Shown here piece after piece: positions 1 through 64,000 of a stretch of DNA of 64,000 nt. The notes beneath the pieces are model-generated. The model searched no databases, was not told the DNA's origin, and saw only the letters and a list, made by a program, of their open reading frames with translations. This DNA is from Paeniglutamicibacter sulfureus (GTDB lineage: Bacteria > Actinomycetota > Actinomycetes > Actinomycetales > Micrococcaceae), in NCBI RefSeq assembly GCF_030512175.1, contig NZ_JAULBL010000002.1, forward strand, positions 1-64,000. Reading direction: 5' to 3'. The position numbers were made by a program, and so were the translations under genes. Each line of letters opens with the position of its first letter. Position 1 is the first letter of the stretch.

Positions 1-33
1 TGTCTCAACAAGCGTGGCGTTAGTGGCGGTCAT
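1..33 (-). CDS. 5' end of a divergent gene, cut by the window edge
   Basis: On the minus strand an ATG at 33-31 opens a frame that runs off the window and starts MTATNATLVET. An AAGGAG lies 10 nt upstream of this ATG, on the minus strand at about 44-49, which is good support for a real start. Only 11 codons are visible, so no function can be given. The gene is divergent from the GntR regulator that begins at 199, so the two may share a control region. Confidence 0.5.
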   Translation of the reverse strand, partial: MTATNATLVET

Positions 34-70
34 CCAGTGTTCACTCCTTGAAGTACAAGTTGTTTATGAT

Positions 71-80
71 TGATATATCA
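71..80. promoter_or_regulatory. Perfect palindrome between divergent genes, candidate GntR operator
   Basis: TGATATATCA is a perfect 10-bp palindrome between the left-edge gene and the GntR gene. FCD-type GntR regulators often bind short palindromes of this kind near their own promoter. A GTTGCA half-site at 87-92 also resembles half of the operators at 1716, 3485 and 6320. Binding is inferred. Confidence 0.35.
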
Positions 81-198
81 GAACTGGTTGCAATGCTATG
101 ATGGGGATCACATAGTGTCAATGGCCGTCCCGAATAAGTCGCGCGGCCGACCGAACTACAGTGATTCCGTACCTCGGCGAAGTGAAGGAGACATCCGC

Positions 199-870
199 AT
201 GAGTACTATCTCCGCAAGCCCGGAGGTGCTGGGCGAGCCCCTTTCCCTGGCCGAGCAGTCGTACCGCGATCTCCGGGATCGACTGATCATGCTCGACATC
301 CGTCCCGGGGAACCGATCAACGACGGCCAGCTGGCCCTTGAGCTGGGTGTGGGGCGAACCCCCGTGCGCGAGGCGCTCAAGCGGCTGGAGATCGACCACC
401 TGGTCGTCTCCTATCCGCGCCGCGGCACCTTTGCCACGATCGTTGACATCACGGAATTGGCTGACGTCTCCGAAATGCGCCGCTCGCTGGAACCCCTGGC
501 CGCCCGCAAAGCCGCGCTCGGTGCCTCGGGGTCCGACCGCGATGCCCTGCGCGCCCTGGCCCGCGACATCGAGCGGCTGGGGGAGAAAAGGGTCGACAAG
601 CGCGGGCTGATGCAATACGACCTCAGCGTCCACCGGCTGATCTACCGGGCGGCGGGAAACCCCCACCTCGAGGAGACGCTGATCCGCCTGGACAATCTGG
701 CCACGCGCATCTGGTGCCTGGTGCTGGACAAGGTCCCGTCCGTCGCCGGGCACATCGAGGAACACGTCGACCTGCTCGAGGCCATTGTTGCCGGCGAAGC
801 CGACAAGGCGGAGGCCATGGCGCTGGCGCACATCACCAGCTTCGAGCAGACGATCCGGGCGGTGCTCTAG
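199..870 (+). CDS. GntR-family transcriptional regulator, FCD subfamily
   Basis: A 223-residue DNA-binding regulator. The N-terminal winged helix (about residues 20-85) has the GntR pattern: SYRDLRDRLIMLDIRPGEPI, then GVGRTPVREALKRLE as the recognition region and a wing with PRRGTFA. The rest is a helical FCD ligand-binding domain (SEMRRSLEPLAA and later HIEEHVDLLEAI). The frame is open from 70, but the ATG at 199 has GAAGGAG at 184-190 and matches the usual family start, so it is preferred. Its ligand and targets are unknown. Its place beside the creatinine genes makes it one of two candidates, with the IclR regulator at 8334, for controlling them. Confidence 0.88.
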   Translation: MSTISASPEVLGEPLSLAEQSYRDLRDRLIMLDIRPGEPINDGQLALELGVGRTPVREALKRLEIDHLVVSYPRRGTFATIVDITELADVSEMRRSLEPLAARKAALGASGSDRDALRALARDIERLGEKRVDKRGLMQYDLSVHRLIYRAAGNPHLEETLIRLDNLATRIWCLVLDKVPSVAGHIEEHVDLLEAIVAGEADKAEAMALAHITSFEQTIRAVL

Positions 871-904
871 AGGCCGACTCCGCCATGCTCGTGGGTGCCG
901 CGCC

Positions 905-1201
905 TCAATTGCGCGTGTCCAGGCTCGCGAGGGCCAGCCGGGTCGTCAAGTGGAGCGCCGCAGGGCGCGAGGTTCCGCGCGGATCGCCGCTTAGCAGGTC
1001 GATGATCTTGTTCGGGCGCTTGTGGAGGGTCTGACGTTCCGTGAACAGCGCAGCGGCGGCGGTGGAATTGCAGCCGCTCGACAGCCAAGTCTCCACGGTG
1101 GCGACCAAATCGCCGGATCGCATGCTGTCGTGGACCAGCAGGTCCGAAAGGATTTCCTGGATGTAGTGGTCGATTTTTTTGGCCCGAGTTCGCGTTCGCA
1201 C
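905..1201 (-). pseudogene. Remnant of a PucR-family regulator (C-terminal HTH only)
   Basis: This minus-strand stretch encodes a clear PucR/CdaR C-terminal helix-turn-helix: LLVHDSMRSGDLVATVETWL, then NSTAAAALFTERQTLHKR and NKIIDLLSGDPRG. The family protein is normally about 400-550 residues, and the purine-catabolism and GGDEF-like parts that should precede this are not readable in one frame. Scraps in other minus-strand frames up to about 1480 (such as KKQIEKALGLLATWHL) look like frameshifted remains. The wing also seems altered (KRPNKI where KRLNKI is usual). It is probably a decayed former regulator of this locus. The intact PucR gene at 24823-26376 is a separate gene. Confidence 0.7.
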
Positions 1202-1682
1202 GGGCGCCTACCGAGCCGCAGTCCGGGTCGGCGCCAGTGAAGCAAAAAATCGGCTCGTAGCAGTTCTTGAGAACCAGCGGGCCCCCCGGCGGAGAGATTG
1301 GCCGTGGGGCGCCCACAATGTCGACTGCAGGCTCCGGTTGCCACGACTGTCCATTCCACGGGGTTCGCACAGGTGCCATGTCGCCAACAGTCCTAGTGCC
1401 TTCTCGATCTGTTTTTTGGAAGGCGTCGATGCGGAGGCCTGCGCCGAACGCTTGGCCCAGCCGTTCAAGAGGGGTTGAGCCCCCTTGGAATCTGCCCGTG
1501 GGATCCGGCACGCACCCCGGCCACTGATGCGTCTAGGAGGAGGCCAGCCCGTGAACTAGCAATTACCTCGGACTGCCCATGGGCAACGGCTCCGTGGCGT
1601 CCAGCGGAACAGGACCACGGGGTTTTCCGATCCTGGCCGCACGCCCGGTCGATAGCCGATTTGAGGGGTACCTAAAAAACAC
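1202..1682. other. Non-coding or decayed stretch upstream of the MFS gene
   Basis: No frame here looks like a maintained gene. The part up to about 1480 may hold frameshifted remains of the PucR remnant. The rest up to the promoter at 1683 shows no feature I can name. Confidence 0.4.
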
Positions 1683-1740
1683 TTGACAGTGACACGGGAC
1701 ACAAATAGGGTCAACGCAACAGTGTTGCATGCAATGCAAC
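1683..1740 (+). promoter_or_regulatory. Promoter and operator 1 of the creatinine regulon
   Basis: TTGACA at 1683-1688 is followed after 17 nt by TAGGGT at 1706-1711. Four nucleotides later comes GCAAC-AGT-GTTGC-ATGCA-ATGCAAC (1716-1740). The inner part can also be read as GTTGCA-N5-TGCAAC, a perfect inverted repeat. The same layout recurs at 3451-3509 and 6287-6344. The operator covers the expected transcription start, which fits repression. It drives the MFS gene at 1766. Confidence 0.75.
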
Positions 1741-1765
1741 TTCAAAAACTTTCTGGTGGTTACCC

Positions 1766-3142
1766 ATGATGCACCGCACCAACTCCGCGAACGGCCACGG
1801 CGCCCACTCGGTTTCTGCAACGAGCGCACAGGCCAATAACCTGGACATCGATCGCGGCCAGGGACCCGCAGGAGTCGACAAGAAGACGCGCACCAAGGTC
1901 GTGGCTGCCAGCTTTATCGGCAACTTCGTGGAGTGGTTCGATTACGCCGTCTACGGCTACTTGGCTGTGACCATTACGGCGGTCTTCTTTCCCGAGTCGG
2001 ACCCTGCGACAGGCTTGATGCTCACGTTCGCACTCTTCGCGATCTCATTCCTGGTTCGCCCGCTGGGCGGATTCGTCTGGGGGCACCTGGGCGACAAGAT
2101 CGGCAGACGTGAGGCACTCTCCTGGTCCATCCTGATCATGTCCGCGGCGACCTTCTGCATTGCATTGATCCCCTCCTACGACACCATCGGCATCTGGGCC
2201 CCGATCCTGTTGCTGATCATCCGCGTCGTACAGGGGTTCTCCGCCTCAGGCGAATACGCGGGGGCTTCGGCATTCCTGGTGGAATATGCTCCGGCCAACC
2301 GTCGCGGCCTCTACGCCGCCGTCGTTCCGGCCAGCACCGCCACCGGCCTGCTGCTCGGCTCGCTGCTGGCGGCGTTGCTCACGGGCCTGCTAGAACCCGA
2401 GCAAATGCAGTCCTGGGGCTGGCGTCTGCCATTCCTGCTGGCTGCACCAATGGGTCTGATTGGTCGATATATCCGGACCCGGCTCGAGGATTCACCGGTA
2501 TTCAAGGAACTGGCCAAGGAAGACAACGCGGACAATGCCCCGGTTAGCTCGCTGTTCAAGAACCACTGGCGTCAGCTCGTACAGGCCGTCGGTGCGGTGC
2601 TGCTCAATGCCGTGGGTTTCTACCTGATCCTCAGCTACATGCCCACACACCTTTCGCAAAACATCGGGCTCAGTGAAACCGCATCCTATGTAGCCACCAC
2701 CGTGGCGCTGACCACGTACATCGGCTTCATTTTCGTGGTGGGCATCCTCTCGGACAGATTCGGGCGCAAGAAGGTGTTGATGAGTGCGTCGATCCTCTTT
2801 GTGCTGTTGACGGTGCCGGCGTTCATGCTGTTGGAAACGGGCAACTTCCTCATCGTGGTTCTTGTGCAGATCTTGCTCGGCGCAATGCTTAGCCTCAACG
2901 ACGGAACGCTGCCCAGCTACCTTGCCGAGATGTTCCCCACCCGCGTCCGTTACTCCGGATTCGCGGTGAGCTTCAACCTGTCCAATGCGCTCTTCGGGGG
3001 CACCGCACCTTTCGTGGCAACCGTGCTGATTGCCAGCTCTGGCACCGATCTGGCCCCCGGTTGGTACCTCATGGGAGCGGCAATCATCTCTCTGGTGGCC
3101 GTGTCCTTCTCGGTTGAAACCAGTAAGAAGCCGCTGGCCTAG
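1766..3142 (+). CDS. MFS transporter, metabolite:H+ symporter (MHS) type
   Basis: A 458-residue inner-membrane proton symporter with 12 predicted membrane segments. MHS-type marks are visible: FIGNFVEWFDYAVYGYLA in segment 1, RPLGGFVWGHLGDKIGRR between segments 2 and 3, and RVVQGFSASGEYAGA in segment 4. The second MFS signature is SDRFGRKKVL. Length is normal for the family (430-470). Two ATGs stand together at 1766 and 1769, with only a weak GGTGG upstream. MHS carriers import organic acids, betaines and similar solutes. The shared operator with creatininase and creatinase suggests creatinine, creatine or a breakdown product, but the substrate is inferred from context only. Confidence 0.88.
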   Translation: MMHRTNSANGHGAHSVSATSAQANNLDIDRGQGPAGVDKKTRTKVVAASFIGNFVEWFDYAVYGYLAVTITAVFFPESDPATGLMLTFALFAISFLVRPLGGFVWGHLGDKIGRREALSWSILIMSAATFCIALIPSYDTIGIWAPILLLIIRVVQGFSASGEYAGASAFLVEYAPANRRGLYAAVVPASTATGLLLGSLLAALLTGLLEPEQMQSWGWRLPFLLAAPMGLIGRYIRTRLEDSPVFKELAKEDNADNAPVSSLFKNHWRQLVQAVGAVLLNAVGFYLILSYMPTHLSQNIGLSETASYVATTVALTTYIGFIFVVGILSDRFGRKKVLMSASILFVLLTVPAFMLLETGNFLIVVLVQILLGAMLSLNDGTLPSYLAEMFPTRVRYSGFAVSFNLSNALFGGTAPFVATVLIASSGTDLAPGWYLMGAAIISLVAVSFSVETSKKPLA

Positions 3143-3450
3143 CCAGTCGACGAGCATTTTCCTCACGCGCGAGGTGGGTCTCGATCAGGCCTGGGTTGCC
3201 GCATTGGCCAGTTGAATGCACCTCATAACCAGGCTCAAGACACTTATGCCCGGCGGGTACAGGCGCGGACAGGGGTGACGGGGATCAGCTCCCCGCGCCC
3301 ACCATGTATCAGGGCCGGAACTCCACTGCTGTGACCCTGGATCGAGGCAAATCGCTGTTCCGGTGGTCAATCGACAGTGGCGGCACCTCAGTCGACGTTA
3401 CGTCGATGTTTATGCCCGAGACTTACGCCTCTCATCCTGAGTAGCGAAGC
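3143..3450. other. Intergenic stretch with a possible terminator hairpin
   Basis: No gene is seen. GGCGCGG (3262-3268) pairs with CCGCGCC (3293-3299), with an inner CGGGG/CCCCG hairpin and no T-run. It could end the MFS transcript, although it lies 120 nt downstream of the stop codon. Confidence 0.3.
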
Positions 3451-3509
3451 TTGACTGTGAGCTGAACCACTGAAAGGATTCAATGCAACCATGTTGTGAT
3501 AGATGCAAC
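3451..3509 (+). promoter_or_regulatory. Promoter and operator 2 of the creatinine regulon
   Basis: TTGACT at 3451-3456 is followed after 17-18 nt by a weak -10 (AAGGAT or AGGATT, 3474-3480). Then comes GCAAC-CAT-GTTGT-GATAG-ATGCAAC at 3485-3509. It has the same order and spacing as sites 1 and 3, with one change in the second half-site (GTTGT). The weaker -10 could mean lower expression or a need for activation. It precedes creatininase and the BCCT carrier. Confidence 0.65.
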
Positions 3510-3592
3510 AAAAAGTTTCCATTCGCGGGACTCGTGACGTTCCGCCGAAGTCCCGACATTCCTCGTTCGCTGTGAATATATAGGAGACAACG

Positions 3593-4387
3593 ATGGCCTC
3601 AGTATTTCTTGAAGACCTTGACGCAGAAACCTACGCCGCCGTTGTGGCCCGGGAAGGATCGACCGTAATCATCCCCACCGGTGCCACGGAGCAACATGGC
3701 CCTCACATGCCGTTGGGCGTGGACGCCATGCTGTCGAAGGCAATTGCCGGGGTGGTCGCCGAAAAGACCGGCGCAGTGGTTGCCCCGGTATTCGCATACG
3801 GCTACAAATCCCAGCCGCGTTCGGGCGGTGGCAACCACCGGGTAGGTACCACCAGCCTCGGTGCCGCAGCATTGACCGGAATGGTGGATGATGTGGTTTC
3901 CTCGTTCCTGGCCCAAGGTTTCAATCATGTGGTCGTCCTTAATGGCCACTTCGAGAACTACCAGTTCATCTACGAGGGTCTGGACAACGCGGTTGCCCGC
4001 GCCCGCAAACATGGCACCGGATCGCGGGCATTGTTGCTTTCCTACTGGGACTTCGTGGACGAAACCACCTTGGAGAAGGTCTTCCCTGATGGCTTCCTCG
4101 GCTGGGACATCGAACACGGCGGGGTGCTGGAAACCTCCCTGATGCTCTTGCTTCACCCGGAAAAGGTGGATATGTCCCGCGTTGTGGACCACCCGCCGGC
4201 CAAACTTACCCCCTACGACATCTTCCCCGAGGACCCGGCGCGAACCCCGGACAGCGGCTGCCTTTCCAGCGCCAAGGGCGCGAGTGCCGAGCGTGGGCAA
4301 CTCTTGCTCGATGCGGTTGTCACGCAGATTGCAGACGCCCTCAAGGGCGAACTGTTGCTCGGGGACATTGCCCTGGAGGTGTCATAA
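3593..4387 (+). CDS. crnA: Creatininase (creatinine amidohydrolase)
   Basis: A 264-residue cytoplasmic metal-dependent amidohydrolase that interconverts creatinine and creatine (EC 3.5.2.10). The sequence closely follows the characterised Pseudomonas enzyme rather than the broader creatininase superfamily. Metal ligands are in place: Glu33 and His35 in TEQHG, Asp44 in GVDAM, and His119 and Glu121 in NGHFEN. YGYKSQPRSGGGNH and GWDIEHGGVLETS are also typical of true creatininase. An AGGAGA lies upstream of the ATG. The BCCT gene follows one base after the stop, so the two are translationally linked. The upstream operator is shared with creatinase. Confidence 0.93.
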   Translation: MASVFLEDLDAETYAAVVAREGSTVIIPTGATEQHGPHMPLGVDAMLSKAIAGVVAEKTGAVVAPVFAYGYKSQPRSGGGNHRVGTTSLGAAALTGMVDDVVSSFLAQGFNHVVVLNGHFENYQFIYEGLDNAVARARKHGTGSRALLLSYWDFVDETTLEKVFPDGFLGWDIEHGGVLETSLMLLLHPEKVDMSRVVDHPPAKLTPYDIFPEDPARTPDSGCLSSAKGASAERGQLLLDAVVTQIADALKGELLLGDIALEVS

Positions 4388-4388
4388 C

Positions 4389-6143
4389 ATGTCACTGGAC
4401 AAGACGAACCCGCATCCGGCTGCGAGTGCCGAAGGCGATAACGATCCCAAGTCCGCCACGCTGGTGGAGCTTCCCCGCTTCATGGGGCGGCACATCCCGC
4501 CCCTTGACAGGTTGCTGATCCGAGTCATTCCGCCAGTGCTCATCGTCGGGGTGATCATCTGGGTGCTGGCCAACCCCGTGGGCGCCGCGGCGGCGATCTC
4601 CGAAATGCGAACCTTCGTGACCGGCAAGTTCACCTGGCTGTTCATCCTGTATTCGGTCTTTACCGTGGTGGTGTGCATCTGGCTCGCCGTGAGCAAGGTG
4701 GGCAAGGTTCGACTGGGTGGACCCAATGCAAAGCCGCAGCATAGCAAGTTCGCGTGGTACTCGATGCTTTTCGCCTGTGGGCAAGGCATCGGGCTGATCT
4801 TCTGGTCGGTCGCCGAACCCATCATGCTGCGTGACGAGAACCCGGTCATCCCGGCCGGGCCCAGCGGCGGTGCCGAGGGCGCCATTGTGTGGACCTACTT
4901 CCACTGGGGCCTGACTGCCTGGGCCATGTATTGCGTGGTGGCGGTCTGTCTGGCCTACTCGCACCACAACCTGGGCAAGACACTGACCTTCCGAGAGGCA
5001 ACCGTCGATATCCTTCCGCGATGGTCGCGCCGTGGGGCCGGCGTCATTGTTGAACTGCTGGCCATCATAGCCACTGTGCTCGGTCTCGCCACGTCCTTCG
5101 GGTTCGCAGCCATGCAGTTCAGCTCTGGCATCACTTCCTTCACTGGCATTGCAGCCAGTCCGGTGATGTGGTTCATGGTCATCCTGATTTTCGCCGGTAT
5201 CACCTCGGTCTCGGCCATCGTGGGCATCAACAAGGGCATGGCCCGGATCAGTAGTGTGAACTCGATCCTCAGCATCGTGCTGGTGGTAGCCGTGCTGATC
5301 TTCGGCCCGACGCTGTTTATCATCTCCAATATGTCCCAAACTTTCGGCAGTTTCATGGCGAACTTCGTGGACATGAGCTTGTGGACGGACTCCGGTTTGG
5401 CGGCAACCACTCTCACGAGCTGGCAGGACAGTTGGAATGGCTGGTGGACGGTATTCATCTGGTGCTGGGTCATTGCCTTCTCACCCTTCGTTGCAGGCTT
5501 CATTGCCCGGATCTCCCGCGGGCGCACCATCCGTGAGTTTGTCCTGGGCGTGACCGTCATCCCGACCCTGATCGTCATGGTCTGGGTGGCAGTGATCGGT
5601 TCGGCCGCCATCTACTACGACGACAAGTCCGACCGCGCCATCAGTGCGGCAGTGGCGGCCGATACCTCTGCCGGCCTGTTCGCGATGCTCGACGCCGTTC
5701 CAGTGGTCGGCACCATCCTGCTGGTGGTTGCCACGATCCTGGTCGCCACCTACTACGTCACCTCGCTGGACTCTGGCATCTACGCGCTGAGCGAGTTTGT
5801 CTCGGCACCGCACAAGTCCGGACCCGTGTTCCGGGTGGTGCTGGTGCTGTCCGTGGGTACGGTCACCACGGTGTTGTTGACGTTGGGCGGAACTGCGGTG
5901 GTTGACACCGTTCAAACCGGTACCATCATCGGGGCATTCCCGTTCTCGTTTGTGATCCTTTTGATGATCGTGAACCTGATCCGAAGGCTGCTCAAGCGTG
6001 ACAAGGCAATTAGGCAGCTGGAAAAGTTCATCAACGACCCCGACCCTACACGGGTGTTCGTTCCCGATCCGAGGGAGGAGGGCGCGATCCGCAGGGTCGC
6101 CTCCGAGGTCGACGAGGGAACTGGACTGTCAGAGAAGAAGTGA
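4389..6143 (+). CDS. BCCT-family transporter, probable creatinine/creatine carrier
   Basis: A 584-residue inner-membrane carrier of the betaine/carnitine/choline family with 12 expected membrane segments. Family marks include GQGIGLIFWSVAEP, WTYFHWGLTAWAMY and ARISRGRTIREFVLG. The frame is open far upstream of 4389, but the ATG one base after the creatininase stop is the sensible start. In segment 4 the aromatic residues that cage betaine in BetP are kept (FHW, then W and Y). In segment 8 the usual WAWWISW is WCWVIAF, so the positions matching BetP Trp374 and Trp377 are Val361 and Phe364. A changed substrate pocket fits a guanidino compound instead of betaine; this is an inference supported by the operon. 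Confidence 0.87.
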   Translation: MSLDKTNPHPAASAEGDNDPKSATLVELPRFMGRHIPPLDRLLIRVIPPVLIVGVIIWVLANPVGAAAAISEMRTFVTGKFTWLFILYSVFTVVVCIWLAVSKVGKVRLGGPNAKPQHSKFAWYSMLFACGQGIGLIFWSVAEPIMLRDENPVIPAGPSGGAEGAIVWTYFHWGLTAWAMYCVVAVCLAYSHHNLGKTLTFREATVDILPRWSRRGAGVIVELLAIIATVLGLATSFGFAAMQFSSGITSFTGIAASPVMWFMVILIFAGITSVSAIVGINKGMARISSVNSILSIVLVVAVLIFGPTLFIISNMSQTFGSFMANFVDMSLWTDSGLAATTLTSWQDSWNGWWTVFIWCWVIAFSPFVAGFIARISRGRTIREFVLGVTVIPTLIVMVWVAVIGSAAIYYDDKSDRAISAAVAADTSAGLFAMLDAVPVVGTILLVVATILVATYYVTSLDSGIYALSEFVSAPHKSGPVFRVVLVLSVGTVTTVLLTLGGTAVVDTVQTGTIIGAFPFSFVILLMIVNLIRRLLKRDKAIRQLEKFINDPDPTRVFVPDPREEGAIRRVASEVDEGTGLSEKK

Positions 6144-6147
6144 TCGC

Positions 6148-6191
6148 GCGAAGGTCGTGGTGTCCGCAATGGCGGAGACCACGGCCTTCGC
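6148..6191 (+). terminator. Strong hairpin terminator after the BCCT gene
   Basis: The repeat forms a stem of about 20 bp around an AATG loop, with one wobble and one mismatch. Arms begin GCGAAGG at 6148 and end CCTTCGC at 6191. There is no T-run, as is common for actinobacterial hairpin terminators. It separates creatininase-BCCT from the creatinase promoter. Confidence 0.65.
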
Positions 6192-6286
6192 CATTGCTGC
6201 GCGGGAAAGCGCCCTTGAAGGTACCTGCAAAAAGGCCCGGTCGAGTCCCGCGAATTGGAAATCTTTCGACGTTAGCCGGAAAGCAC

Positions 6287-6344
6287 TTGACAGTGAGATA
6301 GAGCACACATAACCTGAGTGCAACGGCGTTGCAATGAATGCAAC
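6287..6344 (+). promoter_or_regulatory. Promoter and operator 3 of the creatinine regulon
   Basis: TTGACA at 6287-6292, 17 nt, then TAACCT at 6310-6315. After 4 nt comes GCAAC-GGC-GTTGC-AATGA-ATGCAAC (6320-6344). The 10-base run ACTTGACAGT and the exact 4-nt gap between -10 and operator match site 1. It drives creatinase. Confidence 0.75.
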
Positions 6345-6442
6345 AACCCGAACCTTTCTCCGGCGGTTCCCAAGAATCCACGCAATCCATTGGATTGGGC
6401 CGGTCTGCATTGCCACCTGATTACTTCTAAGGAGTCAATACC

Positions 6443-7699
6443 TTGACCACCACCGCTCACAGCGCCACCAACGTTTCAGACCTCGAGCGCCTCAAGACGC
6501 TGCACAACGGCACCAAGCAGCAGCTGACCTTCTCGGACGCAGAGTTCGAGCGCCGCCTGGCCGGCCTGCGCCGGATCATGGCCGCCAAGGAGCTCGACGC
6601 TGTCATCCTGACCAGCTACCACGGCATCAAGTACTACTCTGATTTCCTGTACACAACCTTCGGCCGCAATTACGCGCTGGTTGTCACCGCCGACAGCTCG
6701 ACCACCATCACCGCGAACATCGATGCCGGCATGCCATGGCGCACCAGCTACGGCGACAACATCGTCTACACAGACTGGAAGCGCGACAACTTCTACTTCG
6801 GTCTGCAGGAAGCCCTGAAGCGCAACGGCGTCAAGGCCTCGCGCATCGGCGTCGAAGACGACGCCCTTCCGTTGATGACCCGCCAGGCCATCGCGGCCAC
6901 CTTCGACGGAGCCACCCTGGTCGATGTCTCGCAGGATGCCATGCGCCAGCGCATGATCAAGTCCGCCGAGGAAATCGAGGTCATCAAGCACGGTGCACGC
7001 ATCGGCGACATCGGCGGCGAAGCCATCAAGGCCGCGATCCGCGAGGGCATCACCGAGTACGAGGTTGCACTGATCGGCACCGAGGCGATGGTGCACGAGA
7101 TCGCCAAGACCTTCCCGCACCGCGAAGTGCGCGACACCTGGGTATGGTTCCAGTCCGGCATCAACACCGACGGCGCCCACAACTGGGCCACTACCCGCAA
7201 GCTGGAGCGTGGGGACATCCTCTCGCTGAACTGCTTCCCGATGACCAGCGGCTACTACACCGCCTTGGAGCGCACCCTGTTCCTCGGCGAGCCGGACGAG
7301 CGCTCGCTGCAGGTATGGAATGCCAACGTCGAGGTGCACAAGCGCGGCCTGGAGCTGATCAAGCCCGGAGCGGTCTGCAAGGACATCGCCGCCGAGCTCA
7401 ACGAGATCTTCATTTCGCACAACCTGCTGCCGAACCGCACCTTCGGCTACGGCCACTCTTTCGGAGTGCTCTCGCACTACTACGGCCGCGAGGCCGGCCT
7501 GGAGCTGCGCGAGGACATCGACACGGTGCTGGAGCCGGGCATGGTTGTCTCGATGGAACCGATGGTCACCATTCTTGACGGCGAGCCGGGTGCCGGCGGC
7601 TACCGCGAGCACGACATCCTGGTCATCGGCGAGGACGGCGGCGTGGAGAACATCACCAAGTTCGGCTTCGGTCCGGACAACAACATCATCGGCGCCTAG
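6443..7699 (+). CDS. creA: Creatinase (creatine amidinohydrolase)
   Basis: A 418-residue cytoplasmic enzyme that hydrolyses creatine to sarcosine and urea (EC 3.5.3.3). It has the creatinase N-domain followed by the pita-bread fold of the M24 family. Diagnostic stretches are YHGIKYYSDFLY, GDNIVYTDWKRDNFY, WFQSGINTDGAHN, GYGHSFGV and MEPMV. His246 in GAHN matches the catalytic His232 of the Pseudomonas enzyme. Creatinase uses no metal, in contrast to M24 peptidases. The start is a TTG with AAGGAG at 6429-6434. Sarcosine oxidase and urease genes are not in this window, so the products must be processed elsewhere. Confidence 0.94.
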   Translation: MTTTAHSATNVSDLERLKTLHNGTKQQLTFSDAEFERRLAGLRRIMAAKELDAVILTSYHGIKYYSDFLYTTFGRNYALVVTADSSTTITANIDAGMPWRTSYGDNIVYTDWKRDNFYFGLQEALKRNGVKASRIGVEDDALPLMTRQAIAATFDGATLVDVSQDAMRQRMIKSAEEIEVIKHGARIGDIGGEAIKAAIREGITEYEVALIGTEAMVHEIAKTFPHREVRDTWVWFQSGINTDGAHNWATTRKLERGDILSLNCFPMTSGYYTALERTLFLGEPDERSLQVWNANVEVHKRGLELIKPGAVCKDIAAELNEIFISHNLLPNRTFGYGHSFGVLSHYYGREAGLELREDIDTVLEPGMVVSMEPMVTILDGEPGAGGYREHDILVIGEDGGVENITKFGFGPDNNIIGA

Positions 7700-7718
7700 G
7701 GCCAGCTGGCATGATGGT

Positions 7719-7754
7719 GGGCGGGTGGGGCGCATGCGTGCACTCCACCCGCCC
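7719..7754 (+). terminator. Hairpin terminator after creatinase
   Basis: GGGCGGGTGG (7719-7728) pairs perfectly with CCACCCGCCC (7745-7754). The loop itself holds GCGCATGCGTGC, which can extend the structure. No T-run follows. It lies 20 nt after the creatinase stop, so the deaminase downstream may have its own transcription or depend on read-through. Confidence 0.65.
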
Positions 7755-7805
7755 CCCGCATTTCACCCGAACGTCGCATCCCGACGAAGAATCGAGCCCC
7801 ACGCC

Positions 7806-8282
7806 ATGACACTGGATGACCACGACCGCGCCGGATACGCCATCGCCCTTGAACAGGCCCGCCTGGGTGCCAGCGAGGGAGGGGTGCCCATTGGCTCGAG
7901 CATCCTCGAGAACGGGGTGCTGCTGGGTGCCGGCCGCAACCGCCGCGTGCAAAACGGGGATCCGACGGCGCACGGGGAAATCGACGCGCTGCGCAACGCC
8001 GGGCGCCGTGCCTCCTACGCCGGAACCACGCTGTACTCCACGCTGGCGCCCTGCGCCATGTGCTCCGGATCGATCATCCTCTTCGGCATCCGGCGCGTGG
8101 TGGTCGGCGAGGAGAAGAACTTCCCCGGGGAACTCGAGCTGCTGCGGTCCCGCGGCGTGGAGGTCGTGGTCATCGACGACCCGAAGGCCACAGCACTGAT
8201 GGAGGACTTCGTCGCCGAACACCCGGGCCTCTGGAATGAGGACATCGGCGTCGACGAGGCCCCGCCGGCCCCGGCGCGGTAG
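7806..8282 (+). CDS. Nucleoside/cytosine deaminase-like enzyme, yeast FCY1 type
   Basis: A 158-residue zinc hydrolase of the CMP/dCMP deaminase fold. Zinc and catalytic motifs are HGE (in TAHGEIDAL) and PCAMC (in LAPCAMCSG). Beyond these it resembles the fungal cytosine deaminase FCY1 rather than bacterial CodA: EGGVPIGSSI at the front, VVGEEKNFPGE in the middle and NEDIGV at the end. FCY1 converts cytosine to uracil. In this setting it could instead deaminate a creatinine-related ring, since creatinine deaminases elsewhere are often cytosine deaminases, but nothing in the sequence proves that. The ATG at 7806 matches the family N-terminus; the open frame upstream overlaps creatinase and is ignored. 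Confidence 0.85.
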   Translation: MTLDDHDRAGYAIALEQARLGASEGGVPIGSSILENGVLLGAGRNRRVQNGDPTAHGEIDALRNAGRRASYAGTTLYSTLAPCAMCSGSIILFGIRRVVVGEEKNFPGELELLRSRGVEVVVIDDPKATALMEDFVAEHPGLWNEDIGVDEAPPAPAR

Positions 8283-8333
8283 CGTACAACTGTGAACGCA
8301 CCCACCAGCACCCCACCCACCGGAGGAATTCCC

Positions 8334-9128
8334 ATGGTTGCCCAAGCGGCCGAAACCACCACCGCGGAACCGCGCGGCGCCTCGGTCATTGTCAACGTCA
8401 TCGACGTGTTGCGGTGCTTCACCGTTGAGCACCCGGTGCTCGGCGTCACCGAAATCGCCGCGCAGGTGGGCCTGCACAAATCAAGCATCTCGCGGATCCT
8501 GGCCACGCTCGAACAGGAACGCATCGTGGCCCGCGACGAGGCCACCCGGAAGTACTCGCTAGGACTGGGGCTGATCGCCGTTGCCGGTCCGTTGCTGGCA
8601 AACCTCGACGTGCGCCGGGTGTCCTACCCCTTCCTGGCGGAACTGGCCCGGGACACCGGGGAAACCGCGGTGCTGACCATCTGGGACGGCATCGAATCCG
8701 TCTCGGTCGAGCAGATCCCCAGCCTCCACCAGGTCAAGCACACCTCGGCCATGGGCAGCCGCTACAACACCGCGCTCAGCGCCTCGGTGCAGGTCTTCCT
8801 GGCCCACGAGGACGCGGAACGCGCCGCGGCGCTGCTGGAAGCGGGGACCGTGGTGCTTCCGGAGAACACCGCCAGCACCCGCGCTGCCTACCTCAAGCGC
8901 CTGGAAGAGGTGCGGGTCCGGGGCTACGCGGCCAACTACGGGGAGACCTCCGGCGAGGAGGTCGGCGTGGCCGCGCCCATCTTCGACCACCGCGGCACGG
9001 TCGTGGCTTGTGCCTTGGTCGCCGCCCCGTACTACCGCGTCTCGCAGGAACAACTGGCCGCACTTGGCGCCGACTGCGTCCGTGCGGCGCGGCAAATCAG
9101 CATGCGCCTGGGCGCATCGCCGGCCTAG
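8334..9128 (+). CDS. IclR-family transcriptional regulator
   Basis: A 264-residue regulator. An N-terminal winged helix-turn-helix (about residues 15-75) contains GVTEIAAQVGLHKSSISRIL, typical of IclR proteins. A GAF-like effector domain follows, with SRYNTALSASVQVFLA and GEEVGVAAPIFDHRG. A GTG at 8292 is in frame, but the ATG at 8334 has GGAGGA 6 nt upstream and is chosen. The gene follows the deaminase by about 50 nt and precedes a cupin, so the three may be co-transcribed. IclR proteins usually sense small aromatic or carboxylic metabolites and control adjacent catabolic genes. It is a candidate reader of the three repeated operators upstream. Confidence 0.88.
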   Translation: MVAQAAETTTAEPRGASVIVNVIDVLRCFTVEHPVLGVTEIAAQVGLHKSSISRILATLEQERIVARDEATRKYSLGLGLIAVAGPLLANLDVRRVSYPFLAELARDTGETAVLTIWDGIESVSVEQIPSLHQVKHTSAMGSRYNTALSASVQVFLAHEDAERAAALLEAGTVVLPENTASTRAAYLKRLEEVRVRGYAANYGETSGEEVGVAAPIFDHRGTVVACALVAAPYYRVSQEQLAALGADCVRAARQISMRLGASPA

Positions 9129-9166
9129 TTGAAGCACGGCACAACCGACGAAGAAGGGGGGCGCTC

Positions 9167-9577
9167 ATGTTTGAACCACGTGGTGCACACACCTTTGACT
9201 ACGCCCTGCACGAGGGCACCGGCACCCGCATGCAATTCCATTTCGCCGACGAGATGCGCATGCCCGTCGCCATCCAGACCTGGGAACTCGAACCCGGCGG
9301 ACACGAGGGCATGCATGCCCACCACCGGGACGACATGGCCCTCGAGGAGTTTTACCTGGTGCTCGAGGGCACCGCGTCCATGCGCGTGGGCCAGGAGCAC
9401 CACGAGCTGAAGGCGGGGGACAGCGTCCTGGCCCCGGCCGGGGTGGAGCACGATCTGCGCAACACCGGGGACGGCACGCTGCGCGTCCTGGCGGTCTGGG
9501 GCGAGGAAGGGCACAAGGACTTCTCCGCCTTCGGGTCCCTCGCCGCGGCGCGGGAAGCCCGGGCCGGGAATGACTGA
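9167..9577 (+). CDS. Small single-domain cupin protein
   Basis: A 136-residue beta-barrel protein. Cupin motif 1 is visible as GMHAHHRDDMALEEFYLVLEG and motif 2 as GDSVLAPAGVEHDLRNTG, giving His and Glu metal ligands. The ATG at 9167 has AAGGGGG upstream; the earlier part of the open frame overlaps the IclR gene and is excluded. Stand-alone cupins of this size can be metal-dependent isomerases, dioxygenases or ligand sensors. Adjacency to the IclR regulator suggests a part in the same catabolic unit, but no reaction can be assigned. Confidence 0.8.
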   Translation: MFEPRGAHTFDYALHEGTGTRMQFHFADEMRMPVAIQTWELEPGGHEGMHAHHRDDMALEEFYLVLEGTASMRVGQEHHELKAGDSVLAPAGVEHDLRNTGDGTLRVLAVWGEEGHKDFSAFGSLAAAREARAGND

Positions 9578-9591
9578 CCGCGCGGCAATGC

Positions 9592-10404
9592 TCAGGTCGA
9601 GGTGCCGCCTGGGAGGGGAAGCAGTTCGTCCATGCGGGCGATCCATGCTTCGAGCAAGCTGGCGGTGAGCTCGGGTTGGTCCAGGTGCGCGTTGTGTCCT
9701 GCCCGCTCGAGGATCGAGAACGTGGAGTTTTCATAGCGCGCCGCCAACGTGGCCTGGTCCTGGTATCCCACCACGTGGTCCTGCCGTCCCGCGATGACCA
9801 GGGTGGGGCCCTTGAAAGTCGATTCACGGTCCTCGGGCTCGATGGCCAGCGGGTATTTTCCGGCGATCCTGCCGATCGCCTTGCGGTCAAATCTCCGCAG
9901 CCCCGGTAGGGCCGAATCGCGGAAACGAGCCCAGTTCTCCGGGGTTTGGAGTACCGCCATTTCTTGGTAGGCCGCCGCGTCCTCCTGGTCCAGGGAGGCC
10001 AACAGGTCCTCATCGGTGCGCAGTACCATCCGGGGCGGCACCCGCCGGCGTCCGTGGTCGGCCACTGCCACCGGGCAAAGTAGGGCAAGGCCAAGGACCT
10101 GGTCGCCGAACTCCGCCACGAGGTGGCGCGCGATTATTCCACCGAAGGAATTCCCGAGAACCGCGAATCGCTGGATGCCAAAGGCCTTGCGGGCGAACGA
10201 CGCCACGGCCGCCGCGACGTCATCGGTGCTGCGGATATCCGGCCCGGCGGCGGATAGGCCCATGCCCGGAAGATCGATGTAGACCCGCCGCCAGCCCCCA
10301 CGCCCGGCAAGCGCCGGGTCGAGCCCAACCAGCAGGTGGTGGTCCACGCAGAAGCCATGGATCACCAGCAGCGGGGTCCCGTAACCAATCTCGACAAAAT
10401 GCAC
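9592..10404 (-). CDS. Alpha/beta-hydrolase
   Basis: A 270-residue alpha/beta-hydrolase. The oxyanion region is VIHGFC, the nucleophile is Ser86 in GNSFGG, the acid is likely the Asp in GRQDHVVG and the base the His in GHNAHLDQP. No signal peptide is seen, so it is cytoplasmic. The first usable codon is GTG at 10404; homology seems to extend a few residues upstream (SVQGVHFVEIG), so the true start is uncertain. It lies convergent to the cupin gene. The substrate is unknown; esterases, lactonases and C-C hydrolases all share this pattern. Confidence 0.82.
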   Translation of the reverse strand: MHFVEIGYGTPLLVIHGFCVDHHLLVGLDPALAGRGGWRRVYIDLPGMGLSAAGPDIRSTDDVAAAVASFARKAFGIQRFAVLGNSFGGIIARHLVAEFGDQVLGLALLCPVAVADHGRRRVPPRMVLRTDEDLLASLDQEDAAAYQEMAVLQTPENWARFRDSALPGLRRFDRKAIGRIAGKYPLAIEPEDRESTFKGPTLVIAGRQDHVVGYQDQATLAARYENSTFSILERAGHNAHLDQPELTASLLEAWIARMDELLPLPGGTST

Positions 10405-10574
10405 CCCTTGAACGCTAGCACCACGCCACGACGGCCACCTGTCGCACGGCTACGCCGGGACGCCCGGGGTGCGGCCCGAGAGGCCAGTTCGTCGAGTGCG
10501 CCGTCGCGGCACATGCCGCGCCTCCGCCGAAGCGGCGCGTGTGGCCCGCGCCACTTCGGCGCTAGGGTGGATCC

Positions 10575-12251
10575 ATGTCGAACATCCCGCATTCGCAACA
10601 CTTCGATGTCATCGTCGTCGGTGCCGGCCTGGCCGGACTGGTGGCTGCCACCGAGGCCACCGCGGCCGGGGCACGCGTGCTGCTGCTGGACCAGGAATCC
10701 GAAGCGAACCTCGGCGGACAGGCCCACTGGAGCTTTGGCGGGATCTTCTTGGTCGACTCGCCGGAACAGCGCCGGCTGGGTGTCAAGGACTCCGCGGACC
10801 TCGCGCTGCGGGACTGGGCCAACACCGCGGGCTTCGACCGCGACGAGGATGAGTGGGCCCGCAAGTGGTCCCGCGCCTACGTCCAATGGGCTGCAGGCGG
10901 TAAGCGTGAATGGCTGCGTGAACGCGGCATCCGATTCTTCCCGGTGGTCGGGTGGGCCGAACGCGGCGGGGCCGGGGCCCAAGGTCCGGGAAACTCCGTG
11001 CCGCGCTTCCACATCACCTGGGGGACCGGACCCGGGCTGTTGGCCCCCTTCATCCTGGCCGCCCGCACCGCAGAGGCAAAGGGGCAGCTGACGATGCTTT
11101 GGCGCCACCAACTCGATGAATTGGTCACCGACAACGGTGCAATCACCGGGGTGCGCGGCACGGTGCTTGCGGATGATCCGGCACCGCGCGGGGTTGCAAC
11201 CAACCGCACCAAGGCTGGGGACTTCGAATATTCTGCCCCATCGGTCATCGTTGCCACCGGCGGCATCGGAGGGAACCTGTCCAAGGTGCGCGCCGCGTGG
11301 CCGAAACGCTTGGGGACCCCGCCGCAGGACATGGTCTCCGGTGTGCCCGCCCACGTGGACGGACGCGGCCTGGACATCGCCCGGCGGGCAGGGACGCAGG
11401 TGGTCAACGAGGACCGGATGTGGCACTACACCGAGGGAATCGCCAACTGGAACCCGTTATGGGCGCGCCACGGAATCCGCATCCTGCCCGGGCCCAGTTC
11501 CTTGTGGCTGGATGCCACCGGTCGGCGGCTGCCGGCTCCGCTGTGGCCCGGCTTCGACACGCTGGGAACCCTCGAATACCTGCGCGGCACCGGGCACGAT
11601 TACAGCTGGTTCATTTTGAACCGGCGCATCATCGGCAAGGAGTTCGCGCTCTCGGGTTCCGAGCAGAACCCCGACCTCACCGGCAAGGACATCCGCGCGG
11701 TGCTGGCACGGGCACGCGTGGATGTCCCCGGCCCGGTCCAGAATTTCCTGGACCACGGCGACGACTTCCTCCAGGCAGCCACGATCGGCGAGCTGGTGGC
11801 AAAGATGAATCGGCTCACCGGGGACGACCTCTTGGATCCGGCGCAGGTCGCCGGGGTCATCGACGACAGGGATTTGGCGGTGGCGAACCGCTTCGGAAAG
11901 GACGGGCAGATCTCGGCCATCACGTCGGCCCGGAACTATCTGGGCGACAAGCTGGTGCGCAGCGTCAAACCTCACCGCCTCACGGATCCAAAGGCCGGCC
12001 CGCTGATTGCGGTGCGATTGAGGATCCTGACGCGCAAGTCATTGGGCGGGATCCAGACCGACCTTGATTCGAGGGTGCTGGATGCCGCCGGGAATCCGAT
12101 CCCGGGCCTCTACGCTGCGGGTGAGGCTGCGGGCTTTGGCGGCGGTGGCATGCACGGCTACCGGGCACTCGAGGGCACGTTCCTGGGTGGCTGCCTCATG
12201 AGCGGCAGGATTGCAGGCCGCCACGCCGGCGAGGCTTGGAAGCGAACATAG
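10575..12251 (+). CDS. FAD-binding dehydrogenase, ketosteroid-dehydrogenase/fumarate-reductase type
   Basis: A 558-residue flavoprotein. The N-terminal dinucleotide fold has GAGLAGLVAATEATAAGARV and LGGQAHWSFGG. The C-terminal flavin contact is GLYAAGEAAGFGGGGMHGYR. The length and pattern fit the group often labelled FAD-binding dehydrogenase, a relative of 3-ketosteroid delta-1 dehydrogenase with an inserted substrate domain. No signal peptide or membrane segment is seen. The substrate is unknown, and no steroid genes are nearby. It lies divergent from the hydrolase at 9592-10404. Confidence 0.85.
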   Translation: MSNIPHSQHFDVIVVGAGLAGLVAATEATAAGARVLLLDQESEANLGGQAHWSFGGIFLVDSPEQRRLGVKDSADLALRDWANTAGFDRDEDEWARKWSRAYVQWAAGGKREWLRERGIRFFPVVGWAERGGAGAQGPGNSVPRFHITWGTGPGLLAPFILAARTAEAKGQLTMLWRHQLDELVTDNGAITGVRGTVLADDPAPRGVATNRTKAGDFEYSAPSVIVATGGIGGNLSKVRAAWPKRLGTPPQDMVSGVPAHVDGRGLDIARRAGTQVVNEDRMWHYTEGIANWNPLWARHGIRILPGPSSLWLDATGRRLPAPLWPGFDTLGTLEYLRGTGHDYSWFILNRRIIGKEFALSGSEQNPDLTGKDIRAVLARARVDVPGPVQNFLDHGDDFLQAATIGELVAKMNRLTGDDLLDPAQVAGVIDDRDLAVANRFGKDGQISAITSARNYLGDKLVRSVKPHRLTDPKAGPLIAVRLRILTRKSLGGIQTDLDSRVLDAAGNPIPGLYAAGEAAGFGGGGMHGYRALEGTFLGGCLMSGRIAGRHAGEAWKRT

Positions 12252-12253
12252 TG

Positions 12254-12305
12254 CGAGCCACCAACGTCCCGTCCCTTGTCGAGGCAGCAGTAAATTCGTG
12301 GCTCG
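12254..12305. terminator. Possible bidirectional terminator (long loop)
   Basis: CGAGCCAC (12254-12261) pairs with GTGGCTCG (12298-12305) between two convergent genes. The 36-nt loop makes this a weak call. Confidence 0.25.
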
Positions 12306-12321
12306 GCGTGGGGCGATTCGG

Positions 12322-12534
12322 TCAGTGCGTGAAGTGGTAAACAGTGCCAAATAGGACAGCTGAAAGGCCGAAGGCGATACCGATCAACATGGGTTCCCAT
12401 GCGCCTTGGGCAGCAAACAGAAAGACGGCGAAGACCGCAAAGAGCAACACCGCCAGGATTCCGCCAAGGATGATCGAGCCGCCACCGTGGTGATGCACAG
12501 CAGTCTGCGCATGCCGATGAAATAGAGTAGCCAT
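12322..12534 (-). CDS. Small two-helix membrane protein
   Basis: A 70-residue protein that begins MATLFHRHAQTAVHHHGGGS and then has two hydrophobic stretches (about residues 20-42 and 48-66). It ends YHFTH. The ATG at 12534 has GAGG just upstream. The His-rich N-terminus could bind metal, but no family is recognised. It is divergent from the DUF2087 gene at 12580. Confidence 0.6.
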   Translation of the reverse strand: MATLFHRHAQTAVHHHGGGSIILGGILAVLLFAVFAVFLFAAQGAWEPMLIGIAFGLSAVLFGTVYHFTH

Positions 12535-12579
12535 ATCCTCAGGGTAGGCCGAGTATCTAGGAAAAACGAGGGATGGAAC

Positions 12580-13083
12580 ATGAAGGATCCAGTGCAGGAA
12601 TCCGCGGGCGACTGGCGCCAGGTTTTTGGCGCATTGGCCAATGAGGAAACACGCCGTTTCTACGCCCAACAAGTCCTGGGGTTGGAGAGCGATCTGCGGC
12701 CCGAACGCCAGGCCAAGGCGCAGCTGAACCTGACCAACGCGGGCCTGCTCGATGGGAAGGGCCATATTGACGGCGAGGTCTTTGCCCGCATCCTGGCCGA
12801 GGGTGCACCGCGGGAGCCGCGGACGGGGAACGACCGCTTCTTCGACAACGAGGGCCGCATCGACCGCTATCCCAAGAAGCACGAGGAACGTCTGGGCTTG
12901 CTGCGTGTGGTGGCAGGTAAGGTGTTGCGGCACGGGCAACGACTCACGGAGGCCGAACTGACCTCGAAGCTGGAAGCCTTCAGCGATGACCCGGTGCTCC
13001 TGCGCCGCTATCTCGTGGACTACGGGATGCTGCTGCGCCAGCGTGACGGGTCGGCGTATCGGCTGGCCGACGGATCGGACTAG
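12580..13083 (+). CDS. DUF2087-domain protein, probable small regulator
   Basis: A 167-residue cytoplasmic protein. The first 80 residues resemble an ArsR-like winged helix (ALANEETRRFYAQQVL, then KAQLNLTNAGLL). The C-terminal half is a DUF2087 domain: FFDNEGRIDRYPKKHEERL, then RLTEAELTSKLEAFSDD and LLRRYLVDYGMLLRQRDGS. DUF2087 is commonly found attached to winged helices, so a DNA-binding role is plausible. Its target is unknown. Confidence 0.75.
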   Translation: MKDPVQESAGDWRQVFGALANEETRRFYAQQVLGLESDLRPERQAKAQLNLTNAGLLDGKGHIDGEVFARILAEGAPREPRTGNDRFFDNEGRIDRYPKKHEERLGLLRVVAGKVLRHGQRLTEAELTSKLEAFSDDPVLLRRYLVDYGMLLRQRDGSAYRLADGSD

Positions 13084-13177
13084 GCCCGGCAATTGTGTCC
13101 TGCCCGCGACAGGGAGTAATTTCTTAGGTGAACGGTTGCGGCAGCTGCCGCCCCGCCCCGTACCTTTCAGGAGCCAC

Positions 13178-13921
13178 ATGTCTGACCCGTATGCCCGTCC
13201 GGGCGGAGATCCCCACCACGGATCGTGGTCGTCTCCCGGCGGGTACCCGTGGCAACCCGGATCCGGCCAGGAGCCCTACGAGGGCCAATATCCGCCCAAC
13301 GGGTACTACGGCAACGGTGGCAACCAGCCGCCGCCGCGCACGCATGGGATGACGACATTCGCCATGGTGACTGGAATCGTGGCGGCCGTGATTTCCCTGG
13401 TCCCCTTCCTGGGCTTCATTTCCTTTATATTGGGTCCACTGGCCATGGTGTTGGGCATCGTCGGCATCGCCAAGCGGTTCAGGAGCCGCGGATTCAGCGT
13501 CACGGCATTGGTGACGGGGACATTCGGGCTGCTGGTCTCGATTCTCTACGCAGTGTTGCTTTCCACGATCCTCTCGTTTTACGACAATACGCAGAGCTTT
13601 GAATTTGAGGCCGAGGGTACCGGCGAATATGAGCTCTCGCTGACCACCACCTCGGCCCTGCCCGTGACCACCAACGAATCCGGCCGGTACGGAAGCACAG
13701 TTGACGCCTCGACGCTCTTTGGCGGCATCGTCGTCACGAATCTCGACGGCAACCGCGGCACCATCAGCTGCCGGATCTACGATTCGACGGGAAACCTGTT
13801 GGTGGAAAACACCGATGTGGGCATCGACGCGGTCGCCCAATGCATGCTCAGCGACGTCCTGGTGCGCAAGGTCGAGGACCTGGACTTTCCCGAGGAAATC
13901 AGCGCCCGCGGCCTAGGCTGA
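13178..13921 (+). CDS. DUF4190-type membrane protein with Gly/Pro/Tyr-rich N-terminus
   Basis: A 247-residue protein. The first 55 residues are a low-complexity cytoplasmic tail rich in Gly, Pro and Tyr. Two membrane helices follow (MTTFAMVTGIVAAVISLVPF and a second around FGLLVSILYAVLLSTIL), with GPLAMVLGIVGIAKR between them as in DUF4190. The C-terminal 110 residues look like an extracellular beta domain (EYELSLTTTSALPV, then GTISCRIYDSTGNLLVEN) similar to MmpS-like folds. The ATG at 13178 has AGGAG upstream. The stop overlaps the convergent phosphatase gene by 9 nt. Function unknown. Confidence 0.75.
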   Translation: MSDPYARPGGDPHHGSWSSPGGYPWQPGSGQEPYEGQYPPNGYYGNGGNQPPPRTHGMTTFAMVTGIVAAVISLVPFLGFISFILGPLAMVLGIVGIAKRFRSRGFSVTALVTGTFGLLVSILYAVLLSTILSFYDNTQSFEFEAEGTGEYELSLTTTSALPVTTNESGRYGSTVDASTLFGGIVVTNLDGNRGTISCRIYDSTGNLLVENTDVGIDAVAQCMLSDVLVRKVEDLDFPEEISARGLG

Positions 13922-14779
13922 GCCGACGGCGCCCCGCGCGTTGCGGGCAGCGATGATCCGGTGGATCGATTCGTCCAGCACCGGGTAGTCGGCACCCGGG
14001 CCCAACGCCAGGAAGCACGGGGCCTCGTGGTCGGGCAGCGTGTGCACGTCATAGCGGAAGCCCAGGTACGTGCCACCTGCGCGACGCACCAGCAGCGCAC
14101 CGGCGGCAACGTCCCAGGGCTTGGTGTCGAAGCCAATGGTTGCATCGCACCATCCGGCTGCCACATGGGCCAGGGCCATGGCGGCGGAGACCTTGCGGCG
14201 GACGGTGGCAAAGGCCCCGACCCACGCGCCGAACTCGCGCAGGCCCGCCTCCCCGTCGACTTCCAGGGCCTCGGCCGACGGGTAGTCGGTCATGATGTTC
14301 GCATGTTTCTGGTCGGGTCTGGATCCGGGAGCCAGGATCGTGCCGTTGAGGTAGGCATGTTGCGCGTCGGCGGTGAATTCCAGGTCGGCGATGGGGTCAA
14401 GCACGACTGCCGCCAGCAGCACCCCGTCGCGGGCCGCGGCAATGGAGATGCAGAAGAAGGCAACCCCGTGGGTGAAGTTGCTGGTCCCGTCTATGGGGTC
14501 GACGATCCATTCGATGCTTCCCGCGCCGGTGCTGCCGCCTTCTTCGCCCAGGACCCGGGAATCGGGCTCGGCCGCCAGCAGGTGTCCGCGAATGATCTCT
14601 TCGCTCTGCCTGTCGAACGCCGTCACCAGGTCGTGGGCATTGGTCTTGTTTTCGCGTGCCACGTCCTGGCGGAATGCCCCGCGCAGGACCGGTGCGGCCA
14701 GCCGCGCCGCATCCAGGGCGATCGAGCGCAGCCGTGCAGCCAGGGCGATATCGGGGGTGCTGAAATTTTCGGTGCTCAC
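13913..14779 (-). CDS. Inositol monophosphatase family protein
   Basis: A 288-residue metal-dependent phosphatase. Family motifs are VTAFDRQSEE, LGEEGG, WIVDPIDGTSNFTHG and, near the end, PWDVAAGALLVRRAGG. The acidic ligands for magnesium are all present. The frame is open to 14881, but the GTG at 14779 gives a normal length and lies before the MarR control region. Members act on inositol phosphate, histidinol phosphate or PAP, and the sequence does not decide which. It is divergent from the MarR regulator and overlaps the convergent gene at its end. Confidence 0.85.
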   Translation of the reverse strand: MSTENFSTPDIALAARLRSIALDAARLAAPVLRGAFRQDVARENKTNAHDLVTAFDRQSEEIIRGHLLAAEPDSRVLGEEGGSTGAGSIEWIVDPIDGTSNFTHGVAFFCISIAAARDGVLLAAVVLDPIADLEFTADAQHAYLNGTILAPGSRPDQKHANIMTDYPSAEALEVDGEAGLREFGAWVGAFATVRRKVSAAMALAHVAAGWCDATIGFDTKPWDVAAGALLVRRAGGTYLGFRYDVHTLPDHEAPCFLALGPGADYPVLDESIHRIIAARNARGAVGSA

Positions 14780-14842
14780 GATCCACCAGCCTAGCCGCTG
14801 TGAGATGCGCCAAATTGGTTTGACGAGGCAACTAAATTGACC

Positions 14843-14883
14843 ATATGGTTGCCTTGGGCAACATTTGCCTTGGTCAACCATAT
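14843..14883. promoter_or_regulatory. Nested inverted repeats, candidate MarR operator
   Basis: ATATGGTTG (14843-14851) pairs with CAACCATAT (14875-14883). Inside lies GTTGCC-TTG-GGCAAC (14848-14862) and an overlapping GGCAA-CAT-TTGCC. This dense dyad symmetry sits just ahead of the MarR start and within the divergent gap, so auto-repression is likely. Confidence 0.6.
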
Positions 14884-14903
14884 TTGCGAAGGAGTGCTAT
14901 CCG

Positions 14904-15404
14904 TTGCAACGCGGTGAAACCTCAACACTTGAACTGGTCGAGAGCCTGACAGCCCTCCAGCGCACCTTGCGCTGCGTCGGGCACCTGAGCGAAGGAAAGC
15001 AGCCGGTGGGCTTCGCGGCCCTTGGCGTCCTGGCCTACGTCCAGCGCAACCAACCCACTCGAGCCACCGACATTGCCCAGTGGATCGGCATCGGGCCCGC
15101 GGCGCTGAGCCGCCAGGTCGTTGAGCTGGAAAGCTCGGGATTGCTGGTGCGGAGCCCGAGCCCCACGGACGCCCGTGCCCAATTGATTTCCCTCACTCCC
15201 CAGGGCGCCGAGGAGGTCGAAAAGGCCTACGACAGGCGCGCAACGGTGCTGGCCGGGCTGCTCAAGGACTGGGACGAGGCGAAAATCTCCGCGGCGGCAG
15301 CCACGATGAACGACATTCAACAGGTGCTGCGCGCCGGGCTGGACGACATCCACGGAAAAACCACCCCGACGGTCAACGGTCCGGAAGGGGCTCCCATTGT
15401 CTGA
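14904..15404 (+). CDS. MarR-family transcriptional regulator
   Basis: A 166-residue winged-helix regulator. The DNA-binding part reads RATDIAQWIGIGPAALSRQV, followed by the wing LLVRSPSPTDARAQLISLTP, which has the Asp-Arg pattern usual for MarR (here DARA). A TTG at 14904 has AAGGAG 9 nt upstream and is taken as the start; the frame extends to 14865 without a binding site. The gene overlaps the downstream MFS exporter by 8 nt, so it most likely represses that exporter and itself through the repeats upstream. Confidence 0.85.
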   Translation: MQRGETSTLELVESLTALQRTLRCVGHLSEGKQPVGFAALGVLAYVQRNQPTRATDIAQWIGIGPAALSRQVVELESSGLLVRSPSPTDARAQLISLTPQGAEEVEKAYDRRATVLAGLLKDWDEAKISAAAATMNDIQQVLRAGLDDIHGKTTPTVNGPEGAPIV

Positions 15405-16962
15405 GCAGCGGCAGTCTATCGACCGGACGCGGGAGCGTCCCGGGGACCAGCCGCAGATGAGCCAGAAGGAAGTGCTGCGCTCCATCACCGGCGTGCTCGC
15501 CTCCTTCTTTGCCGCGATGCTGGCCACCACGATTGTTTCCATCGCCCTGCCGACCATCATGGATGCCCTGGGCGGCACGCAGACCGACTTCAACTGGGTG
15601 CTCACCGCGGCCCTGCTGGCCAACGCCGCGAGCACACCGATCTGGGGCAAGCTGGCTGACCTCTTTGACAAGAAAAAGCTGCTGCAAATCAGCATCGTCA
15701 TCTTCGTGATCGGTTCCGTGCTGGCGGGATTCGCCATCAACATCCCCATGCTCATGAGCGCGCGCGTCATCCAGGGCATCGGCATGGGCGGGCTCACCGC
15801 CATGGGAATGGCGGTGATCGGCACCGTCATTCCGCCGCGCGAGCGCGGCAAGTACTCGGGCTACTTCGGCGGCGTCATGGCCGCGGCGACCGCCGGCGGT
15901 CCGCTGCTGGGCGGGCTCATCGTGGACTCTCCACTGGGCTGGCGCTGGACCTTCTTCATCGGGGTGCCCATTGCCATCATCTCCATGTGGCTGATCCACA
16001 AGACGCTGCACATCGCGCACGTCCCGCGCAAGGTCTACATCGACTGGGCCGGCGCGGTGCTGGTGACCATCTCGGTCTCGGTGCTGCTGATCTGGGTCTC
16101 CTACGTGGGCAAGGAAGGTTTCTACGAGTTCAACTCCTGGCAGACCTACGCGATGGTCGGCGGCTCACTGGTGCTCATCGCGCTGCTGCTCTGGATCGAG
16201 GGCAGGGTTCCGGAACCGGTGATCCCGCTGCGTATCATCGCCACCCGCACCACCGCACTGGCGATCCTGGCCTCGATCTCCATCGGCGTGGCCATGTTCG
16301 GATCCGGCGCCTTCCTGGGCCAGTACTTCCAGGTGGCACGCGAGGCGAGCCCCACGCTGGCCGGGGTCATGACCCTGCCCATGATCGCGGGCAACCTCTT
16401 CGGTTCGGTCTTCTCCGGCCAGCTGATCTCCCGCTTCGGGCGCTGGAAGATCTTCTTGGTCATCGGCGGAATCGTCAATGTCGGCGCCCTGGGACTGCTG
16501 GGCATGATGGCCCACGACACCAACTACTGGATCCTGGCCACCGGCATGTTCTTCAACGGCCTGGGCATGGGCTTCATGCTGCAGAACCTGGTCCTTGCGG
16601 TGCAGAACACCGTGAAAGTCACCGACATCGGCACCGCCAGCTCCTCGGTCGCCTTCTTCCGCGCCGTCGGCGGGGCCGCGGGCGTGGCGGTTCTTGGTGC
16701 AATGCTCTCGGACAAGGTCGGGGCGCTGGTGCTCGATGCGCTCAAGTCCGCGCACCTGGTTTCCCCGGACGGCTCCAGCGGCGTCGCCGCAGGCGGGGCG
16801 TCGCTGGACCTGTCGGAGATGCCTCCTGCGGTGCGCCTGATGTACGAGACGGCCTTCGGCGATGCCACCGGCGTGGTGTTCATGACCTCGGCCATCGTTG
16901 CCGTCGTCGGTCTGGTGTGCATCCTGTTCATCAAGGAAGTCCCGCTGCGCCGAACGGTCTAA
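15397..16962 (+). CDS. MFS multidrug exporter, DHA2 (EmrB/QacA-like) type
   Basis: A 521-residue inner-membrane drug:H+ antiporter with about 14 membrane segments. Marks are LATTIVSIALPTIMDALGG in segment 1, GKLADLFDKKKLLQ after segment 2, RVIQGIGMGGLTAMGMAVIG in segment 4 and GGPLLGGLI (antiporter motif C) in segment 5. The start is a TTG inside the end of the MarR gene, with GGAAGGGG just upstream. It exports hydrophobic or amphipathic toxic compounds; the specific substrate cannot be read. Regulation by the adjacent MarR protein is inferred from the overlap. Confidence 0.88.
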   Translation: MSEQRQSIDRTRERPGDQPQMSQKEVLRSITGVLASFFAAMLATTIVSIALPTIMDALGGTQTDFNWVLTAALLANAASTPIWGKLADLFDKKKLLQISIVIFVIGSVLAGFAINIPMLMSARVIQGIGMGGLTAMGMAVIGTVIPPRERGKYSGYFGGVMAAATAGGPLLGGLIVDSPLGWRWTFFIGVPIAIISMWLIHKTLHIAHVPRKVYIDWAGAVLVTISVSVLLIWVSYVGKEGFYEFNSWQTYAMVGGSLVLIALLLWIEGRVPEPVIPLRIIATRTTALAILASISIGVAMFGSGAFLGQYFQVAREASPTLAGVMTLPMIAGNLFGSVFSGQLISRFGRWKIFLVIGGIVNVGALGLLGMMAHDTNYWILATGMFFNGLGMGFMLQNLVLAVQNTVKVTDIGTASSSVAFFRAVGGAAGVAVLGAMLSDKVGALVLDALKSAHLVSPDGSSGVAAGGASLDLSEMPPAVRLMYETAFGDATGVVFMTSAIVAVVGLVCILFIKEVPLRRTV

Positions 16963-17406
16963 ACGCTGGGACCTCGTCTGTGCCGAGGACAATGCGCGCC
17001 CGGCTCGGATGTTGTGCCGAGTCCCGTTGGCTGCCGGCGGGGGATTGCCAGACCTCGAGGGTAAACCCAAATCCAACCCTCTCTCGGCCGGCCCCGCCTG
17101 GCGCCTCGTCCACGGTGGAAGGCGACAAGCCGGGGACTCCACAAGCAAAAACGGGGGCCTTGTTCCTGCTTTGTTCTTCCCACACAAGGGGCGGCGAGCG
17201 GAACAGTGGGCGCTGGACCCCATAAAATCCAGTCAATCTGGATCTTTGATTCACCCCCGGGACAAAGAGAGAGTGATCTATAGCACATCCGACCGGGTCG
17301 GGGCCGCAGGCAGTTGAACGATGATGTCCACGGGCCGCGCTCAGGGTGATCTGGCGGCCAGCCAAGGACCCAATGCCGCCCGCGGCAACCCATTTGGCCT
17401 CAAGAT
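16963..17406. other. Intergenic stretch with a small inverted repeat
   Basis: No convincing gene is seen in 444 nt. ATCCAG-TCAAT-CTGGAT (17227-17243) is a perfect 6-bp inverted repeat that could be an operator for the symporter gene. Base composition becomes more AT-rich from about 17220 onward. Confidence 0.4.
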
Positions 17407-19029
17407 GTGCAATTAGAGCAACTTCGAGCTTCTATGGGAACGGTGGCACTGCGCGTGAATTGGTATCTGGTTTGGATTGTTGGATTTTTGATCCTATTAT
17501 TTGCGGTCAGCGTGAGATCATCGAAAACGGTGAAGACGGCCGACGATTATGTGATGGCCGATTTCAAGCTGGGCTTCTTTCCGATCTGCGGCTCCATCAT
17601 CGCCACCGTCACAGGCTCAGCAGCTCTTATCGGCGGAGCAGGCAAGGGCTTCGAAATGGGGATCTCGTACTTCGTCAGCGTCATCAGCTTCGTGCTGTTC
17701 ACGATCGTCGCGATGCTGGTCCTGGGGCCGGTGATCCGGAAACTACGACTTTATACCGTACCGGAGCTGTTTGCCCGCCGGTTCGGGAAGTTAGCGGCGC
17801 TGATTCCGGCGCTGATTATAGGATTCCTCTATATGACCCCCACCTTCGGTATGCAGCTAGTGGGCATGAGCTCGATCCTGTCGTCCATCACGAACCTGCC
17901 GTTCTTTTGGGGCATTTTCCTAGGATTCGCCGTCACACTGGTATTCACACTGATCGGCGGCATGCCCAGCGTTGCCTGGACAGACGCCATCCAGACCCTT
18001 GTCATCCTTGCCGGCGTGATCATCACTCTCGTCGTTGGAGTCGCCTACGTCGGCGGCCCAGCCGTCGTCGTCGCTGCGACCCCACAGCACTTGCTCACTT
18101 TCGGCAGCATCGGTGGCCTAGAGCTTTTGAACTGGTTCCTTATATTCGGCCCCTTTTACCTCATCTGGCAGACCACCTGGCAGCGCCTCACTGCAGCTAA
18201 GTCCACCAAGGTGGGCATCTCGGCCGTCGTCAGCGGGTTCATCATCTCGGGCGTTATCGGCCTCCTGGCGATCTTCATTGGCATCACCGCGGTCCAGATG
18301 TTCCCGGCCGGCACCGCTCCGGACCTTATCTACACATCGTTCATCTCGGAGCTCTTCCCGGGCCCTATCGGTGGCCTCCTCATGGTGTCCTTGCTCGCGG
18401 CGTTGCTCACCGGCGCCACCTCGTTCCTGCTCAGCGGTGCCATCAACGTCTCCAAAGACATCTACCAGGGTTGGGTCAATCCGAACGCCGGTGATACTCA
18501 GATCCTCAAGGTCTCCCGACTGTCCGTCGGGTTCATGGCCGTCCTCGGACTCGTAATTGCGCTGTTGGTCAAGGACATCATCGCCATCTACCAGATCGCA
18601 CTGTCGTTCACCGCATCCGCCCTCGTTGCCCCGGTCTTGGCCGCAATGTTCTGGGAACGTGCCACCAAGACCGGTGTCTTGGCCAGTACCATCGGCGCCC
18701 TCGTCGCGTCGCTTGCCTGGCGCTTGGCTGGCACGCCATTCGGGATCCACGAGATCGCCCCGGGGCTCCTGACTTCCGCGTTGCTCCTCGTCGCCGTCAG
18801 CCTCGCCACGAAACACTCCGATGATGAAACAGTCATCGCCTACTTCCATGCCTTCCGGCGCGGCCGCCTTGCCGGAGACGGCGTCCCGGTGGAAGGCCAG
18901 GTGGTTTACGCTGGCGAAGACCTCCTGTTGGAAGTCGACGCGGTTCCCGTGGCCGCCGTCTCCGCCGATTCCGGCTCCCCGGGGGATGAAACGGACGCAC
19001 GGGCTTCGGAGCAGCGGGGCCGCCCGTGA
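17407..19029 (+). CDS. Sodium:solute symporter (SSS family)
   Basis: A protein of about 540 residues with about 13 membrane segments that imports a small solute with sodium. Typical stretches are TADDYVMADFKLGFFP near the front, TGSAALIGGAGKGFEMG, YTVPELFARRFGK, IGGMPSVAWTDAIQ in the region of the family signature, and LLTGATSFLLSGAINVSKDI. A hydrophilic acidic tail of about 65 residues ends it. The start is uncertain: GTG 17407 has no clear binding site, and GTG 17455 (before NWYLVW) is possible. The 5' end is more AT-rich than its neighbours. The downstream amidohydrolase suggests that it feeds that enzyme. Confidence 0.85.
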   Translation: MQLEQLRASMGTVALRVNWYLVWIVGFLILLFAVSVRSSKTVKTADDYVMADFKLGFFPICGSIIATVTGSAALIGGAGKGFEMGISYFVSVISFVLFTIVAMLVLGPVIRKLRLYTVPELFARRFGKLAALIPALIIGFLYMTPTFGMQLVGMSSILSSITNLPFFWGIFLGFAVTLVFTLIGGMPSVAWTDAIQTLVILAGVIITLVVGVAYVGGPAVVVAATPQHLLTFGSIGGLELLNWFLIFGPFYLIWQTTWQRLTAAKSTKVGISAVVSGFIISGVIGLLAIFIGITAVQMFPAGTAPDLIYTSFISELFPGPIGGLLMVSLLAALLTGATSFLLSGAINVSKDIYQGWVNPNAGDTQILKVSRLSVGFMAVLGLVIALLVKDIIAIYQIALSFTASALVAPVLAAMFWERATKTGVLASTIGALVASLAWRLAGTPFGIHEIAPGLLTSALLLVAVSLATKHSDDETVIAYFHAFRRGRLAGDGVPVEGQVVYAGEDLLLEVDAVPVAAVSADSGSPGDETDARASEQRGRP

Positions 19030-19152
19030 ACGAGCCCTCGTGTTTCGGTTCCTTGCCCCGAAGGTAGGGACCATGGGAACACGCGAGTCGCGACGCATCG
19101 GCACAGTGCTTTTCGTGCGGCCCAACTGAGACCCCCTACTGAAAGGACTATC

Positions 19153-20832
19153 ATGCAATCCACCATCGTCTATCCCGCCCGCACCGTCCGCACCATGGAC
19201 CCCGCCCGCCCGACGGCGGAGGCCGTCGCCGTGCGGGGCGAGCGGATCCGCGCGGTCGGCAGCGTCGCCGAGCTGATGGCCTATCCCGATGCGGTCCTAG
19301 ACGAGCGCTACGCCGATGCAGTCCTGCTGCCCGGCTTCGTGGAGGCCCACAGTCACGCGGGCTCCGGCAATGTTTGGGACAACACCTATGTGGGCCTCGT
19401 GGATCGAATCGACCCGGACGGCCGGCGCTGGCCTGGCTGCCGCACCATCGCCGAGGTGCTGAACCGGCTGCGGGCGGCAGCGGCCGACCTGCAAGACCCC
19501 GAGAAGCCGCTGCTGGCGTGGGGACTGGACCCGATCTATTTCCCGTGCCAGCCACTGGCCGCCGCGGAACTGGACCGGGTCTCTGCCTCGCGACCCATCC
19601 ACGTCGCACACACCAACGGGCACGTGTGCGCCGTGAATTCGGCGGTGCTGCGCCGCTTCGGAATCGACGAGTCCACGCGCGTCGCCGGCGTGGTCAAGGA
19701 CGACGGCGGCGAGCCGACCGGGGAACTGCAGGAATTCGCGGCCATGGGACTTGTCGCCGAGCTCGTCGAGGGCTCGGGACTGCTCAACATCAGCCCCGAT
19801 GCCCTGCGCCGTTTCGCGCAGGAAGGCATCAACACGGGCACCACGACACTGACGGACTTGGGCTCGGGCCTGCTGATGGACGATGACGGGGTCGCCCTCT
19901 ACGGCTCGACAGTGGACGACGGATTCCCCGCCCGCCTGAACGTATTCCACTTCGGTGCCGGGCTCGGCCCCGTCGCGCTGTCCTTGCCGGAAGCAGCGGA
20001 TCGGTTGGTGCGCCTGCGCGGGATCTCCACGGACAAGCTGCGCTTCGGCAACGTGAAGCTCATGCTCGATGGCTCCATCCAGGGCTTCACCGCGCGACTG
20101 CTGGACCCGGGCTACTTCGGCGGACAGCCGAACGGGATCTGGAACGTCAGCCCGGAGCAGTTCCGCGCGGCATTCGAGACGTTCCACGCCGCCGGCCTGC
20201 TGGTGCACGTGCACTGCAACGGCGACCAGGCCACCCAGCTGTTCCTGGGCACGCTCGAGGACATCCTCACCGCGCACCCGCGTCCCGACCACCGCCACAC
20301 CTGCACACATTCGCAGCTGAGCACCGCCGCGCAGTACCGCCGCATGGCGGCTCTGGGCGTGTGCGCCAACATCTTCGCCAACCACATCTGGGCCTGGGGC
20401 GACCAGCACCTCGACGTCACCGTGGGGTCTGACCGAGCCGCCCGGATGAACGCGGCCGCCACGGCGCTGCGCCACAGGGTGCCGATCTCCCTGCACTCGG
20501 ACACTCCGGTCACGCCCCTGGGTCCGCTGCACGCCGTGAAGCACGCCGTGACCCGGCTGACGGTCTCCGGCCGAGTCATGGGCGAGCATGAGCGGATCAC
20601 GGTGCAGGAGGCCCTGGAAGCGGTGACCCTGGGCGGGGCATACATGCTGAAGATGGACCACGAGGTCGGCTCGCTGGAGGCGGGGAAGTTCGCCGACATG
20701 GCCGTTCTGGCGCAGGATCCGCTGGCGGTACCGGCGGAGGAGATCGGTTCCATCCACGTCCTCGGCACCGTCGTCGGCGGCCGGCACCACACCACGAAGG
20801 TCGCTGCTCCCTGCGCGGTGCCCGCACCGTGA
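19153..20832 (+). CDS. Amidohydrolase, YtcJ/Amidohydro_3 type
   Basis: A 559-residue metal-dependent amidohydrolase. Motifs in order are LLPGFVEAHSHAGSG (HxH metal site), LVHVHCNGDQA, HTCTHSQLST (metal His), SLHSDTPVTPLGPL (Asp of the active site) and LEAGKFADMAVLAQDPLAVP as the closing beta sandwich. AAAGGA precedes the ATG. Members hydrolyse amides, carbamates or cyclic ureas, and the substrate is not known here. The COG0523 GTPase gene overlaps its stop by 4 nt (GTGA), so the two are coupled, which hints at assisted metal loading. Confidence 0.86.
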   Translation: MQSTIVYPARTVRTMDPARPTAEAVAVRGERIRAVGSVAELMAYPDAVLDERYADAVLLPGFVEAHSHAGSGNVWDNTYVGLVDRIDPDGRRWPGCRTIAEVLNRLRAAAADLQDPEKPLLAWGLDPIYFPCQPLAAAELDRVSASRPIHVAHTNGHVCAVNSAVLRRFGIDESTRVAGVVKDDGGEPTGELQEFAAMGLVAELVEGSGLLNISPDALRRFAQEGINTGTTTLTDLGSGLLMDDDGVALYGSTVDDGFPARLNVFHFGAGLGPVALSLPEAADRLVRLRGISTDKLRFGNVKLMLDGSIQGFTARLLDPGYFGGQPNGIWNVSPEQFRAAFETFHAAGLLVHVHCNGDQATQLFLGTLEDILTAHPRPDHRHTCTHSQLSTAAQYRRMAALGVCANIFANHIWAWGDQHLDVTVGSDRAARMNAAATALRHRVPISLHSDTPVTPLGPLHAVKHAVTRLTVSGRVMGEHERITVQEALEAVTLGGAYMLKMDHEVGSLEAGKFADMAVLAQDPLAVPAEEIGSIHVLGTVVGGRHHTTKVAAPCAVPAP

Positions 20833-21872
20833 GTGCCCGGCTCGGAATTATTGGCGGCTACCTTGGCTCCGGCAAATCCACGCTGGTGAACCGGCTGCTG
20901 GCGGGAGTGCTGCCGGGGCGCACCGCCGTCGTGGTGAACGATTTCGGAAGCATCAACATCGACGCCGATCTGATCGCCTCGGCGTCCGGGGACACCATCG
21001 AGCTGAGCAACGGGTGCATTTGCTGCCAGATTAGCGACGACGCGTCCCGCACCATGACCGCGTTGGCTGCTCGCGGGGATCTTGACCACGTGCTTTGCGA
21101 GGTCAGTGGAGTGGGCGACCCCGGCCAGCTTGCCACGTGGCGGGATTTCCCGGGCTTTTCCCCGGGTCCGGTGCTGGTGTGCGCGGACGCGACGTCCATC
21201 CGGCGGCTCCTGCGCGACGAGTACGTCGGCGATACCGTGGCACGACAACTCGCCGCGGCGGAGGTCGTGCTGGTGACGAAGACCGATTTGGCCCTGCCGA
21301 CCGAAACCGAGGACGCGGCAAAGGCGTGCCAGTCGGCGGCGCCGCAGGCTCGGCTGATCCTGCAGGATGCCGTAGACCCGGGGGTAAGCGCGGCTGAAGC
21401 CCTCGCCGCCCCGGCCCGCGAAGCCGGCGGCGACGTTGCCGGCCGCGACGCGGGGAATCGCCGCCCCGGTGGGGCGAAGCACGCCGAGGCCCATGCTTCC
21501 GCCACGCTGGAGTGCCCGGATCCGGTGGACGTGGAGGCGCTCACCCGTGCCCTTGCCGCGCAATCGGGAAGCCTGGTTCGGGCCAAGGGAATTGTCCGGG
21601 GCTACGCCGGGACTTGGCACGAGGTTCAGCTGGCCGGCGGACGAGTGGACGCGCGCGCCCGATCCAAGGACCAGTTGTCTCCCGGGCGACCGGCGCTGGT
21701 GCTCATCGCTGCGGGCCCGGACTCCGGTCGGCTCGTCAGGGAGGCTGCGGCGGCCCTGGAACCGGTGGCGGGACGGGCCTCGCATCGGATGTCGGCGATC
21801 CCGCGCCCCAACGCCCCGGGCGGTCGGGGCGGAGACGGCCGCGCCGGCCTTGGGATCCGGGGACTCCGGTAG
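20829..21872 (+). CDS. COG0523 (CobW/UreG-like) GTPase, probable metallochaperone
   Basis: A 347-residue GTPase of the G3E class. The Walker A loop is GGYLGSGKST, the metal-binding CxCC motif is in NGCICCQISDD, a Walker B-like stretch is VLCEVSGVGDP, and the guanine-specificity loop is TKTD rather than NKxD. The CobW C-terminal domain (residues about 230-310, ALAAQSGSLVRAKGIVRG) is short and is followed by a Gly/Arg-rich tail. It starts with GTG inside the amidohydrolase stop. COG0523 proteins deliver zinc, cobalt or iron to client enzymes. The amidohydrolase is the obvious client here, inferred from the overlap. Confidence 0.85.
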   Translation: MSARLGIIGGYLGSGKSTLVNRLLAGVLPGRTAVVVNDFGSINIDADLIASASGDTIELSNGCICCQISDDASRTMTALAARGDLDHVLCEVSGVGDPGQLATWRDFPGFSPGPVLVCADATSIRRLLRDEYVGDTVARQLAAAEVVLVTKTDLALPTETEDAAKACQSAAPQARLILQDAVDPGVSAAEALAAPAREAGGDVAGRDAGNRRPGGAKHAEAHASATLECPDPVDVEALTRALAAQSGSLVRAKGIVRGYAGTWHEVQLAGGRVDARARSKDQLSPGRPALVLIAAGPDSGRLVREAAAALEPVAGRASHRMSAIPRPNAPGGRGGDGRAGLGIRGLR

Positions 21873-22042
21873 GCCACCCTCGGTGCAACCATGGCCGGTC
21901 TCGACGTGTCGCCGTGAACTCCAGGTTCCCGCGGTCAGGGTGTTCATCCGGGGCCGGCGCACGACGTCCGGCCCCGGGCAAGCTTCGTGTGGCGGCATTC
22001 CAGGGGAGTGCAACCGACCAGTGGTCCCGGATGAAGTGACCA

Positions 22043-22055
22043 ATTGTTGGACGAT
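22043..22055 (+). promoter_or_regulatory. Candidate PucR half-site upstream of the permease
   Basis: TGTTGGACGAT (22045-22055) matches half-sites in the pucR-aminotransferase gap (TGTTGGATAAT on the minus strand at 26394-26384). It also forms CCAA-TTG-TTGG with the bases just before it. It lies about 70 nt upstream of the permease ATG. Confidence 0.45.
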
Positions 22056-22123
22056 CTGTCTGAATACGCCGTTCGCCTGCCCTCCGTAGTGTGATCTACG
22101 TCGTACTCACGGAAGGAACCGCG

Positions 22124-23647
22124 ATGACCAGCAGTCACATGCAAGGCAGCACCGCAGCACCCAGACTCAAGAAGGTCCTGGGCCGGTGGGACACCCTCGC
22201 CATCGGCGTCGGTGCCATGATCGGCTTCGGCTGGGTGGTGCTCACGGGCGACTGGATCACCACGGCGGGACCCTTCGGAGCCGCACTGGCCATGGTCGTG
22301 GGCGGCGGCATCATGGCCGTGGTCGGGTTGACCTACGCGGAACTTGTGGCGGCGATGCCCCGGGCCGGAGGCGAGCACAACTACCTGCTGCGCGCCATGG
22401 GCGCCCGCTGGTCCTTCGCCGGGTCCTGGGCCATCGTCGGCGGCTACATCACCATCGTCGCCTTCGAAGCGGTGGCGCTGCCCAAGACGGCGCTCTACCT
22501 CTTCCCAGACCTGAACCGCATCAAGCTTTGGGACATCGCCGGCTCCGAGGTCTACCTGACATGGGCGTTGGTCGGTGTGCTGGGCGGGGTCGTCATCACC
22601 GCCATCAACATCCGCGGCATCAAGACCGCCGGGGTGGTGCAGACCTTCGTGGTGCTCTTCCTCTTCGCCATCGGCGCGGTGCTGCTCTTCGGTTCCTTCA
22701 CCGGCGGATCCACCCAAATCATGGAGCCGTTCTTCAGCAACGGGGTCGCCGGGTTCTTCGGGGTGATGATCATCGTGCCGTTCATGTTCGTGGGCTTCGA
22801 CGTGATCCCGCAATCGGCCGAGGAATGCGACATCGAACCGCGGCGCATTGGCAAGTACGTCGTGATCGCCGTGCTCATCGCCACCGCCTGGTACGTCATG
22901 GTCATCCTGGCCACCTCCTCCGGCATGGGCGCATCGGCGCTGGCCGGCTCCGAACTCGCCACGGCGGATGCCATGGGCGCGCTCTTCGGGTCCGACCTGA
23001 TGGCCAAGGTCCTCATTGCCGGCGGCATCGCCGGGATCCTCACCTCCTGGAACTCGCTGCTCATGGGAGCCTCACGCCTGCTCTACGCCATGGCCGGCTC
23101 CGGCATGCTGCCGGGCTGGTTCGCCAAGCTGCACCCCAAGTACGGCACCCCGGTCAACGCCCTGCTGTTCATCGGCGGGCTCTCGGTGCTTGCGCCCTTC
23201 TTCGGCACGGCCATGCTCGGCTGGTTGGTCGATTCCGGCTCGCCATCGATCGTGATCGCCTACCTGCTGGTCGGGGTGGCCTTCGTGATCCTGCGCCGGC
23301 GCGAACCCATGATGGAACGCCCGCTGCGCATCGGCGGCCAGGGCAACTTCGGCCAGGTCATCGGCATCACCTCGGTGGTTTTCTGCGCCGCACTGATCAG
23401 CCTCTATCTGCCGGGCATGCCCGCTGCCATCGGCATCCAGCCGTGGATGCTTTTCGCCGCCTGGTGGGTGCTGGGCATCGTCTTCCTGTTGCGGGTCCCG
23501 CGCGGCATCGAACCGGGCATCCACGCGGAAGAGGAATTGTTGACGCGCTTGGCCATGCGCAAGTCGGCCAGGGTGGCGCCGCGCTACGACAGCGGCACGG
23601 ACGCAGCATCGGCCAACGAACACGAGAAGGAATCCGAGCGAGCATGA
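22124..23647 (+). CDS. Amino-acid permease (APC superfamily)
   Basis: A 507-residue inner-membrane importer with about 12 membrane segments. APC marks are LAIGVGAMIGFGWVVLTGDW in segment 1, AAMPRAGGEHNYL after segment 2, and PFMFVGFDVIPQSAEEC in segment 6, the usual substrate-contact segment. ASRLLYAMAGSGMLPGWFAK is the later family signature. The ATG at 22124 has GGAAGGA upstream. It overlaps the CoA-transferase gene (ATGA), so uptake and activation are coupled. Context with omega-aminotransferase and glutaryl-CoA dehydrogenase suggests 5-aminovalerate, lysine or a related amino acid, but specificity is inferred. Confidence 0.87.
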   Translation: MTSSHMQGSTAAPRLKKVLGRWDTLAIGVGAMIGFGWVVLTGDWITTAGPFGAALAMVVGGGIMAVVGLTYAELVAAMPRAGGEHNYLLRAMGARWSFAGSWAIVGGYITIVAFEAVALPKTALYLFPDLNRIKLWDIAGSEVYLTWALVGVLGGVVITAINIRGIKTAGVVQTFVVLFLFAIGAVLLFGSFTGGSTQIMEPFFSNGVAGFFGVMIIVPFMFVGFDVIPQSAEECDIEPRRIGKYVVIAVLIATAWYVMVILATSSGMGASALAGSELATADAMGALFGSDLMAKVLIAGGIAGILTSWNSLLMGASRLLYAMAGSGMLPGWFAKLHPKYGTPVNALLFIGGLSVLAPFFGTAMLGWLVDSGSPSIVIAYLLVGVAFVILRRREPMMERPLRIGGQGNFGQVIGITSVVFCAALISLYLPGMPAAIGIQPWMLFAAWWVLGIVFLLRVPRGIEPGIHAEEELLTRLAMRKSARVAPRYDSGTDAASANEHEKESERA

Positions 23648-24843
23648 ACACCATCCGTCCCCTCGAGGGAATCATCGTTGCGGACTTCTCCAGAGTCCTG
23701 GCCGGACCGCTGTGCACCATGACGCTGGCCGACATGGGTGCCACGGTCATCAAGGTCGAGCGCCCCGGCACTGGGGACGATACCCGCGCCTGGGGTCCGC
23801 CCTTCTCTGCCACGGGCTCCACCTACTTCGAATCGGTGAACCGCAACAAGCAATCCGTCACGCTGGATCTCACCGATCCGGCTGACCTTGAGCTGGCCAG
23901 AGAACTGGCGCTGCGGGCCGACGTGCTGGTGGAAAACTTTAAGCCCGGCGGCATGGAAAAGCTGGGCCTGGGATATGCCGAACTTTCGGCGCTGAACGCC
24001 GGGCTGGTCTATGCCTCCATCTCCGGATTTGGCTCTGCCGGCGGGGCGCACCTGCCCGGCTACGACTTCATCGTCCAAGCCCTCGGGGGACTGATGTCCA
24101 TCACCGGGGAGGCCGGGGAAGAACCCATGAAAGCCGGGGTAGCGCTAGTGGACGTGCTGACCGCCAAGGACGCGGCCATCGGGGTGTTGGCGGCACTGAC
24201 CGCACGGGCCTCATCCGGTGCCGGGGCCCACGTGGAGGTCAACCTGCTTTCCAGTCTGCAGGGCGCGCTGGCCAACCAGGGCCAAGCCTATTTGGGGGCG
24301 GGGAAGGTCGCCACGCGCATGGGCAACGAGCATCCCTCGATCGTGCCCTACCAGCTGCTGGCCTGCGCCGACGGCTCCGTGGCCGTGGCCTGCGGCAACA
24401 ACGGACAATTCGCCAGGCTCTGCGCCGAGATCGGCTTGCCCGCGCTCGCCACCGACCTCCGCTTCGCCACCAACACCGCCCGCGTGGCACACCGCGCGGA
24501 GCTCATCCCGCTGCTCGAGGACTCTCTGGGAGCGGACACCGGGGCCAACTGGCAGGCCCGGTTCACCGCCGTGGGCGTGCCGGCCGGAAAGGTCGCGGGC
24601 ATCGACGAGGGCCTGGCCTACGCCGATTCCCTCGGGCTCAACCCACTCATTGAGGTGCACAACGCACAGGGGGAGGCCGTGGGACGGCAGGTGCGCCACC
24701 CGATCACCTGGACCCCGGCACTGGATGCCCCGACGATGTCGCCCCCGCAACTGGGCGAACACACCGAGGCCGTCCGAGCCTGGCTGGGCAGCGACGTGGG
24801 ATCCATGGCGGAGTTCCAGGCGCTAGCGCGGCCCCGTCCCTGA
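23644..24843 (+). CDS. Class III (CaiB/BaiF) CoA-transferase, probable glutarate CoA-transferase
   Basis: A 399-residue cytoplasmic enzyme that moves CoA between acyl groups. Family marks are ADFSRVLAGPLCTMTLADMGA, VIKVERPGTGDDTR, NRNKQSVTLDL, ENFKPG and GYDFIVQALGG, whose Asp is the expected catalytic carboxylate. The start overlaps the permease stop. With glutaryl-CoA dehydrogenase and semialdehyde dehydrogenase nearby, the most likely job is glutarate activation using succinyl-CoA, as with SUGCT-like enzymes. Other dicarboxylates are possible. Its end overlaps the convergent pucR gene by 21 nt. Confidence 0.82.
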   Translation: MNTIRPLEGIIVADFSRVLAGPLCTMTLADMGATVIKVERPGTGDDTRAWGPPFSATGSTYFESVNRNKQSVTLDLTDPADLELARELALRADVLVENFKPGGMEKLGLGYAELSALNAGLVYASISGFGSAGGAHLPGYDFIVQALGGLMSITGEAGEEPMKAGVALVDVLTAKDAAIGVLAALTARASSGAGAHVEVNLLSSLQGALANQGQAYLGAGKVATRMGNEHPSIVPYQLLACADGSVAVACGNNGQFARLCAEIGLPALATDLRFATNTARVAHRAELIPLLEDSLGADTGANWQARFTAVGVPAGKVAGIDEGLAYADSLGLNPLIEVHNAQGEAVGRQVRHPITWTPALDAPTMSPPQLGEHTEAVRAWLGSDVGSMAEFQALARPRP

Positions 24844-26376
24844 CGCTTCGCGGCGCAGCGCCAGCCACAGGTGTGCAGCGACATCCGGGTCGTCCAGGTC
24901 CACGCCGATGAGGTTGCCCGCCACCGAAATCCGGTGCCGCAGCGAATTGCGGTGGATGCCCAGAGCCCGCGCCGCATCTTCCCAGGTGCCGCGGGCCGCC
25001 AGATAGGCGCGCACCGTGGCCAACAGGTCGGCGCGGTGGTAGCCGGCCAGCAGGCGAACCCAGCCGGCGGCCTTGGCATCCTCGCTGGCGTTGACGGCAA
25101 CCAGGCGGCCGGCCGGGGCCTGCAGCACGGCGCGGCGCAACACCGCAAGATTGCCCGGAATCTCGCCCAGGCTCACCGGGTCGCCCAGCGCGGCGGCCAG
25201 CGATCCGGAGACCTCGGGGTAGCCCGGCGCTGAAATCCCCAGCAAGGCGTTTTGCTCCAGGGACTCGCCGCGCCCGTCCACGGGCTTGCTGCCGATCCCG
25301 GCTGCGGGCAACACCAGGTACAGGATCTCGTCCTGGACGTGGCGCAGAGTGCAGGCATCCACCGCGGCGGACAACTCGGGCAATCCCGGATCAGCGGCCA
25401 GTCGCGCCGCCGCCCGTGCCGCCAGCCCCGGATCGTCCCCGGGCGAAAGCCTAATGCCCAAAAGGCGGACCCGGTTGGGAAGCTCGGCCAATCCCACGTC
25501 CTCGGCCACCATGTGTGCCGCCTCGGCCTGCCCGTGCAGCAACAGCTTGGTTGTTGCGGCACCCAGCGCATGGGCGGTGCTGACGACCACCTCGCGTTCC
25601 CTGGCCCGCAGGGCCAGCAACGTGGAGACCGTCATGATGATCTGCCGGTCGGCGCGGGTCAGCGTGCGCCCCGAGCCGATGCACAGGAACCCGTGGATCC
25701 GCGCGCCGAGCAAGATCGGGTAAAGCACCACTGGCTGGCCGTGGAGCTCGAAGGTGGCGGCCGAGGGCACCCCGGCCTTGTTGAAGCGGATCGACTCGGC
25801 CCGCAGGTCCCCGACCAGGGATCCGGCGGAAGTCGGCCACACGGTTTCGGTCCCGGCATCCGCCGGAAGGTAGGCGGCCCAGCCGCCAAGCGCCTGGGCG
25901 AGTCCGCGGACAACGGCGCTGGTGGCGTCGGGGCGCATGGCTGCCCTGGCCAGCGCCGTTTGCGTTCCGAGTGAATCCATGAGGTTCGCCGTGTCGTCCC
26001 GGGTGGACAGCCGCCAATACGCGCGTGAGACATGCTGGAACGGAACCCCGTCAGGGACGAGCGCAAGCTCGATGCCAGCCGCGCGGCTGGCGGTCAGCAC
26101 GTGGCCGGGCACCTGCCTCAGCCACGGCCCCAGGCCCAGCCCCACGGCACGAACCTCCTTTGCCCCGAGCCGCTTCATATACGCGAGCGACAGCGCCGCT
26201 GACTTCGCGAAGGGCATGCCGGTGGTCAGCAACAGCTCACCGCCGTCCAGATACGGGGTGGGGTCCTCCAGCTCGGAGACATGGACTCCCGTCACCGGCT
26301 TGGCGCTGAATTCGGCCCCGGGACAGGGCACAAGTTCTGGTCCGAGTTCGGCACCCAACTGCAACAAGGAAATCAT
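24823..26376 (-). CDS. PucR-family transcriptional regulator of the glutarate block
   Basis: A 517-residue regulator. The N-terminal PucR sensor domain (about residues 1-125) has PVTGVHVSELEDPTPYLDGG and ELLLTTGMPF. A central GAF/GGDEF-like region follows, and the C-terminal HTH is ARGTWEDAARALGIHRNSLR with HRISVAGNLIGVDLDDPD. It faces away from the aminotransferase gene; their shared gap contains three TTGG half-sites, one pair being CCAACAC-N8-GTGTTGG. PucR-class proteins commonly activate adjacent catabolic operons on binding pathway metabolites. Control of both the permease and aminotransferase operons is inferred from the shared sites. Confidence 0.86.
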   Translation of the reverse strand: MISLLQLGAELGPELVPCPGAEFSAKPVTGVHVSELEDPTPYLDGGELLLTTGMPFAKSAALSLAYMKRLGAKEVRAVGLGLGPWLRQVPGHVLTASRAAGIELALVPDGVPFQHVSRAYWRLSTRDDTANLMDSLGTQTALARAAMRPDATSAVVRGLAQALGGWAAYLPADAGTETVWPTSAGSLVGDLRAESIRFNKAGVPSAATFELHGQPVVLYPILLGARIHGFLCIGSGRTLTRADRQIIMTVSTLLALRAREREVVVSTAHALGAATTKLLLHGQAEAAHMVAEDVGLAELPNRVRLLGIRLSPGDDPGLAARAAARLAADPGLPELSAAVDACTLRHVQDEILYLVLPAAGIGSKPVDGRGESLEQNALLGISAPGYPEVSGSLAAALGDPVSLGEIPGNLAVLRRAVLQAPAGRLVAVNASEDAKAAGWVRLLAGYHRADLLATVRAYLAARGTWEDAARALGIHRNSLRHRISVAGNLIGVDLDDPDVAAHLWLALRREASGTGPR

Positions 26377-26383
26377 GGGTTGA

Positions 26384-26425
26384 ATTATCCAACACAGAGG
26401 GCCGTGTTGGGCAAATCATCCAATG
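26384..26425. promoter_or_regulatory. Cluster of PucR half-sites in the divergent promoter region
   Basis: CCAACAC (26389-26395) and GTGTTGG (26404-26410) form a perfect inverted repeat with an 8-nt spacer. A third copy, CATTGGATGAT, lies on the minus strand at 26425-26415. The core TTGG(A/G)NNA recurs upstream of the permease at 22045. A CATAAC at 26444-26449 may be the -10 of the aminotransferase gene. Confidence 0.55.
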
Positions 26426-26458
26426 ACGCGTGTCACGCTCTCGCATAACGTGGAGCCC

Positions 26459-27820
26459 ATGACCGAAACACTTCTGGCCGTCGACGCCGAGACGCTCCCG
26501 CAGACCCGCCACCTCGCCACCTCCATCCCCGGCCCGCGCTCCACCGCCCTGCACGCCGAACGCACAGCACAGGTGACCAACGGCTTCGGCATCACCCTGC
26601 CGGTGTTCGTTTCCCGCGCGGACGGCGGCATCGTCGAGGACGTCGACGGCAACCGGCTCATCGACTTCGCCTCCGGCATTGCCGTGACCTCGCTGGGTGC
26701 CAGCAACAAGCGCGTGGCGCAGCGTGTAGCCGCCCAGCTGGAAGCCTTCACCCACACCTGCTTCATGGTCACCGAATACGAATCCTTCACCCAGGTCTGC
26801 AAGTGGCTCAACGCCAACACCCCCGGCGACTTCGACAAGCGCACCGGCCTGTTCTCCACCGGCGCCGAGGCCGTGGAAAATGCCATCAAGATCGCCCGCG
26901 CTGCAACCGGACGGCCCAACGTGCTGGTGTTCGACGAGGCATATCACGGCCGCTCGCTGCTCACCATGGCCATGACCGCCAAGGTCAACCCGTACAAGCT
27001 GAACTTCGGCCCGCTTCCCGCGGAGATCATCCGGGCCGCCTCCGCCAATCCGCTGCGCCCCGCAGAGGGGCTGGCCGCAGGCGCCGAAGCGGCACTGGAA
27101 TCCGTGGAGGCCACCATCCTTGAACACGGCGCGGATTCCTTCGCCGCCATGGTCATCGAACCGATCCAGGGCGAGGGCGGCTTCATCGTCCCGGCCGCGG
27201 GCTTCATCCCGGGCCTGCGCAAACTCGCCGACAGGTACGGAATCGTGCTGGTCATCGACGAAATCCAGGCCGGCATGGGCCGGACCGGAACGCTCTTCGC
27301 CTCCGAGCACGAGGGCGTTGCGGGGGACATGATCCTCACCGCCAAGGCACTGGCCAATGGCGTCCCGCTTTCCGCCGTCACCGGACGGACCGAGCTGATG
27401 AACGCGCCGCACGCGGGCGGCCTGGGCGGCACCTATGCCGGAAACCCGCTGGCCTGCGAGGCCGCGCTGGCGGTCTTCGAGCAGTTCGAGGACGGATCGC
27501 TGCTGGCCAACGCCCGCCGCATCGAGGCAGTGGCCCGCGAAATCCTGGAGCCCTTGCTTTCCTCCACCGGCATTGTGGCCGAGGTCCGCGGCCGCGGCGC
27601 CATGCTCGCCATCGAGCTGGCAGACGCCGGCACCCTGGCCCCGCGCCCGGACCTGGCCAAGGAAATCTCCGCGGCCTGCCACGCCGCCGGCGTCATCACG
27701 CTGACCTGCGGCACGCACGGCAATGTCGTGCGCCTGCTGCCCCCATTGGTGATCGGCGAGGACCTGCTGCGCGACGGACTGGCCGTCCTGGCCCAGGCCA
27801 TCACCGACGCCGCCAACTAG
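26459..27820 (+). CDS. gabT: Class III omega-aminotransferase (4-aminobutyrate/5-aminovalerate type)
   Basis: A 453-residue PLP enzyme. Motifs are FSTGAEAVENAIKIARAATG, FDEAYHGRS, EPIQGEGGFIVP, LVIDEIQAGMGRTG (Asp for the PLP nitrogen) and LTAKALANGVPLSAVTG (Lys for the Schiff base), then GGLGGTYAGNPLACEAAL. It transfers the terminal amino group of GABA or 5-aminovalerate to 2-oxoglutarate. The frame begins at 26423, but the ATG at 26459 matches relatives. It has only GGAG 3 nt upstream and a likely -10 ten nt away, so the mRNA may be nearly leaderless. Glutaryl-CoA dehydrogenase next door favours the 5-aminovalerate (DavT) role. Confidence 0.9.
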   Translation: MTETLLAVDAETLPQTRHLATSIPGPRSTALHAERTAQVTNGFGITLPVFVSRADGGIVEDVDGNRLIDFASGIAVTSLGASNKRVAQRVAAQLEAFTHTCFMVTEYESFTQVCKWLNANTPGDFDKRTGLFSTGAEAVENAIKIARAATGRPNVLVFDEAYHGRSLLTMAMTAKVNPYKLNFGPLPAEIIRAASANPLRPAEGLAAGAEAALESVEATILEHGADSFAAMVIEPIQGEGGFIVPAAGFIPGLRKLADRYGIVLVIDEIQAGMGRTGTLFASEHEGVAGDMILTAKALANGVPLSAVTGRTELMNAPHAGGLGGTYAGNPLACEAALAVFEQFEDGSLLANARRIEAVAREILEPLLSSTGIVAEVRGRGAMLAIELADAGTLAPRPDLAKEISAACHAAGVITLTCGTHGNVVRLLPPLVIGEDLLRDGLAVLAQAITDAAN

Positions 27821-27870
27821 CCCCCCCCTTCTTCAGCCCCATACCCCCCCCGAACTTTTTGGAGAACACC

Positions 27871-29064
27871 ATGACCCTCACCATCCATGACCACGAAACC
27901 CACCTGCTGGACCCGGCGGACCTGATCAACTTCGACGCGCTGCTCACCGCCGAGGAGCTCGCGCTGCGCTCCAAGGTCCGCACCTTCGTCGACGAGGCCA
28001 TCAAGCCGAACATCGCTTCCTGGTACGCCGATGGGGTGTTCCCGCTGGAGATCGTCCCGGAAATGGCGAAGCTCGGCCTGTTGGGCATGCACCTGAAGAG
28101 CTACGGCTGCGCCGGGGGCACCGCGGTGGAGTACGGCCTGGCCGGCTCCGAGCTGGAGGCCGGGGATTCGGGGCTGCGCACCTTCGTCTCGGTGCAGGGA
28201 TCCCTCGCCATGAGCGCGATCTACAAGCATGGTTCCGAGGAGCAGAAGCAGGAGTGGCTGCCGAAGATGGCAGCGGGGCAGGCCATCGGCTGCTTCGGGC
28301 TCACCGAGCCGACCGCCGGCTCGGACCCCTCGGCGATGAAGACCTTCGCCCGCAAGGACGGGAACGACTGGGTCATCAACGGCGCCAAGCGCTGGATCGG
28401 GCTGGCCAACGTCGCCCAGGTCGCGGTGATCTGGGCGCAGACCGATGAGGGCATCCGCGGCTTTGTGGTTCCCACGCAAACCGCCGGGTTCGAGGCGACC
28501 CCGATCGAGCCGAAGCTCTCGATGCGTGCCTCGATCCAGTGCGAGATCGAGCTGACCGATGTGCGCCTGCCCGCAACCGCGGTGCTGCCGAACGTGGTGG
28601 GGCTCAAGGGACCATTCTCCTGCCTGAATGAGGCTCGCTACGGGATCATCTGGGGCGCCATGGGAGCCGCCCGCGACTCCTTCGAAGACGCCCTGGCCTA
28701 CTCGCAGCAGCGCATGCAGTTCGACAAGCCGTTGGCCGGGTACCAGATGACCCAGCAGAAGCTGGTGGACATGGCCTTGGAGATCAACAAGGGCTACCTG
28801 CTGGCGTTGCACATCGGACGCATGAAGGACGCCGGAACCCTGGATCTGCACCAGATCTCGGTGGGCAAGCTGAACAACTGCCGCGAGGCCATCAAGATCG
28901 CCCGCGAGGCCCGCACCATCCTGGGCGGCAACGGCATCACCCTGGACTACTCGCCGCTGCGCCACGCCAACAACCTGGAATCGGTGCGCACCTACGAGGG
29001 CACCGACGAGGTCCACACCCTGATCCTGGGCAACAAGCTCACCGGCGTCCCTGCCTTCCGCTAA
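27871..29064 (+). CDS. gcdH: Glutaryl-CoA dehydrogenase
   Basis: A 397-residue FAD enzyme that oxidises and decarboxylates glutaryl-CoA to crotonyl-CoA. It follows glutaryl-CoA dehydrogenases rather than general acyl-CoA dehydrogenases: SVQGSLAMSAIYKHGSEEQK, GCFGLTEPTAGSDPS, GAKRWIGLANVA, EARYGIIWGAMGAA and ILGGNGITLDYSPLRHANNL. The catalytic base is the Glu in TYEGTDEVH. The ATG at 27871 has GGAG 6 nt upstream; the frame opens four codons earlier at a TTG. It sits between the aminotransferase and the semialdehyde dehydrogenase in one operon. Confidence 0.93.
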   Translation: MTLTIHDHETHLLDPADLINFDALLTAEELALRSKVRTFVDEAIKPNIASWYADGVFPLEIVPEMAKLGLLGMHLKSYGCAGGTAVEYGLAGSELEAGDSGLRTFVSVQGSLAMSAIYKHGSEEQKQEWLPKMAAGQAIGCFGLTEPTAGSDPSAMKTFARKDGNDWVINGAKRWIGLANVAQVAVIWAQTDEGIRGFVVPTQTAGFEATPIEPKLSMRASIQCEIELTDVRLPATAVLPNVVGLKGPFSCLNEARYGIIWGAMGAARDSFEDALAYSQQRMQFDKPLAGYQMTQQKLVDMALEINKGYLLALHIGRMKDAGTLDLHQISVGKLNNCREAIKIAREARTILGGNGITLDYSPLRHANNLESVRTYEGTDEVHTLILGNKLTGVPAFR

Positions 29065-29093
29065 CCCACCTCCAACGTTTCGAGAGGCAAGAC

Positions 29094-30554
29094 ATGACCG
29101 AAACCATGACGCACACCGATACCGTGCCGCTGCGCCTGCTCATTGACGGCGAATGGATCGACGGCGCCGGTGCGGGCCTGGAATCCACCTCGCCCGCCGA
29201 TCCCGGGCACGTGGTTGCCGCCGGCGGCACCGCCACCGAGGCCGACGTGCGCTCCGCCATGTCGGCCGCACGCGCGGCGGCAAGCGGCTGGGCTGCAACG
29301 CCCATGGCCGAGCGCGGCTCGTACCTGGCCCGTGCCGCGGCGATCATCACTGCCAACGCCGATGCATGGGGCGCCGAGCTGGCCCGCGAGGAAGGCAAGA
29401 CCGCGGCGGAAGGCAAGGGCGAGGTGCTGCGCGCGGCCCAGATCCTTACCTACTATTCGGCCGAGGGCGACCGCCTGGCCGGGGAGGTCTTCTCCTCCCC
29501 GCGCCGCGGCGAGCAGATCCTGGTCACCCGCAAGCCGCTGGGCGTCGTGGGAGTCATCACCCCGTTCAACTTCCCGATCGCGATCCCGGCCTGGAAGATC
29601 GCCCCGGCACTGGTCTTCGGCAACACCGTGGTGTGGAAGCCTGCCTCCACCGTGCCGCTGCTGGCCATGCGCCTGGCGCAGGCACTGGTTGAGGCGGGGC
29701 TGCCGGCGGGCGTGCTGAACCTGGTCATCGGACCCGGGTCGCTCGGCAACGAGATCGTGAACCACCCCGACCTGGACGGACTCACCTTCACCGGATCCAC
29801 CGGGGTGGGCAGGAAGCTCGCCGCGGCGGCCGCCGCGGCCGGAGTCCCGATCCAGGCGGAAATGGGCGGCAAGAACGCCTCCGTCGTGCTGGATGACGCG
29901 GATGTGGAACTCGCAGTGGAGCAGGTACTCTTCGGGGCTTTCCGCTCCACCGGCCAGAAGTGCACCGCCACTTCGCGGCTCATCCTGCAGGAGGAAATCG
30001 CCGATGCCTTCCTGGCACGCTTGCACGAACGCCTCAGCGAGTGGAAAACCGGGGACCCGACGGATCCCTCCGTCCACATGGGGCCGGTGGTCTCGGGCCC
30101 GGCCGCGGAGCAGATCCGTGCCGGCATCGCCGCCTCGATCGCCCAGGGAGCGGTCGTCACCTTCGAGGGCGATGTCGCGGGCCTGGGGGATGCCTTCGTG
30201 GCCCCGACGGTCCTTGAGCTGCCCGCCGGGGAGAACAATGCCTGGAGCGAGGAGTTCTTTGGCCCCGTGCTGGCAGTGCGCAGGGTGGCAACCACCGAGC
30301 AGGCGTTCGAGCTGGCCAACGACTCCGAATACGGCCTGAGTTGTGCGCTGTTCACCCAGGACCTTTCCAAGGCGCTGGCGGCCATGGAGAAAATCGACGT
30401 GGGCATCTTGCACGTGAATTCGGAATCGGCGGGCGCCGACCCGCACGTGCCCTTTGGCGGGGCCAAGAAGAGCGGGTACGGGCCCAAGGAACAAGGCGGC
30501 GCGGCGAAGGAATTCTTCACGCACACCACCACGGTGTACCTGCGCGGAGCGTAG
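29094..30554 (+). CDS. gabD: NAD(P)-dependent semialdehyde dehydrogenase (succinate/glutarate semialdehyde)
   Basis: A 486-residue aldehyde dehydrogenase. Motifs are GVITPFNFPIAIPAWKIAPA, TFTGSTGVGRKLA (cofactor loop), AEMGGKNASVVLDDAD with the general-base Glu, and GQKCTATSRLIL with the nucleophile Cys. The end has PFGGAKKSGYGPKEQG. It would oxidise the semialdehyde made by the upstream aminotransferase. In this operon glutarate semialdehyde to glutarate fits best, though succinate semialdehyde is possible. A long hairpin 12 nt after the stop ends the operon. Confidence 0.9.
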   Translation: MTETMTHTDTVPLRLLIDGEWIDGAGAGLESTSPADPGHVVAAGGTATEADVRSAMSAARAAASGWAATPMAERGSYLARAAAIITANADAWGAELAREEGKTAAEGKGEVLRAAQILTYYSAEGDRLAGEVFSSPRRGEQILVTRKPLGVVGVITPFNFPIAIPAWKIAPALVFGNTVVWKPASTVPLLAMRLAQALVEAGLPAGVLNLVIGPGSLGNEIVNHPDLDGLTFTGSTGVGRKLAAAAAAAGVPIQAEMGGKNASVVLDDADVELAVEQVLFGAFRSTGQKCTATSRLILQEEIADAFLARLHERLSEWKTGDPTDPSVHMGPVVSGPAAEQIRAGIAASIAQGAVVTFEGDVAGLGDAFVAPTVLELPAGENNAWSEEFFGPVLAVRRVATTEQAFELANDSEYGLSCALFTQDLSKALAAMEKIDVGILHVNSESAGADPHVPFGGAKKSGYGPKEQGGAAKEFFTHTTTVYLRGA

Positions 30555-30566
30555 GAAACGAGGTTT

Positions 30567-30612
30567 GGGGCACCCGCCGTCATCCAGCCTGACCGGATGC
30601 GGCGGATGCCCC
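30567..30612 (+). terminator. Hairpin terminator of the gabT-gcdH-gabD operon
   Basis: GGGGCA (30567-30572) pairs with TGCCCC (30607-30612). Inner CCGCCG/CGGCGG and CATCC/GGATG segments extend the stem to about 17 bp with two interruptions. No T-run follows. It suggests that the hydroxyacyl-CoA dehydrogenase gene has its own promoter. Confidence 0.65.
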
Positions 30613-30688
30613 GGGTCATGTCTAGGATGGGCAACGGGCATGGCAGAAACGTGATCCAGCGAACAATTGACGAAAGTGCGGAGCCTAA

Positions 30689-31570
30689 ATGAGCGCAGAG
30701 ACCGGCATCGAGAACATTTCCACCATCCTGGTCATTGGAGCGGGGACCATGGGGCGGCAGATCGCGATGACCGCTGCCCTGGCCGGGTTCGCGACCATCA
30801 TCCAGGATATTTCCGCCGACGGCCTTGCCGCGGCGCGCACCGAGCTCGAGGGTTGGGCGGCCTCGCGGGTGGCCAAGGGCAAGCTGGAGCAGGCGACAGC
30901 CACCGCGGCGCTGGAGGCGCTTGGCTACAGCACCGACCTGGACTCCGTCGCGACAAAAGCCGACTTCATCATCGAGGCCGCCACCGAGCGCCTGGACATC
31001 AAAACGCAGATTTTCGAGAAGCTCGGCGTGCTGGCACCGGCCCACGCCATCCTGGCCACGAATTCCTCGACCCTCGGTTCCTCCAAGGTCGCCGAGGCTA
31101 CAGGCCGGCCCGCACAGGTGTGCAACATGCACTTCTTCAACCCGGCCCTGGTCATGAAGTGCGTGGAGGTCGTGCGCCACGAAACCACCAGCGATGCAAC
31201 GGTGGAAACCACCATGGAACTGGCGCGGCGCCTGGGCAAGGAGCCGGTGCTAATCAATCGCGAGGTCCCCGGATTCATCGCCAACCGCCTGATGGGCGCG
31301 ATCCAGCGCGAGGCGCTCTTCCTGGCCGAATCGGGCATCGCCAGCATCGAGGACATCGACACCACCGCCCGCACGGCGCTGGGCCACCCGATGGGTCCGT
31401 TCGCGCTGATGGACTTGGTGGGCCTGGATGTCATCGACTTCATTGCCCAGGCCACCCACGCGGAAACCGGCGCGGTCGAGGACGCCCCCAACGAGCGCAT
31501 CGCGGCCCTGGTGGCCGAGGGCAAGCTGGGACGGAAGTCGGGCGCCGGGTTCTACGACTACAAGGGGTAG
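30689..31570 (+). CDS. 3-hydroxyacyl-CoA (3-hydroxybutyryl-CoA) dehydrogenase
   Basis: A 293-residue single-function enzyme. The NAD fold starts VIGAGTMGRQIAMTAALAGF, and LATNSSTLGSSKVAEATG and NMHFFNPALVMKCVEVV carry the catalytic His and helix contacts. The C-terminal helical domain has VPGFIANRLMGAIQREA and GHPMGPFALMDLVGLD. Length is standard for HBD/PaaH-like enzymes. It oxidises 3-hydroxybutyryl-CoA to acetoacetyl-CoA, a later step after the crotonyl-CoA made by GcdH; no enoyl-CoA hydratase or thiolase is in the window. GGAG precedes the ATG. Confidence 0.9.
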   Translation: MSAETGIENISTILVIGAGTMGRQIAMTAALAGFATIIQDISADGLAAARTELEGWAASRVAKGKLEQATATAALEALGYSTDLDSVATKADFIIEAATERLDIKTQIFEKLGVLAPAHAILATNSSTLGSSKVAEATGRPAQVCNMHFFNPALVMKCVEVVRHETTSDATVETTMELARRLGKEPVLINREVPGFIANRLMGAIQREALFLAESGIASIEDIDTTARTALGHPMGPFALMDLVGLDVIDFIAQATHAETGAVEDAPNERIAALVAEGKLGRKSGAGFYDYKG

Positions 31571-31911
31571 TGGGAAACCGTTTTGTCCCGGCCCGGGCAC
31601 TGCCGCGTGACAGGCGTCCGGGGTTGCTGACACCGGCGCCGTGGGCCGTGGGCCTTATGGTTTCTGGCGGCGAACTTCCTCGACAAGAGGTGCAGGGAGG
31701 CCGTTCGACAGGGGCGAAATCACGGCACCAGTAGAGAGGGAACTAAGTGTCGCGTGAAGCATGACACAAGTCACAGTCACTGCTATGGTCGGAGCAAGTC
31801 CATGGTTCGCTTTACCCATGGTAGCTATCGACCGGACGCGGGGTTGAGTGGGTGACTGGCGGTTCCGGGCACGGGAGGTTTTCCGGTTCACCCATGTGAA
31901 ACGACAGGGAG

Positions 31912-31923
31912 TCACAGCTGTGA
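31912..31923. promoter_or_regulatory. Perfect 12-bp palindrome, candidate operator
   Basis: TCACAGCTGTGA is fully symmetric. GGTTCAC (31885-31891) and GTGAACC (31920-31926) form a wider inverted repeat around it. It could bind a dimeric regulator of the xdh operon. Confidence 0.35.
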
Positions 31924-32043
31924 ACCACCAGACGGCCGGCTTTGAGCACAAAGACGGCAGCCGGGGACAGCAGGTCTCCGCAAACTTTTGACTGTTTTGT
32001 GAACCAAGCACATTGATGATCTGAAAATGTCGGAGGACCCCTC

Positions 32044-32094
32044 ATGGGTGGAACGATCGCTTGGCCGAAAGGGCAGATTGCCCACGGAAGCTAA
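32044..32094 (+). CDS. Possible 16-residue leader peptide before xdhA
   Basis: ATG at 32044 follows GGAGG at 32032-32036 by 7 nt and encodes MGGTIAWPKGQIAHGS before TAA. It lies between a possible promoter at 31988 and xdhA. A leader peptide is one explanation; chance is another, as the frame is short. Confidence 0.25.
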   Translation: MGGTIAWPKGQIAHGS

Positions 32095-32230
32095 GCTGGC
32101 CTGCACACAGCGAGCCAGCTGACCCGGACTTCGGCTCCTGACGCTGATACGCAGGCCGCTTTGTTGCGTGCCCATCATCGATCGTTCGTACACAGCGCTT
32201 TCCGCTCGGCGGGAAGTAGGAGGAAGCGGC

Positions 32231-33739
32231 ATGACCGCCAAACCAACCACAGACTCCCAGTGCTTGATTACCGTTAACGGAGCGGTGCGGGAATTTACCG
32301 GACCAACGCATACCAACGCCCTGGACTTCCTGCGCGGTGAAGGACTTACCTCATGCAAGGAAGGGTGCGCCGAAGGTGAATGCGGGGCCTGTTCCATCCT
32401 GGTGGCCAGAGCAGACGGCGAAGCCACACGCTGGACCGCACTAAACGCCTGCCTCCTGCCGGCCGCTGCCCTTGACGGGCAGGAGGTGATTACCGCCGAA
32501 GGGCTGGGGGACCGCACCCGCCTGCATCCGGTCCAGCAACAGATGGTCGAGCACGGTGGATCCCAATGCGGTTACTGCACCCCGGGATTCGTCTGCAGCA
32601 TGGCCGCCGAATACTATCGACCGGAGCGGGCAACCGCCGCAGGCGCCCCGCCGAATGAAGAGGACGCAGCAGACCAGCACTGCGGGCCAAATGGGTTTGA
32701 CCTGCATGCGCTTTCAGGCAACCTGTGCCGGTGCACCGGGTACCGGCCCATCCGTGATGCCGCCTTTGCGCTCGGCACGCCGGCGGTGGATGACGCGCTG
32801 GCTGCCCGCCGCGACCAGCTGGCTCCGGCCGTCGTGCACACAGACCTGTCTCGCGCCGATACCCCCACGGGCCAGCTCGGCCGCTACCGGAGGCCCGGAA
32901 CCCTGGAGGAAGCACTGCAGATCCTGTTCGAGGAACCCGGGGTGCTGCCCCTCGCCGGTGGAACCGACTGGGGCGTGGAGGTCAACATCAAGGGGGCACG
33001 GGCCCGTTCCCTGCTGGCCATCGACCGGCTGAGTGAACTGAGGCAACTGGATGTGACTGACACGCACATTGAGATCGGGGCGGCTTGCACGCTCAGTGAA
33101 CTGGAACGTGGACTGCACGGACGGATCCCACTGCTGGGCAAGCTCTTTGGCCAGTTCGCTTCCCGGCTCATCCGCAACAGCGCGACCATCGGCGGGAACC
33201 TGGGCACCGGCTCACCCATCGGCGACACGGCTCCGGCCTTGTTGGCCCTGGACGCCGAGCTGGTGCTTGGCTCGGTGACGGGCCAACGGGTGGTGCCATT
33301 GGCCGACTACTTCACCGGGTACCGACAAACGGCCCGTCAGCCCGGCGAGCTGATCACCGTCATCCGCGTCCCGCTGCCCCTTTCCGGATTGACCTCATTC
33401 CAAAAAATCTCCAAGCGCCGCTTTGACGACATCTCCAGTGTGGCCATCGGCTATGCCCTCGCTGTCCAGAACGGCATCATCACCAAGGCGCGGATCGGCC
33501 TGGGCGGGGTGGCGGCCACCCCGTTGCGCGCGACCGCCACCGAAGCGATGCTCGAAGGCCGGGCATGGGACCTGGAAACCATCCGCGCCGCGGCCCAGGT
33601 CATGGGTGAGGAAGGAACCCCAATGGATGACCACCGGGCCAGCGCCGAATACCGGAAGGCGATGCTCGAATCCTCGTTCGAACGGTTCTTCGCCGCACAA
33701 CTGCAAGTCGCCCATTCGTTGAAGGGAGAAGGCAAATGA
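32231..33739 (+). CDS. xdhA: Xanthine dehydrogenase small subunit (2Fe-2S and FAD)
   Basis: A 502-residue electron-transfer subunit. The plant-type 2Fe-2S domain has CKEGCAEGECGAC (ligands Cys46, Cys51 and Cys54, with one more Cys near 74). The second 2Fe-2S domain has QCGYCTPGF and CRCTGYRPI. The FAD domain follows from about residue 215, with LAGGTDWGVEVN and RNSATIGGNLGTGSPIGD. This is the XdhA layout in which iron-sulfur and FAD domains are fused. GTAGGAGGA stands before the ATG at 32231, which sets the start despite an open frame from 32168. Its stop overlaps xdhB (ATGA). Confidence 0.93.
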   Translation: MTAKPTTDSQCLITVNGAVREFTGPTHTNALDFLRGEGLTSCKEGCAEGECGACSILVARADGEATRWTALNACLLPAAALDGQEVITAEGLGDRTRLHPVQQQMVEHGGSQCGYCTPGFVCSMAAEYYRPERATAAGAPPNEEDAADQHCGPNGFDLHALSGNLCRCTGYRPIRDAAFALGTPAVDDALAARRDQLAPAVVHTDLSRADTPTGQLGRYRRPGTLEEALQILFEEPGVLPLAGGTDWGVEVNIKGARARSLLAIDRLSELRQLDVTDTHIEIGAACTLSELERGLHGRIPLLGKLFGQFASRLIRNSATIGGNLGTGSPIGDTAPALLALDAELVLGSVTGQRVVPLADYFTGYRQTARQPGELITVIRVPLPLSGLTSFQKISKRRFDDISSVAIGYALAVQNGIITKARIGLGGVAATPLRATATEAMLEGRAWDLETIRAAAQVMGEEGTPMDDHRASAEYRKAMLESSFERFFAAQLQVAHSLKGEGK

Positions 33740-36093
33740 GCCGGTTGTCCCAACGTCCCGACCGTCCCATCGTCGGGGAAACCCATCCGCACGAGTCGGC
33801 GGTGGGACACGTCACCGGAAGTGCGTTGTACACCGATGACCTGGACCGGCGGTTGGTCGGAGTGCTGCATGCCTACCCGGTGCAGTCAACGCAGGCGCAC
33901 GCAAAAATCCTGAAAGTGGGTATCGACGGGGCCTACCGGGTTCCCGGCGTGGTCCGGGTGATCACGGCATCGGACATCCCGGGGGTCAACGACCAAGGTG
34001 CCAAACGCGACGAACCGATGCTGCCGGTGGACGAGATCATGTTCTATGGCCAGCCTGTGGTGTGGGTGCTCGGCGAGGACCTGGAAGCTGCCAAGGCCGG
34101 GGCAGCCGCCGTTGAAGTGGACTACGAACCGCTCGACTCGTTGATCACCCTGCAGGATGCGATCGCCGCGCAAAGCTTCCACGGAATCCAGCCCGTGATC
34201 GACAAGGGCGACAGCCAAGCCGCCATCAGGGACGCCGCGCAGGTGTTTGAGGGGGAGTTCGAGTTCTCCGGCCAGGAACACTTCTACCTGGAGACCCAGA
34301 ACTCGCTGGCCATGGTGGACGAAATCGGCCAGGTGATGATCCATTCATCCACCCAGCACCCCACCGAAACCCAGGACATCGTCTCCCACATACTGGGGAT
34401 CCCCGCGCACCGGGTCACCGTCCAAGTGCTGCGCATGGGAGGCGCCTTCGGCGGCAAGGAAATGCAGTCGCATGGCTATGCCGCGGTGGCAGCCCTTGGG
34501 GCCTTGCTCACCGGGCGGCCGGTACGGGTGCGGCTGGACCGCACGGTGGATATCACCATGACCGGCAAACGCCACGGCTTTCATGCCAGCTGGAAAATCG
34601 GTTTTGACGACGAAGGAAAGATCGTGAGCCTGGATGCGACGCTGACCGCTGATGGAGGGTGGAGCCTGGACCTGTCCGAGCCGGTGCTGACCCGGGCGCT
34701 GTGCCATATTGACAATGCCTACTGGATACCAAATATCCGGGTTCACGGCCGGGTCGCCAAATGCCACAAGACCTCGCAAACGGCTTTCCGCGGTTTCGGG
34801 GGGCCACAGGGCATGCTGGTCATGGAGGACATCCTGGGCCGGGTGGCCCCGCAACTGGGGATGAGTGCCAGGGAACTGCGTCGTCGAAACTTCTACGTAC
34901 AGGGGCAGGACACCCCGTACTACCAACCGGTGCGACACCCCGAACGGATGGAGGCCGCCTGGCAGCAGCTGCTGGACGGTGCGGAGATTGAACGTCGCGA
35001 AGCCGAGATTGCCCGATTCAACGGGAGCCATGAGCATGCAAAGCGGGCCTTGGCCCTGACACCGGTGAAATTCGGGATCTCTTTTAACCTCACCGCGTTC
35101 AACCAGGCCGGCGCCCTGGTGCTGGTTTACAAGGACGGATCGGTGCTGGTGAACCACGGTGGCACTGAAATGGGGCAGGGGCTGCACACCAAGATCCTGC
35201 AGGTGGCAGCCACCACCCTCGGAGTCCCCCTCGATAGCGTGCGGATCGCACCGACTCGTACCGACAAGGTTCCGAACACCTCGGCTACGGCGGCCAGCTC
35301 GGGCAGCGACCTGAACGGCGGGGCCGTGAAGGATGCGTGCGAGCAGATCCGTGAACGGCTCGCCGAGGTAGCGGCCGTAAAGCTGGGTGTTCCCGCCCAC
35401 GAGATCAGGTTTATCCGCGGTACGGTCTCCAGCCTCAGTGGACGCGAATCCATCGGCTGGAATGAACTGGTTCATGCCGCTTACTTCCAGCGGGTCCAGC
35501 TTTCGGCAGCAGGTTTTTACCGGACCGAAGGGCTGCACTGGGACTTGGACATCATGAAGGGGGAACCGTTCAAGTACTTCGCCTATGGGGCGGCGGCCAG
35601 TGAAGTGGAGGTCAGCCGTTTCGACGGTTCGTACACCTTGCGCCGGGTGGATGTGGTGCACGACGTGGGGGATTCGCTCTCCCCGCTGATTGACCTGGGA
35701 CAAATCGAAGGCGGATTCGTGCAGGGGACGGGGTGGCTGACCCTGGAGGACCTGCGTTGGGACACCAGCGACCGGCCCACCAGGGGACGGCTGGCGACTC
35801 AGAGCGCCAGCACCTACAAGATCCCGAGCCTGTCGGAAATGCCCGAGGTCTTCAATGTCTCGCTCCTGGACAAAGCCCATGAAGAGGGTGCGGTCTATGG
35901 TTCCAAGGCCGTGGGTGAGCCCCCACTGATGTTGTCACTTTCGGTGCGCGAGGCCCTGCGCCAAGCCATTGCCGGTTTTGCCGAGCCCGGAACCAGTGTG
36001 TGCCTGGCTTCGCCGGCCACGCCCGAAGCGGTGTTTTGGGCGGTTCAGGCGGCCCGCGAGCACAGTGCATTGATCAGCGGGCGATCATCATGA
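33736..36093 (+). CDS. xdhB: Xanthine dehydrogenase molybdenum-binding subunit
   Basis: A 785-residue catalytic subunit that hydroxylates hypoxanthine and xanthine to urate, using a molybdopterin cofactor. Substrate residues known from bovine and Rhodobacter enzymes are present: Glu242 in GGAFGGKE, Arg352 in AFRGFGGPQG and the catalytic Glu728 in VGEPPLML. GQEHFYLETQ is the usual molybdopterin-side motif. The Glu/Arg pair points to purines rather than aldehydes or CO. It overlaps xdhA and xdhC by ATGA on both sides, so the three are made together. It is cytoplasmic. Confidence 0.93.
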   Translation: MSRLSQRPDRPIVGETHPHESAVGHVTGSALYTDDLDRRLVGVLHAYPVQSTQAHAKILKVGIDGAYRVPGVVRVITASDIPGVNDQGAKRDEPMLPVDEIMFYGQPVVWVLGEDLEAAKAGAAAVEVDYEPLDSLITLQDAIAAQSFHGIQPVIDKGDSQAAIRDAAQVFEGEFEFSGQEHFYLETQNSLAMVDEIGQVMIHSSTQHPTETQDIVSHILGIPAHRVTVQVLRMGGAFGGKEMQSHGYAAVAALGALLTGRPVRVRLDRTVDITMTGKRHGFHASWKIGFDDEGKIVSLDATLTADGGWSLDLSEPVLTRALCHIDNAYWIPNIRVHGRVAKCHKTSQTAFRGFGGPQGMLVMEDILGRVAPQLGMSARELRRRNFYVQGQDTPYYQPVRHPERMEAAWQQLLDGAEIERREAEIARFNGSHEHAKRALALTPVKFGISFNLTAFNQAGALVLVYKDGSVLVNHGGTEMGQGLHTKILQVAATTLGVPLDSVRIAPTRTDKVPNTSATAASSGSDLNGGAVKDACEQIRERLAEVAAVKLGVPAHEIRFIRGTVSSLSGRESIGWNELVHAAYFQRVQLSAAGFYRTEGLHWDLDIMKGEPFKYFAYGAAASEVEVSRFDGSYTLRRVDVVHDVGDSLSPLIDLGQIEGGFVQGTGWLTLEDLRWDTSDRPTRGRLATQSASTYKIPSLSEMPEVFNVSLLDKAHEEGAVYGSKAVGEPPLMLSLSVREALRQAIAGFAEPGTSVCLASPATPEAVFWAVQAAREHSALISGRSS

Positions 36094-36896
36094 CCTGGAT
36101 TGATGCGGTGATGCGGCTGCGGTCCCAGCGGGTCCCGGCGGTTTTGATCACCGTGGTTGGTGTGCGCGGGCATGCACCGCGCGAGGCCGGAACCAAGATG
36201 GTTGCCACCCTTGATGAGCTTTTTGAAACCATAGGTGGCGGCAACCTGGAGATGACCGCGGTGACACGGGCCCGGCAAATGCTCACCGAGTCGCTGCACG
36301 TGCCCGAAACAATGACCTTGCGGCTGAATGACAAGGCTCCGGCGACCTATGGTCGACAATGCTGTGGAGGAGAAGTGACGATCTTGCTTGAACCGATGGC
36401 CGTACCCCCGGCGGTGGCGATCTTTGGCGTTGGCAATGTGGGTCTTGAACTTGCCCGCATTCTTTCTCGGCAGGACATTGAACTGTATTTGAGCGATTCC
36501 CGCGAGGAAAACCTGCAGGGGCTGAACGCACTTGAACCGGCGGTGGCGCGGATTCATCCGAAACCGGCCGTCATTGGCGAAGAAGTGCTCAGTCGGTTGC
36601 CTGGTGGAACACACGTGCTGATCATGACCCATGACCACGCCGAGGATTTCCACCTATGCGATGCCGCGTTGCGGCATCCGAATCTTGGCTCGATCGGCCT
36701 GATCGGGTCCAACGCCAAATGGCAGCGATTCCGCAAGAATCTTGCGCAAAGCGGACATGAGGAAGCCGTGATTGGAAGGATCGACTGCCCCATCGGAGAC
36801 CCGGAGGTGGTGGGTAAGGATCCGGCCACGATTGCGGTGAGCGTAGCAGCCGACCTTCTCAAACGAATGATCAAGGTCAACGCCGTCAAGGTCTGA
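36090..36896 (+). CDS. xdhC: XdhC, molybdenum cofactor sulfuration/insertion chaperone
   Basis: A 268-residue maturation factor. The N-terminal XdhC_CoxI part has VVGVRGHAPREAGTKM, IGGGNLEMTAV and GRQCCGGEVTILLEP with the paired cysteines. A Rossmann-like XdhC_C domain follows, with AIFGVGNVGLELARILS, MTHDHAEDF and GLIGSNAKWQRFRK. In Rhodobacter, XdhC binds the cofactor, supports its sulfuration and hands it to the large subunit. The ATG at 36090 overlaps the xdhB stop; the longer open frame from 36000 is inside xdhB. No urate-degradation genes follow. Confidence 0.9.
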   Translation: MTWIDAVMRLRSQRVPAVLITVVGVRGHAPREAGTKMVATLDELFETIGGGNLEMTAVTRARQMLTESLHVPETMTLRLNDKAPATYGRQCCGGEVTILLEPMAVPPAVAIFGVGNVGLELARILSRQDIELYLSDSREENLQGLNALEPAVARIHPKPAVIGEEVLSRLPGGTHVLIMTHDHAEDFHLCDAALRHPNLGSIGLIGSNAKWQRFRKNLAQSGHEEAVIGRIDCPIGDPEVVGKDPATIAVSVAADLLKRMIKVNAVKV

Positions 36897-36998
36897 TCAC
36901 CACCCGTCCGTCCCCGCGGGTGTGGGGCCGCAAACGGCGATATCCAATTAATTCCCATTGAACCGCCGACAACGCCGAAAATAACGCGACTGCAGTAC

Positions 36999-37430
36999 CT
37001 AGTCTGCCTCGGGCTGTGCCCCAAGGACGAAGTGGCGCCCCGAGATGCCGGTGACCTCGATCTTCACCCATGATTCCTTTTGAGTGGGGATCCAAGGGGA
37101 TACCCCGGAGCTGCGGGCCACTTCGATTTCCTTGCTGGTTTGCAAGTGGTGTGCCTGGCCGTGCACGACCACCGACCACGCTTCGTCGGAGAGGATGCCG
37201 TCGGCTTCGAACGCGACCGCATCGTGTACCGTGAGGGCCGCAAGTTTTTCGCCCGGCCCGGTGCGGAGATAGATGGTCTTGTCCAACAGACCGAAGTTCA
37301 CCGGGAAGATATCGATGGTGTTGCCCACGGCGGTTGCCAGCCGGCCGTGGCTGGTCCTTCCGAGTAGGCCCCAGGACTCCTCATCTGTCAGCGTTAGCAC
37401 TGGCTGGTCTGCATCATGGTTGAACATCAT
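36999..37430 (-). CDS. Pyridoxamine 5'-phosphate oxidase-like (split-barrel) flavoprotein
   Basis: A 143-residue split-barrel protein: SWGLLGRTSHGRLATAVGN at the front, then DIFPVNFGLLDKTIYLRTGP and VAFEADGILSDEAWSVVVHG. Similar actinobacterial proteins bind FMN, F420 or heme. Specific residues that would assign one cofactor are not clear. Two Met codons stand at the start. It is divergent from the APP1-like gene. Function unknown beyond fold. Confidence 0.8.
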   Translation of the reverse strand: MMFNHDADQPVLTLTDEESWGLLGRTSHGRLATAVGNTIDIFPVNFGLLDKTIYLRTGPGEKLAALTVHDAVAFEADGILSDEAWSVVVHGQAHHLQTSKEIEVARSSGVSPWIPTQKESWVKIEVTGISGRHFVLGAQPEAD

Positions 37431-37558
37431 GCCCCCACACTTCTATGAAGTGTGAATAAATACCAGTGTGTCGAGGATTGCCGCCCTATTTCATGCCATG
37501 GCGGCGCGTCATCCTTTCGATCCACCGCATGCCACCAGCTCATGAAAGACTGGGGATC

Positions 37559-38638
37559 ATGGTCAAGGAAACAGGATCAGAACGCGCCCGGCACATCGCA
37601 GCACGCTTCGAGGATCGCCTTTACGAGCTTCGCGCAGAGAGCGCCCGCGAACGTGGGCTGATCCCTACGGTGCTGCCCTACACCGGATACGGCTTGTCGG
37701 ATCCGGAGAACGGCTGGGTGCGCATCTTCGCCCGGGTGCTGCTGGCCAAGCCCGGCGCCTTCGAAGACGGGCGCCACCTCGCGAAGGTCATCACGGACGG
37801 CGTGCGGGGCTGGCGTAACTTCATGTCACCGATCCTGCCCCACGGCGAGATCGAGGCCCACATCAACGGCGAACGCTTCAAGGTGCAGGCAGACCGCGGG
37901 GGAGTGGTCGATGTCCGCGTGGCCGCCTCGCTGGAACCCGGCTGGAACGAGATCAGCCTGCACGTCGAGGGTGGGCCCACCGTCACCGCGCCGATTGTGG
38001 TCGTTGACGGGAAGCAGGAGTTCGGGGTGCTCTCGGACGTGGACGACACCGTGGTGGTCACCGCGCTGCCGCGCCCGCTGCTGGCGGCGTGGAACTCGTT
38101 CGTGCTCTCCGAGCACGCCCGCCTGGCCACACCGGGGATGCCGGTGATGATGGAGCGGCTGATGCGAGACAAGCCCGGCGCCCCCACCTTCTATCTCTCC
38201 ACCGGTGCCTGGAACGTCGCCCAGACCCTGACCCGGTTCCTCTCACGCAACCTCTACCCGCAGGGCCCGCTGCTGCTGACCGACTGGGGCGCCACCGAGC
38301 GCGGCTGGTTCCGTTCGGGCATGCAGCACAAGGCCGACCAGTTGCGCCGTCTCGCCGCCGAATTCCCGAACATGAAATGGCTGCTGATCGGCGATGACGG
38401 CCAACACGACCCTTATCTCTACGCCGAATTCGCCCGCCGCTATCCCCGCCATGTCGAGGCCATCGTCATTCGCCAGCTGACCCCCTCCGAGGCGGTGCTG
38501 GCCGGTGGGCGCAGCCAGGGGATCCTGAATTCCACCCCCGGAGTGCCCTGGGTCTACGAGCCCGACGGGTCGCGCATCGCCGAGAAGCTGGAGGGCCTGG
38601 GCATCATCAGCCCCGACGATCCGGCAAGGATCGACTGA
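37559..38638 (+). CDS. APP1-domain (DUF2183) phosphatidate phosphatase-like protein
   Basis: About 359 residues. The C-terminal half is an APP1 phosphatase domain of the HAD fold: SDVDDTVVV carries the DxD catalytic pair, then FYLSTGAWNVAQTLTRFLSR and LIGDDGQHDPYLYAEFARRY. The front half resembles the usual beta-rich domain of these proteins (PYTGYGLSDPENGWVRIFAR). Yeast App1 dephosphorylates phosphatidate. Bacterial members lack a known substrate. Start choice between ATG 37559 and earlier in-frame codons is uncertain. The thioesterase gene begins directly after its stop. Confidence 0.82.
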   Translation: MVKETGSERARHIAARFEDRLYELRAESARERGLIPTVLPYTGYGLSDPENGWVRIFARVLLAKPGAFEDGRHLAKVITDGVRGWRNFMSPILPHGEIEAHINGERFKVQADRGGVVDVRVAASLEPGWNEISLHVEGGPTVTAPIVVVDGKQEFGVLSDVDDTVVVTALPRPLLAAWNSFVLSEHARLATPGMPVMMERLMRDKPGAPTFYLSTGAWNVAQTLTRFLSRNLYPQGPLLLTDWGATERGWFRSGMQHKADQLRRLAAEFPNMKWLLIGDDGQHDPYLYAEFARRYPRHVEAIVIRQLTPSEAVLAGGRSQGILNSTPGVPWVYEPDGSRIAEKLEGLGIISPDDPARID

Positions 38639-39103
38639 ATGTCCGGACACAAGATCCGCGTCGAGGTCCCCATGCGCTGGGGAGACATGGATGCCTACGG
38701 ACACATCAACAACGTGAACCTGGTCCGCATGATGGAAGAGGCGCGCATCGCCGGCTTCGGGGTGCCCGGCGGCACCGGAAAGCCCGGCATCATGCCGCAG
38801 GTCGACCTGTTCTCCACGGTCCCGGAAAACACGCAGATCCTGGTCGTCGAGCACCGCGTGCGCTACCTCAAACCGTTGGACTACCGCAACGTCCCGGCGC
38901 ACGTGGATTTGTGGATCAGCACCATCAAGGCCGCGAGTTTCGACATCAGCTACGAGTTCCACGATCCGGTGGACGGCGGGGTGTGCGTTCGTGCTGCAAC
39001 CACCCTGGCATTCTTCTCCGTTGACGAGCAGCGATTGCTTCGACTTAGCCCGGGGAACAAGGAAGCGCTGGCGCAGTACGCGGCCGACCCGATTTTCCGC
39101 TAA
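38639..39103 (+). CDS. Acyl-CoA thioesterase, 4HBT hot-dog fold
   Basis: A 154-residue hot-dog protein. The active-site stretch MRWGDMDAYGHINNVNLVRM has the Asp and HxN pattern of 4-hydroxybenzoyl-CoA-type thioesterases. RVRYLKPLDY and DLWISTIKAASFDISYEF form the later strands. It follows the APP1-like gene with no gap (TGA then ATG), so the two are co-translated. The acyl-CoA substrate is unknown. Confidence 0.85.
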   Translation: MSGHKIRVEVPMRWGDMDAYGHINNVNLVRMMEEARIAGFGVPGGTGKPGIMPQVDLFSTVPENTQILVVEHRVRYLKPLDYRNVPAHVDLWISTIKAASFDISYEFHDPVDGGVCVRAATTLAFFSVDEQRLLRLSPGNKEALAQYAADPIFR

Positions 39104-39241
39104 TGCTTTCTCTTTCCGGACGCAATGGACAATCGTTGCCGTGCAAGGCCTAATGCCCAGCCCCGCCTAGGAACACGTCGAACCGTCACATTGAGACAAG
39201 CCTTGGACTCTCCCGTGCAATGCGTTGCTATTGTTCGGAGC

Positions 39242-39610
39242 ATGAGCACCGAAACTGCACCTCAGGCAGACACCGTGTCCTTGGACGGCCGAGTATTCTG
39301 CGGCGTTGAGAATTCTGCAACAGGAGAAGTAGGGCAATCCACCACATTTACCTACCACCAAGATCACGAAGTGGTTTGGGCAGAGTACTCCGGTGGTGCA
39401 GTCGTCCGAGGCTATCTCGTCGGCACTCGCAATGCGGATAAATTGAACTTTCGCTACGTTCACCTTGGCGCTAACAAGGAAACCTCAACCGGAGTTTGTG
39501 AATCGGTCATCGAGGTCCTTGACGACGGTCGGGTACGTTTCCATGAATCGTGGGCATGGGAATCCCGACCGGAAACGGGAAACAGCATTGTCGAAGAGCT
39601 GAAGCAATAG
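39242..39610 (+). CDS. Conserved hypothetical protein, small beta-rich
   Basis: A 122-residue protein with the patterns GRVFCGVENSATGEVG, TTFTYHQDHEVVWAEYSGG and RFHESWAWESRPETG. Proteins like this occur in Firmicutes and Actinobacteria, sometimes under the name N-acetylglutamate synthase-like; no acetyltransferase motif is visible and I do not support that name. The ATG at 39242 matches the usual start. Codon use is more AT-rich than its neighbours. Confidence 0.65.
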   Translation: MSTETAPQADTVSLDGRVFCGVENSATGEVGQSTTFTYHQDHEVVWAEYSGGAVVRGYLVGTRNADKLNFRYVHLGANKETSTGVCESVIEVLDDGRVRFHESWAWESRPETGNSIVEELKQ

Positions 39611-39706
39611 CCCGTTCTAAACCACCGAAAAAGGGGTGGCCCGCCAAGCACCGGTGGACTGCGACCGCCAACCTTGGGTCCACGGCCGTCTCAGCCGCCC
39701 GGAATC

Positions 39707-40207
39707 CTAGGAAAGTTGCAGGTTGCCCGTCAGGGACTCGAAGTCGCGGGCCAATTCCTCATCGCGCTCGAAGGTACATGCAGAGAGCGGTTCGGTGCTG
39801 AAGGAAAAGTAGCGCAGCCCGGCACTGTGGCGCGGATCGGCGGGAAGCGCAATCGCGTTGCTGTGGAAATTCACCCGCCCAAGTGAAATCCCCGGAGCCG
39901 GCTGCGGCGCAATGCGCAGCAGCTGCACAATGACCGGCAGGTCGTGGGCGAACACCTGGTGGTGGGTGCCTCCGGCAAAGACATGCAGTGTCAGGCCCTG
40001 GGTCAGGGACATCGCGACCTCGATGTCAGCGGGCGCCCAAAGCGTGGGGCGGGCCATGAGGCTCCTGATCGCCCGGGGATTGGTGCGGTGTCCGGAGTGG
40101 AACGAGATACAGGTGTCGATGGAACGTGACTCATTGCGCAAGGTGGTGGCGCCTTTCGTGTGCTCTTGTCCCCAAGGCAGCGGCTGCTGCCAGGACCGCT
40201 TCGTCAT
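39707..40207 (-). CDS. Hypothetical protein of unknown family
   Basis: A 166-residue cytoplasmic protein from ATG 40207, with AAGGGTGG upstream. Visible stretches are GLTLHVFAGGTHHQVFAHDL and SLGRVNFHSNAIALPADPRH. Good coding composition and a clear ribosome site support it, but I recognise no domain. It lies divergent from the histidine phosphatase gene. Confidence 0.6.
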   Translation of the reverse strand: MTKRSWQQPLPWGQEHTKGATTLRNESRSIDTCISFHSGHRTNPRAIRSLMARPTLWAPADIEVAMSLTQGLTLHVFAGGTHHQVFAHDLPVIVQLLRIAPQPAPGISLGRVNFHSNAIALPADPRHSAGLRYFSFSTEPLSACTFERDEELARDFESLTGNLQLS

Positions 40208-40326
40208 CCGAACCACCCTTGAAGCATGGGGTTGGTGTCGCGCCGGGTCGGAGCCCAAAGCTGACGCGTATCTCGTGAAGCTAATTTCATCCTACCAAAC
40301 GCCCGGCGACGTTTTAGAGTGAGTGA

Positions 40327-40932
40327 ATGAGACTCATCTTGATCCGCCACGGGCAGACAGCCTCCAATGTGGCCCAGGCCCTGGACACTGCGGCCCCCGG
40401 CGCGCCGCTGGACGAGACCGGCCTGGCCCAGGCACGGGAACTCGTCCGGAGGCTCGGTGCCGAGGATGTGGACGCGGTCTTCTCCTCGCCGTTGCTGCGC
40501 GCCAAGATGACCGCAACGCCCTTGGCCGATTCCCGCGGACTTGTCCTTGCCGAGCACGTGGGGCTGAGCGAAATCTCCGCCGGTGACCTGGAGATGCGCA
40601 ACGACCCCGAGGCCCAACTTGCCTACCGCGAAGTGTTTTTCCGGTGGCTTTCCGGCGACCTTGCCGCCAAGGTTGCTGGCGGCGAGGATGCGCACACGGC
40701 ACTGGATCGATTCAACTCGGTCATCGAACAGGCGCGCGCAGCTGGGACCGGAAAGCTGGTCGTGGTCAGCCATGCCGCAATGCTGGTGACATGGCTTGCC
40801 TCCCGAAGCACCAACTTCGACCCCGGCCTGCTGAGCCCGCTGCCACTGGCCAACACCGGAGTGGTGACGCTGGATGCGGTAGCAAGATCGCGGTGGACCA
40901 TGCGCAGTTGGCAGGACCGGCGTCTGGACTAG
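40327..40932 (+). CDS. Histidine phosphatase family (phosphoglycerate mutase-like)
   Basis: A 201-residue enzyme. LILIRHGQTASNV carries the phosphorylated His, FSSPLLRAKMTATPL the second Arg, and VVVSHAAMLVTWLA the second His. This is the standard phosphohistidine phosphatase layout. Substrates in this family range from sugar phosphates to nucleotides, and nothing here decides. It starts with ATG after a weak site and is followed by a bidirectional hairpin. Confidence 0.86.
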   Translation: MRLILIRHGQTASNVAQALDTAAPGAPLDETGLAQARELVRRLGAEDVDAVFSSPLLRAKMTATPLADSRGLVLAEHVGLSEISAGDLEMRNDPEAQLAYREVFFRWLSGDLAAKVAGGEDAHTALDRFNSVIEQARAAGTGKLVVVSHAAMLVTWLASRSTNFDPGLLSPLPLANTGVVTLDAVARSRWTMRSWQDRRLD

Positions 40933-40956
40933 AAAGTCCCGTTCTGCAACCGGCGA

Positions 40957-40994
40957 TGCCGCCCGCACGGCGCCGAAACGTCGTGGGGGCGGCA
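40957..40994. terminator. Bidirectional terminator between convergent genes
   Basis: TGCCGCCC (40957-40964) pairs with GGGCGGCA (40987-40994), with inner CACG/CGTG pairing. It lies between the phosphatase stop and the permease stop (minus strand), so it can serve both. Confidence 0.6.
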
Positions 40995-41008
40995 ATTCAG
41001 GATCGGCG

Positions 41009-42379
41009 TCAGTCCTCGAAGGAAAGCTTCGGCGGGGTGGTGCGGAAGCCCTTGGTGCGGATGGCCAAAAAGCCGATTCCCGCGGCGAACCACATCAGTC
41101 CCACCACAAGACTGACGCCGGAGAGTGAGGTCCACAACCAAATGGTCAGCGCGAATCCCACCAGGGGCATGAGCAGGTAGAGCAACACCGAACGGGCACC
41201 ACGCGCCTTAGCATCCATGAAGAAGGTCTTGATGACCGAAAGGTTCACCATGGAGAACGCAACCAGGGCCCCGAAGCTGACCACCGAGGCCGCAGTCTCC
41301 AAGCTGACGAAGAGGTAGGTCAGCGACACCGCGGAGACCACGAGGGTGGCATAGACGGGGGTGGAAAAACGGCGATTGAGCATGCCCATGCGGCGCGGCA
41401 GCAATCCGTCACGCCCCATGGAGTACAGGATTCGGGTCACGCTGGCCTGCGAGGCCATGGCCGAACCAAATGACCCCACAACGTAGACCGCCACAAAGAT
41501 CGCGGTGAGCACCGAACCGCCGACCCCTGCCATGAGCTCGACGCCCGCGGCATCCGGATCGTTGAAGGTGGTGTGGTCCGGGTGGATCAATGCCCCGGCC
41601 CAGCCAACGACGATGAAGATCAGGCCGCCGGCCAAGGTGGTGAGCACGATCGCGGCGGGAATCGTCTTGCCGGGATTCCTCGCATCCTCCGACAAGGTCG
41701 AAATAGCATCGAATCCCAGGAACGAGAGCGAGAGGATGGCAGCGCCGGAGAAGATCGGGCCCAGGCCGTCGGCGCCAAAGGAGAACGGTGCCAACAGGCT
41801 TGGGGCATCGGCGTTGATGACCTGGTTGAGCACCAGCGCCACGAAGATGCCGATCATGAGCACCGAGGAGGCGACCACCGTGGCGCTGAGCCGGCCGATG
41901 AACTTGATGCCGATGATGTTCAGGCCCAGCACCAGCACGAGGGACACCAGCGAGAACGCCCAGGCGGGGACCGCAGGGAACTGCGTGTTGAGATAGATGC
42001 CGATGAGCAGAAAATTGATCATCGGGATGAACAAGTAGTCGAGCATCAGCGTCCAGCCCGTGGCAAAACCGACAGTTCCGCCGAAGGCCTGCTGGGTGTA
42101 GGCGTAGGCGGATCCGGCCTGCGGCACCGCCCGGGACATCTGGGCGTAGCTGAAGGCCGTGAACAGCATGGTCACCAGTCCCACGATATAAGCGGCCGGC
42201 AGATGTCCGTTGGTCACCCCGGTCACCACGCCGTAGGTGGTGAACACCGTGACCGGCGCCATGTACGTCAGTCCGAAGAGCACCAGGAAAGGTATGCCCA
42301 GGACCCGCTTGAGCTCGGTGGGACGGGCGCCGTGTATGCTGCCGGATGCCGGAACATGAGCCGAGATCTTGGTATTCAT
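41009..42379 (-). CDS. APC-family amino-acid/amine permease
   Basis: A 456-residue inner-membrane importer with about 12 membrane segments: GLTYMAPVTVFTTYGVVTGV early, SRAVPQAGSAYAYTQQAFG in segments 2-3, SFLGFDAISTLSEDARNPGK in segment 6 and SVTRILYSMGRDGLLPRR later. The true start is the ATG at 42379, which overlaps the stop of the amidohydrolase gene; the longer open frame is a shadow. Pairing with an amidohydrolase suggests that it imports that enzyme's substrate or takes up a related amine. Confidence 0.87.
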   Translation of the reverse strand: MNTKISAHVPASGSIHGARPTELKRVLGIPFLVLFGLTYMAPVTVFTTYGVVTGVTNGHLPAAYIVGLVTMLFTAFSYAQMSRAVPQAGSAYAYTQQAFGGTVGFATGWTLMLDYLFIPMINFLLIGIYLNTQFPAVPAWAFSLVSLVLVLGLNIIGIKFIGRLSATVVASSVLMIGIFVALVLNQVINADAPSLLAPFSFGADGLGPIFSGAAILSLSFLGFDAISTLSEDARNPGKTIPAAIVLTTLAGGLIFIVVGWAGALIHPDHTTFNDPDAAGVELMAGVGGSVLTAIFVAVYVVGSFGSAMASQASVTRILYSMGRDGLLPRRMGMLNRRFSTPVYATLVVSAVSLTYLFVSLETAASVVSFGALVAFSMVNLSVIKTFFMDAKARGARSVLLYLLMPLVGFALTIWLWTSLSGVSLVVGLMWFAAGIGFLAIRTKGFRTTPPKLSFED

Positions 42380-44010
42380 CGTATTCCGTCCAATGCCGGT
42401 TCGGGTGTCGTCAGGTGGGTGGGTTTGCCGGCAAGCCAGGTGCCAAGGACCTTCACGCCGGCCACGTCGTGTTCCGCGATGGAGCGTGGATCGCTCTCCA
42501 GCCAGACCAGGTCCGCGATCTGCCCCGCTGCCAGGGTTCCGCGTTCGTGGTCGGCAAAGGCCTGGTAGGCGACCTGGGCGCTGTAGGAGTCCAGGGCATC
42601 GACAACGCCGTAGGGGGCCCCGGCCAGCGGAGGAATGTCGGGGTCGGACAGCCCTGTGCGGGTCACTGCCGTGCCGATGCCCGGCATCGGGTGGTGGTGT
42701 GTGACAGGCCAGTCGCTGCCAAAGGACACCCTGACGCCCGAGGCGGCGACCTCGCTGATCTGGAACTGCCGTGACGCCCGTTCGGCTCCAAGCCGTGGGA
42801 AGGTCAGTTCGGTCATGACGGTGTCCCGCTGGGCCCACAGCGGCTCGAAGTTCGCGATGACGCCCAATTCCCTGAACCGTGGCAGGTCGGTGGGGGAGAT
42901 GGACTGCAGGTGGGCCATGACCGGTCGGCGGTCGCGTGGGCCGTTGGCGGCAACGACCGCCGCAATGGTGTCCAGTCCCTGACGAACGGCGGCGTCTCCG
43001 ATGGCGTGCAGGTGCAATTGGAAACCCATGGAATCCACGGCGATCGCCGCATCGATGAGTGAGTGGTCTTCCCAATTGGGCAGGCCGCGGCTGCCGGGGC
43101 AGTCCGCATAGGCATCGATCATGTGGGCCGTGTGCGATTCAACGATCCCGTCCAGGAAGAACTTGATGGTGTTTGCGCTGAGCAGTTCCCCGCCGGCGGC
43201 GATCACGCGGTCCCTGGCTGCGGCAAATTCGGGCAGTTGCCCTGCCCAGCGCAACGGGTCAGCGCGGAAGGCAAGGTTCACCCGGGTGTGCAACGCCCCC
43301 TGTCGTGCGGCGGCGAGGTAGGCGTCGAGGGATTCCGTTTCCACCCATGCGTCTTGCACCCAACTGACACCGGCCCGGGCAAATGCCGAGGTGGCCCGGC
43401 TGAGGGCGGAGACCAAGGTGTCCTGGCCGTGTGCGGGAACATGGGCGGCAACCAGGTCGATGGCGCCGGGTTCGCACAACGTCCCCAGGGGAGAGCCGTT
43501 CGGGCGACGGATGATACGGCCGAGCTCGGGCTCTGGCGTGTCCGAGGTGATCCCGGAAATTTCCAGTGCCCGGGAATTTACCCATACCGTGTGGTAGTCC
43601 CAGGCGCGCAAGAGTACGGGGCGGTCGGAAACGACGCTGTCGAGCCATCGGGCATCGAAGCATCCATCTTCGGACAGTGTTGCGTCGTAGCTGGCACCGA
43701 CGATCCATTCGTCCCCGGGGTGCTCGTCCGCCCAGCGTGCGACTGCGGCCAGGATTTCGTCGAGGTCCGTGCAGTGGCGGATCTGGGGACCGACGTCCTC
43801 GAGCCCGGCAAAGAGGGGGTGGGCGTGGCCGTCGCCGAAGGCGGGCCCGAGGTAGCCGCCGCGCAGGTCATGGAGGACATCGGCGATCGATGCCAGGTCC
43901 CCGGCGGCCGGACCGATGGCGGTGATGATTCCGTCGGTGACCGCCACGGCGGTCGTTTGCCCCGCAGGGGCACCGGCAACCGAGCCCGAATGAAAGACTG
44001 TCAAGGTCAA
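42376..44010 (-). CDS. Amidohydrolase, YtcJ/Amidohydro_3 type
   Basis: A 544-residue metal-dependent amidohydrolase: GPAFGDGHAHPLFAGLED (HxH), KFFLDGIVESHTAHMIDAY, FQLHLHAIGDAAVRQGLD, VMAHLQSISPTDLP and SFGSDWPVTHHHPMPGIG, ending in LAAGQIADLVWLESDPRSI. TTG at 44010 has GGGAG 9 nt upstream and is taken as the start. It is related to, but clearly different from, the amidohydrolase at 19153. It shares an ATGA overlap with the permease and is divergent from the TetR gene, whose operator sits in the gap. Confidence 0.86.
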   Translation of the reverse strand: MTLTVFHSGSVAGAPAGQTTAVAVTDGIITAIGPAAGDLASIADVLHDLRGGYLGPAFGDGHAHPLFAGLEDVGPQIRHCTDLDEILAAVARWADEHPGDEWIVGASYDATLSEDGCFDARWLDSVVSDRPVLLRAWDYHTVWVNSRALEISGITSDTPEPELGRIIRRPNGSPLGTLCEPGAIDLVAAHVPAHGQDTLVSALSRATSAFARAGVSWVQDAWVETESLDAYLAAARQGALHTRVNLAFRADPLRWAGQLPEFAAARDRVIAAGGELLSANTIKFFLDGIVESHTAHMIDAYADCPGSRGLPNWEDHSLIDAAIAVDSMGFQLHLHAIGDAAVRQGLDTIAAVVAANGPRDRRPVMAHLQSISPTDLPRFRELGVIANFEPLWAQRDTVMTELTFPRLGAERASRQFQISEVAASGVRVSFGSDWPVTHHHPMPGIGTAVTRTGLSDPDIPPLAGAPYGVVDALDSYSAQVAYQAFADHERGTLAAGQIADLVWLESDPRSIAEHDVAGVKVLGTWLAGKPTHLTTPEPALDGIR

Positions 44011-44030
44011 GGGGTGCAGCTCCCAACTAA

Positions 44031-44047
44031 ATTTAATAAGATTAAAT
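44031..44047. promoter_or_regulatory. Perfect 17-bp inverted repeat, TetR operator candidate
   Basis: ATTTAAT-AAG-ATTAAAT is a perfect 7-3-7 dyad, very AT-rich within high-GC DNA. It lies midway between the divergent amidohydrolase (start 44010) and TetR (start 44098) genes. Confidence 0.65.
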
Positions 44048-44097
44048 AAACTGTCGCCTACCTTATCTGTGGGCGGAGTCACACGCAAGGGGTTTTG

Positions 44098-44754
44098 GTG
44101 GATTCGTCAGAAGTTCGTCGCGCCGGTCGGCCGCGCACGTCGGTGCTTGACCGCGAAAGGATCCTCGTCGCGGCCCTTAGGCTGCTCAATTCAGTGGGGC
44201 CGGAGAAGTTCTCCATGGCAGCGCTCGCCGGCGAGCTTGGGGTCAAGCCGCCCGCGCTCTACCACCACGTCAAGAACAAGCAGGCGCTGTTGGTGGGGAT
44301 GCGCGAGGTAGTCAATGAGAGCATTGATGTCAGTGGTTTCGGAAGTTTGTCCTGGCGGGAAGCCGTGGAGCGCTGGGCTCGGTCCTACCGGGCCGCATTT
44401 TCCGCACACCCAAATGCCATTGCCCTGTTGGCCACCGAGCCCATCACAGGGGCGACTCGAACCTTGGCCATGTATGAATGCGTAGTGCAGGGATTCCTTG
44501 CCGCCGGCTGGGAGGCCTCCGCAGTCATGGGCGACATGGTGGCGTTGGAGTCGTTCATCCTGGGATCCGCGCTTGATGTGGTTGCCCCGGATGACATGTT
44601 CGATCCCGGCGACGCCGCTGCGCAAACCCCGGGGCTGACCGGAGTCCTCGCTGCGCAGTCTGCGCTTGAGGGCTCGCGCGCGAACCATTCCTTTGAGGTC
44701 GGGCTGGCGATCATGATCGACGGTCTGGCCCGGCGCAATGGAGTAGGCATGTGA
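44098..44754 (+). CDS. TetR-family transcriptional regulator
   Basis: A 218-residue regulator. The N-terminal HTH (about residues 14-60) has RERILVAALRLLNSVGPEKF, then MAALAGELGVKPPALYHHVK and NKQALLVGM, as in the TetR_C_1-like group. The C-terminal helical domain would bind a small ligand. GTG at 44098 has AAGGGG at 44087-44092; a TTG one codon earlier is also possible. It faces the amidohydrolase-permease operon across a perfect 17-bp repeat, so it most likely represses that operon and itself. Confidence 0.87.
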   Translation: MDSSEVRRAGRPRTSVLDRERILVAALRLLNSVGPEKFSMAALAGELGVKPPALYHHVKNKQALLVGMREVVNESIDVSGFGSLSWREAVERWARSYRAAFSAHPNAIALLATEPITGATRTLAMYECVVQGFLAAGWEASAVMGDMVALESFILGSALDVVAPDDMFDPGDAAAQTPGLTGVLAAQSALEGSRANHSFEVGLAIMIDGLARRNGVGM

Positions 44755-44791
44755 AGTTGGCATTGGCTTGGTCGATGCCCCATCGAATAGG

Positions 44792-44810
44792 ATAGGTTTA
44801 CCTTCCCTAA
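44792..44810 (+). promoter_or_regulatory. Iron box (DtxR/IdeR-type) upstream of the siderophore gene
   Basis: ATAGGTTTACCTTCCCTAA matches 13 of 19 bases of the consensus TTAGGTTAGGCTAACCTAA that I recall. It lies 20 nt upstream of the GTG start of the siderophore-interacting protein. Both outer arms (TAGGTT and CCCTAA) are kept. Confidence 0.6.
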
Positions 44811-44829
44811 TCCAAGAAAGTGGTAATTA

Positions 44830-45678
44830 GTGAGTACGCAGCGTTCAGCACGTCCGGTTCGGCCCCAGGTAGTCCTCGAGGTTTTGGCGAGCGAGCGACT
44901 GAGTCCCCACATGATGCGACTGACCTTCGGCGGGCCGGGGTTCGTGAACTTCCAGGACAAGGCCGTCTCCGACCGCTACGTCAAGATCCTCTTTGCCAAG
45001 CCCGAACTCGGGCTGGTTCCGCCGTATGACCTCGATGCCCTGCGCGAGCAGCTGGCTCCGGAAGACTTCCCGGTTCGACGCACTTACACCCTGCGCCACG
45101 TGGATCTCGAGGCCCAGACCGTGCAGATCGACTTCGTCATCCACGGCGACCAAGGCCTGGCCGGGCCCTGGGCGCAAAACGCCAAGATCGGTGATCAGAT
45201 CTGCTTCGCCAGCCCGGGCGGGCTCTACACTCCCGACCCGGCATTCGACCGCCACCTGCTGATCGGCGACGAGACAGCGCTTCCGGCGATTTCCGCAGCC
45301 GTCGAGGATATGACGCCGGACATGGTGGGCGACATCTACCTTGAGGTGTCCGGTCCCGAGGACGAGGTTCAGCTGGATGTGCCCGCCGGGGTCAACCTCC
45401 ACTGGTTGCACCGCGGCGGCTACTTCACCCCGGAGAACACCAAGCTCGAGGAAACCGTGCGCAACTCCGACTGGCACGAGGGGACCGTGCAGGTCTTCGC
45501 CCACGGCGAGCGTGAGACCATGAAGTCGCTGCGTGCCTACCTCAACGGGGAGCGAGGGGTGGACCGCAAGGCCATGTCGCTCTCCGCCTACTGGGCCTAC
45601 GGGCGTGCTGAGGACGAATTCCAGGCCGAAAAGAAGACGCCCATCGGGCAGATCTACCCCGAGGCGATGAACGCCTAG
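44830..45678 (+). CDS. Siderophore-interacting protein (FAD-dependent ferric reductase)
   Basis: A 282-residue cytoplasmic flavin reductase of the SIP/ViuB type that frees iron from ferric siderophores. The FAD domain has RRTYTLRHVDLEAQTVQIDF and GPAGPWAQ-like GLAGPWAQNAKIGD. The NAD(P)H domain has HLLIGDETALPAISAAVEDM and ends SLSAYWAYGRAEDEF. The start is a GTG. An iron box 20 nt upstream suggests repression when iron is plentiful. It overlaps the convergent alkA gene by 4 nt. Confidence 0.9.
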   Translation: MSTQRSARPVRPQVVLEVLASERLSPHMMRLTFGGPGFVNFQDKAVSDRYVKILFAKPELGLVPPYDLDALREQLAPEDFPVRRTYTLRHVDLEAQTVQIDFVIHGDQGLAGPWAQNAKIGDQICFASPGGLYTPDPAFDRHLLIGDETALPAISAAVEDMTPDMVGDIYLEVSGPEDEVQLDVPAGVNLHWLHRGGYFTPENTKLEETVRNSDWHEGTVQVFAHGERETMKSLRAYLNGERGVDRKAMSLSAYWAYGRAEDEFQAEKKTPIGQIYPEAMNA

Positions 45679-46595
45679 CCAGGTTGCAGGCCGGGGCGAC
45701 CCCTGTTGTCCGAGGCTCCGGGCTTGGGTGAATCGGTCGACACCGGTGCCAATGGGTCCGAGGCCCACAGGTGGACCATGGCGTAGGACCGGTATGGCGC
45801 CCAGGATTCCGCCAATCTGGATGCCTCGCGTTCAGTGATCCTGTTGAGGGCTCGCCTCGCAACCAGGTCGCCGGGCACGAATGCATCCGGATCGCTGCGG
45901 CCGCGCATCTGCAGGTAGTCGGCCGTCCAAGGGCCGACGCCGCGCAGTGCCAGAAGTTCGGCGCGTTCCAACGGGATCCCCGCGGTACCGGAAAAATTCT
46001 TGGCGTCGAAGCTTTCCGCCATGGCGAACAAGGTGGCCGCGCGGGACTTGGTGAGGCCGATGGTTTCACGCAGCATGTCAACTCCGTGCTCGACCACCGC
46101 AGCCGGGGTGGGGAAGAGGCGAAGGCCGTCTGGCCCGTCGTTGCCGTAGGCGCCGACGAACCGTCCGCCAAAGGTCCGGCCCGCCGCCAGGGACACCTGC
46201 TGGCCAAGAATGGTGGTGGCTGCGGCCTCGAAGCCGTTGAGGTATCCAATCAGGCGCAGCCATGGCCGGGACCGGACCAGGGGGCCGAGCAACGGGTCGC
46301 GGGCGAAATGCCCTTGCATGGGTGCGAGGTCCGAATCCAGGTCAAGCCACGCTCGAACCACGACCTCCAGCTCGTCAAGGCCCCGGGCGTCGGCCTCGGC
46401 GCAGGAAAGTCCGACCCCGTCCTCGGCAAACTCCAGCCGGACAGACTTCGGCCCCGAAGCCGTCGAAACCGCCCGGGTGTGCCGCAAGGCGTCGGGTTCG
46501 TGGATGTCGAGCGTGGGAATCGAATGGATGCCGAGAGTGCGCATCATGTGCCCGGGGTCCAGCAAGCCGTTGGATTTCAGGAGGCGCGAGCTCAT
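45675..46595 (-). CDS. alkA: DNA-3-methyladenine glycosylase II (AlkA-like)
   Basis: A 306-residue base-excision enzyme. The HhH-GPD core has TILGQQVSLAAGRTFGGRFV, then ALRGVGPWTADYLQMRGRSD and AFVPGDL, with the catalytic Asp in the last motif. The N-terminal 100 residues match the AlkA_N domain. It lacks the Ada domain that is often fused in Actinobacteria. The start overlaps the stop of the TagI gene upstream (ATGA), so the two alkylation glycosylases form one unit. Confidence 0.88.
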   Translation of the reverse strand: MSSRLLKSNGLLDPGHMMRTLGIHSIPTLDIHEPDALRHTRAVSTASGPKSVRLEFAEDGVGLSCAEADARGLDELEVVVRAWLDLDSDLAPMQGHFARDPLLGPLVRSRPWLRLIGYLNGFEAAATTILGQQVSLAAGRTFGGRFVGAYGNDGPDGLRLFPTPAAVVEHGVDMLRETIGLTKSRAATLFAMAESFDAKNFSGTAGIPLERAELLALRGVGPWTADYLQMRGRSDPDAFVPGDLVARRALNRITEREASRLAESWAPYRSYAMVHLWASDPLAPVSTDSPKPGASDNRGRPGLQPG

Positions 46596-47188
46596 GCCGT
46601 CCAGATGCCCGAGGTGCCGCGGCGATGGGATCCCAACAAATGGGTGTCCACGATGCCCAATGCCTCCATGAGCGCAAACATGGTCGTGGGTCCCACGAAG
46701 GCGAAGCCGCGCTTCTTCAGCGCCTTTGACATCGCCACGGATTCGGGGCTGGTGGTGGGGATGTCCTCGAGCGCGTTCGGTGCCGGGGTGGAATCGGGCT
46801 GGAACGACCAGATGAAGTCGGCCAGGCCGCCGTCCTCGCGCAGTGCGATGGTGGCCTTCGCGTTTTTGATGGTCGCCAGGATCTTGGCGCGGTTGCGGAT
46901 GATCCCGGCGTTGCCCAGCAGCTCTTCGACCTTCGCATCGCCGAAGCCCTCGATGACCTCGGGGTCGAACCCGGCGAAGGCCTCGCGGAAATTCTCGCGC
47001 TTGCGCAGGATGGTGGCCCAGGACAGCCCGGCTTGGAACGCCTCGAGGCTCAGCCGCTCAAAGACGCCGTGCTCATCACGCACCGGCATTCCCCACTCGG
47101 TGTCGTAATAGGTGCGCATCATCGGGTCAGTCGCCGCCCAGGACGGTCGGGCGAGGCTGTCTTCGCCAATGATTATTCCGGTGCTCAT
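46592..47188 (-). CDS. tag: DNA-3-methyladenine glycosylase I (TagI), lacking the zinc ligands
   Basis: A 198-residue glycosylase that removes 3-methyladenine. Family marks are DTEWGMPVRDEHGVFERLSL, LSWATILRKRENFREAF, NRAKILATIKNAKA and KKRGFAFVGPTTMFALMEA. In E. coli Tag a structural zinc is held by Cys4, His17, His175 and Cys179. Here the matching positions read Ser (RPSW), Tyr (YYDTEWG), His (THLLG) and Ser (GSHRR), so only one ligand remains. The ATG at 47188 fits the family; the longer frame is ignored. It is divergent from the ArsR gene and co-transcribed with alkA. Confidence 0.88.
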   Translation of the reverse strand: MSTGIIIGEDSLARPSWAATDPMMRTYYDTEWGMPVRDEHGVFERLSLEAFQAGLSWATILRKRENFREAFAGFDPEVIEGFGDAKVEELLGNAGIIRNRAKILATIKNAKATIALREDGGLADFIWSFQPDSTPAPNALEDIPTTSPESVAMSKALKKRGFAFVGPTTMFALMEALGIVDTHLLGSHRRGTSGIWTA

Positions 47189-47216
47189 GTTCCAATCCTG
47201 CCACGGCTCTTCCTCG

Positions 47217-47260
47217 TTGGCTTTATCGCCACAAATCGCTATCATCGTAATATGACGATG
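47217..47260 (+). promoter_or_regulatory. Leaderless promoter with ArsR operator over the start codon
   Basis: TTGGCT (47217-47222), 17 nt, then TATCAT (47240-47245) predicts a transcript starting at about 47252, exactly the ATG of the ArsR gene. CATCGT (47243-47248) and ACGATG (47255-47260) form a perfect inverted repeat that covers the -10 and the start codon. No ribosome site is present, which agrees with a leaderless mRNA. Confidence 0.65.
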
Positions 47261-47650
47261 CTAGCTCGAGCGGACCACGAACGCCAGGACGCCCTTGAAA
47301 GCCATGCAGCAGCAGCGGCCCTTTTCCATGGACTGGCCGACCCCACTCGGCTGATGATCCTGGCGCACCTGCGCACCGGGGAGCACAAGGTCAAGGAACT
47401 CACCGAGCACCTGGGCCTGGCCCAAAGCACCGTGAGCGCCCACCTTTCCTGCCTCCGCGACTGCGGCCTGGTGACCTCGCGGGCACAGGGTCGGGCCAGC
47501 ATGTTCTCGCTGGCAAACCCGCAGCTGTTGCTGGAGTTGCTTGGCGATGCGAACCATTACATCGGCATCAGCGAAGACCACGAACTGGACACGCACGACT
47601 TCACCGCGGTTCATGATCCTTCCCGGGCGCAGGAAGGCGTCCGCCAATGA
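47252..47650 (+). CDS. ArsR/SmtB-family metal-responsive repressor
   Basis: A 132-residue winged-helix repressor. The DNA-binding part reads LADPTRLMILAHLRTGEHKV, then LTEHLGLAQSTVSAHLSCLR and DCGLVTSRAQGRASMFSLA. The C-terminal end has HELDTHDFTAVHDP, with His and Asp residues that could bind metal, as in CmtR- or CzrA-like sensors. It starts at ATG 47252 with no ribosome site. The CDF exporter overlaps its stop, so metal likely releases the repressor from the repeat over its own start. Confidence 0.87.
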   Translation: MTMLARADHERQDALESHAAAAALFHGLADPTRLMILAHLRTGEHKVKELTEHLGLAQSTVSAHLSCLRDCGLVTSRAQGRASMFSLANPQLLLELLGDANHYIGISEDHELDTHDFTAVHDPSRAQEGVRQ

Positions 47651-48561
47651 GCCACGACCACGACCACGGTTCGGCCACCACCAACCGCAAGAAGCTGGCC
47701 TGGGCCTTTGGCATCACCGCGACGATCCTCATCGCCGAGGTGATCGGAGCATTTCTCACCAACTCGTTGGCGCTACTCGTTGATGCCGCACACATGCTCA
47801 CCGATTCCACCGGTCTGCTGCTGGCACTGACCGCGGCCACGCTGGTCATGCGAAAGCCCACCGCCAAGCGCACCTGGGGATTCCGCCGGGCGGAAGTGCT
47901 CTCCGCGACCCTCCAGTCGGCCTTGCTGCTCGGTGTGGGTGTCTATGCGCTGATCGACGGCGTTCGTCGCCTTTTTGAGCCGACGGAAATCTCCGGCGGC
48001 GGTCTGCTGGTTTTTGGCATCATCGGCCTGCTTGGCAATGTCGCCTCGATGCTGATCCTGGCTTCCGGCAAGGACGACAACCTGAACATGAGGGCCGCCT
48101 TCCTGGAAGTCGTCAACGACGCCCTGGGATCCGTTGCCGTGATCATCTCCGCGATCGTCATCTCCATGACTGGTTGGATGCAGGCGGACTCGATCGCCGC
48201 CATGTTGATAGCAGCGCTGATCATCCCGCGTGCGTTGAAGCTGCTGGGGGAGACCACGCACATCCTGCTGGAATCCACCCCCAAGGGCCTTGACCTCGAA
48301 GACGTCCGCGCCCATCTGGTCGCACACCCGTTGGTGTTGGCGGTCCACGACCTGCACGCCAGCCAGATTGCCACGAACCTACCGATTCTTTCCGCCCACG
48401 TCGTGGTGGAGGACGAGGCATTCCACACCGGCGCCGCGGCAACCCTGCTGGGTGAATTGCAGTCGTGCGTCGCCGAGCACTTCGAGGTGAGCATCGAGCA
48501 TTCGACCTTCCAGATCGAGTCACACAGCCACCAGGCCCCGGAGCACGAGCGGCACGACTAG
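47647..48561 (+). CDS. CDF-family cation efflux transporter (CzcD-like)
   Basis: A 304-residue inner-membrane metal:H+ antiporter with six membrane segments. It starts with a His-rich tail (SHDHDHG). The first metal site is in VDAAHMLTDS (HxxxD). The second, in FLEVVNDALGS, has Glu where HxxxD is common, which may alter metal choice. The cytosolic C-domain has VHDLHASQIATNLPILSAHV and a His-rich end. It overlaps the ArsR gene (ATGA). Zinc, cobalt or cadmium export is likely. Confidence 0.88.
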   Translation: MSHDHDHGSATTNRKKLAWAFGITATILIAEVIGAFLTNSLALLVDAAHMLTDSTGLLLALTAATLVMRKPTAKRTWGFRRAEVLSATLQSALLLGVGVYALIDGVRRLFEPTEISGGGLLVFGIIGLLGNVASMLILASGKDDNLNMRAAFLEVVNDALGSVAVIISAIVISMTGWMQADSIAAMLIAALIIPRALKLLGETTHILLESTPKGLDLEDVRAHLVAHPLVLAVHDLHASQIATNLPILSAHVVVEDEAFHTGAAATLLGELQSCVAEHFEVSIEHSTFQIESHSHQAPEHERHD

Positions 48562-48604
48562 GTGATACGCACCTGACGCATGTGGGGATTTTCGGTATTG
48601 CGTG

Positions 48605-48655
48605 AAGCGCCCGTGGTCTAGTTTTTGAAACTGGACCACGGGCGCTTTGTTTTGC
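48605..48655 (+). terminator. Strong rho-independent terminator
   Basis: A nearly perfect 20-bp stem with a 3-nt TTG loop (48605-48647; arms start AAGCGCCCGTGG and end CCACGGGCGCTT) is followed by TGTTTTG. It ends the ArsR-CDF operon. It is the only clear stem plus T-run in the window. Confidence 0.9.
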
Positions 48656-48732
48656 CGGCACGTTGCTCGACGGCCCACGGACGAGATTCCTCGGATCGGT
48701 TTGCCTCATGACGGTGGGGTGTTGCGCTCTCG

Positions 48733-48762
48733 TTGAACTTTACCTTCGGAAATAAAGTTTAA
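48733..48762. promoter_or_regulatory. AT-rich inverted repeat, candidate operator of the P450 cluster
   Basis: AACTTTA (48736-48742) and TAAAGTT (48753-48759) are a perfect 7-bp dyad with a 10-nt spacer. Three more outward positions extend the arms with one mismatch. It stands about 280 nt upstream of the first cluster gene. Confidence 0.45.
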
Positions 48763-49037
48763 AAGGCCATTCGCATCGCGGGGAAGGCTGGTGCGATCGT
48801 CTTATTTTCTGCATGAAGTTAGGCTTTTCGCCCCGAGGCTGGTGATGTTTGGGGCGAATTGGCCATATTTGGCCATCGATGTCGGCTTGGCCCGCTGTGG
48901 AAATGTTTTCGGAGGCCTTGCGCACTAAATCATTCACAGATACAGTTTTTATTTATCAGAGGCCGCGTGATGTGAATCACAAGGGTGCGTGGCTCTGTTC
49001 ACTCGACCCAACCACCGAAATCCAACAAGGAGACGTC

Positions 49038-50555
49038 GTGTCCATAGAGTCACGTAAAGTACCTGAGGCCTCATCGCATGTGCATGACGAGGACGCCGCT
49101 CACCTGGCATCTCTCGGCTACGAGTATGAAGCCCAGTTCAAGCGAGAAATGACGTTCTGGGGGAACGTCTCGCTGGGGTTCACTTACTTATCGCCCGTGG
49201 TGGGAATTTATTCTCTCTTTGCGATCGCATTGGGCACCGCGGGGCCCCCGATGTTTTGGTCATTGCTCATAGTTGGAGCCGGGCAGATGTTCGTCGCCAT
49301 GGTCTTTGGTGAAATCGTGTCGAACTACCCGGTGGCCGGCGGAGTCTACCCGTGGTCGCGACGGCTGTGGGGCCGCAAGTGGGGTTGGATGAATGGCTGG
49401 GTTTACCTTGTCGCGCTTCTGACGACGATCGCCTCCGTGGCTTACGGTGCGGGCCCGTATCTTGCGGCCTTCCTCGGAATGGAAAGCAGTGTCGACGCGA
49501 CCATCGTGGCGGCCTTGGTCATTATCGCGCTGGCAACCTGCCTCAACCTGCTCGGCACCGGCGTATTGAACAAGGTTGCCATGCTCGGCTTGATCGCAGA
49601 ACTCGGCGGTGCCGTCGTCGTGGGCCTCTGGTTGATTATCGGACACCGCAACCATGACCTAGGCGTACTCTTTGAAACCTTCGGCGCCGGTGAGGGGTCC
49701 GACTACTTCGTGGCCTTCGCGGCAGCAGGATTGATAGGCATCTTCCAGTACTACGGCTTTGAGGCCTGCGGCGACGTTGCGGAAGAAGTCCCGAACCCAG
49801 GTCGCACCATCCCCAAGGCCATGCGCATGACAATTTACATTGGGGGAGCGGCAGCGATGTTTGTCTGTCTCTCGCTCATCCTCGCCGTCCCCGACTTCGG
49901 TGCAGTGATTTCAGGTGCCGACTCCGACCCGCTCGTGGGCGTTCTGATGGCGGCATTTGGCCCTGTTGGATACAAGGTCGTGCTCGGGGTGGTGTTGGTT
50001 TCCTTCGTCTCATGCGTCTTGAGCCTCCAGGCTGCTGCGAGCCGTCTGACCTACTCCATGGCCCGGGACGGAATCCTGCCATGCAGTTCCCTGCTGAGCC
50101 GATTCAGCGATCGCCGCCACGTACCTCCGTATGCGCTGCTGATCGCCGGTGTGTTTCCCGCGCTGGTCGTGATCGGTTCCAAGATTTCCGAAGATGCGCT
50201 GGTCGCCATCATCTCCTTCGCGGCCATGGGAATGTACCTGGGATTCCAAATGGTCGTGCTTGCCTCACTGCGGGCCAGGCTCAAGGGCTGGAAGCCTGCA
50301 GGCAAGTACCAGCTAGGTCGCTGGGGCGTTCCGGTCAATGTGATGGCCCTACTGTGGGGCGTACTGGGCATGATCAACATGGCCTGGCCGCGGACACCGG
50401 AAGCCGGATGGTTCGCCAACTACATCGTCTTGATTTCCTCGATCTTCGTCCTTGGAATCGGGGGGCTGTATCTGGCGCTTCGCAAGCCCCACCTCAAGGG
50501 AGACGCCCCCGCCGCGGATGCCTGCAGCGCTCCCGCAACAGTCGGCGGAAGCTAA
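49038..50555 (+). CDS. APC-family amino-acid/amine permease of the P450 cluster
   Basis: A 505-residue inner-membrane importer with about 12 segments. Marks are NVSLGFTYLSPVVGIYSLF in segment 1, SNYPVAGGVYPWSRRLWGRK after segment 2, FQYYGFEACGDVAEEVPNPG in segment 6 and ASRLTYSMARDGILPCSS later. GTG at 49038 has AAGGAG 5 nt upstream; the frame is open further up without a site. It resembles choline/GABA/amine permeases of the APC superfamily. As the first gene before the P450 system, it likely brings in the amine substrate. Confidence 0.86.
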   Translation: MSIESRKVPEASSHVHDEDAAHLASLGYEYEAQFKREMTFWGNVSLGFTYLSPVVGIYSLFAIALGTAGPPMFWSLLIVGAGQMFVAMVFGEIVSNYPVAGGVYPWSRRLWGRKWGWMNGWVYLVALLTTIASVAYGAGPYLAAFLGMESSVDATIVAALVIIALATCLNLLGTGVLNKVAMLGLIAELGGAVVVGLWLIIGHRNHDLGVLFETFGAGEGSDYFVAFAAAGLIGIFQYYGFEACGDVAEEVPNPGRTIPKAMRMTIYIGGAAAMFVCLSLILAVPDFGAVISGADSDPLVGVLMAAFGPVGYKVVLGVVLVSFVSCVLSLQAAASRLTYSMARDGILPCSSLLSRFSDRRHVPPYALLIAGVFPALVVIGSKISEDALVAIISFAAMGMYLGFQMVVLASLRARLKGWKPAGKYQLGRWGVPVNVMALLWGVLGMINMAWPRTPEAGWFANYIVLISSIFVLGIGGLYLALRKPHLKGDAPAADACSAPATVGGS

Positions 50556-50626
50556 AAGCGCGAAGCCACGATCAACCGTTGGGCGACCGCCCAAGAAGTC
50601 CAGTACCACCACGAAAGGATCGCACC

Positions 50627-51838
50627 ATGAGTGTCGAAACCGCCCCGAACCAACTCAACGTCCCCTATCTCGACATCTCGGATCCGAGCTTCGCCATGCA
50701 GTCCGAAGAGCTCCGCAATGCCCGCGAGGCCAGCTGGTATGCAAAGACCAACTACGGCATCGCCGTGTTGCGCTACGACGAAGTCAGCAAGCTGCTCAAG
50801 AGCCCCAAGCTCATCCAGGGCAGTGCCAAGTGGCCCGCCCACAACGGAGTGCATGGCGGACTGTTCTTTGACTGGTGGACCAAGAATCTGCTCGTGTTGG
50901 AGGGCGAGGACCACCACCGGATCCGGCGTTTGCTCAACCCGGCCTTTTCCCCGCGGCTGATCAAGGACCTGGTTCCACGCTTTCAGGCGCTGGCTAACGA
51001 ACTCATTGACGAATTCATTGACAGCGGCTCCTGCGAGTTCATCGGAGATTTCGCCGAACCGTATGCCACCCGCGTGCTGACCATCTTGTTGGGCATTCCG
51101 GAAAGCGAATGGCCGACCATTGCCCGGCTTGCCTCCACCATAGGTCTGGCACTTGGCGTCACCTTCAAACAGGACCTGGACAAGGTCGACGCGGCGGTGG
51201 CCGAGTTGTACGCCTACGCCGAAGACCTCATCAAGGACCGCCAAGCAAACCCGGGCGAGGATTTTGTCTCCCGGCTGGTCCTGGCCAGCCGGGACGGCGA
51301 CAAGCTTAACGACGAGGAACTGCGCAACGCACTGGTGCTGCTGATTTTCGGGGGCATGGACACCACCCGCAACCAGCTAGGGCTGGCCATGCAATCCTTC
51401 ATGCGCAACCCGGAGCAGTGGGAATTGTTGTCGGCGCGGCCGGAGCTCGGCGCCAAGGCCGTCGAAGAGGTCATGCGCATCAACCCAACCGTCACCTGGG
51501 TAACCCGCGAGGCAGTCGAGGACTTCACCTATCAGGGACTTGAAATCGCCGCCGGCACCACCGTGCACCTATTCACCCAGGCTTCCGGCACCGATCCGCT
51601 CGCGTTCCCCAACCCCGAACTGGACCTGCTTGGTGAGCACCCCGCCCACTACGGGTTCGGCGGCGGAGTACACCACTGCCTCGGTCACTTCGTGGCCCGT
51701 GCCGACATGAGCGAGGCACTTCCGTTGTTGGCCAGCCGCCTCGGCAACCCGCACCTGACTGGCGGGGACGAGTGGCTGCCCGACTCGGGCAACACCGGTC
51801 CGATTCGGCTACCCATCGGTTTCACCAAGCGCAACTAG
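50627..51838 (+). CDS. Cytochrome P450 (bacterial class I)
   Basis: A 403-residue soluble P450. The heme ligand is Cys351 in FGGGVHHCLGH. The I-helix oxygen motif is LIFGGMDTTRNQ, and the K-helix ExxR is EEVMR. EGEDHHRIRRLLNPAFSP is the C-helix region. GAAAGGA precedes the ATG. A [3Fe-4S]-type ferredoxin and an FAD reductase follow at once, giving a complete electron chain. A glutamine-synthetase-like gene after them recalls the mor/pip systems of Mycobacterium, where a P450 opens morpholine, piperidine or pyrrolidine by hydroxylation next to nitrogen. A secondary-amine substrate is inferred, not shown. Confidence 0.9.
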   Translation: MSVETAPNQLNVPYLDISDPSFAMQSEELRNAREASWYAKTNYGIAVLRYDEVSKLLKSPKLIQGSAKWPAHNGVHGGLFFDWWTKNLLVLEGEDHHRIRRLLNPAFSPRLIKDLVPRFQALANELIDEFIDSGSCEFIGDFAEPYATRVLTILLGIPESEWPTIARLASTIGLALGVTFKQDLDKVDAAVAELYAYAEDLIKDRQANPGEDFVSRLVLASRDGDKLNDEELRNALVLLIFGGMDTTRNQLGLAMQSFMRNPEQWELLSARPELGAKAVEEVMRINPTVTWVTREAVEDFTYQGLEIAAGTTVHLFTQASGTDPLAFPNPELDLLGEHPAHYGFGGGVHHCLGHFVARADMSEALPLLASRLGNPHLTGGDEWLPDSGNTGPIRLPIGFTKRN

Positions 51839-51890
51839 GCTCCACGCGCCTCCCCACCTCACCACCAGCAGCAAGGAAACGAGCTCCACC

Positions 51891-52082
51891 ATGGCACAAA
51901 TCACCGTTGACCGTAAACTATGCGACAACCATGGCCAGTGCGCCATCGCAGCCCCGAAAGTCTTCACGATGAACGACGAAGGCATCCTCGAATTCGAGGA
52001 GTCCTTCGATGACGCATTGCTGGACGAGGTCGAGGAAGCCATCGATGTGTGTCCCGTCCAAGCCATCTTCGTGCAGGACTAA
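51891..52082 (+). CDS. Small ferredoxin with CxxHxxC cluster motif
   Basis: A 63-residue ferredoxin that passes electrons to the P450. Cluster ligands are Cys11 and Cys17 in CDNHGQC and the Cys in CPVQAI near the end. The usual second Cys of the CxxCxxC motif is His14. Such three-Cys proteins carry a [3Fe-4S] cluster, or a [4Fe-4S] with an unusual ligand. AAGGAA stands before the ATG. It lies between the P450 and reductase genes, with 2 nt to the reductase. Confidence 0.9.
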   Translation: MAQITVDRKLCDNHGQCAIAAPKVFTMNDEGILEFEESFDDALLDEVEEAIDVCPVQAIFVQD

Positions 52083-52084
52083 CG

Positions 52085-53314
52085 ATGGGTCAGCGGATCA
52101 TTGTCGCCGGCGCTTCGCTCGGGGGACTGCGCGCCGCAGAACAGCTGCGCGCCGCCGGGTGGGAAGGAGAAATCCTGGTCGTCGGGGAGGAAGAGCATCC
52201 TCCCTATAACCGTCCTCCGCTCTCCAAGGACGTCCTGGCGGCACCGGGAACACCCGAGGAGGCCCTTGCCAAGCTGGCCTTCCGGCCACGGCGCAGTGCC
52301 ACCGGAATCCAGTGGCGCTTGGGGACCCGCATTGCTGCTTCCAATCTAGCCGACCGCACCATCACCCTCAACGACGGGGAAGAACTTGGTTTCGACGGCT
52401 TGGTGATTGCCACGGGGCTGCGTCCGGCCCGCGTTGAGGCCCCCGGACCCTTGAGCGGTCGACACGTCTTGCGCAGCATCGATGACGCGCTGGCCCTGCA
52501 TGCGGTGCTCCTGCCGGGAACCCGGGTAGCGGTGATCGGCTCGGGGTTCATCGGATGCGAAAGCGCGGCTACCGCGGCCTCACTGGGCTGCGAGGTGACG
52601 CTTGTGGAGGGACGCACCGGGCCGATGGAACGGGCCCTGGGACCAGAACTTTCCGCCGGGGTGAGGGAGATGCTCTCCCGCCGCGGCGTGGACTGCCGGG
52701 GGGCTGTCTCCGTGGTCGCCTACCGGGGAAATGGATCCTGCACCGGCATCGAGCTTTCCGACGGCAGCACGGTGTCCGCAGAGGTGATCATCGAGGCCGT
52801 GGGATCCCATGCCAATGTCGAATGGTTGCAGGGAAACGGACTGGACCTCGGCGACGGCGTGGAATGCGACAGGTACCTGCGCGTCCTGGCCGTCGACGGG
52901 CAACCGGTGCCCGGCGTTGTGGCCGTCGGAGACATTGCGCGGTACCCCGATGTCCGCAACGGGCTGCCCGCCCGGCGCGTGGAGCACTGGGCGACACCCA
53001 CCGACACTGCCAAGATCGCCGCCCCCGCGCTAATCGCCGGGATCGTCGGCCGGACGCCGGCAGAGGCCCCCGCCCCGCTTCCATCTTTCTGGACCGACAT
53101 CTTCGGCACCCGGATCAACGGCATCGGTTCCCCGGCAGACGCGGAGGAAACCCGAATCCTCGAGGGCGATCCCGGCCGGCCGCAGGAGGGAACCGCGGTG
53201 GGCTACTACCGCGGGAACGCGCTCATAGGCGTCGTCAACGCCGGCCTGCCGGCCTCGCGGCACTTGCATTACCGCCAGCTCGTGCTCGACGCCGGCGTAC
53301 TTGTCACCAACTAA
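52085..53314 (+). CDS. NAD(P)H:ferredoxin reductase, FAD type
   Basis: A 409-residue flavoprotein of the putidaredoxin-reductase class. It has an FAD fold with IIVAGASLGGLRAAEQLRAA and PYNRPPLSKDVL, an NAD fold with VAVIGSGFIGCESAATAASL, and VVAVGDIARYPD as the second FAD contact. The ATG at 52085 follows the ferredoxin stop by 2 nt. It supplies electrons to the ferredoxin and P450. Length is normal for the class. Confidence 0.9.
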   Translation: MGQRIIVAGASLGGLRAAEQLRAAGWEGEILVVGEEEHPPYNRPPLSKDVLAAPGTPEEALAKLAFRPRRSATGIQWRLGTRIAASNLADRTITLNDGEELGFDGLVIATGLRPARVEAPGPLSGRHVLRSIDDALALHAVLLPGTRVAVIGSGFIGCESAATAASLGCEVTLVEGRTGPMERALGPELSAGVREMLSRRGVDCRGAVSVVAYRGNGSCTGIELSDGSTVSAEVIIEAVGSHANVEWLQGNGLDLGDGVECDRYLRVLAVDGQPVPGVVAVGDIARYPDVRNGLPARRVEHWATPTDTAKIAAPALIAGIVGRTPAEAPAPLPSFWTDIFGTRINGIGSPADAEETRILEGDPGRPQEGTAVGYYRGNALIGVVNAGLPASRHLHYRQLVLDAGVLVTN

Positions 53315-53342
53315 GACTTCCAGAAGAAACGAGTTGAGTCCC

Positions 53343-54758
53343 ATGACCTTGCAAGCACTGAGAACCGAATCCGACGCCATGCTGGACCGTGAATCCTTTT
53401 CCCGGCACCAGGCACGCAACCTCGAACCCCAGATCGTCAAGGATCTCGCGGCGAAAATCGAGGCCGCCGGGGTCGAGTACATCTACTACGCGCTGCCCAC
53501 CATTGGCTCGCGCGTGGTCGCCAAGATGGTCCCGGCCAACCACTTCCGCCGCAACCTGGAAAAGGGAATCTGCTTCCACCGCACGGCGCTATCCGACCTC
53601 CAAAACGACCGCCATGGAAACCTGATCGGCGGCGGCATCGAGGCCCGCGAGTTCTGGGCCCTGCCGGAGCCCGAATCCTTCGTGGTGCTGCCCTGGGACA
53701 CCTCGGTCGCCCGAATCTTCTGCACCGCCTACGAGCCCCCGCACCTGCCGGAGGTCGGCGGTCGACCGCTTGCCATCGACACGCGTTCCCTCCTGGCACG
53801 CACCCACGCGGCGTTCACCGAGCGCACCGGTTTCGAAGTGCGCTCCGGCACCGAGCCCGAAATGACCTGGGAAGGCCCCGGACTCGAGGTCGTCAAGCGG
53901 CCCGGTTCCAGCCCCGCCTACCAGGTGGAAAACCTCGAGCGCATGCGCCCGATCTACAAGAAGCTCGTCACTTACTCCAAGGCCATGGGCCTGGACATGA
54001 TCGAGGGCGACTACGAGGACGACGGACAGCTCGAACTGAACTGGATGTACGACCGCGTGGAAAACACCGCCGACCGGCTGGTCACCTACCGGCAGATCTG
54101 CAAGCAGGTAGCCCGCGAGTTCGGGGTCACCGCTTCCTTCATGCCCAAGCCCTACAACGGCCAGATGGGCAATGGCTGCCACCACAACCTCAGCCTCTGG
54201 GACGGGGACACCAACGTCATCGAGGACGCCGGACGTTTGGAACTGCACGTCTCGGAAACCGCGCGGCACGCCATTGGCGGCATGCTGGCCCACGCCCAGG
54301 GATCCATGGCCGTGATGGCCTCCACCGTGAACTCCTACAAGCGGTTCTGGGACGCCGGGCAATTTGCTCCCTCCACCGCCAACTGGGGCCTTGACTCGCG
54401 CGGCTGCCTGATCCGGATCTCTGCCAACGGCCGGATGGAGTACCGAGTGCCGGACGCGGCGGTGAACCCCTACTTGTCCCACACTTTGCTGATCGCCTCG
54501 ATGGAGGACGGGATCAACCGCAAGCTCGAACCGGGCGCTCCCGACGAGGCCTGCGACAACGCGCCGGCGCTCGGTGCCCAGTTGCCGCTGACCCTCGGCG
54601 ACGCCATCGGCGCGTTCGTTTCGGACACCTACCTGACCTCGCAGCTGCCGGCGGACCTGGTGTCCATCTACACCAAGCTCAAGGAAGAGGAATGGGCCCG
54701 CTACTGCGGCTCGATCACGGAATGGGACCGCGAAATGTACTGGGAGACGATGCCGTAA
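53343..54758 (+). CDS. Glutamine-synthetase-like gamma-glutamyl ligase
   Basis: A 471-residue ATP-grasping ligase of the GS catalytic fold. The core has EPEMTW, DYEDDGQLELNW, MPKPYNGQMGNGCHHNLSLW and the Arg-rich GCLIRISANGRMEYR with VPDAAVNPYLSHTLL. The HxH motif of GlnA is HHN here, which separates it from ammonia-assimilating glutamine synthetase. Relatives join glutamate to amines (PuuA, GlnA3 and IpuC types). With two PuuD-like hydrolases downstream, it likely makes gamma-glutamyl derivatives of an amine and so masks the amino group. The next gene begins inside its stop (TAATG). Confidence 0.85.
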   Translation: MTLQALRTESDAMLDRESFSRHQARNLEPQIVKDLAAKIEAAGVEYIYYALPTIGSRVVAKMVPANHFRRNLEKGICFHRTALSDLQNDRHGNLIGGGIEAREFWALPEPESFVVLPWDTSVARIFCTAYEPPHLPEVGGRPLAIDTRSLLARTHAAFTERTGFEVRSGTEPEMTWEGPGLEVVKRPGSSPAYQVENLERMRPIYKKLVTYSKAMGLDMIEGDYEDDGQLELNWMYDRVENTADRLVTYRQICKQVAREFGVTASFMPKPYNGQMGNGCHHNLSLWDGDTNVIEDAGRLELHVSETARHAIGGMLAHAQGSMAVMASTVNSYKRFWDAGQFAPSTANWGLDSRGCLIRISANGRMEYRVPDAAVNPYLSHTLLIASMEDGINRKLEPGAPDEACDNAPALGAQLPLTLGDAIGAFVSDTYLTSQLPADLVSIYTKLKEEEWARYCGSITEWDREMYWETMP

Positions 54759-55480
54759 TGACAACGCTCAAACTGGCCTGCATCGACGCTGACGCGCCGC
54801 CGCTCTTTTCGCTCCTCGATTCCAACGGACAACGCACCGGATACGAACCGGACGCCGCGAAACTTGTGGCCTCGCGCATGGGCAGGACCATCGAATGGGT
54901 CGTTATGGGATGGGACGAGATGCTGCCCTCGGTACGCGAGCACCAGGTGGATGCGGTGTGGTGCGGACAGGGCATCATTCCCGAACGCCAGGCTGTCGTA
55001 GATTTCACCCGCCCGTATGCTGTCTTCGATGAAACGGTGCTGGTGCGCAAGGGAGACCCTGCACGCACCCCGGCCGACATAGTCGGGTACCGGGTGGCCG
55101 CCATCGACGGCAGCGCCAATATGGCATTGGCTCGAACTTTCGAGGGGGCGATCATCGTTCCCTTCAGCGGGGACACCGTCTATGAAGACATGCTGGCGGC
55201 GGTCGCCGACTCCAGCGTCGATGCCATGGTCGACGATGACGTGGTGCTGGTGCCGCTGGGCGATGACCCGCGCTACGACGTGGCCTTTACCGTGGCAACC
55301 CGCAACGCGTGGGGGATCGGGGTCGCCAAGGACAACCTCTTCCTGCGCGAGGAACTCAACGTTGCACTGGCCGCCGTGATTGCCGACGGCAGCCTGCGCG
55401 AGGTGTGGGACACCTGGATGCCAACGCTCGGTTTTCCGTTGGGGCACAGCCTCGAGGCAATCGCGGGCAGCCGGGCATGA
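54758..55480 (+). CDS. Solute-binding-protein family 3 domain without signal peptide
   Basis: A 240-residue periplasmic-binding fold: KLACIDADAPPLFSLLDSNG, YEPDAAKLVASRMGRTIEWV, WCGQGIIPERQAVVDFTRPY and VAAIDGSANMALARTFEG. It starts at M-T-T-L-K, directly at the first beta strand, and has no signal peptide or lipobox. The TAATG overlap with the preceding gene rules out a longer start. No ABC permease genes are nearby. A cytoplasmic role as a sensor, scavenger or enzyme, as in cyclohexadienyl dehydratase relatives, seems more likely than transport. It overlaps the next gene by ATGA. Confidence 0.82.
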   Translation: MTTLKLACIDADAPPLFSLLDSNGQRTGYEPDAAKLVASRMGRTIEWVVMGWDEMLPSVREHQVDAVWCGQGIIPERQAVVDFTRPYAVFDETVLVRKGDPARTPADIVGYRVAAIDGSANMALARTFEGAIIVPFSGDTVYEDMLAAVADSSVDAMVDDDVVLVPLGDDPRYDVAFTVATRNAWGIGVAKDNLFLREELNVALAAVIADGSLREVWDTWMPTLGFPLGHSLEAIAGSRA

Positions 55481-56247
55481 CGGACGGTCCAAGCGCCGCC
55501 CGCCGCCCGCTGATAGGCGTCCCCGGCATGTGGTCGGCCAAGGTACAGGGCATGCGCTTCGCGGGGGCTGCAGTGGCCGTGGCCGTGCTGGCAGGCATTG
55601 ACCGGGCCGGAGGTGAACCCGTCGTCCTGTTTCCGGGCAGCAGCGAGTCGGCCGCCGAACAGCTCGCCCGGCTGGACGGGGTGGTCATTCCAGGCGGCGC
55701 CGACATCGACCCGCGCCGCTATGGAAGCGAGCCGGACGAGCACTATTGGCCGGCCGACCACCCGGGACAGGACGGCTATGAGGCCGGCCTCCTACGGGCC
55801 TGCCTCGATTCAGGGATCCCGACCCTGGCCATCTGCCGGGGCATGCAATTGCTCAACGTCATCCACGGCGGAACGCTGGTGGGCCATTTGGCACCCGGTG
55901 AGATCCAGCACCGCGGTGCCGAGCACCCGGTGACCTGCGAGCCCGGCACTCTCCTTGCCGCGGTCTTGGGGCATGCCCCGGTGCGTACATCCTCGTACCA
56001 CCACCAGGCGGTCGAGCGCATCGGCGCGGGGTTGCGGGTTGCCGCCACGGCGCCGGACGGAGTCGTTGAGGCGCTGGAGGTTCCTGGCGCATCGCTACTG
56101 GCGGTCCAATGGCATCCCGAGGATCTGGCCGAGGCATCGGCCACCGATCATGCACTTTTCAGCTGGGTCGTCGAGGCAGCCCGGACCCGCCGGGCCACCG
56201 AGTCCCACCGCGAGCAGACGAAAACCTTGGAGGTTTTGGGTTTATGA
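55477..56247 (+). CDS. puuD: PuuD-type gamma-glutamyl hydrolase (peptidase C26), first copy
   Basis: A 256-residue class I glutamine amidotransferase-like hydrolase. The nucleophile is Cys120 in AICRGMQLLNV, and the His-Glu pair is in QWHPED. GVVIPGGADIDPRRYG is the substrate loop typical of PuuD (gamma-glutamyl-GABA hydrolase). It releases glutamate from gamma-glutamyl compounds. It overlaps both neighbours by ATGA, so its level is tied to the SBP-like protein and the second copy. Confidence 0.88.
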   Translation: MTDGPSAARRPLIGVPGMWSAKVQGMRFAGAAVAVAVLAGIDRAGGEPVVLFPGSSESAAEQLARLDGVVIPGGADIDPRRYGSEPDEHYWPADHPGQDGYEAGLLRACLDSGIPTLAICRGMQLLNVIHGGTLVGHLAPGEIQHRGAEHPVTCEPGTLLAAVLGHAPVRTSSYHHQAVERIGAGLRVAATAPDGVVEALEVPGASLLAVQWHPEDLAEASATDHALFSWVVEAARTRRATESHREQTKTLEVLGL

Positions 56248-57077
56248 GCACCGATCCACGAGAAGACCGGGTATTGACCCTGGACGAGGTCATCCCGGAG
56301 GGGTTTGACTTGCTTCCCCCGGATGCTCCGCTGGTGGCAGTGGTGGTCTCACTGACTTTCCCCGGCATGGTTGGCGAAAGCCACACGATCATGCGCGACT
56401 TCACTCGCAGTGCCTTCGACCAATTACTCGAAAGCGGTGCGCGCGCTGTGCTGATCGACAGCTCCGCGGCGGACCCACAGGCAGCGCTGGCTGCCGAGGA
56501 AGCCGACGGGGTTTTGTTTCTCGGCGGCGGCGACGTGGACGGGTCGCTGTACGAACTTGAAGGGCCGATCCCCAAGGCCTACGGGGTGGACCGCACCGCC
56601 GATGAATTCTGCATCGCCATGATCCATCGGACCCTGGAGAAGGACCAACCGCTGCTCGCCATCTGCCGGGGATCCCAGCTTTTGAACGTGGCACTCGGCG
56701 GGACATTGGTGCCGGACATCGTTCCCTCGACCCTGCACCAGGGGCAATCCGGCCAGCCGATGTTCCTCGACGAATGGGTGACTCTGGCCGAAGGTAGCAA
56801 GATCCAAGGGATCCTGGGCCGTGAGCGAGTCACTGTGCGTTCCGGGCATCACCAGGCCGTGGACCGCGTGGCAACTGACTTGGTCGTCAGCGCCGTGGCC
56901 GACGACGGGATCGTGGAGGGCACCGAGCACCCCGGGAAAACCTGGGTCGTGGCCGTGCAATGGCATCCGGAGGACCGGGACGGATCCGCTGAAGACCGCC
57001 GCGCGATCATCGGAGCCTTGGTGGAACAGGCCGTTCTGCGGCGCCTGCAACTGGCTCGGCACGCGCAGACTGCCTGA
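56244..57077 (+). CDS. PuuD-type gamma-glutamyl hydrolase, second diverged copy
   Basis: A 277-residue paralogue of the preceding gene. Cys141 lies in AICRGSQLLNVALGG and the His-Glu pair in QWHPED. It has about 20 extra N-terminal residues, and the substrate loop reads VLFLGGGDVDGSLYE, which differs from the PGGADIDPRRY of copy one. The two probably cleave different gamma-glutamyl compounds, or one is structural. A hairpin after the stop ends the operon. Confidence 0.85.
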   Translation: MSTDPREDRVLTLDEVIPEGFDLLPPDAPLVAVVVSLTFPGMVGESHTIMRDFTRSAFDQLLESGARAVLIDSSAADPQAALAAEEADGVLFLGGGDVDGSLYELEGPIPKAYGVDRTADEFCIAMIHRTLEKDQPLLAICRGSQLLNVALGGTLVPDIVPSTLHQGQSGQPMFLDEWVTLAEGSKIQGILGRERVTVRSGHHQAVDRVATDLVVSAVADDGIVEGTEHPGKTWVVAVQWHPEDRDGSAEDRRAIIGALVEQAVLRRLQLARHAQTA

Positions 57078-57082
57078 TGTGA

Positions 57083-57113
57083 GTGGCGGGCAGAAGTGTA
57101 TTGGACCCGCCAC
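57083..57113. terminator. Bidirectional terminator between convergent operons
   Basis: GTGGCGGG (57083-57090) pairs perfectly with CCCGCCAC (57106-57113) around a 15-nt loop. It lies between the second PuuD stop (57077) and the cache-gene stop (57118, minus strand). Confidence 0.6.
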
Positions 57114-57117
57114 GCGG

Positions 57118-57822
57118 TTACGCAGGAACCAACATGGACAGGCCCAAGTGCGGGACCTCCAGGGGAACGATCCGGCTTTCGCTGGGCGCGGCCTTGATCC
57201 TTTCTCCCACGAGGTAAGCACCGGAGTTGCCGATGATGACCCGATCGCTGGAGTTAAGTAAGGCCGCATGGCCGGGGATCGAGCGCAACGCGGGGAGGAA
57301 GATTTCTTCCAGTGCCCGAACTGTCACGTCATAGCCGGCAACCCCCGCAAACTCGCCATGGATCTTGAAAGGGGCGGTGTGCGTGAGAATGTATTCGTCG
57401 GATCCCAGGTAATCGACATACGGTCCCCAGATGGTTGCCTCGCCGGTCCTTTCAGCGGCGCTGAAGAAGGGAAGATGCTCGTAGTCGTAAAAGCGCTCGC
57501 CATCGGGGTCGAGGTCAAATACCAGTTTTTCGGCCCCACTCGGCCTTGGCGTCCACCACTCGAGGGCCCCTTGTCCCTCGCTGATCCGAGCCGAGGAGAA
57601 CGTTGCCCCGGACCCAACAGCGAATGAATGCCGCTGCAGGAAATCCGATGCCAGTGCCTTCAACCCGGCCAGATCGTGTTTCGTGACCAGTGCACCCGGG
57701 GTGACATCTCGAGTGAGCAGGTCGGTGACTGCGGCGGCCATCGCATAGGTGTCGGCCGATGCGTCGTTGAACCACCCGGAGATGGACCCCAACGCTGCGG
57801 CTGCCGGTTGGGAGAGACTCAT
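57118..57822 (-). CDS. Soluble cache-domain protein, probable ligand sensor
   Basis: A 234-residue protein with a PDC/cache-like region (about residues 40-190): SGATFSSARISEGQGALEWW, ATIWGPYVDYLGSDEYILTH and GEFAGVAGYDVTVRALEEIF. Cache domains usually lie outside the cell in receptors, yet this protein has no signal peptide, no membrane helix and no output domain. Its ATG overlaps the stop of the GntR gene upstream, so the two are made together. It may sense the cluster's amine or a product inside the cell and act on the GntR protein; this is an inference. Confidence 0.75.
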   Translation of the reverse strand: MSLSQPAAAALGSISGWFNDASADTYAMAAAVTDLLTRDVTPGALVTKHDLAGLKALASDFLQRHSFAVGSGATFSSARISEGQGALEWWTPRPSGAEKLVFDLDPDGERFYDYEHLPFFSAAERTGEATIWGPYVDYLGSDEYILTHTAPFKIHGEFAGVAGYDVTVRALEEIFLPALRSIPGHAALLNSSDRVIIGNSGAYLVGERIKAAPSESRIVPLEVPHLGLSMLVPA

Positions 57823-58568
57823 TGGTTTTCCTTCAAGTCGGTGGAGTAGCTCAGTGCCAGCTTCGTATCAATGAGGTGGTGCGTGCTGCGTCGGATATGG
57901 TCAATCACCAATTGCTGTCCTTGTTGGCTGCGGTTTTCGGACACGGCCCGCACCAGTGCCAGGTGTTCCGCGGTGGCCCGTTCCGCATCAAACTCATCGA
58001 CCAACGGTGACCACAACACCTCCACCGTTTCGGCTTGCAACCGAATTTCGGCATTGGCCAGCCGGGTGGATTGGGCAGTCACCGCCAATTCGATGTGAAA
58101 GCGGCTATCGGCCCTTGCCTTGGCCTGGGCGCTGTCGGCCATGACCAACGAGCGGGCCATATCCTGCAGCCTCTCCAGTTCATGCGGCTCGGCCCGGTCG
58201 CATGCCAGGCGGACTGTGGCCGCGGCAATGGCTGACTGCTCGTCGCCCAAATCCCGGATCTCGGCAATCGATGTGGTCATGAGCCACTCTCGCATGGCCT
58301 CCAGCTGGAATTGCGGTTGCTTCAGGATGAAGGTCCCGCCGCTGCGTCCGCGCCTGGTCTCGACGATCCCCTGGTCGCGCAGGACGGCCAAGGCGTCGCG
58401 CAGGGTGGCTGCGGCAACGCCGAACATCTCTGACATCTCGATTTCGTTGGGTAGGCGTTCGCCGACGCGCAGCATGCCAAGAGTGATCGCCTTGGAGATG
58501 CGGTTGACGATGGCATCGGAACGTTCCAGATCGGGCAAGGATCGATAGATCTGCGACTGGAAAGACAT
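57819..58568 (-). CDS. GntR-family transcriptional regulator, FCD subfamily
   Basis: A 249-residue regulator. The winged helix has ISKAITLGMLRVGERLPNEI, then MSEMFGVAAATLRDALAVLR and a wing with RRGRSGGTF. The helical FCD domain has RLACDRAEPHELERLQDMAR and EHLALVRAVSENRS. The ATG at 58568 fits the family; the longer frame is ignored. It is co-translated with the cache protein and lies convergent to the P450-GS-PuuD operon, which it most likely controls. Inverted repeats lie upstream at 58678-58717. Confidence 0.88.
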   Translation of the reverse strand: MSFQSQIYRSLPDLERSDAIVNRISKAITLGMLRVGERLPNEIEMSEMFGVAAATLRDALAVLRDQGIVETRRGRSGGTFILKQPQFQLEAMREWLMTTSIAEIRDLGDEQSAIAAATVRLACDRAEPHELERLQDMARSLVMADSAQAKARADSRFHIELAVTAQSTRLANAEIRLQAETVEVLWSPLVDEFDAERATAEHLALVRAVSENRSQQGQQLVIDHIRRSTHHLIDTKLALSYSTDLKENQ

Positions 58569-58882
58569 ATTTAAAGCCAAACCGGGTACTCCAAGCCAAA
58601 CAATCGGAAAGTGTGCCCAGTCTATCGGCACGAACAGGCGAAACGTCGGAGCACGACGTGGTTTGGAACAGCGGCTCGGACATCTCTGTGTCCATGCGGG
58701 AACTGTCCCGGGGACAGGGAGCTGCAACGTTCCGCTTCCAGGGCACGTTGACTGGAATCAGATCCGTAGCATCTGCTCCGCGACATTGCTAAACACGACC
58801 CCAATGGCACGTGGAGCTGAAAGCCAGAGTGGAGAATTCAATCCTTTGATCCGATAATTATCGGGCCGTGGACTGCGCGGTG
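58569..58882. other. Intergenic region with repeated GGACA/TGTCC dyads and a 14-bp palindrome
   Basis: GGACA-N6-TGTCC (58678-58693) and CTGTCCC-G-GGGACAG (58703-58717) share the half-site TGTCC, which suggests a two-site operator for the GntR gene. CCGATAATTATCGG (58851-58864) is a perfect palindrome just past the end of the VanZ-like gene; it may be an operator or part of a terminator. No gene is seen. Confidence 0.5.
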
Positions 58883-59446
58883 CTACCTCTCCAGCAGTGA
58901 ATCCGGGACGGGGGTCTCGGCCGTGGCTTTCCTGTTTCCGATGAGCGAAACGAGTGCCCACCCGATCATTGCCGCAATGAATCCGCCGGCGGTGTTGGTG
59001 ATGATGTCGGTGATGTCCGAGGCGCGGTTGTTGCGCAGCGCCAACTGGGTGGCCTCAACGCAGATTGAAATGCCCAGCACCAAGAGGGTGGTTTTCAGCA
59101 CCGCGAACCGACGCCAACAAAAGCCCAACATCAATCCCAGCGGGGCAAAGAGCCCGAAGTTCGCCAGCATCTCCACGCCCAGGTCGCGTTCCCGGTGCGC
59201 CAGGAACGGAATCCAGTTGAAGGTACCAGCCGGGATTGAAGGGTCAGGCAGGGGAGCCGCGGGCAGCACGGCCACGGCCAGACCAATGGCCCATGCGGGA
59301 ATGGCCACGAGCAGCACGCTGCGTTTCGCTCGGACATTGCCCCTGGAAGCGAACCAAAGTAGCGCCGCCAGCAAGGCCATGCTGGCGGCAAGACCCATCA
59401 CGACAAGCAGGGCAACGGTGGGGACGGCGAAATAGAGCATAGGCAT
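58883..59446 (-). CDS. VanZ-like membrane protein
   Basis: A 187-residue inner-membrane protein with about five hydrophobic segments. The VanZ pattern is clear: FNWIPFLAHRERDLGVEMLA, NFGLFAPLGLMLGF, EATQLALRNNRASDITDIIT and NTAGGFIAAMIGWA. VanZ proteins confer low-level teicoplanin resistance in enterococci, but most bacterial members have no known role. ATG 59446 lacks a clear ribosome site; ATG 59485 is in frame 13 codons upstream. It is divergent from the ABC genes. Confidence 0.8.
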   Translation of the reverse strand: MPMLYFAVPTVALLVVMGLAASMALLAALLWFASRGNVRAKRSVLLVAIPAWAIGLAVAVLPAAPLPDPSIPAGTFNWIPFLAHRERDLGVEMLANFGLFAPLGLMLGFCWRRFAVLKTTLLVLGISICVEATQLALRNNRASDITDIITNTAGGFIAAMIGWALVSLIGNRKATAETPVPDSLLER

Positions 59447-59566
59447 AACAGCGTATCGGCGAACCCTGTGAGCCCGCTGTCTCATACCCGGGTATGAGCC
59501 AAGCGGTGGATAAAAGGGTCCCTCAGGATGATCCAAAACCATACAGTGAACACATAACGTGGAACC

Positions 59567-60319
59567 ATGACCATTACTGCACCTCATACCAGTACCGATT
59601 TCGCTGTCCACGCGACGGGCCTGACCAAGATCTACGGCGAAGGAACCACGCGCGTCGAGGCCCTGCGCGGCGTCGACGTCTCCTTCGCCCGCGGCAAGTT
59701 CACCGCCATCATGGGCCCCTCGGGTTCCGGCAAGTCCACACTCATGCATTGCCTGGCCGGCCTGGATGATGCCAGCGGCGGTCAGATCTTCATTGGCGGG
59801 ACAGACATCTCGAAGCTGAATGACGATGCGTTGACCAAGATGCGCCGCGAAAAGGTCGGCTTCGTCTTCCAGTCCTTCAACCTCGTCCCCACGCTCACCG
59901 CGGAAGCCAACATCCTGCTGCCGCTGGCCCTGGCCGGCAAGAAGCACGACAAGGAGTGGCTGCAGACAATCGTCACCACCCTGGGGTTGACCGACCGCTT
60001 GAACCACAAGCCGCACGAACTCTCCGGCGGGCAGCAGCAACGCGTGGCCGTCGCCCGGGCCCTGCTCACCCGCCCCGAGGTCGTCTTCGGAGACGAGCCG
60101 ACCGGCAACCTGGACTCGCGCACCGGCGCCGAGGTGCTATCGCTGCTGCGTTCCTCGACCCGCGAGATGGGCCAGACCATCATCATGGTCACCCACGACG
60201 CGGTCGCGGCCTCCTACGCGGACACCGTGCTCTTGATGAAGGACGGCGAACTGGTCGGCCAACTCGAGGATCCGACCGTCGACACGGTCACCCAGGCGCT
60301 TTCCGGGTTGGGTGCATGA
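59567..60319 (+). CDS. ABC transporter ATPase, MacB/LolD type
   Basis: A 250-residue nucleotide-binding subunit. Walker A is GPSGSGKST, the Q-loop is VFQSFNLVPTL, the signature is LSGGQQQRVAVARAL, Walker B is VVFGDEPT and the switch His is in MVTHD. Such ATPases pair with FtsX-like permeases and act in lipoprotein or peptide transport or cell-envelope stress. The permease gene overlaps its end by 8 nt. No two-component system is nearby. Confidence 0.9.
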   Translation: MTITAPHTSTDFAVHATGLTKIYGEGTTRVEALRGVDVSFARGKFTAIMGPSGSGKSTLMHCLAGLDDASGGQIFIGGTDISKLNDDALTKMRREKVGFVFQSFNLVPTLTAEANILLPLALAGKKHDKEWLQTIVTTLGLTDRLNHKPHELSGGQQQRVAVARALLTRPEVVFGDEPTGNLDSRTGAEVLSLLRSSTREMGQTIIMVTHDAVAASYADTVLLMKDGELVGQLEDPTVDTVTQALSGLGA

Positions 60320-62858
60320 CCCCGTGCTGAAACTAGCCCTGGCAAACCTCAAGACGTATTCACGGCGCTTCATCGCCGTGACCCTGGCGGTCATGATCGG
60401 CACCGCCTTCCTGGCAGCGACGCTCATGGTCAACGCGTCCGCCACCGAATCCCTGAAAGCCAGCATCGGCTCCTCCTACGCCAATGCAGACCTCGTTGTC
60501 ACCGGCGACTACATGGCCGACATGGACGCCGACGACAGCGAAAGGCCCGAAACCTACAGCCTCGACGCCAAGACGCTGAAGGCCATCGAGGACATTGACG
60601 CCGTGGCCGCCGTCCACGGCGTCACCAACTCCGGGGTGAGCGTCAACGCCGGGGGCAGGGACTACTACGCCTCGGCAAACACCGCCGCCACCAACACGAA
60701 GCTGAACACCACGACGCTCACGTCGGGGTCCCTGCCCACCGGCGGAGACCAAGTGGCCGTCGATGACACGTACGCCGGTGAATACAACATTTCCGTCGGA
60801 GATGTCCTGGAAGTCGGTTCGACCACCGCGGAGGGCAAGGAAGTCAGCCGCCAGGTCAAGGTCTCGGGCATCACCGCTGCCTCCAACGACCCGATCACCG
60901 GCGCGGCCATGAACCTGACAGTCGGCCAGTCCCTGCTTGAAGCCCTCTCGGGGCCCGGGGATGCCAGCTACGGCAGCATCACCCTCGCGGCCAAGGACGG
61001 AGTTGACCTGCAGGGGCTCAAGGCCCCGCTGGCCACCGCCCTGGAGGCAACCGGCCTGAAATACTTCCACGTCAACACCCCGGATGAGCAAATTGTTGCG
61101 GACGTTGCCGCGTTCTCCGGCGGCAGCGACCAACTCACGATCGTGCTGCTGGTCTTCGCCCTGATCGCGCTGGTGGTCACCGGGCTGGTGGTCATGAACA
61201 CCTTCGCCGTGCTCATTGCCCAGCGCACCCGCGAACTGGCCCTCATGCGCACCTTGGGTGCATTGCGCGCCCAGATCCGCTCCTCGGTCCTCATCGAGGC
61301 GCTGCTGATCGGGCTCTTGGCCTCGGCCGCCGGCGTGCTACTGGCCACCGGCATCATGGCGGGCCTGATCGCGATCCTGGGTGCCACCGTTCCCGAGATG
61401 TCCTTTGCCATCCTGGCGGTACCGGCACAGGCCATCATCGTGCCGATCCTGGCCGGAACGCTGATCACCCTGGTTGCCGCCTGGGTTCCGGCCGGCAAGG
61501 CCATGTCAGTCTCCCCGCTGGCTGCCCTGCGCCCGGCCGACGACGCGGCGGTGGGCAACAAGGCCGGCAAGGTGCGCATCGTCTTCGGGCTCCTGCTGCT
61601 CCTTGCCGGCGCCTCCGCCCTGGCCTTCGGCGCGATCCAAGGGAACATCCTCATCGCCTTTGGCGGCGGGATGCTCTCCTTCCCCGGCGTCCTGATGCTC
61701 GGCTCTCTCTTCCTGCCCAAGACCGTCTCGGCCATCGGCAAGCTGACCTCCGGGTCCAGCGTTCCGGGCAAGCTCGCCAGCCTCAACGCCGTCCGCAACC
61801 CCGGACGCACCACCGCCACCGCCACAGCGCTGCTGATCGGCGTCACCTTGGTCTCGATGATGATGGTCGGTGCGCAGACGGCCAAGACCTCCCTGGGCGA
61901 TGCCTTGGGCAGTGAATACCTGGTGGACGTCGAGGTCAACGACTACTCAGGCACCACCTATTCCGCTGACTCCCTGTCCAAGGTCGGGGCCATGGACGGC
62001 GTCGAGGGCCTGGCCGAACTCACCTTCGTCGGCAACTCCAAGAGCGGCCAGGAAATCTTCGCCACCGATCCCGAAAACCTCAAGTCCGTGCTCAACAGCG
62101 GCAAGCAGGTCCCGGCTGCCGGCCAGGTCCTGGTCTCCTCCAACAACGAGGGCAAGACCATGGAGGCCACAGGTGCCGGTGGCAAGAGCGGCACGCTGGA
62201 CATGCTGGTCACCGAAAGCAACGCGCTGCAGCCGGTCATCGGCTGGGACACCGCCACGTCAATGCTGGGCGTAACCAAGGAATCCGTGGCGACGGACCAA
62301 AACGCCCGCACGGTGCTGTGGCTGAAGGTCGATGACCAGCTCGACGCAGCAGCGGTGCGGTCGCTGCAGTCCGACATGGCCGATGAACTGAACGTCGATG
62401 AATTCGCCGTGGGCGGCGGGGTCATGGAGAAGCAGATGTTCAACACCGTCATCGACATGCTGCTGATGATCGTCTCGGGCCTGCTGGCCGTCGCGGTGCT
62501 GATCGCGCTGATCGGCGTGGCCAACACGTTGAGCCTCTCGGTGCTCGAGCGGACGCGGGAGAACTCGCTGCTCCGTGCCCTAGGCCTGACCCGCCGGCAG
62601 CTCAAGGCCATGCTGGCCACCGAGGCGGTGCTGATCGGCGGGGTCGCCGCCCTGCTGGGCGTGCTGCTCGGATCTGCCTACGGGCTGCTCGGCGCCCAGT
62701 CGGTCATGGGTGCCTTCGGCGCCATGAGCGTGTCGATCCCGTGGCTGCAGCTTGCAGGAGTGATCGCCGTCAGCGTGGTTGCGGCGCTTGCCGCCTCGAT
62801 CGTCCCGGCCCGCCGCGCGGCGAAGCTGGCCCCGGTGCAGGGGCTCGCCAGCGAATAG
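60312..62858 (+). CDS. ABC transporter permease with two FtsX domains
   Basis: An 848-residue membrane protein. The N-terminal helix is followed by a large extracytoplasmic MacB_PCD-like domain (residues about 40-265). The first FtsX domain has VMNTFAVLIAQRTRELALMR and TLGALRAQIRSSV, followed by further helices. A second extracytoplasmic part follows, then a second FtsX domain with LSLSVLERTRENSLLRALGL and RRQLKAMLATEAVL. The length and twin domains match actinobacterial MacB-like permeases. The start is GTG 60312; GTG 60324 is also possible. The substrate is unknown. Confidence 0.88.
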   Translation: MHDPVLKLALANLKTYSRRFIAVTLAVMIGTAFLAATLMVNASATESLKASIGSSYANADLVVTGDYMADMDADDSERPETYSLDAKTLKAIEDIDAVAAVHGVTNSGVSVNAGGRDYYASANTAATNTKLNTTTLTSGSLPTGGDQVAVDDTYAGEYNISVGDVLEVGSTTAEGKEVSRQVKVSGITAASNDPITGAAMNLTVGQSLLEALSGPGDASYGSITLAAKDGVDLQGLKAPLATALEATGLKYFHVNTPDEQIVADVAAFSGGSDQLTIVLLVFALIALVVTGLVVMNTFAVLIAQRTRELALMRTLGALRAQIRSSVLIEALLIGLLASAAGVLLATGIMAGLIAILGATVPEMSFAILAVPAQAIIVPILAGTLITLVAAWVPAGKAMSVSPLAALRPADDAAVGNKAGKVRIVFGLLLLLAGASALAFGAIQGNILIAFGGGMLSFPGVLMLGSLFLPKTVSAIGKLTSGSSVPGKLASLNAVRNPGRTTATATALLIGVTLVSMMMVGAQTAKTSLGDALGSEYLVDVEVNDYSGTTYSADSLSKVGAMDGVEGLAELTFVGNSKSGQEIFATDPENLKSVLNSGKQVPAAGQVLVSSNNEGKTMEATGAGGKSGTLDMLVTESNALQPVIGWDTATSMLGVTKESVATDQNARTVLWLKVDDQLDAAAVRSLQSDMADELNVDEFAVGGGVMEKQMFNTVIDMLLMIVSGLLAVAVLIALIGVANTLSLSVLERTRENSLLRALGLTRRQLKAMLATEAVLIGGVAALLGVLLGSAYGLLGAQSVMGAFGAMSVSIPWLQLAGVIAVSVVAALAASIVPARRAAKLAPVQGLASE

Positions 62859-62871
62859 CGCCCGGCCGAAT

Positions 62872-63453
62872 CTAGCCCAGGGGGTCCTGCTCGAGATCGA
62901 GCAGGACCTTCTTGGCGTCCAGGCCGCCGAGGTAGCCGCCGAGGGACCCGTCGCTGCGCAGCACCCGGTGGCAGGGGACCAGGATCGGCAGCGGGTTGGT
63001 GGCGCACGCGGTGCCCACGGCCCGCACCGCAGCCGGACGCCCGGTCAGCGCGGCCATTTCCTTGTAGCTCATGGTGTGGCCGTAAGCGATCGAGGGCAGC
63101 GCCAGCTGGACCTGAAGCCGGTAGCCGCTGGAAAGCCGGTGGTCCAGGGAAAGCTCGAAGCCCGTCCGCGCATGTGCGAAGTACTCATCGAGCTGGGCCG
63201 CCGCCGCATCCAGCGGTGCGGCGCGGTGTAGCACGCGCACCCCGACCTTCTGCGCCAGGGTTCCGAGCACCGCATCGAAGTCCTCGGCGGCGAAAGCGAC
63301 GCGCACGACCCCACGCTCCGTGGCGGCAAGCATGAGCTGCCCCACCGGGGAATCCACCAGCCGGTAGGATACGTCGATCAACCCCTCGGCCGCGGCCCGC
63401 TCGGCCAGTTGCTGCCGCAGGACATCCATCTCGTGCATGGCAAGTTCGCTCAT
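62872..63453 (-). CDS. ogt: Methylated-DNA--protein-cysteine methyltransferase (Ogt type)
   Basis: A 193-residue suicide DNA-repair protein. The acceptor Cys lies in PILVPCHRVLRSDGSLGGYLGG. The HTH stretch is TMSYKEMAALTGRPAAVRAV, and the N-terminal domain starts YRLVDSPVGQLMLAATERGV. It takes alkyl groups from O6 of guanine. The ATG at 63453 overlaps the stop of the sigma-factor gene. Pairing an ECF-like sigma gene with ogt implies co-regulation, possibly for alkylation or stress response. It is convergent to the ABC permease gene with 13 nt between stops. Confidence 0.9.
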   Translation of the reverse strand: MSELAMHEMDVLRQQLAERAAAEGLIDVSYRLVDSPVGQLMLAATERGVVRVAFAAEDFDAVLGTLAQKVGVRVLHRAAPLDAAAAQLDEYFAHARTGFELSLDHRLSSGYRLQVQLALPSIAYGHTMSYKEMAALTGRPAAVRAVGTACATNPLPILVPCHRVLRSDGSLGGYLGGLDAKKVLLDLEQDPLG

Positions 63454-63935
63454 GATTCTTCCTCCGCTTCGATAAGTTCCTTGCGCAGGGCCCTGATCCC
63501 GTCGGACGCGGCCCGGCGCAGGGAAGCTGCGCTGCCGCCCAGGTACGCCGGGATATCCGCGTAGGGGAACCCGAGCAGGTAGTGGTAGCCGATCACCTTG
63601 CGTTGCAGTTCGCTGAGCGAGCCCAGGGATTCGAGCAGCTCCAGCTGTCCCAGGCCTTCGGGTAGCCCCACGGTTTCCGGGAGCTGCCCGACGGGCACGG
63701 GATGGTTGGCCCGCAGGATGTCGATGGCCTTGTGCCTGGCGATGGTGATGAGCCACGCCTCGAGGTTGGCGCCCTTGGCCAGGCCCGGATAGGCGCGCAA
63801 GGCCGCCAGAAACGTTTCGCTCCAGGCGTCCTGCGCGTCCGCTCCCGGGCCCAGCAGTGCGGTGCACATGCGCAGCACCGTGGTGCCGTGCCGGCGCACC
63901 ACCAGCTCGAAGGCGGGTTTGGTTGTCATCTCCAT
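63450..63935 (-). CDS. ECF-like RNA polymerase sigma-70 factor
   Basis: A 161-residue sigma factor. Region 2 reads VLRMCTALLGPGADAQDAWS and ETFLAALRAYPGL, then LEAWLITIARHKAIDILRA. Region 4 has LSELQRKVIGYHYLLGFPYA and DIPAYLGGSAASLRRAASDG. Size is typical for ECF sigmas. No anti-sigma gene is next to it; the overlapping partner is ogt. The first ATG (63935) and the third codon ATG (63929) are both possible starts. Confidence 0.86.
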   Translation of the reverse strand: MEMTTKPAFELVVRRHGTTVLRMCTALLGPGADAQDAWSETFLAALRAYPGLAKGANLEAWLITIARHKAIDILRANHPVPVGQLPETVGLPEGLGQLELLESLGSLSELQRKVIGYHYLLGFPYADIPAYLGGSAASLRRAASDGIRALRKELIEAEEES

Positions 63936-63958
63936 ACCCTGTAAACGTGCCGGCGGAC

Positions 63959-63985
63959 CATTTTGTGAGGTGCTATCGCAAAATG
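63959..63985. promoter_or_regulatory. Inverted repeat upstream of the sigma gene
   Basis: CATTTTG (63959-63965) and CAAAATG (63979-63985) are a perfect 7-bp dyad with a 13-nt spacer. It stands 24 nt upstream of the sigma start and may be an operator, or part of a divergent promoter for a gene beyond the window edge. Confidence 0.4.
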
Positions 63986-64000
63986 ATGCTCGTGGCCACG

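Follow-up and report, generated by a model that had tools for sequence, protein, structure and literature searches.

How are the genes for the uptake and breakdown of creatinine and creatine controlled together in Paeniglutamicibacter sulfureus, and which of the two regulators encoded among them reads the element repeated in front of them? These questions are raised by the first 64,000 nucleotides of contig NZ_JAULBL010000002.1 (hereafter called the window), and the features on which our answer is built are collected in Table 1. Judging by gene order and strand, the genes would form three units with one transcript each, namely the MFS gene, creatininase-BCCT and creatinase-TadA-IclR-cupin. The BCCT transporter gene probably belongs to the same unit as the creatininase gene, and the IclR gene may be co-transcribed from operator 3. 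The creatine transporter CreT of Corynebacterium glutamicum is described as an MFS protein (PMC8864220), and this comparison, one of descriptions and not of sequences, suggests a similar role in creatine transport for the MFS protein encoded here. The IclR protein carries an N-terminal HTH_IclR domain (48.4 bits, cut-off 22) and a C-terminal IclR_C domain (106 bits, cut-off 24). The gene for the TadA-like deaminase lies at the same place in most loci of the genus and offers no obvious pathway step; in one of these loci (L041), it is seemingly split over two frames.

Table 1. Features of the locus; positions are those of the window.
Feature	Position	Strand	Remarks
TGATATATCA palindrome	71..80	.	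probable GntR operator; upstream of the GntR gene
GntR/FCD regulator	199..870	+	disfavoured as operator reader
MFS-unit promoter	1683..1711	+	-35 TTGACA 1683-1688, weak -10 TAGGGT 1706-1711; spacing conserved in genus
Three-box operator 1	1715..1740	+	CGCAAC-N3-GTTGCA-N5-TGCAAC; first base C
MFS transporter (MHS/ProP-like)	1766..3142	+	probable creatine transporter (inferred); next gene after 47/93 operators in relatives
Creatininase-unit promoter	3451..3480	+	-35 TTGACT 3451-3456; -10 ambiguous
Three-box operator 2	3484..3509	+	TGCAAC-N3-GTTGTG-N5-TGCAAC; box 2 is GTTGTG
Creatininase	3593..4387	+	TIGR04448 equivalog, 349.5 bits (cut-off 235)
BCCT-family transporter	4389..6143	+	PF02028, 459 bits; starts 1 base past the creatininase stop codon
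Creatinase-unit promoter	6287..6315	+	-35 TTGACA 6287-6292, weak -10 TAACCT 6310-6315
Three-box operator 3	6319..6344	+	TGCAAC-N3-GTTGCA-N5-TGCAAC
Creatinase (creatine amidinohydrolase)	6443..7699	+	Creatinase_N and Peptidase_M24; relatives 79-96% identical in the 78 kept loci
TadA-like deaminase	7806..8282	+	PF00383; between creatinase and IclR
IclR-family regulator	8334..9128	+	HTH_IclR and IclR_C; proposed reader of the three operators
Cupin protein	9167..9577	+	possibly last gene of the creatinase operon

The full operator unit reads TGCAAC-N3-GTTGCA-N5-TGCAAC and occurs in three copies, which cover the positions where transcription of the MFS, creatininase-BCCT and creatinase units, respectively, is expected to start, each within box 1 of its operator. 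A preliminary description of this DNA had reported the pattern GCAAC-N3-GTTGY-N5-ATGCAAC three times, and we indeed found it exactly at 1716-1740, 3485-3509 and 6320-6344 and nowhere else in the window with up to three mismatches, whereas windows shuffled and searched at the same threshold gave a mean of 0.38 and a maximum of 2 matches, none of 100 shuffles reaching three or more. In the whole genome, the three sites were the sole matches at zero to one mismatch, all of them in the creatine/creatinine pathway, and two to three mismatches yielded 14 extra matches vs. 11 for a reversed control. The pair formed by boxes 2 and 3 (GTTGC-N7-GCAAC, exact at sites 1 and 3 and with one mismatch at site 2) is not rare by itself, giving seven window matches with up to one mismatch vs. 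3.03 expected by chance. Because the search pattern was derived from the same three sites, the relatives provide the real test. Among the 14 weak genome matches, the neighbourhood of one two-mismatch copy (G000:C9:485788-485812, locus L046) was compared, with the nine window proteins only. The one match, at 36% identity, was a distant MFS homologue that follows the copy after about 1.6 kb, and a wider regulon including this copy appears unconvincing.

The preliminary description had also proposed a common order of -35, -10 and operator at the three sites. The -35 part of this proposal stands, as each of the 25 genus sites examined has a TTGAC sequence 31-34 nt ahead of box 1, and sites 1 and 3 have the predicted common -35 context, both carrying ACTTGACAGT plus several flanking bases. 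The -10 part is less secure: the hexamers are weak, agreeing with the consensus at three of six positions in every window copy, and site 2 offers either AAGGAT at 3474-3479 (spacer 17) or AGGATT at 3475-3480 (spacer 18). The end of the -10 hexamer precedes box 1 by 3-4 nt in the window and by 2-5 nt in the 25 genus sites. None of the three promoters was called by a simple promoter scan of positions 1500-8300, nor did a scan for promoters and terminators return anything above shuffles, and the promoter assignment therefore rests on conservation.

Exact copies of TGCAACNNNGTTGYNNNNNNTGCAAC were present in 12 of 15 genus genomes, compared with none for the reversed control. As for the remaining three, one (G001) has neither a creatininase match nor a creatinase orthologue, another (G005) contains sites with one to two mismatches, and in the third (G012) the contig stops 24 bases before creatinase. 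A scan of related Micrococcaceae, as suggested in the preliminary description, recovered the exact motif in 103 of 395 family genomes (genus included) and 14 of 32 genera, again with no match for the reversed control. In 40 family loci, chosen because they hold an exact site, the next gene encoded an MFS protein (32), creatinase (13), BCCT (5) or creatininase (2) for 52 of the 53 exact sites, the odd one being a low-complexity match (L114). Outside the family, four of 183 genomes of the order contain an exact site, all in one genus and all before an MFS or creatinase gene.

A comparison independent of the motif was obtained from 78 loci fetched by creatinase alignment alone, keeping the best 80 matches of 311 relatives; they include second loci of one organism (L125/L174, L192/L195 and L193/L194), and many genomes were counted both as genomes and as loci. 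We compared 169 combinations of the two gaps in the 224 upstream regions of these loci, allowing up to one mismatch per box. The gaps of 3 and 5 found in the window gave 87 matches, compared with 7 for the best of the other 168 combinations and none for most of them; fewer than half of the 224 regions carry the motif at this stringency, partly since operon-internal genes were counted. Of 93 sites with zero to one mismatch, 90 were followed by a gene for MFS (47), creatinase (28), creatininase (9) or BCCT (6), and the median distance from site to next gene was 56 bases. The other three (in L128, L148 and L187) lack a listed same-strand gene within 600 bases; in L128, the tblastn match of the MFS gene runs over the operator site. 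No motif was found in the same-strand upstream regions of the IclR (70), GntR (36), TadA (19), cupin (20) and FAD dehydrogenase (9) genes. This comparison strongly supports the claim that a shared operator defines a regulon. We also derived a profile from 92 non-redundant sites (132 sites minus 6 overlapping echoes, from which near-copies were then removed), in which 15 of the 18 box positions reached at least 1.3 bits, a conservation raised by the selection of sites with up to two mismatches; no position outside the 26-base unit exceeded 0.8 bits, the top value lying in the -35. Within the unit, the inner positions T17 and A19 extend the palindrome of boxes 2 and 3.

Two further arrangements were observed among the relatives. 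In 16 loci (L147, L151, L152, L153, L155, L156, L157, L160, L162, L170, L193, L194, L195, L198, L199 and L202), a second same-strand operator with up to two mismatches lies 141-154 bases from the first one before the MFS gene, a nearly constant distance of about 13-15 helical turns, which would be compatible with a repression loop. In two genus genomes (L127/L042 and L053), the MFS-creatinase pair occurs twice in a row, and each pair has an operator to itself.

The preliminary description knew of no operator of this form, which needs to be corrected, because the same geometry has been published for IclR regulators. Three-box sites with alternating direction were described for 32 orthologous groups of this family and pair GKTYCRYW3-4RYGRAMC with TGRAACAN1-2TGTTYCA, and the regulator gene is linked to its targets (Suvorova and Gelfand 2021, PMC8222616). 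Boxes 2 and 3 correspond to the GTT-11-AAC geometry (17 nt), the most frequent palindrome type in that study, and box 1, 3 nt upstream of box 2, corresponds to the second published pair (inverted, with a 3-4 nt gap). The half-sites TGCAAC/GTTGCA differ from the published TGRAAC/GTTYCA by one base each (C for R, G for Y), the published consensuses being family averages. Here, too, the presumed cognate IclR gene is linked to and co-inherited with the sites, the exception being a locus (L166) that keeps IclR but has only two diverged motif copies with three mismatches each, which counts against reading by IclR. Judged by these sequence features, the site most likely works like, and is, an IclR three-box operator. 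The sites of PcaU, PobR and HmgR likewise consist of a palindrome and an external direct half-site, but belong to aromatic catabolism, where PcaU and PobR act as activators, and differ in their half-sites (Table 1 of PMC8222616); according to work cited in the same study, PcaU depends on the third box for binding. The string "creatin" does not occur in the main text of that study, and no report of this creatine regulon was found in the literature searched, which included few subscription papers. SoxR of Arthrobacter sp. TE1826 is similarly encoded beside genes for sarcosine oxidase, creatininase and creatinase, but belongs to the LysR family and is a negative regulator of soxA (cited in PMC4941409).

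We are fairly confident that the three sites are operators read by the IclR-family regulator encoded at 8334-9128, and the distribution of motif and regulator genes over the 78 loci points in the same direction. The motif (up to two mismatches) occurs in 70 of them, 62 of which have IclR in the locus, half of these (31) together with GntR and half (31) without it; seven loci have the motif alone and one has the motif with GntR only. In the loci without motif, IclR and GntR occur together once, IclR alone once and GntR alone three times, while three loci have none of the features. For seven of the eight motif loci lacking a local IclR, the genome contains an IclR match at another place, with 53-64% identity (in the case of L189, the 64% match is cut by the contig end), and the eighth (L174) ends with its contig and shares its organism with L125, where IclR is present. 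Conversely, five creatinase genomes without an IclR match at E 1e-30 also lack the motif at creatinase; in total, they show one 1-mismatch and four 2-mismatch hits, none of them at creatinase. One of these five (L158) is only partly seen upstream, as its contig begins 96 bases before creatininase. In the creatinase tree as drawn, in which some forks are open or weak, the five genomes fall in four places, and the eight motif-less rows need seven changes. As for other motif-less cases, L192 is a second locus, its organism having both IclR and motif at L195, and L136 is likewise a second locus, in which the IclR match covers only about residues 11-107, with a full-IclR locus with exact sites elsewhere in the genome.

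The latter locus is the second creatinase cluster of Glutamicibacter creatinolyticus, with a partial IclR (13750-14028) and no operator, and is perhaps a natural deregulated copy. The 1-mismatch site in one of the IclR-less genomes (G397) was rejected as a regulon member and judged to be due to chance or to another regulator; it lies directly before a gene that resembles an integrase by eye.

In the proposed mechanism, the three half-sites of alternating direction would each time be bound by IclR. As long as substrate is absent, the protein would cover about +1 to +25, probably in the form of two dimers that cooperate, and would block RNA polymerase at all three promoters, until a pathway metabolite, most likely creatine, would release it. 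The gene order suggests that IclR and creatinase share a transcript, in which case the circuit would be self-limiting, too. The operator position over the expected +1 fits repression, but family membership does not decide between repression and activation, because IclR activators such as PcaU and PobR exist. As these two also use three-box sites (PMC8222616) and the -10 elements at our sites are weak, IclR might activate from the three boxes, or might have a dual role and need its ligand to open the promoter. We regard this as unlikely, since box 1 starts so close to the -10 hexamer, both in the window and in the genus, that the protein, once bound, would occupy the start site.

Besides IclR, the preliminary description had named the GntR/FCD protein (199-870) as a candidate reader. 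If this protein read the three operators as a repressor, IclR would control something else, and GntR is indeed common: 36 of the 78 loci contain a relative with at least 50% identity, and a search of 36 genomes gave a match at E 1e-30 in 35 of them, though some of these matches (at 52-58% identity) may be paralogues. Because of this frequency in motif genomes, the case against GntR rests on the exceptions and on a palindrome of its own. GntR persists in all five IclR-less genomes in the absence of motif and IclR, either in the locus (L154, L172 and L191) or in the genome (G395 and G396), and conversely, GntR gave no match at E 1e-30 in one genome (G436, from L193) that has IclR and the exact motif. 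Moreover, the conserved palindrome TGATATATCA, which is unlike the three-box site, recurs in 34 of 43 regions upstream of GntR genes, several of which represent one locus counted twice; 34 of 42 is the fair figure, as the region of L131 was cut wrongly. Of the two candidates, IclR is thus favoured by its co-occurrence with the motif, whereas losses of the motif leave GntR in place, and we consider reading by GntR very unlikely.

It is even harder to attribute the motif to AmtR or another global regulator of nitrogen use, an assumption which we regard as highly improbable. In C. glutamicum ATCC 14067, the genes for a creatine transporter and creatininase (creT-crnA) are, as proposed here, under a repressor, AmtR, but this belongs to the TetR family, responds to nitrogen status instead of the substrate and uses the operator CTAT-N6-ATAG, which is unlike the three-box motif; creatine raises the creT-crnA transcripts only 1.5- to 3-fold (PMC8864220). 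The window contains no exact CTAT-N6-ATAG match and four with one mismatch vs. 2.67 expected by chance, an AmtR-type site thus showing no excess, and the three-box motif at zero to one mismatch is confined to the creatine/creatinine pathway in the genome. Two of the four AmtR-like sites, at 3489-3502 and 3570-3583, overlap or follow the creatininase operator. Finally, the idea that the sites are recent duplicates of one promoter segment without operator function, for which the -35 context common to sites 1 and 3 might speak, can practically be dismissed, as it is contradicted by the conservation of the box positions over those outside the unit in the 92-site profile and by the recurrence of the exact motif in 14 family genera and one genus of a second family.

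Returning to IclR as the reader, the gene content of the relatives bears on its signal. We checked 16 genomes out of the 28 loci in which operator and IclR are present and creatininase is missing; all 16 have operator, creatinase and IclR, none has a match to PF02633 (creatininase), and 14 have an MFS transporter in the locus. One of the 28 loci not among these 16 (L195) belongs to an organism with a creatininase relative elsewhere (L192). The 16 genomes could not process creatinine by the creatininase route, which makes creatine the likelier signal, an argument that covers this route only and not those via creatinine deaminase. While the preliminary description of a creatinine/creatine regulon holds with respect to the regulon, its conserved core looks like a creatine regulon which was extended to creatinine here.

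The nearest solved chain to the IclR protein is 3obf_A, which is identical in 170 of 172 residues to the IclR of a relative (L089) with the gene order operator-MFS-creatinase-IclR. The entry PDB 3OBF is named "putative transcriptional regulator, IclR family", and its chain of 176 residues comprises the C-terminal domain only; neither a ligand nor an organism nor a function is stated in its listing, and the literature searched yielded no paper on it. Taking these observations together, we lean slightly towards a picture in which a creatine-responsive IclR repressor, widespread in Micrococcaceae, would govern the uptake and cleavage of creatine via a three-box operator that it binds in two alternative dimer geometries, 3OBF would represent the sensor domain of a relative, and Paeniglutamicibacter-like lineages would have added creatininase via an operator copy in front of it.

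This analysis provides a testable, named regulator and operator for creatine/creatinine breakdown, a pathway whose enzymes serve in clinical creatinine assays (PMC7568399), and suggests a function for the orphan crystal structure 3OBF. The IclR protein would also be a candidate creatine-sensing transcription factor for biosensors, and the sites may serve as a natural operator series for testing the idea of alternative dimerisation that has been proposed for IclR regulators.
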